Part shown: one piece after another, positions 1-41,830 of the stretch
How positions within the stretch are numbered: position 1 is the stretch's first letter
Layout: each line of letters opens with the position of its first letter
DNA from: a bacterium
GTDB taxonomy: Bacteria > Patescibacteriota > Microgenomatia > Daviesbacterales > UBA10151
Length of the DNA stretch: 41,830 nucleotides
Assembly (NCBI GenBank): GCA_021790255.1
Contig: JAJYIE010000005.1
Span: forward strand, 8,123-49,952
Reading direction: 5' to 3'
Position numbers and translations under genes: made by a program
Notes under the pieces: generated by a model
The model's input: only the letters and a program-made list of their open reading frames with translations
Databases searched by the model: none
What the model was told of the DNA's origin: nothing

Positions 1-258
1 TCCGATCTGTCTGATCAGACAAACAGTACCAACCTGATAAAGATCTTTTTCTCCAGGATCTTCAACCTTGCTGTTTTTTTGAGTGACAAAAATTATTAGC
101 CGGTCTGTCGCCCAAGCCTGATCCAAGGCAGCCTTGGATTTAACTCTGGCAGAAACGATCGGCAGAGTTGTTCCGGGAAACATCACTGTATCCCGCAACG
201 GGCCAACCGGGACTCGGGGGGGAAGCTTAACAGTTCTAGCGGCGTAATCACTTAACAT
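1..258 (-). CDS. lon: Lon protease, N-terminal fragment (cut by window edge)
   Basis: This is the first 86 codons of an ATP-dependent Lon protease, which degrades misfolded and regulatory proteins in the cytoplasm. The translation from the ATG at 258 contains the Lon substrate-binding (LAN) domain signature: VGPLRDTVMFPGTTLPI near residues 18-34, then a segment ending KVEDPGEKDLYQVGTV. This matches the usual 'PLRDxVxFPG...P' and 'DLYxVGTVA' pattern of Lon N-termini. The AAA+ and Ser-Lys protease parts lie outside the window. A 27-bp CIRCE-like inverted repeat sits 14 bp upstream of the start, so heat-shock control by HrcA is likely. Identification rests on the LAN domain only. Confidence 0.9.
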   Translation of the reverse strand, partial: MLSDYAARTVKLPPRVPVGPLRDTVMFPGTTLPIVSARVKSKAALDQAWATDRLIIFVTQKNSKVEDPGEKDLYQVGTVCLIRQIG

Positions 259-272
259 AAATAAATCAAATG

Positions 273-299
273 TTAGCAGAATATTATCACGAGTGCTAA
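273..299 (-). promoter_or_regulatory. CIRCE-like HrcA operator upstream of lon
   Basis: On the minus strand it reads TTAGCACTC, 9 bases, TTCTGCTAA. The first half is a perfect CIRCE half-site (9/9), the spacing is exactly the canonical 9 bp, and the second half matches at 6 of 9 positions. It overlaps the spacer and -10 of the predicted lon promoter, a position that suits repression by HrcA. Confidence 0.8.
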
Positions 300-309
300 C
301 AAATTTCAA
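281..309 (-). promoter_or_regulatory. Sigma70-type promoter of lon
   Basis: Minus strand: -35 TTGAAA (309-304), 17-bp spacer, -10 TAATAT (286-281). The predicted transcript starts near 274 and gives a leader of about 16 nt. The operator lies across the spacer and -10. Confidence 0.6.
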
Positions 310-361
310 TCCCCAATCTGCTCACAATTCTCTTTTCATTTTACTGACATTGGCCAAAATA

Positions 362-904
362 TCAGTAATCAATCCCACGTTTCGCCAAAATACCTTTAGT
401 AAAGGGGTGTTTAACCGGTAACATCTCCGTCACCAAATCGGCTTTATTAATCAATTTTGCCGATGCATGATGGCCAGTTAAAACCAAATCCATTTTAGCA
501 GGTTTCGCTGTTATTAGCCTGAGAAGAAAACTTTCCGGCAAAAGCCCGGCTGAAACAGTTCCGATAACCTCATCAGCAATAACCACATCCCATTTCCCGG
601 AAACCATTTCTTTTTCCAAATCGGCAAAAGCGCTCCGGGCTGCTTTTCTGTGTTCCGACTTGGGCTGGCGGTCACCCAAAATTCCCACAAATCCCTTGCC
701 TTCTTGGCGAAGCTCTACAAAAGGCTTCAGTTTTTTTACGGCTACTACTTCACCGGAAAACCAGATTTTGCCAAACTGGATAATTAAAACCTTCTGCTTG
801 TACCCCGCCGCCCTAAGTGCGAGCCCCAAAGCAGCCGTAGTTTTCCCTTTCCCTTCACCGGTGTAAACAATGATTAAGCCTTTTTCCTGATGTTTGCCCT
901 CCAT
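362..904 (-). CDS. cobO: Cob(I)alamin / cob(I)yrinate adenosyltransferase (CobO/BtuR family)
   Basis: It transfers the adenosyl group of ATP to the cobalt of corrinoids and so makes adenosylcobalamin. The protein has 180 aa, the usual length for CobO/BtuR. It begins with the family P-loop GEGKGKTTAA (about residues 16-25) inside IVYTGEGKGKTTAALG. Further family segments are a WDVVIADEV stretch with the acidic Walker-B-like position near residue 110 and LVLTGHHA near 140. No corrinoid synthesis genes are nearby, which suggests salvage of corrinoids. The obvious client is the B12-dependent ribonucleotide reductase encoded a kilobase away. A TATATT hexamer lies 7 bp before the ATG at 904 and no Shine-Dalgarno is visible, so the mRNA may be leaderless. 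Confidence 0.9.
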   Translation of the reverse strand: MEGKHQEKGLIIVYTGEGKGKTTAALGLALRAAGYKQKVLIIQFGKIWFSGEVVAVKKLKPFVELRQEGKGFVGILGDRQPKSEHRKAARSAFADLEKEMVSGKWDVVIADEVIGTVSAGLLPESFLLRLITAKPAKMDLVLTGHHASAKLINKADLVTEMLPVKHPFTKGILAKRGIDY

Positions 905-963
905 TGCCCATAATATACCATTTCCAACTCAAGTTTAGCTTGCCACCCCCGGGGTGGAATAGG

Positions 964-992
964 TTGACACCTGCGGATTTTTTAGTTATTCT
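964..992 (+). promoter_or_regulatory. Promoter of the transposase gene
   Basis: A perfect -35 TTGACA (964-969), a 17-bp spacer and -10 TATTCT (987-992). Transcription would begin near 999, just before the ATG at 1001, so the mRNA would be leaderless. Confidence 0.55.
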
Positions 993-1000
993 GAAGCTAG

Positions 1001-1648
1001 ATGCCATCCAGAATCATCCCATTTGTTAACAGGCAGTTTTATCACATCTATAATCGGGGGTCTGAAAAAAGGCCTATTTTCGGAAGCCGACGAGATTATC
1101 AACGATTTCTTAAAACAATTATGTACTATCAACTAGAGGGGCCTAAACCAAGGTTCTCGCATTTTCCATCACTATCTATAAAAAGTTTAGATTCCTCAAA
1201 AAAAATAGTAGAGATTGTAGCTTTTTGCCTCATGCCAAATCATTTCCACTTGCTCATAAAACAAGTCAATGAGGGTAGTGTCACGGAATTTATCAGCAAA
1301 TTAAGTAATAGCTATACCAAATATTACAACACAAAATATAAAAGAGTGGGGCCCTTATTTCAGGGGGAGTTCAAAGCAGAAGTAATGGAAAATGACGAAC
1401 AGCTTATCCATGTTTCCCGCTATATTCATCTAAACCCTCTCGTCTCTTACTTAATAAAAGATTTAAAACACTTTGAATGGTCCTCATATAAAGAGTACCT
1501 GTCAAAAAGCAGTAATAGTCTTTGTGATAAAGAAAAAATTTTGGGATATTTTAAAAATTCACGAGGATATGAACAATTTGTTATGGACCAAGCAGGCTAT
1601 GCAACGGAGCTAGAATTAATCAAACGTCAGCTGATTGATGAAATTTAA
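1001..1648 (+). CDS. REP-associated tyrosine transposase (IS200/IS605-like Y1 HUH, TnpA_REP)
   Basis: A 215-aa single-strand DNA transposase/endonuclease. The HUH metal site is HFH in LMPNHFHLLIK (about residues 78-88). The catalytic tyrosine is expected in LSNSYTKYYNTKY (Tyr105). The RVGPLFQGEFKAE segment and the RYIHLNPL helix that follow are hallmarks of the TnpA_REP (RAYT) branch rather than classical IS200 TnpA, which is shorter. No TnpB partner is present. The reading frame is intact, so it may be active. The gene sits alone between cobalamin adenosyltransferase and a small membrane gene, consistent with insertion. Confidence 0.9.
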   Translation: MPSRIIPFVNRQFYHIYNRGSEKRPIFGSRRDYQRFLKTIMYYQLEGPKPRFSHFPSLSIKSLDSSKKIVEIVAFCLMPNHFHLLIKQVNEGSVTEFISKLSNSYTKYYNTKYKRVGPLFQGEFKAEVMENDEQLIHVSRYIHLNPLVSYLIKDLKHFEWSSYKEYLSKSSNSLCDKEKILGYFKNSRGYEQFVMDQAGYATELELIKRQLIDEI

Positions 1649-1737
1649 CTATTTTGATTTAGCCTTTCACCCCGGGGTGGTATCGTAAATTAACTGACTA
1701 TTTTTAACTTGACACATCTAGATAAGGAGCAATAGTT

Positions 1738-1974
1738 ATGCCAAAAGTTTTTAAAATTACTATTGGGTTGCTATTATCTTTTGTTGCTGCCTTTACCATT
1801 GCCATAGTTGGATATACAAGAGTTTTACCTTTCATTGTGGATATATTTCAAATTAATTGCGGCCTTGGATGTAGGCCCGGGTTTATTTCCATGGATCTCT
1901 ACTATATTTTTATTATGACCGTAGTTTTGACTATTCTATTTTATATTCCAATGAGGAAGTTATTGAAGATTTAA
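1738..1974 (+). CDS. Small two-helix membrane protein, unknown
   Basis: A 78-aa protein that I do not recognise. It has two hydrophobic helices (about residues 6-28 and 53-74) separated by a loop containing CGLGC, which could be a metal or disulfide CxxxC site. A good ribosome-binding site AAGGAG (1724-1729) precedes the ATG, and TTGACA (1709-1714) lies upstream. Its TAA stop (1972-1974) overlaps the stop codon of the convergent nrdJ gene (1971-1973). Confidence 0.65.
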   Translation: MPKVFKITIGLLLSFVAAFTIAIVGYTRVLPFIVDIFQINCGLGCRPGFISMDLYYIFIMTVVLTILFYIPMRKLLKI

Positions 1975-4697
1975 CACAGGGAGTACCCGCAGGAATGGCA
2001 CTTTTTACAGCCCTCGGAAAAGACAAAAGTTGCCTGGCCGCACTCAGGACAAAGGTCGCCTACTTTAGCCGACCCCAAATGACTCCCGGCTGCCGGCAGA
2101 TCCTCTTCAAGTTGAGGCAAAGCAGGCTGGTTAGCATTAACTCCGACCGTGAGATTAAGAGGTATTACCTCAGGTTCCGGTTTATCTTCATTGGCCAGCT
2201 GGGCCAGCTCTTCTGCCAAAACCTTGGCTACCGCATCCGCCAGGCTCATCACTCGTTCTTTACCAAAACCGGTCTGCGAAGCTCCCCCGATTCCCCTCAG
2301 CTGAGTGACAATTTCCTGGGCAATTTCTTTTGAACGGCCGTTGGACACACGCATCGCCAGGGAAACCAGCCTGCCAATTGCTTCCGCATCCGCTGCCGTA
2401 TGCATCCCGGCCTTGCCGATAGTGACAAATACTTCAAAGGGGTGATTTTTAGCATTGCGGTTTACTGTCACAAAGGCCTTGCCAACAGGTGTATTCACTT
2501 TATAAGTCCGGCCCCGCAGAACCATCGGTCTGGCGATTAACCCCTCAGTTTGTCCGCTGATGGCCGCTTCCCGATCCGGCTCTGTCGCAGCTGCAACCGG
2601 CAATTTTGCCACACCTGAGGCCAACTGGTCAAAGTATGACTTATCCTTTTTCACCTCCAGAATCTGCTTTTCCCTGGAACCGTCCCGATAAATAGTAATG
2701 CCCTTGCAGCCAAGCCTATATACCATCAGGTAAGCATGCCGAACATCTTCCACTGTTGCCTCATGGGTAAAATTAATCGTTTTGGAGATGGCATTATCAA
2801 CATGCTTTTGAAAAGCGGCCTGGATCTTAACATGCCACTCAGGAGTAATATCATGCGCAACCACAAAAACCTTCTGCCAAATTTCCGGCACTTCCGGTAT
2901 TCCCTGTACCGAACCGTGATTTGCTTCAATTTTTTCCAGAAGTTCCTCATTGTAAAAACCTTCGTCCTGAGCAACTTTCAGGAAATATGGATTAGTATTG
3001 AACAACCTTTTGCCTTCAATAGTATTTTTGGCATAAGAAATACCGAAATACGGCTCAATTCCGGAGGCGGCATCAGCCAGCATGGAGGTAGTCCCAGTAG
3101 GAGCAATGGTGGTGATGGCACCATTGCGGGGTTTGATGGCTTCACCCCGGAAATAGAGGCTCTGGGGGTCATAAATTGAACCTCTCCATGCTAAAAATGG
3201 GCCGCGGACCTGCGCCAGTTTAATGCTGGCTGCCCGGGCCCGTTTGTTCATAAACCCCATCACCTCTTCCGCCACTTTCAACCCTTCTTCCGTGTTATAC
3301 CCTACACCAAGCTGAACCAGCAGGTCGGCAAATCCCATCATTCCCATACCAATCCGCCTGATTTTCCTGGTCATATCATTAACCGCTTGGATGGGGTAAT
3401 TATTCATATCCAAAACATTATCTAAGAAATGGACCGCCGTATCGACAGTCTCGCCAAGGCCATCCCAGTCTACTTTACCATCCCGCGCAAACTTGCCCAC
3501 ATTTACCGCCCCCAGAGTGCAGGCGTCATACGGCAGCAGCGGCTGTTCCCCACAAGGATTTGTTGACTCAATCATTCCCAGCCCCGGAGTGGGGTTGGCA
3601 TTGGATTTGTTAATCCGGTCAATAATAATCATCCCTGGATCCCCGTAATGCCAAGCCAACTGGGTAATAAGCAGAAAAACCTTGTAAGCATTAAGGCGGC
3701 CTGCCACCTGCCCATTACGAGGGTTTATCAAATCATAACCCTCATTATCATGCGTAGCCCGGACTAAATCATAAAGTTTTACTACACCCTCTTCACACTT
3801 TTTCAGTTTTAAATCTACATCACGTATCGTTTGCGCCTGCTTAATTTCTTCAATAATCTCCTCCCACTCCGGTTCGCTTTCCACATACCGGCTGTCTTTT
3901 TTGACCTGTTCCATCCAATCCTCAGTCACCGTAACGGAGGTATTAAAATTAGTCAGGGAAAACTCATCCACTTTTATCACCGCAAAACGCAAAATATCAG
4001 GGTGGGTGATATGAAGAATTCCCATATTTGCTCCCCGCCGCACGCCTCCCTGCTTAACCTGGGAAGTGACGTCGTTATAAGCCTGCATAAATGAAACAGG
4101 GCCGACGGTCGTGCCCCCCGATGAGCCGATCGTATCCCCGTAAGGCCTAAGGCGGGAAAAGGAAAACCCGGTGCCTCCCCCTGATTTGTGAATCATCACC
4201 ATGTCCACCATGGTCTGGGCGATGGATTTCATGTCATCTTCGACGGGTAAAACAAAACAGGCAGAAAGCTGCTGCATATGCTTCCCGGCATTTAACATTG
4301 TCGGAGTATTAGGGATAAATTTTTGCGAGGACATTACCCGGTAAAAATGCTTGGCGCATGAAAGCAGGTGGTCTTTATCAGGATCAAACTGCAAATCGGC
4401 GGCAGCGATATTGTATGCCACCCGCCAGAACATCTCTTTTGCAGACTCAACGGGTTCACTTTTTTCATTCCGTTTTGCATAGCGGGTTTTACCAATGTAT
4501 AGGGCTGTTTCGGAAAGCTGCGGCTCCGGCAAATCCTCCGGCACCAGCGGAATAGCCTTACCTTCCTCCCAAACATGTTCCCGGCTGTAACCCATAACCT
4601 CTTTCAGGTTTGCACCGTCAGCATGGCCGTTAGTCTTTTTCGGCCGCCCACGCCGGGGAGTTACAGTAATTGCTAAGTTAACTGATTTTTGTTTCAT
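1971..4697 (-). CDS. nrdJ: Adenosylcobalamin-dependent (class II) ribonucleotide reductase
   Basis: Reduces ribonucleotides to deoxyribonucleotides using a radical generated from adenosylcobalamin. The predicted protein has 908 aa. The first redox cysteine is in SACFVLPVEDD (Cys147). The active-site loop NPCGEQPLLPYDACTLG holds Asn380, Cys382 (thiyl radical) and Glu384. The nucleotide-binding segment SGGGTGFSFSRLRP is near 172, and IAPTGTTSML near 531. The C-terminus is a cysteine-rich tail (CPECG...CKKCHSCGYSLC, residues 883-908), the swinging-arm/zinc-ribbon tail typical of NrdJ. A start upstream at 4790 is possible, but the ATG at 4697 overlaps nrdR by only 20 bp and follows a GGAAG-rich stretch, so I prefer it. 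Co-transcribed with nrdR. Confidence 0.95.
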   Translation of the reverse strand: MKQKSVNLAITVTPRRGRPKKTNGHADGANLKEVMGYSREHVWEEGKAIPLVPEDLPEPQLSETALYIGKTRYAKRNEKSEPVESAKEMFWRVAYNIAAADLQFDPDKDHLLSCAKHFYRVMSSQKFIPNTPTMLNAGKHMQQLSACFVLPVEDDMKSIAQTMVDMVMIHKSGGGTGFSFSRLRPYGDTIGSSGGTTVGPVSFMQAYNDVTSQVKQGGVRRGANMGILHITHPDILRFAVIKVDEFSLTNFNTSVTVTEDWMEQVKKDSRYVESEPEWEEIIEEIKQAQTIRDVDLKLKKCEEGVVKLYDLVRATHDNEGYDLINPRNGQVAGRLNAYKVFLLITQLAWHYGDPGMIIIDRINKSNANPTPGLGMIESTNPCGEQPLLPYDACTLGAVNVGKFARDGKVDWDGLGETVDTAVHFLDNVLDMNNYPIQAVNDMTRKIRRIGMGMMGFADLLVQLGVGYNTEEGLKVAEEVMGFMNKRARAASIKLAQVRGPFLAWRGSIYDPQSLYFRGEAIKPRNGAITTIAPTGTTSMLADAASGIEPYFGISYAKNTIEGKRLFNTNPYFLKVAQDEGFYNEELLEKIEANHGSVQGIPEVPEIWQKVFVVAHDITPEWHVKIQAAFQKHVDNAISKTINFTHEATVEDVRHAYLMVYRLGCKGITIYRDGSREKQILEVKKDKSYFDQLASGVAKLPVAAATEPDREAAISGQTEGLIARPMVLRGRTYKVNTPVGKAFVTVNRNAKNHPFEVFVTIGKAGMHTAADAEAIGRLVSLAMRVSNGRSKEIAQEIVTQLRGIGGASQTGFGKERVMSLADAVAKVLAEELAQLANEDKPEPEVIPLNLTVGVNANQPALPQLEEDLPAAGSHLGSAKVGDLCPECGQATFVFSEGCKKCHSCGYSLC

Positions 4698-5148
4698 ATC
4701 TTTTTTCTTCCAGAGCAGAGAGCTCTCTGGCAAAATCTTCCGGCTGCTTAAATTGGCGGTAAACACTGGCAAAGCGCAGGTAAGCCACAATATCGGCCTT
4801 TTTCAACTCAGCCAAGACCATCTGGCCAATTAATTTTGAGGTCACCTCTGCCGCATTTTTTCGCCGCAACTTCCTCTCGATTTTTTCAACCATCAAGTCT
4901 ATTCTGTCTGCAGCCGGCCTCTTTTCTAACGCCTTAGCAATACCGTTTTTCAGCTTCTCCCGGCTAAAGAGTTCCTTTCGCCCATCACGCTTGACCACTA
5001 CCATCTCCAGTGAAACCACCTTCTCATAAGTCGTAAACCGCCGCCGGCATTTCAGACACTCCCTCCGGCGCCTAATCTCACCGGAACTGGCAACAGCCCG
5101 CTTATCAATAACCTGGTGCAAGACGCTACCGCAAAAGGGACATCTCAT
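4678..5148 (-). CDS. nrdR: Transcriptional repressor NrdR
   Basis: An ATP/dATP-sensing repressor of ribonucleotide reductase genes. From the ATG at 5148 the protein has 156 aa, the family length. It starts MRCPFCGS and has the zinc-finger cysteines CPFC and CLKC (the latter in RRRRECLKCRRRFTTYE), followed by the ATP-cone domain from about residue 45 (VVKRDGRKELFSREKLKNG). A longer frame reaches 5220, but the MRCPFCGS start is universal in NrdR. It is the first gene of the nrdR-nrdJ operon, and the upstream region carries palindromes likely used for autoregulation. Confidence 0.95.
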   Translation of the reverse strand: MRCPFCGSVLHQVIDKRAVASSGEIRRRRECLKCRRRFTTYEKVVSLEMVVVKRDGRKELFSREKLKNGIAKALEKRPAADRIDLMVEKIERKLRRKNAAEVTSKLIGQMVLAELKKADIVAYLRFASVYRQFKQPEDFARELSALEEKRYETKIS

Positions 5149-5191
5149 AATCCTCAACCAGCCTCCGCTCAAAATGCATACCCATCGAAAA

Positions 5192-5287
5192 CTACAACCT
5201 ATTGTAGAACCAATTATCAACTCCTGCTATATGTTATCTAACATAACATGTGGTTATGGACTCATGTCAATATACTACATATTGGGT
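5192..5287 (-). promoter_or_regulatory. nrdR-nrdJ control region with NrdR-box-like palindromes
   Basis: It contains a perfect inverted repeat CTACAA-CCTA-TTGTAG (5192-5207), an inverted repeat ATGTTA-TC-TAACAT (5231-5244), CATAAC-N5-GTTATG (5242-5258), and a 16-mer (5272-5287) that on the minus strand reads ACCCAATATGTAGTAT. That 16-mer matches the NrdR box acaCwAtATaTwGwgT at 13 of 16 positions. The distance between the boxes is unusual for NrdR, so the assignment of each site is uncertain. Confidence 0.5.
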
Positions 5288-5290
5288 AGT

Positions 5291-5974
5291 CTAGTGGAGT
5301 GGTAGAATATTCACCTTACTCATAATATCACCGGCTCTAATTTTCCCCGCAGCATCCAGACCGGAAATAACTTTTCCGAAAATAGTATATTTCGGCGGCA
5401 GGGGAAGGTCATCTTCCAGAAGAATAAAAAATTGAGAACCGTTGGTATTTGGTCCGGCGTTGGCCATAGCCACTGTTCCTTTTGTGTAAGACCTGGTTAC
5501 CGGATCATCAGGAAAAGTATAGCCTGGTCCGCCGGTGCCTGTTCCTGTCGGGTCTCCTCCCTGGATTAACAGTCCCTTTTCTACCCGGTGAAAAGTCAGG
5601 CCATCGTAAAAACTGTCATTGGCTAAGAAAATAAAATTTGAGGCTGCTTTGGTTGCTTCAGGATAAATCTTAAACTCAATTTCCCCCCGGGCAGTCTCAA
5701 TAACTGCTTTTTTATTGGTCAACTCCCGCACTGATAAATCCCCCGGATACTGGTGGTATTGTTTCACGGCATCTACCTGTAGCGTAGGGGTGGGTAAATT
5801 GTGGGCTGATTCCTGGCTTTGCTGCGTTGCAGCGATTGCAGGAAAAGTATTGGCCTGCGCAGGCGCAGACGAGGAAGCTGATTGACTATTTTCCGTCACT
5901 GTCGAGATAGCTGCTGTGCAGAGTCCCATCAGTAAAATCACTAAAAACAAAGCCGCCACATGCTTCTCCTTCAT
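5291..5974 (-). CDS. Membrane-anchored cyclophilin-type peptidyl-prolyl isomerase
   Basis: Catalyses cis-trans isomerisation of proline bonds, here outside the membrane. From the ATG at 5974 the protein has 227 aa: an N-terminal hydrophobic segment (about 6-23), a Ser/Ala/Gln-rich linker, then a cyclophilin domain from about residue 90 (VIETARGEIEFKIYPEATKAA). Diagnostic motifs are LTFHRV, LIQGGDPTGTGTGGPGYTF and NTNGSQFFILLEDD. The cysteine after the hydrophobic stretch (MGLC) is not a good lipobox, so I read it as a membrane anchor. A longer frame to 6145 lacks support. It sits with other envelope-folding genes (DsbA/DsbB). Confidence 0.9.
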   Translation of the reverse strand: MKEKHVAALFLVILLMGLCTAAISTVTENSQSASSSAPAQANTFPAIAATQQSQESAHNLPTPTLQVDAVKQYHQYPGDLSVRELTNKKAVIETARGEIEFKIYPEATKAASNFIFLANDSFYDGLTFHRVEKGLLIQGGDPTGTGTGGPGYTFPDDPVTRSYTKGTVAMANAGPNTNGSQFFILLEDDLPLPPKYTIFGKVISGLDAAGKIRAGDIMSKVNILPLH

Positions 5975-6235
5975 GCACTTTATATACCACTTGCCGCCCG
6001 ACCTGACAAGAGCACGCTTTTCCAATAACAACGCCCATCTAAAAGCTCTGTGGTTAACCAATTCCCCAAAGGATGGATTAAGCAGCAGGCAGCAAATCCT
6101 TGCAAAAAACTTACTGTTTTGTTGTTCCCATCTTAAGGTCAACATCTAACATTGGCAGTATAGGGCGGTGATGCTTGTGGCAAAAAGCATGCCTAAAAGG
6201 GCCGAAAGGGCGGGAGCACTAATCGCAGGAAAAAC

Positions 6236-6322
6236 ATGAATGAAAAGACCAAAGAAACCGGCAAGGGGATCAAAGAGAAAATCAGCGAATGGGGGGATGA
6301 AACCAAGGATTGGTTTGACTGA
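6236..6322 (+). CDS. Possible 28-aa charged helical peptide
   Basis: A very short frame opened by ATG at 6236 after an AGGA ribosome-binding site (6228-6231). It encodes a peptide rich in Lys/Glu (NEKTKETGKGIKEKISEW, then GDETKDWFD), with a heptad-like amphipathic pattern. Its stop codon ends one base before the stop of the convergent D,D-carboxypeptidase gene, so it fills the gap exactly. No function can be assigned. It could be a random frame, but composition and signal are better than chance. Confidence 0.4.
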   Translation: MNEKTKETGKGIKEKISEWGDETKDWFD

Positions 6323-7459
6323 TTATATCTCCCCCAGCTTTTTGAACGAATAATCTAAAAGTTCCCGGGCTTCTTGCCGGCGGTCGTCGCTGTTTAATAT
6401 CACTCCCAAAACCTCATGGCTGCCCCGTTTTGCCAAAGTTACTATGGTCAGCCCGGCTTCCGGAGTATACCCGATTTTTAAGCCGATTACCCCCGGATAA
6501 GTAGTTAATAAATTAATACCCGAATATAGGTCATATGCCTGATGTGTCGATGTAGGCGGCAGATATACGTGATAAGTCCGGGAAATTTGCGTTACCTCCG
6601 GATACTGTTTTACCAGGTAGCGGCTCATGAGTGCTACATCCAAGGCTGTTGAATATTGCGTTTTTCCATCTTCTTCAAGTCCTGTCGGGTTAATAAATTT
6701 AGTATCATTCATCCCCAGCTGCAAACTGATTTCGTTCATTTCGGAGATAAACTTACTTCGGCCGCCGGGGATATTCTCCGCTAAAGCCTCTGCGGCATCA
6801 TTGGCAGAAGAAAGAAACACTCCGTAGAGAAGCTCCTCCACCAATAATTTTTCACCCGGAATAAGGCCCATATGGTCCGGTTCGATAGAGGCGGCAAAAT
6901 TACTGACCTGAATGGTGTCACTAAATTTATGGTGAGCCAGGGTTACGGTAACAGTCATAATTTTCGTCAGGGAAGCAATCGGCAATTTTACATCGGCGTT
7001 TTTTTGGTACAAGACCTGGCCGCTGTCTATATCAACGAAGTAAGCGGCCTTAGCGGTAATATCCGGAGCCAGCGAGTTTCCCCTGTTCACGGTTCCCGGA
7101 TACCACAAGTTCATCCCTAAAACACGTCCCTCCCAAACCGCAGGAGAAAAAAGCTGTTTTTGTGGTACTTGTTGTTTTCCTAAGAAATATCCACCCCCGG
7201 CAAAGATAGTAAGTCCCAGCACAAGGTAAATTATCTTTGCAAATGAATGCCTTCGGCCGGACGGTTTTTCTTCCGGGACCGGACTACTGCCGGCTGAGTT
7301 AAAGAAAAGGTGCCGGGCTTGGCCGGGTTCCCCGTAGATCACCCTGATTACCGGCTTTTTTAAGCCGGGATTTTTACTGGCTGGGGGTGCGGTTTTCCAG
7401 TGCAGAAACATCAGTTGCTTGGGCGGTCGGCTCCGGAGGAAGCGCTGGTCAAAAAACAC
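6323..7459 (-). CDS. D-alanyl-D-alanine carboxypeptidase (PBP5/DacA-like)
   Basis: Removes the terminal D-Ala from peptidoglycan stem peptides outside the cell. The 378-aa frame has an N-terminal cytoplasmic extension, one transmembrane helix (about 74-93) and a penicillin-binding serine peptidase S11 domain. The catalytic motifs are SLTK (Ser163, Lys166), SAN (218-220) and KIG in GLKIGYTPEAG (328-330, in place of the usual KTG). PBP5 normally has a cleaved signal peptide and a C-terminal amphipathic anchor. Here the anchor is N-terminal and there is no long C-terminal domain. The frame opens with GTG at 7459; an internal ATG at 7411 is also possible. Confidence 0.9.
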   Translation of the reverse strand: MFFDQRFLRSRPPKQLMFLHWKTAPPASKNPGLKKPVIRVIYGEPGQARHLFFNSAGSSPVPEEKPSGRRHSFAKIIYLVLGLTIFAGGGYFLGKQQVPQKQLFSPAVWEGRVLGMNLWYPGTVNRGNSLAPDITAKAAYFVDIDSGQVLYQKNADVKLPIASLTKIMTVTVTLAHHKFSDTIQVSNFAASIEPDHMGLIPGEKLLVEELLYGVFLSSANDAAEALAENIPGGRSKFISEMNEISLQLGMNDTKFINPTGLEEDGKTQYSTALDVALMSRYLVKQYPEVTQISRTYHVYLPPTSTHQAYDLYSGINLLTTYPGVIGLKIGYTPEAGLTIVTLAKRGSHEVLGVILNSDDRRQEARELLDYSFKKLGEI

Positions 7460-7498
7460 ATAGCTTAAATTTTAGCACCCGGGGACAGCGAAACCAAG

Positions 7499-8209
7499 TC
7501 ACTTCGTACTTAAGTTGGCGTTGATTTGAGTCTGAAACTGTTGCAGTGTCGGAGTACCATTCATTTGGACACCGTTGATATAGAAGGTGGGTGTGTAAGA
7601 AATTTGCAAAGCCACGGCGTCACTGTAATCCTGCTGGATTTTATCCTGATACTTATTCCCGTTAACGTCGGCGGTAAATTGGTTAGTATTTAAGCCGATC
7701 TGCTGAGCGTACTGGGAAAAATAATCCATCGGTTTGCTGTTTTGTACCCACTGATTTTGGTTGGAATACAGCTTATCGTACATCTGCCAAAATTTGCCCT
7801 GAGCGCCAGCCGCCTCTGCCGCTTCTGCAGCCACCATGGCGTATTGGTGCTGCGGCAGGGGAAAATTACGGAAGACATAAGTTACCTTGCCCTGATACTC
7901 CCGCATCACCTGTTTCACTACCGGTTCTGCCTGTGCACAAGCCGGACATTCAAAATCCCCAAACTCAACGATAGTTACCTTAGTCAGCTGGGCGGAAGAA
8001 GTGGCAGCAGTTTGGGGGTTTACCGACTGGTCAATCGGCAAAGTGGTGCGGAAACTGTCCGGACGGATTAGTAATTGCTGATTGACTGGAGTGGTGCTTG
8101 AGGGTGTCGGAGACGGCGAGGATGAATGGCCGAGCAAGCCAATTCCCCCGCCGATAATTAGAACAGTTATTAAGCCGATAATGAGCAAAACTTTACTTTC
8201 TTGGTTCAT
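7499..8209 (-). CDS. DsbA-like thiol:disulfide oxidoreductase, membrane anchored
   Basis: Introduces or shuffles disulfides in exported proteins. From the ATG at 8209 it has 236 aa: a transmembrane anchor (about 7-26), a Ser/Pro/Thr linker, then a thioredoxin-fold DsbA domain with active site CPAC (Cys88, Cys91, in FGDFECPACAQAEP). It has the RNFPLPQH segment of the Thioredoxin_4/DsbA family and a cis-proline loop SYTPTFYING. Its start overlaps the end of the dsbB-like gene by 17 bp, so the pair is translationally coupled and DsbB would re-oxidise it. Confidence 0.93.
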   Translation of the reverse strand: MNQESKVLLIIGLITVLIIGGGIGLLGHSSSPSPTPSSTTPVNQQLLIRPDSFRTTLPIDQSVNPQTAATSSAQLTKVTIVEFGDFECPACAQAEPVVKQVMREYQGKVTYVFRNFPLPQHQYAMVAAEAAEAAGAQGKFWQMYDKLYSNQNQWVQNSKPMDYFSQYAQQIGLNTNQFTADVNGNKYQDKIQQDYSDAVALQISYTPTFYINGVQMNGTPTLQQFQTQINANLSTK

Positions 8210-8633
8210 GGCTGTAATTATACCGCGTAAAGACAATCATGCAGAGCGTAATCACCAAAAAAGCAAGCAATGAAAGAAAAGGGATTGTGACAAAGCCAAA
8301 AAACTCAAGATATTGAGTAGTGCAGGGAATATTCACTGAACAGGGAGCCTGGCTTTCCGAAATAACTCCTGCCTGCAACATGTACTGATAAAAAGAAATC
8401 ACTATACCCAACGCGCTAAATGGTAACACATAATACGGCACTGCTTTATCTTTACGGATAATCCCTACCGCTAATATCACTACCAGAGGATACATTAAAA
8501 TTCTCTGGTACCAGCAGAGATTACAGGGAGGAAGTCTGAGTATTTCGCTAAAATACAAGCTGCCCAGCATTGCCACCAAAGCCTGTAACCATGCTATATA
8601 CAATACATTACCCGCCAGAAGCTTTTTCATCAA
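8193..8633 (-). CDS. DsbB-like disulfide bond formation membrane protein
   Basis: An integral membrane protein that re-oxidises DsbA and passes electrons to a quinone. The protein has 146 aa and four hydrophobic helices. The first cysteine pair is in LPPCNLCWYQR (Cys37, Cys40), which is the DsbB signature. The second pair is Cys98 and Cys104 in the second external loop (APCSVNIPC). This matches the short BdbC-type DsbB of Gram-positive-like bacteria. It is the first gene of the dsbB-dsbA pair. Confidence 0.93.
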   Translation of the reverse strand: MMKKLLAGNVLYIAWLQALVAMLGSLYFSEILRLPPCNLCWYQRILMYPLVVILAVGIIRKDKAVPYYVLPFSALGIVISFYQYMLQAGVISESQAPCSVNIPCTTQYLEFFGFVTIPFLSLLAFLVITLCMIVFTRYNYSHEPRK

Positions 8634-8716
8634 TCATCACTAAATATAGTGCTTTCAGACTCTCCTATCTGTGAATTAAATTAATATTTTAAGGCTTTAC
8701 ATTAGATTTTATTTTT

Positions 8717-8754
8717 CGTGAGAATCCCGCTGTCTCACTGCGGGGATGAACACG
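8717..8754. repeat. Imperfect hairpin between dsbB and aldolase genes
   Basis: Nested inverted repeat: outer CGTG/CACG and inner ATCCCGC with GCGGGGAT (one bulged G), loop about 9 nt. No T-run follows on either strand, so it is not a typical intrinsic terminator. It lies downstream of the aldolase gene and upstream of dsbB. Confidence 0.4.
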
Positions 8755-8789
8755 AAAATCAAACTCTCCCCGAAAGGGATACTCCGCAG

Positions 8790-9662
8790 TTAACTGCTGA
8801 GTAGTTTATTGGCTGATCCAAAAACCTCAATTTTGTGTTCAACCAGCTTTTGGACTGCCTCAACAACCGGGGGTAAAATTTTATACATGGCGTATTCACC
8901 CTGGTATTTACGTAATTCTTCCTCCAAAGTTTGCCGAAACATTTGGCGGATTTCCGTATTGATGTTGACTTTCTGTATTCCTGCCTCAACTGCGGCCTTA
9001 ACCTGAGCATCGGGTATACCGGAGCCGCCGTGCAGGGAGAAAAACTTCTCCGGCATGGCTGCGACTAAATTTTGCAATACATCGATATGCAAATTTTCCC
9101 CACCGCCAGTAAAAACACCGTGGACATTACCGAAAAAGGCCGTCAAGATATCCGCCCCCGATTCATCCATAAATTTCTTTGACCGCTCAGGGTCGGAAAA
9201 AGTCGACTTGGCCACTTCCGCGTCGGCACTCCCCTGGTGTACCTCAGAGGATCCCTGGATGTGGTCAATCTCCACCTCCACAGTTGCTCCCATGCCGTGA
9301 GCCAGATCAACAACTTTTTGAGCAATCTGCAGGTTCTCTTCCAAAGGCAGTTTTGAGCCGTCAAAATGGATTAAACCGTAGCCTGCTTCCATACCCTCCC
9401 GGCAATCATCAAAGGTTTCGCTATGGTCTAGGTTAACCAAAACAGGAATCCCATATTCATGGGAAAAGTTGTGGGCTAAATCAGATACGTTTTTGACACC
9501 CATCCATTTAGTTTCACCGGGCGAAGATTCAATAATAACTGGGGCGCGTTTGGCAGCCGCCGCTTGGGCAATGGCTTTGAAAGTTTCAATATTACCAACA
9601 TTAAAAGCTCCTATAGCAAAATGTTCATCTTTAGCTTTTTGCAACCACTGCCTGGCAGTCAT
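8790..9662 (-). CDS. Class II (zinc) fructose-bisphosphate/ketose aldolase
   Basis: A zinc-dependent aldolase of the FbaA/GatY/KbaY family. 290 aa. N-terminal AIGAFNVGNIETFKAI, catalytic Asp and zinc His in VLVNLDHSETFDDC (about 78-91), and LIHFDGSKLPLEEN. Further metal-ligand regions are EVEIDHIQGSSEV (about 129), NVHGVFTGG and FSLHGGSGIP (about 212). The strand usually reading VEAELGxxGGxED is diverged here, so the exact ketose phosphate is uncertain. The ATG overlaps the stop of the upstream PfkB kinase gene (ATGA overlap at 9659-9662). A kinase followed directly by an aldolase suggests sequential phosphorylation and cleavage of a sugar. Confidence 0.85.
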   Translation of the reverse strand: MTARQWLQKAKDEHFAIGAFNVGNIETFKAIAQAAAAKRAPVIIESSPGETKWMGVKNVSDLAHNFSHEYGIPVLVNLDHSETFDDCREGMEAGYGLIHFDGSKLPLEENLQIAQKVVDLAHGMGATVEVEIDHIQGSSEVHQGSADAEVAKSTFSDPERSKKFMDESGADILTAFFGNVHGVFTGGGENLHIDVLQNLVAAMPEKFFSLHGGSGIPDAQVKAAVEAGIQKVNINTEIRQMFRQTLEEELRKYQGEYAMYKILPPVVEAVQKLVEHKIEVFGSANKLLSS

Positions 9663-10663
9663 ATTTTGATCATAGCATGAATGCCACTGAAATTTTTAGC
9701 AGCAACCACACTCTCCTTTCTTAGCTTTTCCTGTATTTTTTCAAAACTCAGCAGACCGTTTTGGGCGCCGATTTGTTCAACCACCGAAGCGCTGTTGGCC
9801 GCCCCCCAGCGCATCGCTTCCGGCAAATCTTCACCGTGAAATAGTCCTGCCAAAGTCCCGATGGCAAAAGCATCTCCGGCACCGGTTTTATCAGCCACAG
9901 TAGCCGGAAAGATGCCCAGTTTAGTAAACTTACTTCCGTCAAATCCGAACGATCCTTTTTCTCCGTCCGTGATCACCACCATCTGCGGACCCAAATCCGC
10001 CAGTTTTACTAAAAGCTCCATCGGTTCGGTCTGCGCCTCACAGCCCAAAATCATTCCTGCCTCATCCCGGTTCACAACCAGCAATGTCGTTAATGAAAGT
10101 AGCTTGGGGAATTTTTTTACGCCATATTCGAGCTGAAATGTTCCCGGATTAAAAGCGAGCTTTGCCCCTATTCGCTCTAAATAACCTTCTAATTGGCTAA
10201 TTAAGTAAGATTGAGTAAAAGAATGAGACACGGAGGTAAAATATACCCATTTTGTCCTGTCAAGATCAGGCAGCTGGTAATGCCAGGGTTGGTGGTAAAC
10301 TAGAATAGTTCTTTCACCTCGGAAGTTGATCACCGCTGAAGCGTTGGAACTCATCTCTTTGTTGACCACCGCATAGCGGGTACTCACTCCTTCTTCCTTA
10401 AAGCAGTCCAGAGCTAGCTTCCCGCCGGCATCACTGCCTACATTTATATATATAGCTGTCTTCAGGCCCAACCGAGCTGCCCCCACCGCCGTGTTGGCGG
10501 CATTGCCAGCAACCATTTGGTAATAGTTTTCCGCCGGGAGTTTAGCGCCGTAATTAATACAAAGTTCCTGCTTGGTTTTATCGACGCTAAAAGCCAGGTG
10601 AGCGTCGTGGATCTTAAAAAAGTGGTCAACCGTACAATCGCCGATGGAAATTAAATCAAACAT
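9659..10663 (-). CDS. PfkB-family carbohydrate kinase
   Basis: A ribokinase-fold sugar kinase using ATP. 334 aa. N-terminal strand LISIGDCTVDHF, the glycine-rich AGNAANTAVGAARLGL substrate region (about residues 52-67, PfkB signature 1 area), and the catalytic signature DKTGAGDAFAIGTLAGL (about 262-278) with Asp in GAGD. The substrate may be a sugar or a fructose phosphate, and its coupling to the class II aldolase gene is consistent with a 1-phosphofructokinase- or tagatose-type role. It starts 6 bp after the upstream HMA gene, so it may be transcribed with the copper operon. Confidence 0.88.
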   Translation of the reverse strand: MFDLISIGDCTVDHFFKIHDAHLAFSVDKTKQELCINYGAKLPAENYYQMVAGNAANTAVGAARLGLKTAIYINVGSDAGGKLALDCFKEEGVSTRYAVVNKEMSSNASAVINFRGERTILVYHQPWHYQLPDLDRTKWVYFTSVSHSFTQSYLISQLEGYLERIGAKLAFNPGTFQLEYGVKKFPKLLSLTTLLVVNRDEAGMILGCEAQTEPMELLVKLADLGPQMVVITDGEKGSFGFDGSKFTKLGIFPATVADKTGAGDAFAIGTLAGLFHGEDLPEAMRWGAANSASVVEQIGAQNGLLSFEKIQEKLRKESVVAAKNFSGIHAMIKI

Positions 10664-10669
10664 TAATTT

Positions 10670-10909
10670 CTAGTTTACAACAGGCAAAGCTTTGTAGCCA
10701 AGCTTTTCTATTGCCTCAATAATCTGTTGCACCTTGACTTTTTCCTCGTCCAGCTCCACTTCTAAAACCTGTTTGGCGTAGGAAGTATCGGAAGTTTTTA
10801 CTCCTTCAAGATCCTCCACATCCATATCAATGGATAAAGCGCAGGAGTTACAATGCATGCCTTCAATTTTAAATTGTTTTTTAGTTATTTTTGGCATCTT
10901 AAATGACAT
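10670..10909 (-). CDS. Heavy-metal-associated (HMA) domain protein, CopZ-like copper chaperone
   Basis: A single-domain protein of 79 aa with the metal-binding loop GMHCNSCA (Cys at about 19 and 22) and a ferredoxin-like HMA fold ending in KLGYKALPV. It would carry Cu(I) to the ATPase or sequester it. The ATG at 10909 lies within the end of the upstream SafE-cupredoxin gene (11-bp overlap); a second ATG is at 10897. Last of the five copper genes. Confidence 0.88.
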   Translation of the reverse strand: MSFKMPKITKKQFKIEGMHCNSCALSIDMDVEDLEGVKTSDTSYAKQVLEVELDEEKVKVQQIIEAIEKLGYKALPVVN

Positions 10910-11948
10910 TAATAACGCCGGAATACATACCCATTATACAGGTAAATCGGACTTGCCCCTTGCCGCTTGGGGTAAAATCTACCGTTGCTGTCCCGTTTTG
11001 CGGCACCAGTTTGTTTATACCATACTGGGGAATGGTAAAATCAGACGCACAGCTATAACCTCCGCTTGAAGTGAGGGTAATTCTTACCGGTATGCCGTCC
11101 CGGACAGTGACAGAAGTCGGTTCATAACCGCTGCCTAAAACCTGAATCTGCACCTGCTGTTCTCCGTTTACCACTGGCGGCAAATCGGTGATACCCGTTG
11201 CCTGCACCAGGTCTCTGTTTCCCAAATGGATCTCAACCGGCGACAAATTCCCCAGAATCTGCCAAATTGACGGCACGCCCAAAACATTCAAAGCCCCGTT
11301 AATGGAAGTCAACCCCAAGTAGATCACAATTACCCCAGCCAGTTTAAAAAAGTACAGGCGCATTGAGTCGCCAATTATGGTCGTTAAAATCCCCAAGCCG
11401 AAGAAGAGTGGTATCGTGCCTAAAATAAAGGCCGCCATTACCGCCGCTCCGCTGACGGCGCTCCCTGAGCTGATTGCCAAAGCTTCCATCGCCAAAGTGG
11501 TACCGCAAGGAATAAAGACAGTCATCGTCCCCAAGATAGCGGGTGCAAAGATGTCTTTGCTTTTGGCCTGGCTGCGAATCCGCCGAGTTAAAAAGCGGGG
11601 CAGTTGCAAAATAGCGTAATGAAAAATCGGGTGTATCTGCAAAAGATCAAGAGCCACGGCGATCATGTAAACGCCGGCCGCAACTTGCATAATGGTCCGG
11701 GTAGTTGGAGATAAATCCAAAGCACCACCGAAAGCTCCCAGCACAAAACCCAACAGGGTATAGATAAGCAGCTTCGCCGTCACAAAAGCGGCGGTCGGAC
11801 CGATGCTGTGCCGCAGCCCTTTCTTGGCGTTTACATCCTCTTTTTCCCGGGTGGCGATAGTTGAAGCAAGCAAACCGCCTTGAACTGCCATACAAGAAAA
11901 GCCACCCACACTCAAACCGGTCAAAAAGATAATTCCCAAATTAGGCAT
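10899..11948 (-). CDS. SafE/TauE (DsbD-like) membrane protein fused to a C-terminal cupredoxin-like domain
   Basis: A 349-aa two-part protein. Residues 1-230 are a six-helix SafE/UreH-like transmembrane domain with two conserved cysteines in membrane motifs: [11 protein letters not shown] (Cys19) and [13 protein letters not shown] (Cys148), the arrangement of DsbD/CcdA-type transporters. Residues about 265-349 form an extracytoplasmic cupredoxin-like domain with candidate copper ligands Cys301, Cys338, Met340 and Met342 (TCIMGMYSG). The likely role is copper or reductant handling at the membrane; the transported species cannot be read from the sequence. It overlaps copA by 8 bp, so it belongs to the copper operon. 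Confidence 0.85.
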
Positions 11949-14196
11949 ATTTTATTTTGGCCCTCTTAAGAAGCAGTGAGTTACTAACCACGGAAACCGA
12001 GGAAAAAGCCATCGCCCCTGAAGCCAGTATCGGACTAAGCAGCACATGAAAAAAGGGGAAAAGTGCACCCATTGCTACCGGAATTAGGACAGCGTTATAA
12101 CCGAAAGCCCAAAAGAGGTTCATTTTTATCGTCCGCATGGTTTTTTGGGAAAGTGTAATGGCTGCCGGAATCGACCTCAAGTCTTTACTTATTAAGGTTA
12201 TATTGGCGGCTTCAATGGCAATGTCCGTGCCACTTCCCATAGCTATGCCGATGTCAGCCGCTGAGAGCGCCGGAGCATCGTTTATGCCGTCACCTACCAT
12301 TGCCACTACCCTACCCTCTTTCTGAATCCGTTGTACCTCCGCCTCTTTTTGGTCGGGTAGCACTTCCGCCAACACCCGATCAATGCCTACCTGCCGGGCA
12401 ATCGACTCAGCCGTCCGGCGGTTATCTCCGGTAATCATCACCACCTCTATCCCCATCTCCTGCAGCTGATGGATCGCTTCCTTTGCATGGTCTTTCAAAA
12501 CATCCGCCATCGCCAAAAGGCCAAGCAACTCCGCTCCTTTTTGAGTTCTCCCGCCCAGCAGCATCACTGTCTTACCTTCACTTTCCAGCTTCACTATTTT
12601 TTCTTCCCATAAAGTAAAATCAACTTTTTCTTTGTCCATCAACTGCCGGTTACCGAAAAGCACTTTCCGCCCCGCGATTTCGCCCTTAATTCCCAAACCC
12701 GGAAGGGCCAAAAAATTTTTCACCGGGAAAGTTTGCACCTTGTCCTTCTCAGCCGCCCGTAAAATTGGCTCTGCCAGCGAATGTTCTGATCCCTTTTCCA
12801 GCGAAGCCGCCAGTTCCAGTAATTTTGGGCCTTTGACCTTTGATTTTTGGCTTTCCATAATATCAGTTAACTCCGGTTTTCCCTCCGTCAGTGTACCAGT
12901 TTTATCTAAAATTACCGTATTAATTTTATGAGCCGTTTCCAAACTTTCTGCGTTTTTGATCAAAATTCCCTCTTTCGCCCCTGTGCCGACCCCCACCATA
13001 ACCGCTGTTGGGGTGGCCAAACCCATCGCGCAGGGGCAGGCAATAATCAGCACGGTTATGCTGCTTAAAAGGGCGAAAAGGAAACTTGGCTGCGGACCTA
13101 AATTGTACCAGAGCACGAAGGTGGCCACCGCCAGCATCAACACTATTGGCACGAAGTAAGAGGAAACAACATCCGCTAGTCGTTGAATCGGGGCCTTGCT
13201 GGCCTGGGCCTCGGCAACCAGTTTAATAATTTGGGCTAACAACGACTGCCCGGCTACCTTTTCTACTTTATATATAAATGAACCTGTTTTATTGATTGTG
13301 CCACCGATAACCTGATCACCGGGCTTTTTATCAACCGGAAAACTTTCGCCGGTCACCATTGACTCATCAACCCCGGATATGCCCTCCAAAATTCGGCCGT
13401 CCAGGGGAATCTTTTCTCCCGGCCGCACACGTACCACCTGCCCAACGGTAACCTGGTCAATCGGCACATCAAATTCCTTACCTTTCTCTACTACCCGGGC
13501 TGTTTTGGCCTGCAAACCAATTAATTTTTTAATTGCCTCGGAGGTGCCCATTTTAGCCTGGGCCTCAAAAAAGCGCCCCAGCAAAATCAACCCAATCACC
13601 AGTGTTGAAACATCAAAATAAGGCATTGGAGCAATTCCTAGTGCCCGAATAAATTGAGGAGCAAATGTAACCAGCATCGAATAAGCAAAGGCAGCACTGG
13701 TTCCGAAAGCAATCAGTGTGTCCATGTTGGCCGTGCGGTGGCGCAACGCCGGAAGAGTGGCCCGGTAAAATTCCAATCCGGGACCGAATTGAACCAGAGA
13801 AGCTAAGACAAATTGCACAACAAAGTTTTTCAAAAACCAAGGGGCTAAACTTTCCAGACCCGGGAAGGAAGCCAACAAGATCAGGCCCCCGACAATTAAA
13901 CTAAAGGCCGCCTTTCGTCTTAGGACACGTAACTGTGCCTCTTTTTCTTTCTTGTCTTCATCCTCCTTCTTAGCTTCATCCACCATAGTTGCCTCATATC
14001 CCACGTTGCTGACCGCCTGCAAAAGCTGGGCCTCGGAAACTGCAGACGGATCATACTCCACATCCGCTGATTCGTTTAACAAATTCACATTGGCGTAAGT
14101 TACTCCTGGTGTTTTACTGAGCGATTTTTCGATCACCCGCACGCAGGAGGCACAATGCATTCCGGAAATAGACAACGACTTCTTCTTTGATTCCAT
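11941..14196 (-). CDS. copA: Copper-translocating P1B-type ATPase
   Basis: Pumps Cu(I) across the cytoplasmic membrane. 751 aa from the ATG at 14196, which has GAGGG upstream. It has one N-terminal HMA domain (GMHCASC, Cys15 and Cys18), eight predicted helices, and the CPC metal-transport motif in [15 protein letters not shown] (387-389). The phosphorylation site is DKTGTLTEG (Asp431), followed by the HSLAEPI nucleotide-binding motif and the hinge [21 protein letters not shown] plus the HP motif classify it as P1B-1, a Cu(I) exporter. It sits between a cupredoxin gene and the SafE-cupredoxin gene under a CsoR operator, which fits copper efflux. Confidence 0.95.
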
Positions 14197-14198
14197 AT

Positions 14199-14561
14199 TT
14201 AATCCCTCACAATAATCTTTCCGTGATACATATTCATTGCACAAGAATAGTCATATTCGCCCGTTTTTTGGGGAGTAATTTCTACTGTAACTTTTTGATT
14301 AAGCGGTAATTTTCGGCGGATCTTAAAGTCGCCCAAAACCACTTCATCCAGACAGTCTGTGGAATCTTTGCGAAAAAAGTTTAATTTCGTAGTTTTGCCG
14401 CGAGGTACAAAAACGGCCTCCGGAGAATAACCTCCGTCAACCGTGATATCGATAGAATTTTCCGCCCTAATCTCTTCCTCATTTTTAAACAGAAAAAACC
14501 AGGCAATAAAACCCATTGTAAAAAGACCCCCTAGGCTAACGAAAATTTTGTCGGCAGTCAT
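14199..14561 (-). CDS. Membrane-anchored cupredoxin-like copper-binding protein
   Basis: A 120-aa protein with one N-terminal transmembrane helix (about 7-25) and an extracytoplasmic cupredoxin-like domain ([16 protein letters not shown], then a [17 protein letters not shown] end). Candidate ligands are Cys70, Cys107, Met109 and Met111; the CxMxM spacing is the same as in the domain fused to the SafE protein. It likely captures copper outside the membrane and hands it on. Its ATG overlaps the csoR stop (ATGA), and its stop lies 2 bp before the copA start. Confidence 0.85.
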
Positions 14562-14833
14562 TGGCTCTTCCTTTTAAAAACATTCATTACTTCTCTTACC
14601 GACTCTTCCTGTCTCCCTTGACGGATAGCATCAGCAACACAGGTTTTGAGGTGGTTTTCCAGAATTAAGTTGTCAGTTTCTTTTAAAGCTTCCTGCACAG
14701 CCTGTGATTGGTGGATGATATCGATGCAATATTCCTGGTTTTCTGTCATCCGGAGAACCTTCTCCAGGTGGCCCCGGGCAATTTTTAAACGATGCAAAAT
14801 TCTTTCCTGCGTATCTTTTGGCCGGTATGTCAT
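14558..14833 (-). CDS. csoR: CsoR-type copper-sensing repressor
   Basis: A 91-aa all-helical repressor of the CsoR/RcnR family. From the ATG at 14833 the Cu(I) ligands fall at Cys36, His61 and Cys65 (EYCIDI; NHLKTC), the same numbering as the founding CsoR, so Cu(I) is the expected signal. Upstream frames are not needed: the promoter and operator lie directly before this ATG. First gene of the copper operon (csoR, cupredoxin, copA, SafE-cupredoxin, HMA). Confidence 0.93.
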   Translation of the reverse strand: MTYRPKDTQERILHRLKIARGHLEKVLRMTENQEYCIDIIHQSQAVQEALKETDNLILENHLKTCVADAIRQGRQEESVREVMNVFKRKSQ

Positions 14834-14881
14834 ATATCCCCCTATAGGGGATATTAAAAACCATACAAATTCCTTTGTCAA
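14834..14881 (-). promoter_or_regulatory. csoR operon promoter with palindromic CsoR operator
   Basis: Minus strand: -35 TTGACA (14881-14876), 17-bp spacer, -10 TTTAAT (14858-14853). The operator is a perfect inverted repeat ATATCCCC-N5-GGGGATAT (14834-14854), the A/T-flanked G/C-tract type bound by CsoR/RcnR proteins. It overlaps the last two bases of the -10 and the start site. The AGGGGG of its proximal half lies 6 nt before the ATG and is the only Shine-Dalgarno-like sequence. Confidence 0.85.
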
Positions 14882-14892
14882 TACGGAAAATG

Positions 14893-15900
14893 CTATTTAT
14901 TCTTCAAACGCAGCACGCCAGTAACCGCCCTAGCTATCTCTTCCCCTGTCAGATTGTATTTCTGAAGCAGCTCCCCTGGCTGACCAGACTCACCAAATTT
15001 ATCTTCCACCCCGAGAATCTTAACCGGCACCGGAAATTGCTGGCTGACCAGTTCTGCCACGGCGCTCCCCAACCCTCCGGCTGCCTGATGATCCTCCACA
15101 GTCACAATTGCCCCTGTTTCTTCCGCCGCCTGCAAAATTGTTTGCTGATCCAGCGGCTTAATGGTGGATACATTTATTACCCGAACACTTATTTTATTCT
15201 CTTCCAGCTCTTTTGCCGCAAGCAGGGCAGTCCGAACCATCTCTCCGGTAGCAATAATCGTGGCATCTTTTCCGTCAAAGTAAATTTGGGCCTTACCGAT
15301 TTCAAAAGGGGTTTGCTCTGATGTTATTACCGGACAATCAACTCGCGGCAGTCTGACATAACAAGGTCCGGGGTATTTAGCCACGGCCACAGCCATTTTT
15401 CTGGCTTCGATAGCATCCACGGGGCTTAAAACAGTCATATTCGGAAGCACCCGCATCAGGGCAATGTCTTCCAGCGCCTGATGGGTCGCCCCATCCGGAC
15501 CAACTGTCACGCCTGTATGTGAGCCAATAATTTTGACCGGCTGGTTGTTATAACAAATTGTCGTACGGATCTGTTCCCAGTTTCGTCCCGGCGAAAATAC
15601 GGCATAGGAAGCAGCAAAAGGAATTTTCCCGGCTGCCGCCATTCCAGCAGCGATTGTCACCATGTTTTGTTCGGCCACTCCAACCTCAACAAAACGCTCA
15701 GGAAACTTTTCGGCAAAGGCTTGTACTCTGGTTGACTCTTTTAAGTCTGCACAAAGCACCACAACCCGTTGATCTGCTTCTCCGGCTTGGATCAATCCTT
15801 CGCCAAAACCACCCCTGACAGACGCCGTTTCAATATCGGCATCAAACAGTTTGGAATTTAAACTCAGCTGCGCATTAATCATTTTTTTAGTAAAAACCAT
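14893..15900 (-). CDS. tktB: Transketolase, C-terminal subunit (split enzyme)
   Basis: The pyrimidine-binding and C-terminal half of a two-gene transketolase. 335 aa. The PP-domain glutamate lies in VGVAEQNMVTIAAGMA. The segment SHTGVTVGPDGATHQALEDIALMR follows near 125, and the C-terminal transketolase domain is from about 190 (TIIATGEMVRTALLA). Together with the upstream N-terminal subunit it moves two-carbon units between sugar phosphates. The start may be the ATG at 15900 or the ATG at 15882. It ends 12 bp before the -35 of the copper promoter with no clear terminator, so read-through is possible. Confidence 0.92.
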   Translation of the reverse strand: MVFTKKMINAQLSLNSKLFDADIETASVRGGFGEGLIQAGEADQRVVVLCADLKESTRVQAFAEKFPERFVEVGVAEQNMVTIAAGMAAAGKIPFAASYAVFSPGRNWEQIRTTICYNNQPVKIIGSHTGVTVGPDGATHQALEDIALMRVLPNMTVLSPVDAIEARKMAVAVAKYPGPCYVRLPRVDCPVITSEQTPFEIGKAQIYFDGKDATIIATGEMVRTALLAAKELEENKISVRVINVSTIKPLDQQTILQAAEETGAIVTVEDHQAAGGLGSAVAELVSQQFPVPVKILGVEDKFGESGQPGELLQKYNLTGEEIARAVTGVLRLKNK

Positions 15901-15936
15901 GTTTAATTTGTTCAGCCATTTAAGCAGCTATATTTG

Positions 15937-16773
15937 TTAAATCTTTCCGGCCAGTTCCTCCATCGCCCTTTCATCCTCCTCTTTACTTGGTACTCTTCCA
16001 TGCCACCTAGGATCATTTTCCATAAAGGAAACTCCCTTGCCGGGAATAGTTTTCGCAATAATTACCGTGGGTTTCTCTCTTACTTGAGCTACAGTCTCAA
16101 AAGCGCTGATAATTTGCTTAAAATCATGCCCGTCTGTCTCCAGCACATTCCAGTTAAAGGCTTCATATTTTAACTTCAGGGGTTCAAGGGGCATGACTTC
16201 TTCCACAAACCCGTCAATTTGAATATTATTATGATCAATTAAAGCCGTCAGATTATCCAGTTTATTTTTCCCGGCAAACATCACCGCTTCCCACGTATTC
16301 CCTTCTTCCTGCTCTCCGTCTGACATCAGGCAAACCACCCGCCAGTTTTTCTGATCCATCTTTCCTGCCAAAGCCATCCCGGCTGCCTGAGACAAACCAC
16401 ACCCCAGTGGTCCGGAGGTGGTTTCCAGTCCGGGCAACTTCTCCCGGTGCGGGTGGCCCTGTAATCTTGATCCAAGCTTGCGCAAAGTCGACAACTCATC
16501 AGGGGAAAGATACCCAGCCTCAGCCATTACCGCATAAAGAGCCGGGCAAATATGCCCGTTGGATAAAACAAAACGGTCGCGCTCCGGCCACCCCGGATTT
16601 TGCGCATCATGTTTTAGTACGTTGAAGTAAAGCGCCACCAAAATATCCGCAGCTCCCAACGAACCGGCAGTATGCCCCGATCCGGCCTCAGCTAACATGG
16701 AGATAATATTTCGGCGTACCCTACCAGCCCGGGCTTTTAAATCATCGATCTGTTGGACAGAAAAGGGCATCAT
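15937..16773 (-). CDS. tktA: Transketolase, N-terminal subunit (split enzyme)
   Basis: The thiamine-diphosphate-binding half of a split transketolase. 278 aa. GSGHTAGSLGAADILVALYF near 32, SNGHICPALYA, and GPLGCGLSQAAGMALAGK. The ThDP/Mg motif is SDGEQEEGNTWEA...DHNNIQIDG (about 150-188), starting SDG instead of the usual GDG. The ATG overlaps the LOG-family gene stop by one base (TAATG). Split transketolases are common in reduced-genome bacteria and archaea. Confidence 0.92.
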   Translation of the reverse strand: MMPFSVQQIDDLKARAGRVRRNIISMLAEAGSGHTAGSLGAADILVALYFNVLKHDAQNPGWPERDRFVLSNGHICPALYAVMAEAGYLSPDELSTLRKLGSRLQGHPHREKLPGLETTSGPLGCGLSQAAGMALAGKMDQKNWRVVCLMSDGEQEEGNTWEAVMFAGKNKLDNLTALIDHNNIQIDGFVEEVMPLEPLKLKYEAFNWNVLETDGHDFKQIISAFETVAQVREKPTVIIAKTIPGKGVSFMENDPRWHGRVPSKEEDERAMEELAGKI

Positions 16774-17444
16774 TAGAGGGTAAAAGCACCTTCTTCCTTA
16801 CTAATTGCCATATAACGATGTCTGCCCTGTTCAATTTCTTTTTCAAACTTATTGATGGCATCTAGGACTTTCTGAGGGGAATCAACTATCTTAAACACCC
16901 TCATTTCGTCGGGCCGGATCAGCATATTTTTCTGCAAAGCTTTCACAATATTTTTCCAGTAACTACCGTAGAGAATGAGCGGCTTGTGGTGGCCGAGATA
17001 CAACCTGGCCAACCCCCAGGCCATAGCAAACTCAGACAAGGTGCCGGTTGCTCCGTTAAAAACCACGTAAACCTGGCCTTCTCTGAGCAAAGTCATGGTC
17101 CTCTCCAAATAATTGTTGGTTTTTATCTCTTTATCGAGTGGGTTGTTTCTATCCCGGCCTTCGAAGTGGTTGGCATCTTTGGGATAAAAAGTTACGCCAA
17201 TTACAGTTCCGCCGGCTGCTTTTGCTCCCTGGCTTGCTGCCTCCATCACTCCCGGACCGCCTCCATCCACAATAGTGTAACCGGCCTGGGCCAACACGAA
17301 AGCTACCTTAAAAGCATCCTGGTAAACTTTATCGGAAGGTTTAGCGTCGGCAAAACCAAAGCAGGTTACCTGCTGCACGGTACGTGCTTTTTCAGTTTCC
17401 AATGGCCTGCCGAATTTTTTCCAGATTTTCGGTAATTTTTCCAT
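16773..17444 (-). CDS. LOG-family (lysine decarboxylase-like) nucleotide phosphoribohydrolase-like protein
   Basis: A Rossmann-fold protein of the LOG/TIGR00725-TIGR00730 group, whose characterised members cleave nucleoside 5'-monophosphates. 223 aa. The motif VDGGGPGVMEAASQGA (about 61-76) is the family PGxMEA region. The usual PGGxGTxxE is replaced by FNGATGTLSEFAMAWGL (about 128-144), keeping GT and Glu but losing the first glycine pair. Its ATG at 17444 lies 53 bp inside the rpe gene; a shorter start is possible. Release of ribose 5-phosphate would feed the surrounding pentose-phosphate genes, an inference from context. Confidence 0.8.
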   Translation of the reverse strand: MEKLPKIWKKFGRPLETEKARTVQQVTCFGFADAKPSDKVYQDAFKVAFVLAQAGYTIVDGGGPGVMEAASQGAKAAGGTVIGVTFYPKDANHFEGRDRNNPLDKEIKTNNYLERTMTLLREGQVYVVFNGATGTLSEFAMAWGLARLYLGHHKPLILYGSYWKNIVKALQKNMLIRPDEMRVFKIVDSPQKVLDAINKFEKEIEQGRHRYMAISKEEGAFTL

Positions 17445-18060
17445 TTATTAAATGCTCCCCGATCACCAGGTAGTCAGCGCCTGCGTCGGCCAAAGCTTTG
17501 GCGTTGTTTTCATTAATGCCGCCGTCAACTCCTATCAAAAAGTGTAGATTATTTTGCTCCCGAAGTCGAGCGGTCTCTTTAACCTTCCCGACAGTCTCCA
17601 GAATAAACTTCTGGCCTCCGAAACCGGGATGAACTCCCATCACAAGGATAGCATCAGCATCTTCCCAACAACCTTCAACATCATCGACTGCTGTTTCAGG
17701 ATTTAAAGAAAAACCTATTTCTGCCTTGCTAAAAACTTTCACAAAACTCATAAATTCGTTTAAAGCATCCTCTTTAATTTCAAACGGGACAATAAACCGT
17801 TCAACCGGCAGTTTAACCAATTTAAGTGCCGGTGCCTGAGGAAAATCAACCATTAAGTGAGCTTCTTTTCGCAGCGTTGTTGGATACTTAGCCAAAATTT
17901 GGGGACCGACACTTTTGTTTTGCACGAATGTATTGTCCATAAGGTCAATTTGAATCCAGCCATCCGCAAACTGGCCGCTTTTTTCGATCCTGAAGAGCTT
18001 GTCGCGGTATTCTTTCTCAGTAGTTGCCAAAATCGCCGGAATGATTCGAATCTTACTCAT
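17392..18060 (-). CDS. rpe: Ribulose-phosphate 3-epimerase
   Basis: Interconverts ribulose 5-phosphate and xylulose 5-phosphate. From the ATG at 18060 it has 222 aa, with the TIM-barrel motifs IIPAILATTEKEY, IQIDLMDNTFVQN (catalytic Asp), EAHLMVDFP (metal His), LVMGVHPGFGGQKF and IGVDGGINENNAK (second catalytic Asp). It is slightly diverged: it has MDNTFVQN where the classical enzyme has MDGHFVPN. It overlaps rpiB by 8 bp and LOG by 53 bp, in a compact operon. Confidence 0.9.
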   Translation of the reverse strand: MSKIRIIPAILATTEKEYRDKLFRIEKSGQFADGWIQIDLMDNTFVQNKSVGPQILAKYPTTLRKEAHLMVDFPQAPALKLVKLPVERFIVPFEIKEDALNEFMSFVKVFSKAEIGFSLNPETAVDDVEGCWEDADAILVMGVHPGFGGQKFILETVGKVKETARLREQNNLHFLIGVDGGINENNAKALADAGADYLVIGEHLINGKITENLEKIRQAIGN

Positions 18061-18502
18061 GGCTTTCTTCAATCTCTGCCATCTCTTCCAGTCGGCGAAG
18101 GTGCCGTTTTTCCCCGGAAAAAGGTGTAGTCAAAAACGCTTTGACCATCTCCCGGGCCTTTTCTTCTTCTAAAACATCAGCAGGCAAAGCAAGAATATTA
18201 GCTTCTTCGTGCCAGCGGGCCTGAATTGCCCGTGGCAGGTCAAAGGCTAAAGCAGACCTGATCCCTTCAATCTTATTGGCCACCATATCCACACCTGCTC
18301 CCGATCCGCACAAAAGAATTCCCCGGTTTTCAGGCAGACCGGCTACTGCCTCCGCCACTTTTTGCGCAAAAACAACATAGTCATCATCATGGTCAAAGTG
18401 GTCATTGCCCAAGTCAGTAACCTTATAACCTTCATCTAGCAGCCATTTTTTAAGTCGTTCCTTCAGCTCGAAACCGCGGTGGTCTGCCCCCAGGTAAATC
18501 AT
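18053..18502 (-). CDS. rpiB: Ribose-5-phosphate isomerase B
   Basis: Interconverts ribose 5-phosphate and ribulose 5-phosphate. 149 aa, the RpiB length. N-terminal GADHRGFELKERLK, catalytic Cys in GILLCGSGAGVDMVANK (about residue 65), AIQARWHEEANILALPAD. First gene of rpiB-rpe-LOG-tktN-tktC, a complete non-oxidative branch except for transaldolase. Confidence 0.93.
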   Translation of the reverse strand: MIYLGADHRGFELKERLKKWLLDEGYKVTDLGNDHFDHDDDYVVFAQKVAEAVAGLPENRGILLCGSGAGVDMVANKIEGIRSALAFDLPRAIQARWHEEANILALPADVLEEEKAREMVKAFLTTPFSGEKRHLRRLEEMAEIEESHE

Positions 18503-18506
18503 AGAT

Positions 18507-19076
18507 TCATTTTAGCCCAATGAGCTTTTTAAAGACAAGGTAAGTTGCCCTGGCGTCAGAGAGTGCCTGGTGTTTGTCCCCCCGCTCTACTCCCAATACC
18601 TTGCAAACGTTGCTCAGGCTGAATCTTTTAAGGGAAGATTTGCCGTAAAGTTTCAAGTAAGCCATAGAGAGCACATCCAGACGGTGGTAGTGAAAAGGGT
18701 CTAACTTTCCCAGTTCAAAATAAGCTTTCTGCAACATTGCCCAATCAAAAGTAACGTTAAAACCTACCAAAATGCCGTCTGTAGCGAATTCGTCCAGAGC
18801 TTTCAGGGCAGTTTCAACAGAAGTTGCGTCTTTCCATTTCTCCCGGCTATATTCCACCACCTTCAGGGCTTCCGGGTCAGCCGTTTCAAACTTTTTCGGA
18901 TTTACCTTAATTTCCAGTTCACCGAGTATTTTATACGGCTTCCTCGGACTGACCTTCACCGCCCCGATTTCCATAATCTCATGCTTTTCCGCTTCCAGGC
19001 CGCTGGTTTCCAAATCCAGAAAAATGAGCGGTCGCGCCCGGTATTTTAGTGTGCCTGTGTCACTGTTTATATTCAT
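18507..19076 (-). CDS. DnaQ-like 3'-5' exonuclease (DEDDh)
   Basis: A 189-aa stand-alone exonuclease of the DnaQ/PolC-epsilon superfamily. Exo I is FLDLETSGLEAEKHEIMEIG (Asp and Glu at about 19 and 21). Exo II is VGFNVTFDWAMLQ. Exo III is HQALSDARATYLVF with the DEDDh histidine. It ends shortly after the domain, so it lacks polymerase or helicase parts. It may proofread or process nucleic acids. The ATG at 19076 is preferred to TTG at 19085. The stop lies 4 bp before rpiB, so they are probably co-transcribed. Confidence 0.9.
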   Translation of the reverse strand: MNINSDTGTLKYRARPLIFLDLETSGLEAEKHEIMEIGAVKVSPRKPYKILGELEIKVNPKKFETADPEALKVVEYSREKWKDATSVETALKALDEFATDGILVGFNVTFDWAMLQKAYFELGKLDPFHYHRLDVLSMAYLKLYGKSSLKRFSLSNVCKVLGVERGDKHQALSDARATYLVFKKLIGLK

Positions 19077-19105
19077 GGTAGTCAATCTGATATATTATGA
19101 CAGAG

Positions 19106-19134
19106 TTGACTGGTAATACAAGCGGTGATATAAA
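19106..19134 (+). promoter_or_regulatory. Strong promoter upstream of a short terminated transcript
   Basis: -35 TTGACT (19106-19111), 17-bp spacer, -10 TATAAA (19129-19134). Directed away from the exonuclease gene; the only element before the terminator at 19167 is a short hairpin. Confidence 0.6.
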
Positions 19135-19140
19135 AACATT

Positions 19141-19191
19141 ACCTATTTCTGATAGGGTTCTCAAAGAAACTCGCTTCGTGCGAGTTTTTTT
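19141..19191 (+). ncRNA. Putative ~50-nt small RNA or terminated leader
   Basis: Starting about 7 nt after a TATAAA -10, the transcript would contain hairpin CCTAT-TTCTG-ATAGG (19142-19156) and then a terminator hairpin with a T-run ending at 19191. There is no reading frame inside. It could be an independent sRNA or an attenuated leader of the Fic gene, which starts 60 bp later. Confidence 0.45.
19167..19191 (+). terminator. Rho-independent terminator
   Basis: Perfect stem AAACTCGC-TTCGT-GCGAGTTT followed by TTTT: an 8-bp stem with a 5-nt loop and a plus-strand T-run. Confidence 0.85.
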
Positions 19192-19198
19192 GAAGGCT

Positions 19199-19226
19199 TT
19201 GCACATTAAATTGCGTGCTTTTTGCG
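19199..19226 (+). repeat. Phased TTGCR repeat, upstream copy (fic promoter)
   Basis: TTGCA (19199), TTGCG (19211) and TTGCG (19222), spaced 12 and 11 bp, so on one DNA face. The block lies just upstream of a TATAAT (19238-19243) next to the fic start. A related copy follows the gene at 20313-20340; a 26-bp alignment of the two (19201-19226 and 20315-20340) has 21 identities. Confidence 0.7.
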
Positions 19227-19251
19227 TGATAGTATAGTATAATACAGAGGT

Positions 19252-20307
19252 ATGTTTAGACCAAAATATATTATTACACCGGATGCCCTAAATGCCATCA
19301 GTGAAATTGCTGGGATTAAAGCCCTGGTGGAGAAATCGCGTGTTTTGCCTCTAAACGAAGCCCAGCTTCGCCGCCAGGCTATTATCCGCATGACCCATAC
19401 CTCCACCTCTATCGAGGGCAACAAGCTGGCTGAGTTTCAAGTAGATAAAGTTTTATCGGGAATGTCTGTGATAGCTGACCCGAAAAGCATCCAGGAAGTA
19501 AAAAACTACCAGGACGCGCTTAAGGAAGTTGAGGTTTTGGCTGCCCAAAGCAGTCCTCTGACCCTGGAAAAGATCCTTCATTTGCATTCCGTTTTGATGC
19601 ACAGTTTGGTAGAAAGGGAGAAGTGTGGCCACTTACGCCCTGATACGATCTATCTGGTTGATGATCTGGGGGATGGCCGGGAAGTACTCCGCTTTGAGGG
19701 GCCGCCGGCCAAAAAAATTCTTTATCTTTTAAATGGGCTGTTAGTTTGGCTGGCCAAGTCGGAGAAAGAAGAGCTGCATCCGATACTTCGGGCAGGAATT
19801 TTCCATGTTCAGTTTGTTACTATTCACCCTTTCACAGACGGCAATGGCCGGATGGCCCGCCTGCTTACAAATTTAATTCTTTTTAAAAGCGGCTGGGATT
19901 TTCGCAAAATTTTGGTGCTGGAGGATTTTTATAACCGTAACAGGACGAATTATTACAATGCCTTAAACTTTGTCCAGGGAGATCGCTATCATGAAGGAGA
20001 AGACCTTACTCCCTGGTTGGAGTATTTCATTGCCGGGTTTTTAACTGAAGCCCGCAAAGTAGCTGAAACCATTACTTCCATCGGCTTTGCCCCTATCACC
20101 GATGATAATCCCCAGATTTTGCTGGATCATGACGAGATTAAACTGGTTGATTTTATCACGACTACCGGGAGACTCACCAGCAAAGATACTGAGGAAGTTT
20201 TGTCCATTCCAAAGCGGACTGCACAATTTAAGCTAAAACGGCTGGTGGAAAAAGGGTTAATTAAAACTCAAGGCAACGGCCCAAGCACTTATTACGCACT
20301 AAAGTAA
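19252..20307 (+). CDS. Fic-family AMP transferase with C-terminal winged helix
   Basis: Fic enzymes transfer AMP or other nucleotide moieties onto Tyr/Ser/Thr of target proteins. 351 aa. The N-terminal inhibitory helix carries STSIEGN (51-57, Glu55), so activity is probably autoinhibited (class II). The catalytic motif is HPFTDGNGRMAR (His192). The last 60 residues are a helix-turn-helix (RLTSKDTEEVLSIPKRTAQ...LVEKGLIKTQG), typical of Fic-HTH proteins that may bind their own operator. The ATG follows AGAGGT directly and a TATAAT lies 8 bp upstream, so the mRNA is probably leaderless. The gene is flanked by a repeated TTGCR array. Confidence 0.93.
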   Translation: MFRPKYIITPDALNAISEIAGIKALVEKSRVLPLNEAQLRRQAIIRMTHTSTSIEGNKLAEFQVDKVLSGMSVIADPKSIQEVKNYQDALKEVEVLAAQSSPLTLEKILHLHSVLMHSLVEREKCGHLRPDTIYLVDDLGDGREVLRFEGPPAKKILYLLNGLLVWLAKSEKEELHPILRAGIFHVQFVTIHPFTDGNGRMARLLTNLILFKSGWDFRKILVLEDFYNRNRTNYYNALNFVQGDRYHEGEDLTPWLEYFIAGFLTEARKVAETITSIGFAPITDDNPQILLDHDEIKLVDFITTTGRLTSKDTEEVLSIPKRTAQFKLKRLVEKGLIKTQGNGPSTYYALK

Positions 20308-20312
20308 GAATG

Positions 20313-20340
20313 TTGCGCATTAATTTGCGCGATTATTGCG
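20313..20340 (+). repeat. Phased TTGCG repeat, downstream copy
   Basis: TTGCG at 20313, 20325 and 20336, with 12- and 11-bp steps, the same spacing as upstream of fic. It lies between the fic stop and the tRNA-Gln promoter. Confidence 0.7.
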
Positions 20341-20364
20341 CTGCTGCTCCCTACCCCTCAAAGA

Positions 20365-20393
20365 TTGCCCGAAAGCTGCCCATCAGGTATAAT
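20365..20393 (+). promoter_or_regulatory. Promoter of tRNA-Gln
   Basis: -35 TTGCCC (20365-20370), 17-bp spacer, -10 TATAAT (20388-20393), 21 bp before the tRNA 5' end. Confidence 0.65.
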
Positions 20394-20414
20394 TTTACAT
20401 GCCCTTCCTCATAC

Positions 20415-20488
20415 TGCGGGATCGTCTAATGGTAGGACGATGGACTTTGGATCCATCTATCATGGTTCGAATCCATGTCCCGCAGCCA
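20415..20488 (+). tRNA. tRNA-Gln (anticodon TTG)
   Basis: A complete cloverleaf: acceptor TGCGGGA/TCCCGCA, D-arm GTC...GAC with AATGG loop, anticodon stem ATGGA/TCCAT with loop CTTTGGA (anticodon TTG), T-arm CATGG-TTCGAAT-CCATG, discriminator G, and encoded CCA (20486-20488). Its 3' end is the junction with the integrative element. Confidence 0.95.
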
Positions 20489-21970
20489 ATCTCCTGATTT
20501 TTGGTAGTTTAGTACCGCTTGGAAGATTGTATTGAAGCTAAATTTGAGTTTTTTGTCCATTAAAGAGAGGTTCGAAAATACTAAATTACACAGGTACCTT
20601 TTCTCCTCTGGCTTTCGAACCTGATAGATTTCTGAAGCTCGATTTGCTACATCTAGTATCAAACAACCAAAGTCCACATATTTTTCATCAGCAACAGAAT
20701 GTTCTTTAATCCGGGTTTCAATATCAGATCTTTCTGATAGGTATTGTTCTCTCTTCCGGTGGTACGTGGTCTCATCGATTTCTCCATCCAATTTATCGTC
20801 ATATATTTCGTCAAGCCATTTGGTTACCCGATTAAGACTTGTTCTTAATTCGCGTACGGCATTGTTACGAAATTCAACTTCATCCTTATGGCTTTCTTTA
20901 AGCTTATTTTTGAGCCACTCTGTCGTTTTCTCGCCTAAAGAAAGCGTACTAAGGAGCCCCTCGATCTGTTTATCAATCTCTTCTTCTCGGACCATTCCAT
21001 GCTGGTTACAGGGCTTGTAGTGGGTGCAATGATAGTAAACCCAGAGGTGCTCCTTTCCATTGCCTTTATTCTTTTTAGTCTTCTCCTCTCCGGTGATCTG
21101 GTAATTGCACTCTCCACATTTCATTAAGCCTTTATAGGTTAGCTCGTGCTTTGCATAAACTGGAATAACTTCACCGTTTTTAGTCCTATTTAGCATCTCT
21201 TGAACACGATCAAAAAGTTGTTTATCAATCAAGGGTTGATGTTTGCCTTCATAAAGATGATTATTCCACCGTAATATTCCGTAATAAATTGGGTTTGTTA
21301 AGATTTTGAAAATTAGACTTTTTACGAGAGGCCTGCCTAGACTAGTCTGCATGCCTTCTTTATAGAGGCTTATTCTTAGGGTCTGAAGTGAGTGTGAGCC
21401 TGCGGCATATAACTCAAAGGCTTTTCTAATGAAGCTAGCCATCGGTTCATCGGGAACTAATAATTTATTAACTTTTTTGTAACCAGTTGGAGACATTCCA
21501 CCAGGCCACTTACCTTCTTCCAACATACCTCGCTGGCCTTTTTTAACTTCATCAGATAAATTGTCGATGTAATTTTTTGCTAGCACGGCTTTTATATCAA
21601 ATTGAAATTTAGCATGTGAATTTGAAGTTTTACTTAAAACAAAATTGTCTCTGGAAAAGACAAAGGTTATGTCATGATCATATACCAAATCATAAGCTAA
21701 AGTAACGTCTTTTAGGTTTCTACTTAGCCTATCTGGCTTTTCGATGTATACGAACTTAATATTAGGGTGTTTTTTGAGGTATTCAACAGCTTCGTGAAAC
21801 TCATCTCTTTTCTCGCTAGCCTTGGCCGATTCGATGATGTTAAATTCTTTAACAATCTTTCTGCCGTCACGCTCCGCTATCTCTCGGTTTAATTTGGCTT
21901 GTTGGGGCAAGGAATACCCCTCATCCTGTCTTTGACTAGAGATTCTATTTATAGAAACTGCTTCTTCCAT
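20426..21970 (-). CDS. Large serine recombinase (integrase)
   Basis: Site-specific recombinase that likely integrates the element. 514 aa. Resolvase catalytic domain with nucleophile in INRISSQRQDEGYSLPQQ (Ser11) and the EKPDRLSRN motif. The Recombinase domain runs from about 155 (GGMSPTGYKK). The zinc ribbon is CGECNY...CTHYKPC (Cys285, 288, 315, 321), followed by a coiled-coil region (about 350-440). The last 20 residues (495-514) are translated from the antisense of tRNA-Gln and end inside it at 20426, so this C-terminus is created by the integration junction. The ATG directly follows the stop of the gene upstream. Confidence 0.93.
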   Translation of the reverse strand: MEEAVSINRISSQRQDEGYSLPQQAKLNREIAERDGRKIVKEFNIIESAKASEKRDEFHEAVEYLKKHPNIKFVYIEKPDRLSRNLKDVTLAYDLVYDHDITFVFSRDNFVLSKTSNSHAKFQFDIKAVLAKNYIDNLSDEVKKGQRGMLEEGKWPGGMSPTGYKKVNKLLVPDEPMASFIRKAFELYAAGSHSLQTLRISLYKEGMQTSLGRPLVKSLIFKILTNPIYYGILRWNNHLYEGKHQPLIDKQLFDRVQEMLNRTKNGEVIPVYAKHELTYKGLMKCGECNYQITGEEKTKKNKGNGKEHLWVYYHCTHYKPCNQHGMVREEEIDKQIEGLLSTLSLGEKTTEWLKNKLKESHKDEVEFRNNAVRELRTSLNRVTKWLDEIYDDKLDGEIDETTYHRKREQYLSERSDIETRIKEHSVADEKYVDFGCLILDVANRASEIYQVRKPEEKRYLCNLVFSNLSLMDKKLKFSFNTIFQAVLNYQKSGDWLRDMDSNHDRWIQSPSSYH

Positions 21971-22207
21971 TTATTTTATTTTGTTCTCCTTATTTTGGGT
22001 ATTCAATGGGTTATCCGGAACGGTTTTAGAACCTTTAGCCTCAAGCCGTACCTGGTGGTCTTCTTGATTGAATTTAATTAAAGTTTCGAAGAATTGGAAA
22101 AGACTAAAAGCCGATTGATAAAGCTCCTCCCCCTCCAACTTAATGCCATAATCCTTAAAGACAGCTATTTGGAAGGCCTGTAAATCTTCCTTCGATAGAT
22201 TATGCAT
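21971..22207 (-). CDS. Small mobile-element protein, unknown
   Basis: 78 aa from the ATG at 22207 (MHNLSKEDLQAFQIAVFKDY). Not recognised. It is acidic in its first half, with an aromatic helix YQSAFSLFQFFETLIKF near the middle and a basic, asparagine-rich tail. It overlaps the ATPase gene end by 8 bp and abuts the recombinase start, so it is co-translated with both. A regulator or recombination directionality factor is possible from position only. Confidence 0.7.
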   Translation of the reverse strand: MHNLSKEDLQAFQIAVFKDYGIKLEGEELYQSAFSLFQFFETLIKFNQEDHQVRLEAKGSKTVPDNPLNTQNKENKIK

Positions 22208-23759
22208 GTTGTCCGTTTTCCTCCGCCCACTTGGTTCCTTCTCCAAAAATCTCCTTACAGGCTTCCAGCTGCTCATCCTCGGTTAGCTGATCAATGGTTT
22301 TAGCCTCTACCCCACCATCCGACTCACTATTGTTTTGACCTGGGGAAACCGTGAGTGAGGTAGTGGGGTAAATGAGAATTTTCCTCTTATCATCTGGGTC
22401 AGATTCCTGAGTAATAAGCCCTACTGTTTCTAAAAGTGGGAGAATTTGCTGCCTTAGCATCCAGTCGGCCATAATCCTGCCATAAACCTGGTAATGTTTA
22501 TCTGCAATGTCTTTTCTAGTTAAACCCACTAGCCCCTCACCAATATTTTGTACCCCCTGGTTCTTTTCTAAAAATTTAGGGATGATGACTTCTTTAAAGA
22601 TATTCAGTACATAAGGGGGTAAATTAAGCTCCTGGCTTTCTGATACTAAGTCCCAAATCCTAAATGCCTCCCTAATATCCTCCTCGTTAGCTGTAATTAC
22701 AACTCCATTCCGTTCCCTAAACCAAAGATTTAGTAGAGCAAAAATTTTCGTTAAAGAAATTATCCTGTTTACATCCCGTTGATGCCTTGGCTTAAAAGTC
22801 TTGATTCTCTCTAAAAGTAGTGTTTTAAACAGCTCAGGATTGCTTAACTTTATCTCAGCTATTTTTTCTTGCTTTATGGCTAAAATTCTCTGGATAAACC
22901 GTTGCCTTTTAGGATCGGAATTAAGCTCATTTTTATAGCTAAAAGAATCAGCTTCCTTTTTAATCTTTTCAAAAATTGCTTGTCTTATCTTTTCCTGGTT
23001 AATCTCTGGTGAAAGCAAAAGGAACCTAGTTGCCTCCTGCTCGTCCAAATTCAACCCTGCTGTACAGAAGATGACAGCCGGGAATCCCTTGAGGTAAATA
23101 TTCTTAGTTCTCAAACCCACTTTTTGAGACTTATCAGTAATCTTAATGAGAATCTCCTTCTTGTCGTGGGACAAAAGAGGCCTAAGATGCTGGAGTAACT
23201 GAGTGTGAGGTTGATCCAAGAAGATAAGGATTTTTCTGGAAAGATCAACAGTATAGCCTTGTTTCTCTTTATCAAATGCCCCAATTGAGTGGAAAAAAGC
23301 TGTTGGGGAACAGTAGCCCACCTCTATGACATCCTTCTCTGGGAAAAGACTGGCTATCTCAGTCGGGATAAATGATTTACCTGAAGAAGAAGGGGCGTTA
23401 AAGCTAATATTTAGCTGACAGTTTTCAGTATAAGCGGATATTTCAGTAAAAAAGGTTAGTAGTTTATTAGTCTCATCTTTTTTGATTGTCTGTCCCAAAA
23501 CGTCAACAATTTCAGCAGCAGTAATTGGCTTAAATCCTGAGGTATCAACTGGTTCTTCTCCCCCGTCAAATTCGTTCAGTTCCTTTAATCCCTGTTCCGC
23601 TTTTTTCTTAGCTCTCTCCTGTTCAAATCTTAAAAGTCGTTCTTGTAAGGGAAATTCTCCTTCCAACTCCGCTAGCCTTTTTTGAGTTTTTCCTTCCTGT
23701 TTTTTATTGAATCTTGCTTCAAACTCCTGGTAAGTTTCATTTTTATCTTGATTGTCCAT
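22200..23759 (-). CDS. AAA+-like ATPase of a mobile element (replication helicase/primase-like)
   Basis: 519 aa. A charged coiled-coil N-terminus (about 10-65), then a P-loop NAPSSSGKS (Lys128), a Walker B ILIFLDQP (Asp182), a sensor-like strand AVIFCTA, and an arginine-finger candidate EATRFLLLSPE. The C-terminal part resembles a winged helix. The architecture recalls the ATPase part of plasmid or phage replication helicases, but no primase motif is seen. It could drive element replication or maintenance. Family assignment is uncertain. Confidence 0.75.
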   Translation of the reverse strand: MDNQDKNETYQEFEARFNKKQEGKTQKRLAELEGEFPLQERLLRFEQERAKKKAEQGLKELNEFDGGEEPVDTSGFKPITAAEIVDVLGQTIKKDETNKLLTFFTEISAYTENCQLNISFNAPSSSGKSFIPTEIASLFPEKDVIEVGYCSPTAFFHSIGAFDKEKQGYTVDLSRKILIFLDQPHTQLLQHLRPLLSHDKKEILIKITDKSQKVGLRTKNIYLKGFPAVIFCTAGLNLDEQEATRFLLLSPEINQEKIRQAIFEKIKKEADSFSYKNELNSDPKRQRFIQRILAIKQEKIAEIKLSNPELFKTLLLERIKTFKPRHQRDVNRIISLTKIFALLNLWFRERNGVVITANEEDIREAFRIWDLVSESQELNLPPYVLNIFKEVIIPKFLEKNQGVQNIGEGLVGLTRKDIADKHYQVYGRIMADWMLRQQILPLLETVGLITQESDPDDKRKILIYPTTSLTVSPGQNNSESDGGVEAKTIDQLTEDEQLEACKEIFGEGTKWAEENGQHA

Positions 23760-23760
23760 A

Positions 23761-24006
23761 TTAACCTCCGTAAATCCTGCTTTTCAAAAAACGCTGATTT
23801 TCAAAAAAGGAGATCGGCTCTATCCTTAATTCTTTTTTCCAAAATTTCGATAAAATTTCGTCAAAATCGCCGTCAGTACGCAAGAACGAGAAGGTAGCTT
23901 TACCATGAAAATCTTTTACTACGTTGTCTAATGGGATACCTAAAGAGATTAATGTTGCCGATAAGGCAAAGGACTTTGTTTCGAAATACTTGTTATCTTT
24001 ATTCAT
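23761..24006 (-). CDS. DUF5659-like small protein
   Basis: 81 aa. The opening NKYFETKSFALSATLISLGI and the KATFSFLRTDGD strand resemble the DUF5659 family found in mobile elements of uncultured bacteria. Function unknown. It starts the minus-strand operon DUF5659-ATPase-small ORF-recombinase, with a 1-bp gap to the ATPase gene. It may be a regulator, by position. Confidence 0.65.
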   Translation of the reverse strand: MNKDNKYFETKSFALSATLISLGIPLDNVVKDFHGKATFSFLRTDGDFDEILSKFWKKELRIEPISFFENQRFLKSRIYGG

Positions 24007-24150
24007 ATTTATTGGTTTCTAATCAATTTTATGGAGTAATTAGCCCCTCTTTATACAAAAAGTTAATGTAAGAGTTATGTAAGAAATTATTTAGCTTCGA
24101 GTGGGGGTTCCTAAATTCGTAACATTTATCCTCATCCATATAGTGTCAAG

Positions 24151-24176
24151 AAATTATATTGAGTAGACGTGTGGGG
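24151..24176. repeat. Direct repeat, left copy flanking cargo genes
   Basis: AAATTATATTGAGT, 6 bp, GTGGGG. The partner copy at 26054-26076 differs at one base of the first block and has a 3-bp spacer. A CCTCAT lies upstream of both. Confidence 0.5.
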
Positions 24177-24189
24177 TAAAATCGTATTT

Positions 24190-24411
24190 TTAGCTATTTG
24201 GAGACATGTACCCGATAATAGCAAATAATAACAAAAAGCCACCAATAACGATTAATGCTCCTTCGAAAAGATTAAAATTATTCTTAATTTCTGTCTCTGG
24301 TTCTTTCTTCTCCCAATAATAATTCAAAGATTGTTGAATGGGTATTAAAGGTAATACCGAAAGGAAACCCAGTAAGGCGTAAGCATCTGGAAAACGTGAA
24401 AGTGAACTCAA
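24190..24411 (-). CDS. Small two-helix membrane protein, unknown
   Basis: 73 aa. Helices at about 11-27 and 49-69 and a charged loop EKKEPETEIKNN. Not recognised. It is the only minus-strand gene between the two direct-repeat copies. The start is uncertain: the upstream sequence shows no good ribosome-binding site on this strand. Confidence 0.5.
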   Translation of the reverse strand: MSSLSRFPDAYALLGFLSVLPLIPIQQSLNYYWEKKEPETEIKNNFNLFEGALIVIGGFLLLFAIIGYMSPNS

Positions 24412-24507
24412 AAGGAGATAACTAATACTTAAAAGAATGGGGCAGTAAATTGGCTTAAAGCAGATTAGGAGGTGAGCATATGAAAAATCGAAAAGGAATC
24501 GACTGTT

Positions 24508-24927
24508 TTGTTGGAATATAAAAGCTTACCTAAGGTTATTGAGCATTTAGAATTTTTAGGCTATGAGGTAGAACAAACACCGAGCGAAGGGAATCCGCAC
24601 CAATTCATAGCAAGACATGCCAGTAGACCCTACCTACTGGTGAATCCCATAAGAAACGTCGGTTTATCTGTAGTCTCCCTGTATACATTGAATGCAGAAA
24701 AAGTTAACAAAAATCGCTTAAAAGCCCTTGAAATCATAAATAAGGCTAGCTACAATGCTGTTATATGTGCTTTTTCTATTCCAGAAAACGCTGTCAATTT
24801 TGCCTGCGCTACAACATACGTAGGTGAATATAATAAAAAACAGTTTGCTGATTTTCTTGAGCTATTTGAAGGAGATATAAATCGTGCTCTTAATGGTAAT
24901 GTAGATTTAATAGAGCTAAGTAAATAG
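24508..24927 (+). CDS. Unknown YbjN/CesT-like small protein with unusual start
   Basis: A 139-aa frame that begins with TTG at 24508 or 24511. The sequence (LPKVIEHLEFLGYEVEQTP...) has the helix-strand pattern of YbjN/CesT-like proteins, a weak resemblance. The best ribosome-binding site in the area, AGGAGGTGAG, is followed by ATG at 24480, which is out of frame and leads only to a 13-codon peptide. Either a single-base indel separates start and body, translation is coupled, or a programmed shift occurs. First gene of the plus-strand cargo. Confidence 0.6.
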   Translation: MLEYKSLPKVIEHLEFLGYEVEQTPSEGNPHQFIARHASRPYLLVNPIRNVGLSVVSLYTLNAEKVNKNRLKALEIINKASYNAVICAFSIPENAVNFACATTYVGEYNKKQFADFLELFEGDINRALNGNVDLIELSK

Positions 24928-24968
24928 CCTTTTTGGGAGTGGGGAAAAATTATAATTGATAAGAAAAA

Positions 24969-25307
24969 ATGGATAAAAATTCCGAGATTAAAAATACTGG
25001 CGTTGTTGAAAAGGTTGCAAATGGCGCTGCCGGAATTATTATCGGTGTCGGGTGTGGCTCGCTTCTTATAATCCTGGGGGTTGCCTTATCACTGTCAATC
25101 ATCGGGGCGATCTTCGGGATACCTTTGGTAATTATTGGCTTGGGTTTTATCATCGGCGGCCCCTTGGCCGGTTTCCTGGTTCGATCCGCTGAATGCCCTT
25201 ACTGCAAAAACAAGATTAGTATTCCTTTTGGGAGAAAAGCTATTGACTGCAAAGTTTGTAAAAAACGTCTCCTGATACAGGGTAAACGCCCAGTAATGGT
25301 AGAGTAA
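24969..25307 (+). CDS. Membrane protein with C-terminal zinc ribbon
   Basis: 112 aa. Two glycine-rich transmembrane helices (about 20-47 and 48-73, GVALSLSIIGAIFGIPLVII), followed by a cytoplasmic zinc-ribbon with CPYCKN and CKVCKKR. Function unknown. It is followed after 4 bp by a 52-aa gene and then an anchored extracellular protein, likely one operon. Confidence 0.65.
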   Translation: MDKNSEIKNTGVVEKVANGAAGIIIGVGCGSLLIILGVALSLSIIGAIFGIPLVIIGLGFIIGGPLAGFLVRSAECPYCKNKISIPFGRKAIDCKVCKKRLLIQGKRPVMVE

Positions 25308-25311
25308 TTAT

Positions 25312-25470
25312 ATGAAGAAATACACCGACCAGTTGATAGCTAAGGATGACTATAAAAAGCTACAAGAGCAGTACTCGTTTATGTTCAAAACTTCAACACA
25401 AAGTTATCGTAGCTATATAATGCCCAGTGTGATAGTAGGCAAAAAATGGCTGGCTCCCACTTTTATATAA
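25312..25470 (+). CDS. 52-aa small protein in cargo operon
   Basis: A short frame from ATG 25312 to TAA 25470, 4 bp after the preceding gene and 1 bp before the next ATG. That tight packing supports it as real. The sequence is basic and tyrosine-rich (KKYTDQLIAKDDYKKLQEQY, SYRSYIMPSVIVGKKW). No recognised domain. Confidence 0.5.
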   Translation: MKKYTDQLIAKDDYKKLQEQYSFMFKTSTQSYRSYIMPSVIVGKKWLAPTFI

Positions 25471-25471
25471 A

Positions 25472-26029
25472 ATGAGAAAAACAAAAATTTTAAGAGGGGT
25501 AATTAGTAGTATTCTTATAGTTGTAATAATTGTTGTAGCTATTGTGCTTATATCAAAGCCTGCACAAAAAGTACAACAGCCTACAGCTTCTAATTCCAAC
25601 CAACCAACACAACTAACGAAAATAACTGCTCTTACTGCTGAACAAAAAAAACAAATAGTGGCAATTCTGACAGCAAATACCGACCATTTCAAACAACTCT
25701 GGCAAGATGGAAAAGAGGCATTAGCAAAAACGCAAACACCAGCGTTTACCCAATTCAAGCAAACAAAAAATCCTGCTAACGATAATAGTTTTATTGAAGC
25801 AATGAACCAAGCGGATGTATATTATTCACAAGCCAATCTCTCGGATCAGCCACTACACACATGGTCTGATGATATGAACCAGGTTTCCAGTGATATGGGT
25901 ATATGGGTAAACGATGCAACTGGCTGGCAGATAGGCGAAATTTCAACTTCAAAATTAAATAGTGATGCCGATAGGGTTAATAGTGATTTTGTGACAATTC
26001 AAAAAGACATTCAAGCTATCGGCGATTAA
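25472..26029 (+). CDS. Single-pass anchored extracytoplasmic protein, unknown
   Basis: 185 aa. One N-terminal transmembrane helix (about 9-28: VISSILIVVIIVVAIVLI), a Gln/Thr/Asn-rich linker, then an all-helical domain with aromatic positions (DHFKQLWQDGKEAL, IWVNDATGWQIGEIS). No cysteines and no known domain. Last cargo gene before the right direct repeat. Confidence 0.65.
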   Translation: MRKTKILRGVISSILIVVIIVVAIVLISKPAQKVQQPTASNSNQPTQLTKITALTAEQKKQIVAILTANTDHFKQLWQDGKEALAKTQTPAFTQFKQTKNPANDNSFIEAMNQADVYYSQANLSDQPLHTWSDDMNQVSSDMGIWVNDATGWQIGEISTSKLNSDADRVNSDFVTIQKDIQAIGD

Positions 26030-26053
26030 GGTTTTTTGGTTTCCTCATGTTAT

Positions 26054-26076
26054 AAACTATATTGAGTTAGGTGGGG
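26054..26076. repeat. Direct repeat, right copy
   Basis: AAACTATATTGAGT, 3 bp, GTGGGG. It contains the stop codon of the minus-strand gene that ends at 26067. Confidence 0.5.
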
Positions 26077-26651
26077 GGAAATTCTTTATTTACCGTTTGG
26101 ATCAACTGGTTTTGGCCGACTACAGCAGTATTGGCATTAATTTTAAGGTTCGTGGCTGGTTGTTTAAATGTCTTTAGAGCCTCTACAGCCTGTATATAGT
26201 GTCTAGTTGCCCTATCCAGCTCCTTACTCATTACATTTAAGAACTTCACTCCAATATCAGTAATCGACCCCTTCTCCAAGTAATTATTGATTCTCCGTTG
26301 GATATCTAGCGTCCTGATGTAATTTATTGTCACTACTTCCACTAAAGCTTTCTCTGCACTGCTCTGGCAACTAAACTCTTTTTGTAAGTTACAGCTCATG
26401 TTTATAGCTAGGGTTTTATATTGTTCCGGTACAGCCGTAGTTAGGAGCACACCGTTATCAAACTCACACAGAGTCATCGCTTTAAAGATGAAGCTTTCTG
26501 AGCTAGTTGCTTGCTCACCTTTTTGATCCCTTATCTCTTCATCAGCTCTTCTTAGAACAAGGCTAGGGTCGCACGCTATCTTAACTCCGCTAAACTCTTC
26601 TTTAATCTGCTCGAGAGTTTTTACTGATGCTAAAGTTCTATTTTTTGACAT
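26067..26651 (-). CDS. Mobile-element protein, unknown
   Basis: 194 aa, soluble and mostly helical, with four cysteines (KIACDPS, MTLCEFDNG, NMSCNLQKEFSCQ). Not recognised. The central region (AEKALVEVVTINYIRTLDIQRRINNYLEKG) and the conserved-looking tail (LDRATRHYIQAVEALKTF) resemble no family I can name. Minus strand like the recombinase operon. Confidence 0.6.
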   Translation of the reverse strand: MSKNRTLASVKTLEQIKEEFSGVKIACDPSLVLRRADEEIRDQKGEQATSSESFIFKAMTLCEFDNGVLLTTAVPEQYKTLAINMSCNLQKEFSCQSSAEKALVEVVTINYIRTLDIQRRINNYLEKGSITDIGVKFLNVMSKELDRATRHYIQAVEALKTFKQPATNLKINANTAVVGQNQLIQTVNKEFPPT

Positions 26652-26706
26652 AATTTTATTAATAACCTTTCATTAACTTTCTAAGTATCTTCAAATCGTT
26701 CTCGTT

Positions 26707-27105
26707 TTACTTTTTATAAGCCAATCGATGACAGCTTCTACAAGCCATTACTTCAGAGTTGGGTGGAAAATATAAATACCTAACTTTCTTCCCACAAAGG
26801 TTACATATAAACCAAAAGATAAAACCTTTTCCTAAGTTAGACCTGGTATAAGCAAGTTTCATCGGATTCATGTGCTCTGTACAAGATACATTACCGCTAT
26901 TCTCCTGCCTAAGATTCACCGTCACACTCTGCTGAACTAAGTCGATAAACATTTGCACGTCCTCCTCTTTATTAAGATCAAGGTATTCTCCCTTTTCTTT
27001 TAGTTTTTCTTTTATAAGTAAATAACTATGCCTAACAAATACACTCACATTATTTACTTGTGAGTTTTCGACTACTGGCCTTTTATTAAAATAATACTTA
27101 AACAT
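26707..27105 (-). CDS. Zinc-ribbon protein of a mobile element, unknown
   Basis: 132 aa from ATG 27105 (a TTG start at 27129 is also open). The C-terminus is a four-cysteine zinc ribbon: ICNLCGKKVRYLYFPP, then ACRSCHRLAYKK, a type common in phage and plasmid proteins that bind DNA. A CTEHMNP segment may add ligands. Function unknown. Confidence 0.65.
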   Translation of the reverse strand: MFKYYFNKRPVVENSQVNNVSVFVRHSYLLIKEKLKEKGEYLDLNKEEDVQMFIDLVQQSVTVNLRQENSGNVSCTEHMNPMKLAYTRSNLGKGFIFWFICNLCGKKVRYLYFPPNSEVMACRSCHRLAYKK

Positions 27106-27132
27106 ATTTTTTACCGAAATCCTTAACAATCA

Positions 27133-27342
27133 TTAACAAATATTAGGACCAAGAGAAGCCTTTTTAGACTGTAGAATTTGGAGTAAATAGGCAGAAGATA
27201 AATCAATCGGTTGATATGGTTTTAGCCAGTCATAGGTTCTAAACGTGTTGCTCAGAGCCAGCATACATAGACGAAGCGGTTCGAAGATAGGCAATTGGCT
27301 TATTATATCGGGCTGTTTGTCAGCGAGTGTAACCATATACAT
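27133..27342 (-). CDS. Short hypothetical protein at the element edge
   Basis: 69 aa (starts possible at 27342 or 27336). No recognised domain; the interior reads LPIFEPLRLCMLALSNTFRTY. Last minus-strand frame before the chromosomal DedA gene. Support is weak but it is contiguous with its neighbour (3 bp). Confidence 0.45.
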   Translation of the reverse strand: MYMVTLADKQPDIISQLPIFEPLRLCMLALSNTFRTYDWLKPYQPIDLSSAYLLQILQSKKASLGPNIC

Positions 27343-27379
27343 TCAGTTTAACAAATAATCATGAGGTTTTGAAATGGGC

Positions 27380-28036
27380 TCAAAGCAACCATTTTTTCCT
27401 TTTCCTAAGATGGATATAAATAAAAAAGCCGATAAAAACCAGAAATGGAATCAGAAGCAGTGCATAGTAACTGTAATGCGCATGCAAAAGATATAAAATC
27501 TTTGTTCCTAATTGTCGCCCGACAGATAAATAAAAAGCGATCCAAAAAATGACCGAAATAAATGTTCCTAAAATAAAGGTTTTATAGGAAATACCAGACA
27601 TACCGGAAAAAACGGTAATCGGGACCCTAAATCCCGGGATATGGCGGCCGAAAATAATTACCCAAATTCCGTATTGGCGGAATTTTTCCTCAACGGTGAG
27701 AAGTTTTTTCTCGTCAAGATGAATATATTTGCCAAATTTAAGAACGATAATTTGTCCGTATCGGAAAGAAAGATAATACAGGATTGAAGCACCTATAAGT
27801 ACAGAGAGAAGCAAGAGTATAAAAGCAGTAAAGTATGGAATTGAACCTTTGGAAACCAGGTAACCGGTATAGGAAATATAGACATCTCCGGGGATAGGTA
27901 AAGGTACTCCAGATTCCTCCAGCACCAGAAGCAGCATGGGAGCCAAAATCCCATTGTGAGTTATAAACACACCCAGCCAGTCAGTTAAAGGATCCAGCCG
28001 GCTTGTTTCAAAAAAGTTTAATAAATTCTTAAACAT
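27380..28036 (-). CDS. DedA-family (SNARE-associated/VTT) membrane protein
   Basis: A polytopic membrane protein of 218 aa. DedA proteins act in lipid-carrier flippase or proton-dependent envelope functions. ESGVPLPIPGDVYISYTGYL near 36, the signature FGRHIPGFRVPITVFSGMSG (about 129-148) with the conserved Arg/Gly/Pro positions, and five to six helices. It overlaps the histidine kinase gene by 8 bp, so it is the third gene of the response regulator-kinase-DedA operon. Operon coupling suggests a role in envelope homeostasis controlled by this system. Confidence 0.9.
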   Translation of the reverse strand: MFKNLLNFFETSRLDPLTDWLGVFITHNGILAPMLLLVLEESGVPLPIPGDVYISYTGYLVSKGSIPYFTAFILLLLSVLIGASILYYLSFRYGQIIVLKFGKYIHLDEKKLLTVEEKFRQYGIWVIIFGRHIPGFRVPITVFSGMSGISYKTFILGTFISVIFWIAFYLSVGRQLGTKILYLLHAHYSYYALLLIPFLVFIGFFIYIHLRKRKKWLL

Positions 28037-29039
28037 AGGGCAGTGTAATTTTGACTTTGGTACCTTTTCCTTTTTTCGATGTTATATCTATTTTCCCGCG
28101 GTGTTTTTCGACAATCGTTCTGACAATTGGTAACCCTAATCCGTAGCCTTTGATCTCTGAACGAGAAGAATCTGCCCGGTAAAACCGGTCAAAAATTTTG
28201 TTTAAATTATTGGCAGAAATACCGATTCCGTTATCTTGGATTACTACTACTGCTCCCATTGGCCCTTTTTGTAAAGTTATCCGGATACTTCCCCCAGTTG
28301 GAGTATATTTTATAGCGTTATCGATAAGGTTAAAGAAAAGTTGTCTTAATAAATCCTCCTGTCCAAAAACAGTTGTTGTTTCTTTTGCCGGTTTAAAATG
28401 TAGGATAAGATTTTTTTCTGTTAAATACCCTTTAAGCTGAACAACAATGCTGTTTACAATATCTGTAAGATCAACCATGCTTTTTTGCAAGGCCTGACTG
28501 TTTTGGTCATCACGGACTAAAAATAGCAAATTTTCTACCAGTTTGCTCAACCTGTTAATCTCTTCTTTTGTACTGATAATGGTTTTTTTATAGTCCTTGA
28601 TATTTCTGTCTTTCTTTAATGTCACTTCCATTTCTCCGCTAATAATGGATAATGGTGTTTTAAGCTCGTGTGAGACGTCTGACACAAATTGCTTCTGCTG
28701 TTCGTGTGCCAGCCTAATTGGTTTGAGTGAACGTTGTGCTAAGAACCAGGATAAGGCTGGGATAATCAGAACAAAAACCCCGTTTAAAACCAATAAAATC
28801 ATCTTTAATTGGTCAAAGGCGACGCTTCCAGCAATAGCAACCAGAGTGGTTGTCTGGCTATCAAATTCTCCTTCGTTTTGGCCGGTTTGCTCTTTTTGTA
28901 TTTGCTGGACTTGATTAATATATCCTGTTCCAAACGAGTTATTCATCCAAAAATATAAACCGAAACTGAAAATCCAAAATAGAGCAAGAAATAGTACAGA
29001 ATAAGTCAGGGTTAATTTAATTAGGGCTTTTTTAAACAT
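28029..29039 (-). CDS. Sensor histidine kinase
   Basis: 336 aa, two transmembrane helices (about 8-31 and 78-100) around a roughly 45-residue extracytoplasmic sensor region rich in Gln/Glu/Thr (QIQKEQTGQNEGEFD). The HisKA phosphorylation site is SDVSHELKTPLSI (His124). The HATPase_c domain has the N box (NLIDNAIKYTPTGG), the G1 box (DNGIGIS) and G2 (GYGLGLPIV). The small sensor loop is typical of intramembrane or envelope-stress-sensing kinases. Starts 6 bp after the response regulator. Confidence 0.95.
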   Translation of the reverse strand: MFKKALIKLTLTYSVLFLALFWIFSFGLYFWMNNSFGTGYINQVQQIQKEQTGQNEGEFDSQTTTLVAIAGSVAFDQLKMILLVLNGVFVLIIPALSWFLAQRSLKPIRLAHEQQKQFVSDVSHELKTPLSIISGEMEVTLKKDRNIKDYKKTIISTKEEINRLSKLVENLLFLVRDDQNSQALQKSMVDLTDIVNSIVVQLKGYLTEKNLILHFKPAKETTTVFGQEDLLRQLFFNLIDNAIKYTPTGGSIRITLQKGPMGAVVVIQDNGIGISANNLNKIFDRFYRADSSRSEIKGYGLGLPIVRTIVEKHRGKIDITSKKGKGTKVKITLPYV

Positions 29040-29045
29040 CTTATT

Positions 29046-29720
29046 TTAGGAAAGCTTCATGATATATCCCGAACCTCTCATGGTATGAATCAACTCTTTC
29101 TCTTGGGTTTTGGTCTTTAGTTTCTTTCTTAAGTACTTAATATATGTCTCAACAATATTAGAAAGCCCGTCGTAGTTATAATCCCAAACATGTTCAAGCA
29201 GTTGGGTTTTGGTTACTAACGTATTCTGGTTTCTCATTAGATACTCAAGCAGAGCATATTCCTTGGTTGTTAAGATGATTACTGCATCCCCCCGGATTGC
29301 TGTTTTGGTAGCCGGGTTGAGTGTAAGATTGTCAATAGTTAAAATAACAGGATCAGCTTTTTTGCCGCGTCTGATTAAAGCACGAATACGGGCAGAAAGT
29401 TCATCAAAAGAAAAAGGTTTAGTAACATAGTCATCCGCTCCCGCGTCAAGACCGTTGATTTTATCTTCTATCTGCCCTTTAGCGGTCAAAAGTAAAATCG
29501 GAATGCCGGTATCTTTTTGTCTAATCTGGCGGCAGACTTCAATGCCGTCTACCTTGGGTATCATTAAATCCAGTATTATACAGTCATATTCATTAATATC
29601 ATATTTATAAAGTGCTTCTTCACCATCTTTGGCGGTATCTACCGCATATCGCTCTTCTAAAAAACCTCTCCGTAAAAAATTAGCTATTTTTTCCTCATCC
29701 TCAACAACCAATAAGCGCAT
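29046..29720 (-). CDS. OmpR-family response regulator
   Basis: 224 aa from the ATG at 29720. REC domain with acidic pair VVEDEE, phospho-acceptor Asp51 (IILDLMIP) and Lys81 (LLTAKGQ); OmpR/PhoB winged helix from about 125 (ILTIDNLTLNPATKTA, TTKEYALLEYLMRN, SNIVETYIKYLRKKL). The mRNA appears leaderless: TATAAT ends 6 bp before the ATG. Its promoter carries one copy of the 11-bp-period direct repeat found at four more promoters nearby, which strongly suggests autoregulation and a local regulon. Confidence 0.95.
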   Translation of the reverse strand: MRLLVVEDEEKIANFLRRGFLEERYAVDTAKDGEEALYKYDINEYDCIILDLMIPKVDGIEVCRQIRQKDTGIPILLLTAKGQIEDKINGLDAGADDYVTKPFSFDELSARIRALIRRGKKADPVILTIDNLTLNPATKTAIRGDAVIILTTKEYALLEYLMRNQNTLVTKTQLLEHVWDYNYDGLSNIVETYIKYLRKKLKTKTQEKELIHTMRGSGYIMKLS

Positions 29721-29726
29721 ATAATA

Positions 29727-29761
29727 ATTATACTGGAAATTAGATGAGAATAGCGTGGGAA
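29727..29761 (-). promoter_or_regulatory. Response-regulator promoter with regulon site 1
   Basis: Minus strand: TTCCCACGCTATTCTCAT (29761-29744), 11 bp, -10 TATAAT (29732-29727), then 6 bp and the ATG. The half-sites TTCCCAC and TTCTCAT start 11 bp apart, the spacing of OmpR-type sites. Confidence 0.75.
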
Positions 29762-29789
29762 TAAATCTATGAATCATGGTAAGCCTAAT

Positions 29790-29824
29790 TTTTCATGACA
29801 TTCCCATTTGCTACATAGTAAAAT
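29790..29824 (+). promoter_or_regulatory. Glycosidase promoter with regulon site 2
   Basis: TTTTCATGACATTCCCAT (29790-29807), 11 bp, -10 TAAAAT (29819-29824). There is no -35 consensus; the site takes its place. Confidence 0.75.
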
Positions 29825-29850
29825 TGGCAGACATCTGTTGAAATCTGTCC

Positions 29851-30954
29851 ATGAAAAAAAGATCAGTTATCTTCGTTTTTGTACTTATTTTAATAGCCAC
29901 AGTTATTTTCGTCTACTTAAACCCTACAGTACTCGCAGCCCAAGCTGCCGATAGTGATTTGCGGCCTCTTTTAGGAGATAAAGACACCATAACTCTAGAG
30001 TCATTGTATTTTAACTTAAGCGATGATATCAATAAAATAATTTATCGATATATAACTCCCAACACCGATATTTTTTACTCCTCAGCAGGTTCACCAGCAG
30101 ATAGCCATGAGATGACGAATCTTGTTCCCGTTATTCTAAGAAACAATGTTTTTCCACTTCCTTTTGAGGGTGTTTGGAAAACTATTAATAACCCGTTATT
30201 CCCAGAATACACTGTCCTGGCCAAAACCTTTGTCCGGCCTGACCCGTCCCGGCCCTATGCGGTAGTATCGTTTGTAAAAATGGACATGAGTAAGCTGGGA
30301 ATCAGAGTCCAAGCCGGTACGTATTATCCCGGTGGAACACATGGTGTCTATGGACCGGGGGTTATCCCCCAAAATATCCAGCAATCAAATATACTTGTGG
30401 CGGCTTTTAACGGTGGTTTTATGGAAAAAGACGGGCACTACGGAATGGTTGTTAACCATAAGGTATATGTTCCCCTCCGCAACAGTTTGGCGACCCTAGT
30501 AATGTATTCAGACGGATCGGTCAAAATGGTTGATTATCAAGGACAGCCACTTGGTGCAAATGTCGTAGGAATACGCCAGAACGGGGCTTTTTTAGTCAGA
30601 AATGGCGTTATTACATCTTTTGCTGAAAACAGCCAGGACAGCTGGGGACGGACCATCACCAATTCCATGTATACTTGGCGCTCTGGTATCGGTATCACTA
30701 AAAACGGCAACTTAATTTATGCTGCCGGTAATTCTCTAACACCTCAGACATTGGCAGTCGCTTTAGAGAAAGCGGGGGTAGTTGACGCCATGCAGCTTGA
30801 TATCAATCCTCCCTGGGTACGTTTTATCATCTATGATCCGCTCGGAAACGGCAACTATTCCTTTTATCCCTTGCTTAAGGCAATGAAAGACGGTGGTTAT
30901 GCGTATCTGCACGGTTATAATAAAGACTTCTTTTATGTGTACAAGAAAACCTAA
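29851..30954 (+). CDS. Secreted phosphodiester glycosidase (NAGPA-domain) protein
   Basis: 367 aa with an N-terminal signal/anchor (about 5-25, then LAAQAADS as a possible cleavage site). From about 125 the sequence fits the phosphodiester glycosidase fold named after the lysosomal 'uncovering enzyme' NAGPA: LGIRVQAGTYYPGG, LVAAFNGGFMEKDGHYGMVV, LRNSLATLVMYSDG, VVGIRQNGAFLVRNG, and MQLDINPPWVRF near the end. The bacterial members are thought to act on cell-wall glycopolymers or exopolysaccharide. The promoter carries the regulon motif, so it is probably induced with the ABC transporter and two-component genes. Confidence 0.85.
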   Translation: MKKRSVIFVFVLILIATVIFVYLNPTVLAAQAADSDLRPLLGDKDTITLESLYFNLSDDINKIIYRYITPNTDIFYSSAGSPADSHEMTNLVPVILRNNVFPLPFEGVWKTINNPLFPEYTVLAKTFVRPDPSRPYAVVSFVKMDMSKLGIRVQAGTYYPGGTHGVYGPGVIPQNIQQSNILVAAFNGGFMEKDGHYGMVVNHKVYVPLRNSLATLVMYSDGSVKMVDYQGQPLGANVVGIRQNGAFLVRNGVITSFAENSQDSWGRTITNSMYTWRSGIGITKNGNLIYAAGNSLTPQTLAVALEKAGVVDAMQLDINPPWVRFIIYDPLGNGNYSFYPLLKAMKDGGYAYLHGYNKDFFYVYKKT

Positions 30955-30980
30955 GGGCTCTCTTTTAGCTTCTTATGTTA

Positions 30981-31014
30981 TTTTCATCGTTATCCCATTG
31001 CTTGTTTCTATAAT
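30981..31014 (+). promoter_or_regulatory. Promoter of the small secreted protein with regulon site 3
   Basis: TTTTCATCGTTATCCCAT (30981-30998), 10 bp, -10 TATAAT (31009-31014). This gene also has a ribosome-binding site AAAGGGGGTG. Confidence 0.7.
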
Positions 31015-31044
31015 GAGTTGTATGAAAGGGGGTGACTATTAAAC

Positions 31045-31338
31045 ATGAGTAAGAAGACCTTTTTGCCTGTTCTGGCTATAGCGTTTTTAGCTTTTGGTGT
31101 ATCCCTAACCGGTATTTTAGCCCAACAAAAAGTTCATGCCCAAGCTCCGACAACTACGCCGCAGGCTGCAGTTGTATCATCAGTCAATAATGCTGCTGAG
31201 TCGGGGGCACAGTCTACGGTAGATAAAGAAAGTGCCGATAGAACCAGTGGAGCGGCTGAAAACGAGAATGACAGTCCAGGTGGGCACCAAGATGCCCAGG
31301 GGGCAAGTGTTGATCACCAGTTTGAAGGAGCAGAATAG
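31045..31338 (+). CDS. Small secreted acidic protein, unknown
   Basis: 97 aa. A classic signal peptide (about 1-33: KKTFLPVLAIAFLAFGV...QQKVHAQA, cleavage after VHA-QA), followed by a 64-residue unstructured, Asp/Glu/Ser/Gly/Gln-rich mature part with no cysteines. No known domain. It is strongly expressed in prospect: good -10, good ribosome-binding site and a terminator. It belongs to the putative regulon. Confidence 0.75.
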   Translation: MSKKTFLPVLAIAFLAFGVSLTGILAQQKVHAQAPTTTPQAAVVSSVNNAAESGAQSTVDKESADRTSGAAENENDSPGGHQDAQGASVDHQFEGAE

Positions 31339-31360
31339 TTAAATTGGCTGGCCACTAAGC

Positions 31361-31395
31361 AATAATCCGGGAGGTAGTTTGCTTCCCGGATTATT
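31361..31395. terminator. Long hairpin, probable bidirectional terminator
   Basis: Perfect 12-bp stem AATAATCCGGGA/TCCCGGATTATT with an 11-nt loop. A/T at the stem base replaces a long T-run. It lies between convergent genes (31338 and 31391) and overlaps the end of the latter. Confidence 0.6.
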
Positions 31396-31579
31396 TGATA
31401 TTAATCGTTCGGTATAACAGTATACAGTCAAGTATAAGCAAGAAAATTAAGCTTATAAAAGAGACCTTTTGATAAATTGTTCCTCTAAACCCCTCGTCGA
31501 TTCCGTTATAAGATATCCAAAGGATAAACAAAATGTTTCCGGTGATTGCAACATAGCTTAGCAATCGATAGCTGTTCAT
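31391..31579 (-). CDS. Small two-helix membrane protein, unknown
   Basis: 62 aa from the ATG at 31579 (MNSYRLLSYVAITGNILFIL). Two hydrophobic helices separated by a WISYNGIDEGFRGT loop. I have the impression that similar short proteins are common in Patescibacteria, but this is recollection, not a search. It follows the next gene upstream after 5 bp. Confidence 0.6.
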   Translation of the reverse strand: MNSYRLLSYVAITGNILFILWISYNGIDEGFRGTIYQKVSFISLIFLLILDCILLYRTINIK

Positions 31580-31584
31580 ATTGG

Positions 31585-31860
31585 TTATAATCCGAAACAA
31601 ATTCCACCTAGACAAGCCCAGGGTAAATCCCCATCCAGATACCACTTATTGTTATATTTGACAATTTTAATGGTTTCACCGCTGCCCGTTTTACAGACGC
31701 CGTAATCAGCCTTCTTTTCCAGTAATTGAACACAACCCCGAAAAGTATAATAATTTTCAAAATTGCTGTGGGCCCTTTTTAAAACCAGAAACTGATTTAT
31801 TCCGAAACTAAGTATCAGAAAAACAATGAAGACTGAAGTGATAAGATAAATTTTACTCAC
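31585..31860 (-). CDS. Anchored extracytoplasmic protein with four cysteines, unknown
   Basis: 91 aa: an N-terminal helix (about 4-24), then an exported part with Cys in TFRGCVQLLE, YGVCKTG and WACLGGICFG, which could form two disulfides made by DsbA/DsbB. The promoter (minus strand) is TTGACT (31897-31892), 19-bp spacer, TATAAT (31872-31867). It lacks the regulon site, so it may be expressed constitutively. Confidence 0.6.
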   Translation of the reverse strand: MSKIYLITSVFIVFLILSFGINQFLVLKRAHSNFENYYTFRGCVQLLEKKADYGVCKTGSGETIKIVKYNNKWYLDGDLPWACLGGICFGL

Positions 31861-31900
31861 AACACAATTATAACCTATTGAATATTATTTTAGTCAAGGA

Positions 31901-32533
31901 TTAGTCCTGGGTTTCTGCTCCGCCGGCGGCTTTTTCCACACTGGCGGTTTCGATTCTGTAGCCAGGAGTACTGACTATCACCGTAAAGTGGAGTTTATTT
32001 GTGGAAGTAAAGTACAAACTGCGGGTATTGGCGGAGAAATGCCCGATCCCGGATTTATTATCAAAGTTAATGGTCTGGGTTGCCCCAGCTTTTAAGGTGT
32101 AATTTGCCAGTTTTTTATAATAGCCTTCCTTTTTGTTTGTAACCGTATCGGTAATAGTGTAATAAATTTCAAAATTGGATAAGTCCCGATTGGTCAGATT
32201 TTGGAGAGCTAACTCTAAATGGTCACTAACTGGATTCCCTGCTTGATCAGTATTATTCTCTACCATGATGGAGGCTATCTTAAAACCTTCTGTGGTGGAG
32301 TTATTTTTAATAGGGTTAGGATACAGCCCCGGAACGATGTCTTGTGGATCCTGGGCTGTGGCCTGAGCACTATTACTGCTTGGCATTGAAGACGTGGTGT
32401 TATTTTGAGATAGTTGAGAAGCTGAATTTTGATTAGTTGCCGACTGAGAAGCCGGCGTGCCTGTGGCCATGATATAGATTCCGAAAGCCGCGATAAGAAA
32501 AAATCCGATAATAATTATTGCTTTTTTATTCAT
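31901..32533 (-). CDS. Anchored extracytoplasmic protein of the ABC locus, unknown
   Basis: 210 aa. One N-terminal helix (about 5-24), a Ser/Asn/Gln/Thr-rich linker (to about 70), then a beta-rich domain resembling an immunoglobulin-like fold (KIASIMVENNTDQ, LELALQNLTNRDLSNFEIYY). No cysteines. It may help the neighbouring ABC transporter sense or bind a ligand at the surface. It has its own copy of the regulon site and lies after the second permease gene. Confidence 0.7.
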   Translation of the reverse strand: MNKKAIIIIGFFLIAAFGIYIMATGTPASQSATNQNSASQLSQNNTTSSMPSSNSAQATAQDPQDIVPGLYPNPIKNNSTTEGFKIASIMVENNTDQAGNPVSDHLELALQNLTNRDLSNFEIYYTITDTVTNKKEGYYKKLANYTLKAGATQTINFDNKSGIGHFSANTRSLYFTSTNKLHFTVIVSTPGYRIETASVEKAAGGAETQD

Positions 32534-32540
32534 CCTGTTT

Positions 32541-32575
32541 AATATAGCTCATTTAAGATGGGAATAACATGAAAA
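32541..32575 (-). promoter_or_regulatory. Promoter of the anchored protein with regulon site 4
   Basis: Minus strand: TTTTCATGTTATTCCCAT (32575-32558), 11 bp, -10 TATATT (32546-32541), then 7 bp to the ATG at 32533 (leaderless). Confidence 0.75.
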
Positions 32576-32578
32576 TTG

Positions 32579-33559
32579 TTAATTTGATTTTGACAAAAAT
32601 TTCCGATTATTGGAGAAGTAAAAAGCCGAAGCAATACTGCCAATATAAAAGCCGATCAGCCATAAAAAATTACCCCATTGGTCTTGAAATATTGAGCGCA
32701 GATCCTTACCGTTATAAATACTTTTAATCCCTAAGGTGGCAAAGGTCAATCTTTCGTAGTGTTTTTCTACTGAACTTTCTTCCAGGATATTCCGCCAGGT
32801 TTCATAGGTTTTAAAGTTTGTCATCACCTGTTGCTGCTGATGAGTATCCATATGCAGGCTGTTAAATAATCCTCCCGGGACCTGATTATCAGGATCCATA
32901 GTGTCACCGATTTGAGGGATAATAAGTACAATCAGTAACCAAATGATAAACCCGACAATCAAGGCATTTGGTAAGCTTTTAAAAAAAAGTGACAGAAGGG
33001 TTGATAAACAAAAGAAAACCATTAGATAAAGGTATGAAAAAAGAAGACCTAAAAAGAGTTTGAAAAGTTCAGCCTGGGAAAAAGCTACATGCCCGATCCC
33101 GGAGATAGCAAAAACAATGAACAGGCCGATCAGCCCCAGTATTGAAAAAAGCAAAAGAGTATTACCGAGGATTTTCCCACCAATAAGTGAAAGTTTGGAA
33201 ATCGGCCGGCTCAGTATTAACTGCATGGTGTTATTGCCTTTTTCTTTGGCAATACTGATATAACCTAAAATAATGCCGATAATCGCTCCGATTATTTCCA
33301 GGTACTCAATTGTCCCCCGCAACATCTGCAGAGGGAAATACTGTGGCTTATCAAGAATCACTCCGGACTGGCCCATGCTTTGTAGTTGGGTAATCGCCCT
33401 GTTGTACTGGTCCACCTGTGCCTGGAAGTTAAAAGCAGACACCATCAGGGAAATACCAACCAGTGAAAAAAGGAAAAGTAAGAGTGTTAAAAACAACACA
33501 TTTTTGAGTGCGTCTTGATACCCTTTTTGGGCAATAATCCAGATTGTCAAACTATTCAT
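32579..33559 (-). CDS. ABC-2 type (NosY-like) permease 1
   Basis: 326 aa with six predicted helices. An N-terminal helix is followed by a long external loop (about 45-80: FQAQVDQYNRAITQLQS), then ISIAKEKGNNTMQLILSRPISK (the amphipathic coupling helix of NosY/ABC-2 permeases). Likely the membrane part of an exporter with the ATPase upstream. It overlaps permease 2 by 8 bp. Confidence 0.85.
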   Translation of the reverse strand: MNSLTIWIIAQKGYQDALKNVLFLTLLLFLFSLVGISLMVSAFNFQAQVDQYNRAITQLQSMGQSGVILDKPQYFPLQMLRGTIEYLEIIGAIIGIILGYISIAKEKGNNTMQLILSRPISKLSLIGGKILGNTLLLFSILGLIGLFIVFAISGIGHVAFSQAELFKLFLGLLFSYLYLMVFFCLSTLLSLFFKSLPNALIVGFIIWLLIVLIIPQIGDTMDPDNQVPGGLFNSLHMDTHQQQQVMTNFKTYETWRNILEESSVEKHYERLTFATLGIKSIYNGKDLRSIFQDQWGNFLWLIGFYIGSIASAFYFSNNRKFLSKSN

Positions 33560-34508
33560 ACATTTTATCCCTGGTGACAGCGTAATGGTAAAAGGTATAC
33601 AGGCTTAAAGCTATCGCCAGTATAAGATATACAAAAAGGGAAATGCCCAAACCACTGTTTTGGGCAATGATCTCTGCTATTGATAAGGACGTGAATTGTT
33701 TTTGGGTTTCAAGAAGAGGTTGGGCCAGACCTGTATAATGCTGTTCAATAGAAAAAGGGGTTAAAACACTATGCATTAAAGTAAAGAATGCTCCTTGAGG
33801 AGCTGTTTGGGTGATATTAGTGGGGTTTAAAAGTGCTACTGGATTCTGCCCGGTGGTAAGCTCGGGGAAAATGAAGGTCACAGCTACCCAGATGATAATC
33901 GGGGCTAGCAGTGCTAATGATTCGGTGGGCAGGACAATGGCAAATAAAAGGCCAATCATTGCAAAAATAAGCATGTAAATTAAAGATAGAAGATAAAATA
34001 AGCTTAATCTTATGATTTCTTGCTGTGTCAGTAACTGGCCAGGAATGAAAAAGGATGATAGCAAGCTAATAAAAAACACGGCGAAAATAATTAGCAGGAG
34101 CGCGGCTAAAATGCCTACGATCTTCCCGGCAATAAAACATGTCTTACTAATTGGTTTGGTGAATAATAATTGAACCACTCTAGACTTTCTTTCTCTAATA
34201 AATGAACTATGGCCAATTACAACACTGGTCAGCGCTCCAATTAGAAAAACATAGATAATCATGTTGCGAAAAAGAGCCAGAGCCGGAATCATGATAAACG
34301 GATTGGACGGTAAATGAGTTACCCCCGATTGTTTCAAAAGGATTAGTGAGGCATTGTATATCCCCAAAACGGTTGTTTTTGTTGACCAGCCTATCAAAAC
34401 GGAAAAGAGTGTCATGGCAAGAAAAACAGAAAGAAGTAGCAGAAAAGTTTTTTCGCGCATCAAGACCCGTATTTCGTTGGCCGCGACTATAAGTATCTGT
34501 TCAAACAT
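33552..34508 (-). CDS. ABC-2 type (NosY-like) permease 2
   Basis: 318 aa, a paralogue of permease 1. It opens with a coupling helix (NEIRVLMREKTFLLLL), then a similar FIRERKSRVVQLLFTKPISK segment and six helices. Two different permeases plus one ATPase fit a heterodimeric exporter of the NosFY/antibiotic-exporter type. Its start is 14 bp after the ATPase stop. Confidence 0.85.
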   Translation of the reverse strand: MFEQILIVAANEIRVLMREKTFLLLLSVFLAMTLFSVLIGWSTKTTVLGIYNASLILLKQSGVTHLPSNPFIMIPALALFRNMIIYVFLIGALTSVVIGHSSFIRERKSRVVQLLFTKPISKTCFIAGKIVGILAALLLIIFAVFFISLLSSFFIPGQLLTQQEIIRLSLFYLLSLIYMLIFAMIGLLFAIVLPTESLALLAPIIIWVAVTFIFPELTTGQNPVALLNPTNITQTAPQGAFFTLMHSVLTPFSIEQHYTGLAQPLLETQKQFTSLSIAEIIAQNSGLGISLFVYLILAIALSLYTFYHYAVTRDKMYE

Positions 34509-34522
34509 AATATATAAATTAA

Positions 34523-35266
34523 TTATACTTTTCCCTGTGATTCCATCTGGATGTAAATTTCTTCAAGAGCTACCTCATCAGGGAATTTCTGAAGTGTTTT
34601 TTCAAGTGTATCTTTGTAAATAAGTTTACCGTGATTTAAAACACCTATCGAAGTACAAGTCTTGGCTACTTCAGAAAGAAGATGGGTATTTATAAAAACA
34701 GTGATATGTTTTTCTTTATTTAAACGAATGATTATTTCTCTTAGATTTTTTATTCCTAAAGGATCCAGGCCAGATGTTGGCTCGTCCAAAAAAAGCACTT
34801 TGGGGTCATGAATAATAGCTTGGGCAATGCCGATCCGTTGACGCATCCCTTTGGAAAATTCTCCCATTTTTTTATTCTCAATGCCCGTAAAATCAAGAAA
34901 TTCAAGCACTTCTGCAACTTTTTCTTTAACATTTTTTACTCCTGAAAGTCTAGCAAAATAAGCCAAATTTTCAAAGGCAGTTAGATTATTATAAAAAGTC
35001 ACATTTTCCGGAAGATAGCCGATTTGTCTTTTGACCTGCAAACTTTCCTTGATAGTATCAAGCCCTGCTACTGTTGCCTTTCCGGAAGTTTGCCCAAGAA
35101 GAGTTGTTAAAATATTGATTGTGGTTGTTTTGCCAGCCCCGTTATGCCCTAAAAAACCAAAAATTTCTCCTTCGTATATTGTTAGGTTTAAGTTATCGAG
35201 AGCGAGGCAGTTATTATACTTATGACTTAGATCTTGAGTGTTAATAATCGGATTTTTGCCAGTCAT
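34523..35266 (-). CDS. ABC transporter ATPase (NosF-like)
   Basis: 247 aa. Walker A GHNGAGKTT (about 38-46), Q-loop IGYLPEN, signature FSKGMRQRIGIAQA (about 138), Walker B VLFLDEPTSGLDP, and H-loop NTHLLSE. The CcmA/NosF branch pairs with ABC-2 permeases. First gene of the ABC operon, with a leaderless start: -10 TAAAAT ends 6 bp before the ATG. The promoter carries the regulon motif. Substrate unknown: lipid, peptide or polysaccharide are all possible. Confidence 0.93.
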   Translation of the reverse strand: MTGKNPIINTQDLSHKYNNCLALDNLNLTIYEGEIFGFLGHNGAGKTTTINILTTLLGQTSGKATVAGLDTIKESLQVKRQIGYLPENVTFYNNLTAFENLAYFARLSGVKNVKEKVAEVLEFLDFTGIENKKMGEFSKGMRQRIGIAQAIIHDPKVLFLDEPTSGLDPLGIKNLREIIIRLNKEKHITVFINTHLLSEVAKTCTSIGVLNHGKLIYKDTLEKTLQKFPDEVALEEIYIQMESQGKV

Positions 35267-35272
35267 TACTCT

Positions 35273-35306
35273 ATTTTAGAAAACAGAGATGGGAATAAAA
35301 TGAAAA
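35273..35306 (-). promoter_or_regulatory. ABC operon promoter with regulon site 5
   Basis: Minus strand: TTTTCATTTTATTCCCAT (35306-35289), 10 bp, -10 TAAAAT (35278-35273), 6 bp, ATG at 35266. This is the best-matching copy of the motif. Confidence 0.75.
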
Positions 35307-35531
35307 CTAACAAGAGGTGTATAAATCTGTCATTGGAGTGGATAAATTCCCGAAAATGGAATATGATGGTAAAACCCCCATATGTTAATAAAGCAAATTC
35401 TTTTCCGATAGCTTATCAGAAAAGTTCCTGAATTAACTGTTTTTTTCTGAATTATCAAACTCTTTAAGGTGGTACCGTCTGTCAATACAGTAAATTGGTT
35501 ATAACTATCCGATAACTTCTATCATGTAATA

Positions 35532-35888
35532 TCAGTTTACGAAATACAGTTCCGCCGGTGTTTTGTATCCCAGTGACTCATGTAAACAAATGTTGTTGTA
35601 TCAATAAATAAAATTATCAATATTATCTTCCGCTTCCCAAACAGACTGATAGTTCTTTAAGTCTACCTCATTATATTTCAAAGTTCCCCAGAATCTTTCA
35701 GTGAAAATATTATCAAAGCAACGACCCCTATGATCCATACTGATTTTCGTTCTTTCTTGATCCCAAAATCCGATATAATCAGTATCGATGAATTGGACTC
35801 CTTGGTCGCTGTTCATAATTTCTGGAATTCCAACAGTTAATGCCTTCCGTGCTGCTTTTAACACAAAGGGTCTAGATAAGTTAATGTG
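35532..35888 (-). pseudogene. IS3-family transposase OrfB remnant
   Basis: The C-terminal part of an rve-type integrase: RPFVLKAARKAL, NSDQGVQFIDTDYI, SMDHRGRCFDNIFTERFWG, LKYNEVDLKNYQSV, then after an in-frame TGA the normal end ESLGYKTPAELYF. The 5' part (with the first catalytic Asp) is missing, and a TAG stands just upstream. TGA takes the place of a residue after FIY, so the gene is dead. TGA is used as a stop elsewhere in the window, so recoding is unlikely. The TGTATTGACAGACGG sequence beyond it may be an IS end. Confidence 0.85.
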
Positions 35889-35898
35889 CTACTAAATT

Positions 35899-36010
35899 GG
35901 AGCCAGAAGAGTTACATGAAAGCGCGGTTGATGCGCTAAAGGGAAACATTAGTATTGAGGACGGCTGAAAGGCCTCGTCCTGAAAGGACGTAGTTGGACT
36001 AGCGGCTGGG
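35899..36010 (+). other. Possible structured RNA or IS-tail remnant
   Basis: Three short hairpins in a row: AGCGC/GCGCT (35921-35937), GGC/GCC (35963-35974) and CGTCC-TGAAA-GGACG (35976-35990), closed by AGCC (35901) with GGCT (36004). A plus-strand frame runs through it (EPEELHESAVDALKGN) and stops in the second hairpin. A coding tail followed by hairpins is reminiscent of the 3' end of TnpB-type elements, but no TnpB is present. Low certainty. The rest of 35307-35531 and 36011-36139 holds nothing I can identify. Confidence 0.3.
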
Positions 36011-36165
36011 ACAATCTAAAAAATAACTTTAATTGCTCAAACAAAAAAGGTCAGGTATTATCTATTAGCTAGGTCAGTACAGAAAAATTTGGCTATTTCC
36101 CTTGATGAGCAAAGCAGACTATTGTGCATCTAAATACGCTATAATAAGAATTGCGTGCGCAAAAG

Positions 36166-36450
36166 ATGATGAAAATTTCTAACATAAATACTCAATATCT
36201 ATATTTGATTATGGTATTTGCTGTTGTGACTGCAGCGCTTTTTGGCTACGCGTTATCCCCTTTTTCTTACAGCACTTACCTACATATCTGTCATGTAAAT
36301 TACAGCACAGCTCAAACTCTTAATCAGTGTATGCAGCCTTTTTGGGATCAATATAAAATTGGCAAAGTAGCTATCGCTATCTCTGCACTTCTGCTGGCCG
36401 TCGCTGCAGTTTTTATATTTCAGAGCAAATTAAAAAGAAAGTCGCGGTAA
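36166..36450 (+). CDS. Small two-helix membrane protein, unknown
   Basis: 94 aa from the ATG at 36166 (a second ATG follows directly). Helices at about 10-32 and 68-86. The loop carries ICHVNYSTAQTLNQCMQPFW with two cysteines that could pair outside the membrane. TATAAT at 36140-36145 is a likely -10. No known family. Confidence 0.6.
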   Translation: MMKISNINTQYLYLIMVFAVVTAALFGYALSPFSYSTYLHICHVNYSTAQTLNQCMQPFWDQYKIGKVAIAISALLLAVAAVFIFQSKLKRKSR

Positions 36451-36462
36451 AATATTTTACTC

Positions 36463-37423
36463 ATGGGACAAAATAAATTTATTCATCCAGCTACCGTTAT
36501 AGGTCTGGATCCCCTTCCCGGTTTAGAAACGACCAGAACACTCGCTAAACATCATATTCCGATAATTGCTATTGCCCATTACCCCATACATTATGCATGT
36601 CGGACCAGTCTTTGCAAAAAGATTTTGTATTGCAATACCCAATCTGATATGCTGATTGACTCTTTAGTTTGCTTGGGGGCCTTCTTTGCCTTACAAAGCG
36701 GTGCTCTACCCGTGTACGGATATGAGTGTCTGCTAATTTCGCGTTACCGAAAAAAGCTAGGCCAATGGTTTTACTTTCACCTCCCGGCAGCTTCTGTTTT
36801 GGAAAAATTAATTAATAAAAAATTATTTCACCGTTATGCTCAAAATTTAGGCTTGCCTGTTCCTGATACTTTTATATTAAGTTCACTGGCGGAGGCAGGG
36901 AATATTATGGATAAACTTGCCTTCCCCGTTATTGTTAAACCCATAATCAGAACGCCGCAGTGGACTTTAAGTAGCCCGAACAAAGTTTTTAAAGTCGAAA
37001 ATTATGGACAGTTCTTGCCTTACATCTAACAGTGTCTGGGATGGAGCAATAAATTAGTTATCCAGCAATTTTTAAAATGACCGGATAGCAACTTATATTC
37101 CGTGAATTGTTACTTTGACAAGAATTTAAATCCTCTGGCTGCTTTCGTAACTAAAAAAATAAGACAGTGGCCCCCGGAAGCGGGAATTAGCTGTCTGGGG
37201 ATGGAGTGCCGAAATGATTTTGTTTTAAATATGTCTTTGGCTTTTTTAAAAAGCTAGCTTTCATGGATTAGGTTACATGGAGACGAAATTTGACGAGATC
37301 ACCAAAAAATATTACGTGCTCTAGGCAAATATCGGACGGCCAACTGTAGGATCAGCTATTGCTGAAGGTGGTGGGGTGGAAATAATCTTTACCATCTATT
37401 GTGATCTGGTTGGGCAGGGACCG
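36463..37423 (+). pseudogene. ATP-grasp protein, disrupted by three stops and a frameshift
   Basis: The first 188 codons are open (ATVIGLDPLPGLETTRTLAKHHI; KKLFHRYAQNLGLPVPDTF; FPVIVKPIIR). After TAA at 37027 the same frame continues recognisably: LVIQQFLK, TGA, PDSNLYSVNCYFDKNLNPLAAF. A frame change follows near 37260 (KLAF|HGLGYMETKFDE), then VL-TAG-ANIGRPTVGSAIAEGGGVE. These are ATP-grasp motifs (DSNLYS, ANIGRP with an expected Glu at the stop). The parent was probably a carboxylate-amine ligase such as those for surface polysaccharide or peptide modification. Beyond 37423 an open frame to 37618 no longer resembles the family. Confidence 0.85.
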
Positions 37424-37630
37424 GGGTACCGGCAGAATTTTCAGGTTGGTCCCGCTCTCCCGGATGAGCAGTCTTCCGCAGAAGTAGCGTGGATTTTAGT
37501 CAATATTTATTTCGTTATTATTGGCGCCATAGCTAACCTTAGCTATAAATACTACTTCCGGAATGCAAGCAGCTTCGGCTGGGTCATCAAACGGAAGTTA
37601 CTTCAGATTCCCATTTAAATTCGAAGAAGG

Positions 37631-37650
37631 ACTGAGTTCTCAGTTGTTTT
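37631..37650 (+). terminator. Weak hairpin with T-rich tail
   Basis: ACTGA-GTTC-TCAGT (37631-37644) followed by TGTTTT. It overlaps the MFS stop codon and could end transcripts from the pseudogene side. Confidence 0.3.
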
Positions 37651-38794
37651 CTCTTTCTGAAAAGAACCGCTTATACAGGTAAATATTTACCCCCATTGTA
37701 ACACCGTAAAGGTAAAAAGGCACAGCAATAAGAGCTATTGAAAGAAAACCCCCTGCCAGCTCTGTCGCCAGAGAAGAACCGATCAGTCGCACTGCCTGGT
37801 TAATTCCCAAAGCCCGGCCTCTTTCTCTATCCTCCACCATTGAAGTAATTGCGGTCTGCTGGATAGGAACAGCTAAGACACGCAAAGCAGGAGTAATACA
37901 GTAGATAAATATGGCCAGCGGAAAGATTTTCATCACCGGCAAAATTAACAGCAAAATGACAGTTGCAGCCCGCGAGTAGGTAATACTTTTAACAAAGCCG
38001 AATCTTTTATCCGCAAAAGGAGCAACCAACAGCGCTAAAGAAGCAATCACTCCACTTAGGAAGGTATAAGAAGACATCCTGCTTTCAGGCACTTTGTAGG
38101 CCAATATGAAAAACGGGATAAGAAATGGTGTAACTAAACCCTGTGAAATACCGTTAAGGAATCCTGTTAAAGTAAATTTGCTGATGACTATTTTACTTTC
38201 CAATTTTCTAAATTCACCTTTAATTTCCGGAGTGTCTAAAAATAAAAGAATAACTGTACCAAAGAGTGAAATTACTGCTGCTCCAAGAAAAACTTCTCGG
38301 ATAGCCATAACTTTTATAAAAACGGTTCCGAAAGCAGCAGCAAAGCCGTTTAAGAAGGCAAAGAAGGAATAATAAAATGTCCGCCGGTCAGATGGAACAA
38401 GGTCAGCCAAAACGGTATTTTGAATGGGCATCACTGCACCGCCAATACCTCCGCCTGCCAGGGATCCGGTAGCTGAAAAGCCGCCCAAAATCGCTGCCAG
38501 AAACAAAATAATTTTCGTCCCTGATACCCAAAGCAACAAACTTCCTAAAGGCAGCAACATGCTTACCGCAAGCAGGGTCTTTTTTCTTCCCCATATATCT
38601 GTCATGGTTCCAGACATTAAACCAAAAAGGGCTGTAAATAAAGTTGCCACGGCAAAAATGGTCCCCAGAAAAAAGACGCTTTGGTGAAGGTCGTTTAAGA
38701 TGAAATAAGGAAAAGCGATTGCCAGCATACCCGCCGCCACACTCCGGCTTATCCTGGAAAAAAAGAGAATGATTAGCGCAGAGGATTGAGTCAT
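37640..38794 (-). CDS. Major facilitator superfamily transporter
   Basis: 384 aa from the ATG at 38794, twelve predicted helices. The loop 2-3 MFS motif is GLMSGTMTDIWGRKKTL (about 58-74), and a second half-motif is PFADKRFGFVKS. It probably exports drugs or metabolites, inferred from its divergent pairing with a PadR regulator. The ATG follows TATATT by 6 bp with no ribosome-binding site (leaderless). A frame extending to 38869 crosses the PadR promoter and start and is not credible. Confidence 0.88.
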   Translation of the reverse strand: MTQSSALIILFFSRISRSVAAGMLAIAFPYFILNDLHQSVFFLGTIFAVATLFTALFGLMSGTMTDIWGRKKTLLAVSMLLPLGSLLLWVSGTKIILFLAAILGGFSATGSLAGGGIGGAVMPIQNTVLADLVPSDRRTFYYSFFAFLNGFAAAFGTVFIKVMAIREVFLGAAVISLFGTVILLFLDTPEIKGEFRKLESKIVISKFTLTGFLNGISQGLVTPFLIPFFILAYKVPESRMSSYTFLSGVIASLALLVAPFADKRFGFVKSITYSRAATVILLLILPVMKIFPLAIFIYCITPALRVLAVPIQQTAITSMVEDRERGRALGINQAVRLIGSSLATELAGGFLSIALIAVPFYLYGVTMGVNIYLYKRFFSERENN

Positions 38795-38800
38795 AAAAAT

Positions 38801-38851
38801 AATATAACCATTACATATATCTATTAACAATATATCTATTTGTGATATACT
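38801..38851. promoter_or_regulatory. Back-to-back promoters of MFS and padR with duplicated operator
   Basis: padR: -35 TTAACA (38824-38829), 16 bp, -10 TATACT (38846-38851), GTG start 7 bp later. MFS (minus): -35 TTGTTA (38830-38825), 18 bp, -10 TATATT (38806-38801), ATG 7 bp later. The -35 boxes occupy the same bases on opposite strands. ATATATCTATT occurs twice around them (38815-38825 and 38830-38840), a likely PadR operator. Confidence 0.65.
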
Positions 38852-38857
38852 TGCCGT

Positions 38858-39229
38858 GTGAGTAAACATAAGTCATTCTTAAACACCAATGTCTCTTTAA
38901 CCCCGCAGATTTTTTATATTCTGCTGGCCCTTGCCACCAAAGAGTCTCACGGCTACGATATCATGAAACAGGTAAACAATGATTCCCGCGGCAAAATAAA
39001 ACTGGGCCCCGGCACACTCTATGGTGCCATCAAGCGGATGCTTGAAGAAAAACTGATTTCTGAGGTAAGTACAGGCCAAACCAGGCGCAAGTATTACAAA
39101 CTGACGGAAAAAGGCAGATCGATATTTTCCAGTGAACTACGAAGACTTAACACGGCTGTTGAGCTGGCAAAAAAAAGGAAATTGATGGCCGGTGCACCGG
39201 CAGTAAAACTTGCCTTTTCATATGTATGA
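38858..39229 (+). CDS. PadR-family transcriptional regulator
   Basis: 123 aa from GTG 38858. PadR winged helix: LTPQIFYILLALATKESHGYDIMKQV, GPGTLYGAIKRMLEEKLIS, RRKYYKLTEKGRSIFSSEL. The C-terminal dimerisation helix is short, so it belongs to the small PadR class. It probably represses itself and the divergent MFS gene, and responds to a ligand. The next gene overlaps it by 8 bp. Confidence 0.93.
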   Translation: MSKHKSFLNTNVSLTPQIFYILLALATKESHGYDIMKQVNNDSRGKIKLGPGTLYGAIKRMLEEKLISEVSTGQTRRKYYKLTEKGRSIFSSELRRLNTAVELAKKRKLMAGAPAVKLAFSYV

Positions 39230-39830
39230 AACAACAAATCTGGCAATACCAAACCGGGCAGAAAAATTATTTAACATATTCCTATTTTTGTATCCGGCAT
39301 TATACCGAAAACATTATTCAGAGGAGATGCGTTTTCTTTTCTCCGATATGTACCGGGAGGAGCTAGCGGAGAAAGGCAAGGTAAGTCTTGGTTTTTGGGC
39401 ATGGCAACTAATGAATATTTACAATGCAGCTGGAGGGATTTTACTGCTTCCATCTCTGATCATGATGACCATGGATCTCACTTCCCGGATCATCCAGAGT
39501 GACTTGATCCACTATAACCGACCCTGGTACGGCTATTTATCACATACTCCTCTCTACTTTAAACCGGTCATTTTTACCTGGGTAATTTTGTTTCCTGTCC
39601 TGGCGGTAACAATTAACTTCATTCCCCTGATTACAAAACCAATGCACGGAAAAGCGGGGCTATTTAGTTGGCCGCATATTCAACAAAATATCCTCAGCCT
39701 GATGGTGCTGTTGGCAGGACTGGTATTTTTGTTTATTGTACTTTTCCACGATTTTGCCCCATGTATGGTACACGGACTTACCAGAGAAGGTTTCGGGCAA
39801 TTTCCTCAAATTATTTCCGTTTTGCAGTAG
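39222..39830 (+). CDS. Membrane protein co-encoded with PadR
   Basis: 202 aa from ATG 39222. The N-terminal soluble part (LFLYPALYRKHYSEEMRFLFSDMYREE) recalls the prefix domain that precedes some permeases found beside PadR genes. It is followed by four hydrophobic helices (about 66-88, 116-138, 152-176). It may be a signal-receiving or auxiliary subunit. Function unknown. Confidence 0.7.
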   Translation: MYETTNLAIPNRAEKLFNIFLFLYPALYRKHYSEEMRFLFSDMYREELAEKGKVSLGFWAWQLMNIYNAAGGILLLPSLIMMTMDLTSRIIQSDLIHYNRPWYGYLSHTPLYFKPVIFTWVILFPVLAVTINFIPLITKPMHGKAGLFSWPHIQQNILSLMVLLAGLVFLFIVLFHDFAPCMVHGLTREGFGQFPQIISVLQ

Positions 39831-39959
39831 CTGCTCGCAAACACTTGTACTAGATGAAGGCCACCCATACACAAAACACAAGATTAAAATATATTAGGGT
39901 TATACCGGATTATTATCGGGATCCTCTTTTGGCTGATTATCATGCGATTTTAAATTTTC

Positions 39960-41675
39960 TTAAGCCGGCTGCTTATTCTCACCGGGCCGGCGGCGCAAGA
40001 GTGATCCGGCGGATGTCAGCATCATACCCAAGCCGACTAAACGCTTGACAAAAGGCCAGCGGGAAGCTGGCGGTTCTCCGGCTGTATTGGGTAAAGCTTC
40101 GGGAGTTTTAGTCACATGAACCTCTGGCGAAGGACCAGGTTTCCCGGGAACTTGAGTTTGGGGAGTAGTTTCCGGCGCGCCGGGTACTGTAACCGACGGC
40201 GAAGACGGAACTCTTGGTACTGCGGTCGGTACAAAAACTTCCTGTACCCTTTGGGGAGTATTTGGAGTATTTTCTAACCTGGGTCCGCTCTCTTGGCTTC
40301 CACTACCTCCACCGCTTCCACTACCTCCACCGCTTTCTCCGCCGGAAGTTGTAGGCGTGCTTTGAGAAGTAGCAGTAGCTTCCGCACTCGGAGTAGGAGA
40401 AGCCTCAGGTGTCGCAGATGGACCGGGGGTTGGAGAAGATTCGGGAGTGGCAGATGGTCCAGGGGTTACTGAAGGTCCGGGAGTGGCAGATGGTCCAGGG
40501 GTCTCTGTTTTTGTGGGTGTCGGCTGCACAGTGGCAGTTTCAACTTCGGTAGGGGTCGGCGAAACCTGGCAGCCGGTGTGAGCCGGATTGGTTTTACCTA
40601 TGCCATTGTTTTGGTCACATTCATAACCCCTATTATTATCTGATCCATTGGGATATTGTCCTTTCGGATTTTTATTGTCAGCATTACCCACCTGGCCGGC
40701 GCCCGGTTCGCCCGTATGCTTGCCTTGCTCTTGGTTGCCGTTGCCCGATGGTGCGCCGACATTATTCGCATCGTAGGGGCCGGAATGGTTGGCACCGGGT
40801 CCGGTGGCAGGATACGGCACCGGGTCAGTCGTTCTAAGGTGCGGGTCGCCAGGGTTTGTATTACCGTCTTTGCTTTCCGTGGATGATCTGGTGGAATTTT
40901 GGCTTTCAGCAGAAGCATTACTTCCCGATGTGGTTTTCTCCCGTGCCTGGTTAGTCCCGGATCCGTTCTCAGTTGATGAATTGCTGTCTGAAGAGCTGGT
41001 ATTTTTACCAGCCCGATCCGGCTTGTGCGACTGGCCCCGGTCAGCCGCAGGTGGAGGATTAGATCCGTTGGCTTCGGCAGTCTGGACTGAGTTCAGGAAT
41101 GTGTCCGGGGCGAACAAAAGAGCCACTCCTACAGCTGCTCCCACCACTGCAGCAACCCTCGATGAGTTAGATACCACCCTTCTCATTGCTATGCTGAAAG
41201 GGGTTGGTTCAAGAAGTTCTTTGTCAGCATTTTTTTGGTTCTTTTCCGGCTGTTCCAGACTTTGCCAATACTGCTGGGCATCCCGATAAAAAGCACTCCG
41301 CCTACCTAAGGAATAACGCTCGATAGCTGCCCGACGGCGGGGGTCACTGAAATAAACAGATGCCCCGACATTCTCCATGTTAAAGCTTCCGTCTTTATTG
41401 ACGTCCGGAACATCTACCTCCCTAATCTCCCTTAACCTACTGACCCATGCACCCACGGAACGGTTTCTTCTCACTATGGCTGCATACACTCTCGGATCCA
41501 AAAAATCCCGCTGCTCATCGTCGACCCCATTAATACGGTAAAACTCACCCAGAACGGATTCTGCTCTTTGCCTGGACCGCGGGGAAAGCTGCGTTAAATC
41601 ACATTGCGGAGCTTTCACACCCGCAACGTTTCTTAAAATATCTTTATCAGTTTGCAGATAGACTTCTTTTGCCAT
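39960..41675 (-). CDS. Large low-complexity surface protein with LPNTA sorting signal
   Basis: 571 aa. Residues 1-160 are a globular, charged, EF-hand-like segment (DVNKDGSFN, about 91-99). A transmembrane helix lies at about 173-190. From 200 to 520 it is a disordered Ser/Gly/Asn/Pro/Thr region with a two-cysteine segment GYECDQNNGIGKTNPAHTGC (350-369), PGPSATPGPSVTP-type repeats (392-430) and a GSGSGGGSGS stretch. The C-terminus is a sortase signal: LPNTA (528-532), hydrophobic helix and RRR. LPNTA is the class D sortase motif. The internal helix plus the sorting signal is unusual. Expressed from a near-consensus promoter. Confidence 0.85.
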   Translation of the reverse strand: MAKEVYLQTDKDILRNVAGVKAPQCDLTQLSPRSRQRAESVLGEFYRINGVDDEQRDFLDPRVYAAIVRRNRSVGAWVSRLREIREVDVPDVNKDGSFNMENVGASVYFSDPRRRAAIERYSLGRRSAFYRDAQQYWQSLEQPEKNQKNADKELLEPTPFSIAMRRVVSNSSRVAAVVGAAVGVALLFAPDTFLNSVQTAEANGSNPPPAADRGQSHKPDRAGKNTSSSDSNSSTENGSGTNQAREKTTSGSNASAESQNSTRSSTESKDGNTNPGDPHLRTTDPVPYPATGPGANHSGPYDANNVGAPSGNGNQEQGKHTGEPGAGQVGNADNKNPKGQYPNGSDNNRGYECDQNNGIGKTNPAHTGCQVSPTPTEVETATVQPTPTKTETPGPSATPGPSVTPGPSATPESSPTPGPSATPEASPTPSAEATATSQSTPTTSGGESGGGSGSGGGSGSQESGPRLENTPNTPQRVQEVFVPTAVPRVPSSPSVTVPGAPETTPQTQVPGKPGPSPEVHVTKTPEALPNTAGEPPASRWPFVKRLVGLGMMLTSAGSLLRRRPGENKQPA

Positions 41676-41693
41676 AAAAGTTGAGCAACTTTT
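41676..41693. repeat. Hairpin just before the surface-protein start codon
   Basis: AAAAGTT-GAGC-AACTTTT, followed on the plus strand by more T. On the minus-strand mRNA it forms the 5' leader directly before the ATG and could limit initiation; read on the plus strand it looks like a terminator. Confidence 0.5.
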
Positions 41694-41707
41694 TTTTACA
41701 GAGACAT

Positions 41708-41736
41708 ATTATATAGGTAACTGGTATAAAAGTCAA
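41708..41736 (-). promoter_or_regulatory. Near-consensus promoter of the surface protein
   Basis: Minus strand: -35 TTGACT (41736-41731), 17-bp spacer, -10 TATAAT (41713-41708). The leader is about 26 nt and has no Shine-Dalgarno. Upstream DNA to 41830 shows no gene I can support. Confidence 0.8.
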
Positions 41737-41830
41737 GTTTATGTCCTGGATCAGTACTTTTGAGATAACCCTCCTTTCTTTAAGTACCGGTAAGGTGACA
41801 GATAGTTTAATGACTGGTGTGGTCTTTGTT

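Follow-up and report, generated by a model that had tools for sequence, protein, structure and literature searches.

The window, by which we mean the whole stretch of 41,830 nucleotides analysed here, comes from a Patescibacteria genome of 941 kb in 45 contigs. The block under study comprises a response regulator (RR), its neighboring sensor kinase, and a set of genes for secreted, anchored, and membrane proteins. The features are listed below in the order of their positions.

27380–28036 (-): DedA/VTT-domain membrane protein, gene 3 of the RR operon; UptA is the closest named family, with a score under the cut-off
28029–29039 (-): membrane sensor histidine kinase (HisKA and HATPase_c); short extracytoplasmic loop of ~40 aa according to the loop alignment
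29046–29720 (-): OmpR/PhoB-family RR, 224 aa (Pfam Response_reg and Trans_reg_C), the proposed operator binder
29727–29732 (-): -10 hexamer TATAAT of the RR operon, ending 6 nt before the ATG
29744–29761 (-): candidate operator of the RR operon, TTCCCACgctaTTCTCAT; 11 nt to TATAAT; counterpart upstream of 15 of 18 RR orthologs
29790–29807 (+): candidate operator of the NAGPA-type gene, TTTTCATgacaTTCCCAT; 11 nt to TAAAAT; counterparts at L045, L048, and L143 (the latter away from the RR)
29851–30954 (+): phosphodiester glycosidase (NAGPA)-domain protein, Pfam PF09992, secreted or anchored
30981–30998 (+): candidate operator of the small secreted protein, TTTTCATcgttaTCCCAT; 10 nt to TATAAT; counterparts at homologs
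31045–31338 (+): small secreted protein with signal peptide, variable middle, and near-invariant C-terminus GGHQDAQGASVDHQFEGAE
31901–32533 (-): membrane-anchored protein with one predicted extracytoplasmic beta-sandwich (AlphaFold model)
32558–32575 (-): candidate operator of the anchored protein, TTTTCATgttaTTCCCAT; 11 nt to TATATT; counterparts at L048, L056, L134, and L141
32579–33559 (-): ABC-2 type permease (domain match)
33552–34508 (-): ABC-2 type permease (domain match)
34523–35266 (-): ABC transporter ATPase (domain match)
35289–35306 (-): candidate operator of the ABC exporter operon, TTTTCATtttaTTCCCAT; 10 nt to TAAAAT; counterparts at L048, L056, L134, and L141

The RR contains the receiver and winged-helix domains of the OmpR/PhoB family (PF00072, E 2e-31; PF00486, E 3e-26). 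It scored 198.1 bits against the PhoB profile TIGR02154 (threshold 296.2), 231.3 bits against the RppA profile NF041734 (threshold 250), and 221.9 bits against the CztR/SilR/CopR heavy-metal profile TIGR01387 (threshold 279.2). Due to these scores under the cut-offs, its identification as PhoB, RppA, or CopR was rejected, and the RR is an OmpR/PhoB-family protein that passes no named subfamily cut-off tested. The kinase was also below the thresholds of the cyanobacterial RppA/RppB-type (215 vs 400) and CopR/CusR-type profiles (198 vs 293). The DedA protein has the VTT domain and reached 89.1 bits against the UptA undecaprenyl-phosphate transporter profile NF052604 (threshold 250). The NAGPA domain was recognized with 43.2 bits (threshold 25), and glycosidase activity is predicted from it. 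For the anchored protein, the AlphaFold model gave an N-terminal helix followed by seven strands with a mean pLDDT of 61.7, and the fold search with this low-confidence model matched generic beta-sandwiches only.

The mechanical open reading frame of the RR, starting at 29777, is too long. We placed the start at 29720 because of the ortholog alignment and the predicted leaderless promoter. The distance from the -10 hexamer to the RR ATG is 6 nt in 10 of the 15 site-bearing orthologs and 7–9 nt in the other five. With the -10 hexamer so near the ATG, the mRNA of the RR operon is predicted to be leaderless (29714–29732, minus strand), a property kept in the orthologs.

The initial annotation had described one 18-mer shared by five promoters. 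All five sites were found at the positions and strands given there, each followed by a -10 hexamer at 10–11 nt, and the half-sites 11 bp apart were likewise present at all five. The literal 18-mer TTTTCATnnnATTCCCAT, however, is exact at only three of them (29790, 32558, and 35289). The site at 30981 has two mismatches, and the one at 29744–29761 (-) has four and was missed by a search at three mismatches or fewer. The form that fits all five sites is a direct repeat of two 7-mers TTYYCAY whose starts are 11 bp apart; the second half-site at 30981 begins with A. The common operator form is the 7-4-7 direct repeat TTYYCAY-N4-TTYYCAT. All five sites have the class II promoter geometry, overlapping the -35 position and lying 10 or 11 nt from a sigma-70-type -10 hexamer. 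A TTGACA-like hexamer some 17 bp from the -10 is absent from four of the five promoters; the fifth, that of the NAGPA gene, has ATGACA at 18.

In the host genome, TTTTCATnnnATTCCCAT with up to two mismatches was found at four block sites and one position elsewhere. TTYYCAY-N4-TTYYCAT without mismatches occurred four times in the block and twice outside, both outside copies having no -10 hexamer. When 10–11 nt and TAnnnT were added to the pattern, the four matches were restricted to the block. One additional single-mismatch copy with a -10 lies on contig 21, and it is compatible with background, as the reversed pattern used as a control gave 18 single-mismatch matches against 30 for the real one. 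The sites are thus not scattered at random across the genome; such scatter had been named in the initial annotation as fatal to its proposal.

The same site was then sought in orthologous loci. In a scan of named genomes, RR orthologs of 66–83% identity were found in Roizmanbacteria, WWE3, and other Patescibacteria bins, and also on contigs binned to unrelated phyla, which were probably misassigned. The host and taxon range is approximate, since many of these genomes were binned from metagenomes and some of their contigs are apparently misassigned. Of 18 orthologs (at least 58% identity, with upstream DNA present), 15 had the site and its -10 immediately before the RR; 14 of these passed the strict score, and L047 was one point below. 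None of 16 paralogs (roughly 41–52% identity) had the site upstream of the RR gene, which rules out a motif common to all OmpR-type regulators of these genomes, and no shuffled promoter scored up to the cut-off. One ortholog without a site at the RR (L058) carries it upstream of the htrA gene preceding the RR, and two others of 64% identity (L135 and L136) carry it at an FMN-binding gene. Among the orthologs, the recognition-helix region SNxxETYxKYLRKK is near-constant, and it is altered in most paralogs. Conservation in orthologous loci, whose absence would have counted against the initial proposal, was therefore found at the RR and at the target genes.

More distant RRs (48% identity) accompanied by the small secreted protein have an altered 11-bp repeat before the -10 (TCTTCATgaaaTCTTCAT at L139 and AATTCATgaaaACTTCAT at L147). 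These altered repeats beside diverged regulators suggest that site and regulator diverged together. In a separate locus (L140), two TTTTCATCTTCTTTTCAT promoters at 6502 (-) and 8523 (+) flank a different RR (40% identity). The gene behind the plus-strand site has a Pfam DUF1573 match, and the gene behind the minus-strand site looks similar by eye; the pair is possibly a sister regulon.

The class-wide scan comprised 374 genomes, of which 13 have a close RR ortholog (E<=1e-76). The site with its -10 was matched 21 times in these 13 RR-positive genomes and 22 times in the remaining 361 (Poisson p ~7e-23 for the RR-positive excess). In RR-negative genomes the rate is 0.061 per genome, the same as for the reversed control (~0.064; 24 matches counted in 374 genomes), so the pattern is at background outside the RR-positive genomes. 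The matches are clustered, with 6 of the 13 RR-positive genomes having any, against 21 of the 361 others (Fisher p 1e-4). Several further RR-positive genomes bear single-mismatch sites, which the strict pattern missed. Taken with the host-genome counts, these numbers rule out chance or a repeat artefact.

The target families that keep the site in relatives are the glycosidase, the small secreted protein, the anchored protein, and the exporter. Orthologs of the window targets with their own sites were found at L045, L048, L050/L141, L056, and L134. The target list of the initial annotation, consisting of the RR-kinase-DedA operon, the NAGPA-type glycosidase, the small secreted protein, the anchored protein, and the ABC exporter operon, withstood this comparison. 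Additional site-bearing genes in relatives encode HtrA, PepSY, FMN-binding, and HlyD/MacA-like proteins. The kinase is followed by DedA in the window and at L048; elsewhere, as read from translations, the next gene encodes an HtrA-like protease (L047) or a PAP2-like phosphatase (L055). The regulon had also been called local, which applies within the host genome but not within the family: in G189, a NAGPA homolog (64%) with its site lies in trans on contig 21, whereas the RR is on contig 15. One genome (G371) has two diverged copies of the module on contigs 46 and 36 (L048 and L141), each with its own operators; they may stem from two strains or from a true duplication.

The homologs of the small secreted protein consist of a signal peptide, a hydrophilic variable middle, and a near-invariant GGHQDAxGxNVDHQFEGVE that terminates at the last residue. 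No match was obtained against Pfam and NCBIfam models. Strong matches in the class were confined to six RR-positive genomes and G271, in which a 48% RR is adjoining, and the phylum sample added two cases, each next to a kinase-regulator pair. Within the class and the phylum sample, the protein is thus found only beside such pairs, and its genes in relatives carry the operator. A general sorting tag at the C-terminus was considered and is unsupported, as strong matches occur only with the RR ortholog, plus the few adjoining a 48% homolog. The protein may serve as a shield, bind metal, or act as a signal or feedback ligand. Quite tentatively, and with more doubt than confidence, we consider that it might be the extracellular arm of the circuit, whose C-terminal peptide, released or displayed, would be read by the adjacent kinase as a signal, feedback, or metal-loaded ligand. 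If true, this would be a self-amplifying peptide-signalling system in Patescibacteria. At L049, a secreted PepSY-domain protein (9688, plus strand) stands under the same operator in the usual place of the small secreted protein.

For the operator anatomy, 47 sites were collected. CA is invariant in both half-sites, although partly by construction, as these sequences were selected as sites; the ortholog-versus-paralog and class-wide counts are fairer tests. Conservation is higher in the second half-site than in the first. Between site and -10 there are 11 nt in 36 cases and 10 nt in the other 11. The flanks hold little information, which rules out recently duplicated promoter segments. The OmpR-type direct-repeat geometry put forward in the initial annotation agrees with known operators. 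In M. tuberculosis, a tandem dimer of PhoP binds two direct repeats of 7 bp separated by strictly 4 bp (PMC4832192), and the PHO box of E. coli has two 7-nt repeats, consensus CTGTCAT, with 4 nt between (PMC4415409), overlapping the -35 at PhoB promoters (PMC3348028). The window RR aligns with M. tuberculosis PhoP along its full length (E 7e-48) and shares the 7-4-7 repeat, but the PhoP half-site is TCACAGC instead of TTYYCAY, and the target genes differ. Likewise, the repeat overlapping the -35 is common to E. coli PhoB, whereas no phosphate-uptake gene was found among the target families here. The RppA/RppB and CopR/CusR-type systems are among the top named profile matches of the window RR and kinase; unlike them, the window block has no recognized metal-efflux target. 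The CpxAR/CssRS envelope-stress systems resemble the window system in being autoregulated and in having a small secreted protein and an HtrA target, the latter in relatives in our case. They differ in that the window small secreted protein lacks the Pfam and NCBIfam matches and the kinase sensor loop is as short as listed above.

From these data, we infer with a probability of about 0.8 that the block forms a regulon under the two-component system that it encodes, in which the RR would bind the sites in a class II-like manner and activate its own operon and four envelope promoters. The sites have the 7-bp repeat and 4-bp spacer of a direct-repeat operator, and their assignment to the RR is made by co-occurrence. 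An autoregulated RR-kinase operon, as first annotated, is consistent with the site upstream of the RR in most orthologs. The adjoining regulator very probably controls the cell-surface gene set jointly. In the proposed mechanism, an envelope disturbance would be sensed by the kinase, leading to phosphorylation of the RR. The phosphorylated RR would bind TTYYCAY-N4-TTYYCAT as a head-to-tail dimer, replacing the absent -35, and bring RNA polymerase to the -10 located 10–11 bp downstream, as in PhoB-like class II activation. It would thereby raise its own leaderless operon, including the kinase and DedA, as positive feedback, together with the four surface promoters of the secreted phosphodiester glycosidase, the small secreted protein, the anchored beta-sandwich protein, and the ABC exporter. 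The targets all look like envelope functions, hence the label envelope-maintenance regulon. On sequence grounds, we read the block as most probably an envelope-maintenance two-component regulon of Patescibacteria that regulates itself and uses a PhoB/PhoP-like operator.

Activation is favored because of the site geometry and the missing -35. The opposite mode, in which the RR binds but represses, its dimer on the -35 region blocking polymerase until released, is unlikely. The operator does overlap the -35 position at every promoter, and such overlap suits both modes; however, without a TTGACA-like -35, four of the five promoters would be weak in the absence of an activator, and the fixed 10–11 nt to the -10 is needed for contact with sigma but not for repression. 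Another regulator, such as a paralogous RR, could share the site, since 11 RR matches were found in the host genome at E<=1e-3, and the adjacent RR would then be merely a target. This is highly unlikely, because in the scan of 374 genomes only those with the RR ortholog have the site above the chance rate, and paralog promoters do not have it. The repeat might instead serve an alternative sigma factor as a core promoter element, in view of its -35 position and near-constant distance to the -10; this is barely credible given an ordinary sigma-70-type -10, an 11-bp direct repeat, and an occurrence that tracks one RR.

Few Patescibacteria (CPR) have been cultured, and knowledge of their gene regulation is scant. 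Sanchez-Osuna et al. 2017 reportedly studied, as their title has it, the LexA/SOS regulon in Patescibacteria by comparative genomics; unlike the regulon proposed here, that network, as far as the title indicates, concerns the SOS response and no two-component system. In the literature searched, we found neither a Patescibacteria two-component regulon nor an earlier description of the present one. The regulon proposed here comes with a candidate operator and promoter geometry, a list of targets, and a linkage to its regulator that was examined over hundreds of genomes, which makes it testable in metatranscriptomes or in vitro. It also includes a secreted peptide family that was found only in the neighborhood of such kinase-regulator pairs.

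Three further observations were made in the window. Near the exporter promoter, a translation read by eye shows an IS3-type transposase-like remnant at 35601–35864 (-). A tRNA-Gln (20415–20488, plus strand) overlaps the 3' end of a recombinase-like open reading frame (20426–21970, minus strand; translation read by eye), as expected of an element integrated at a tRNA. Short tandem repeats of 18/36 bp lie at 40296–40502, within an open reading frame (39960–41675) that resembles a Pro/Thr-rich surface protein.
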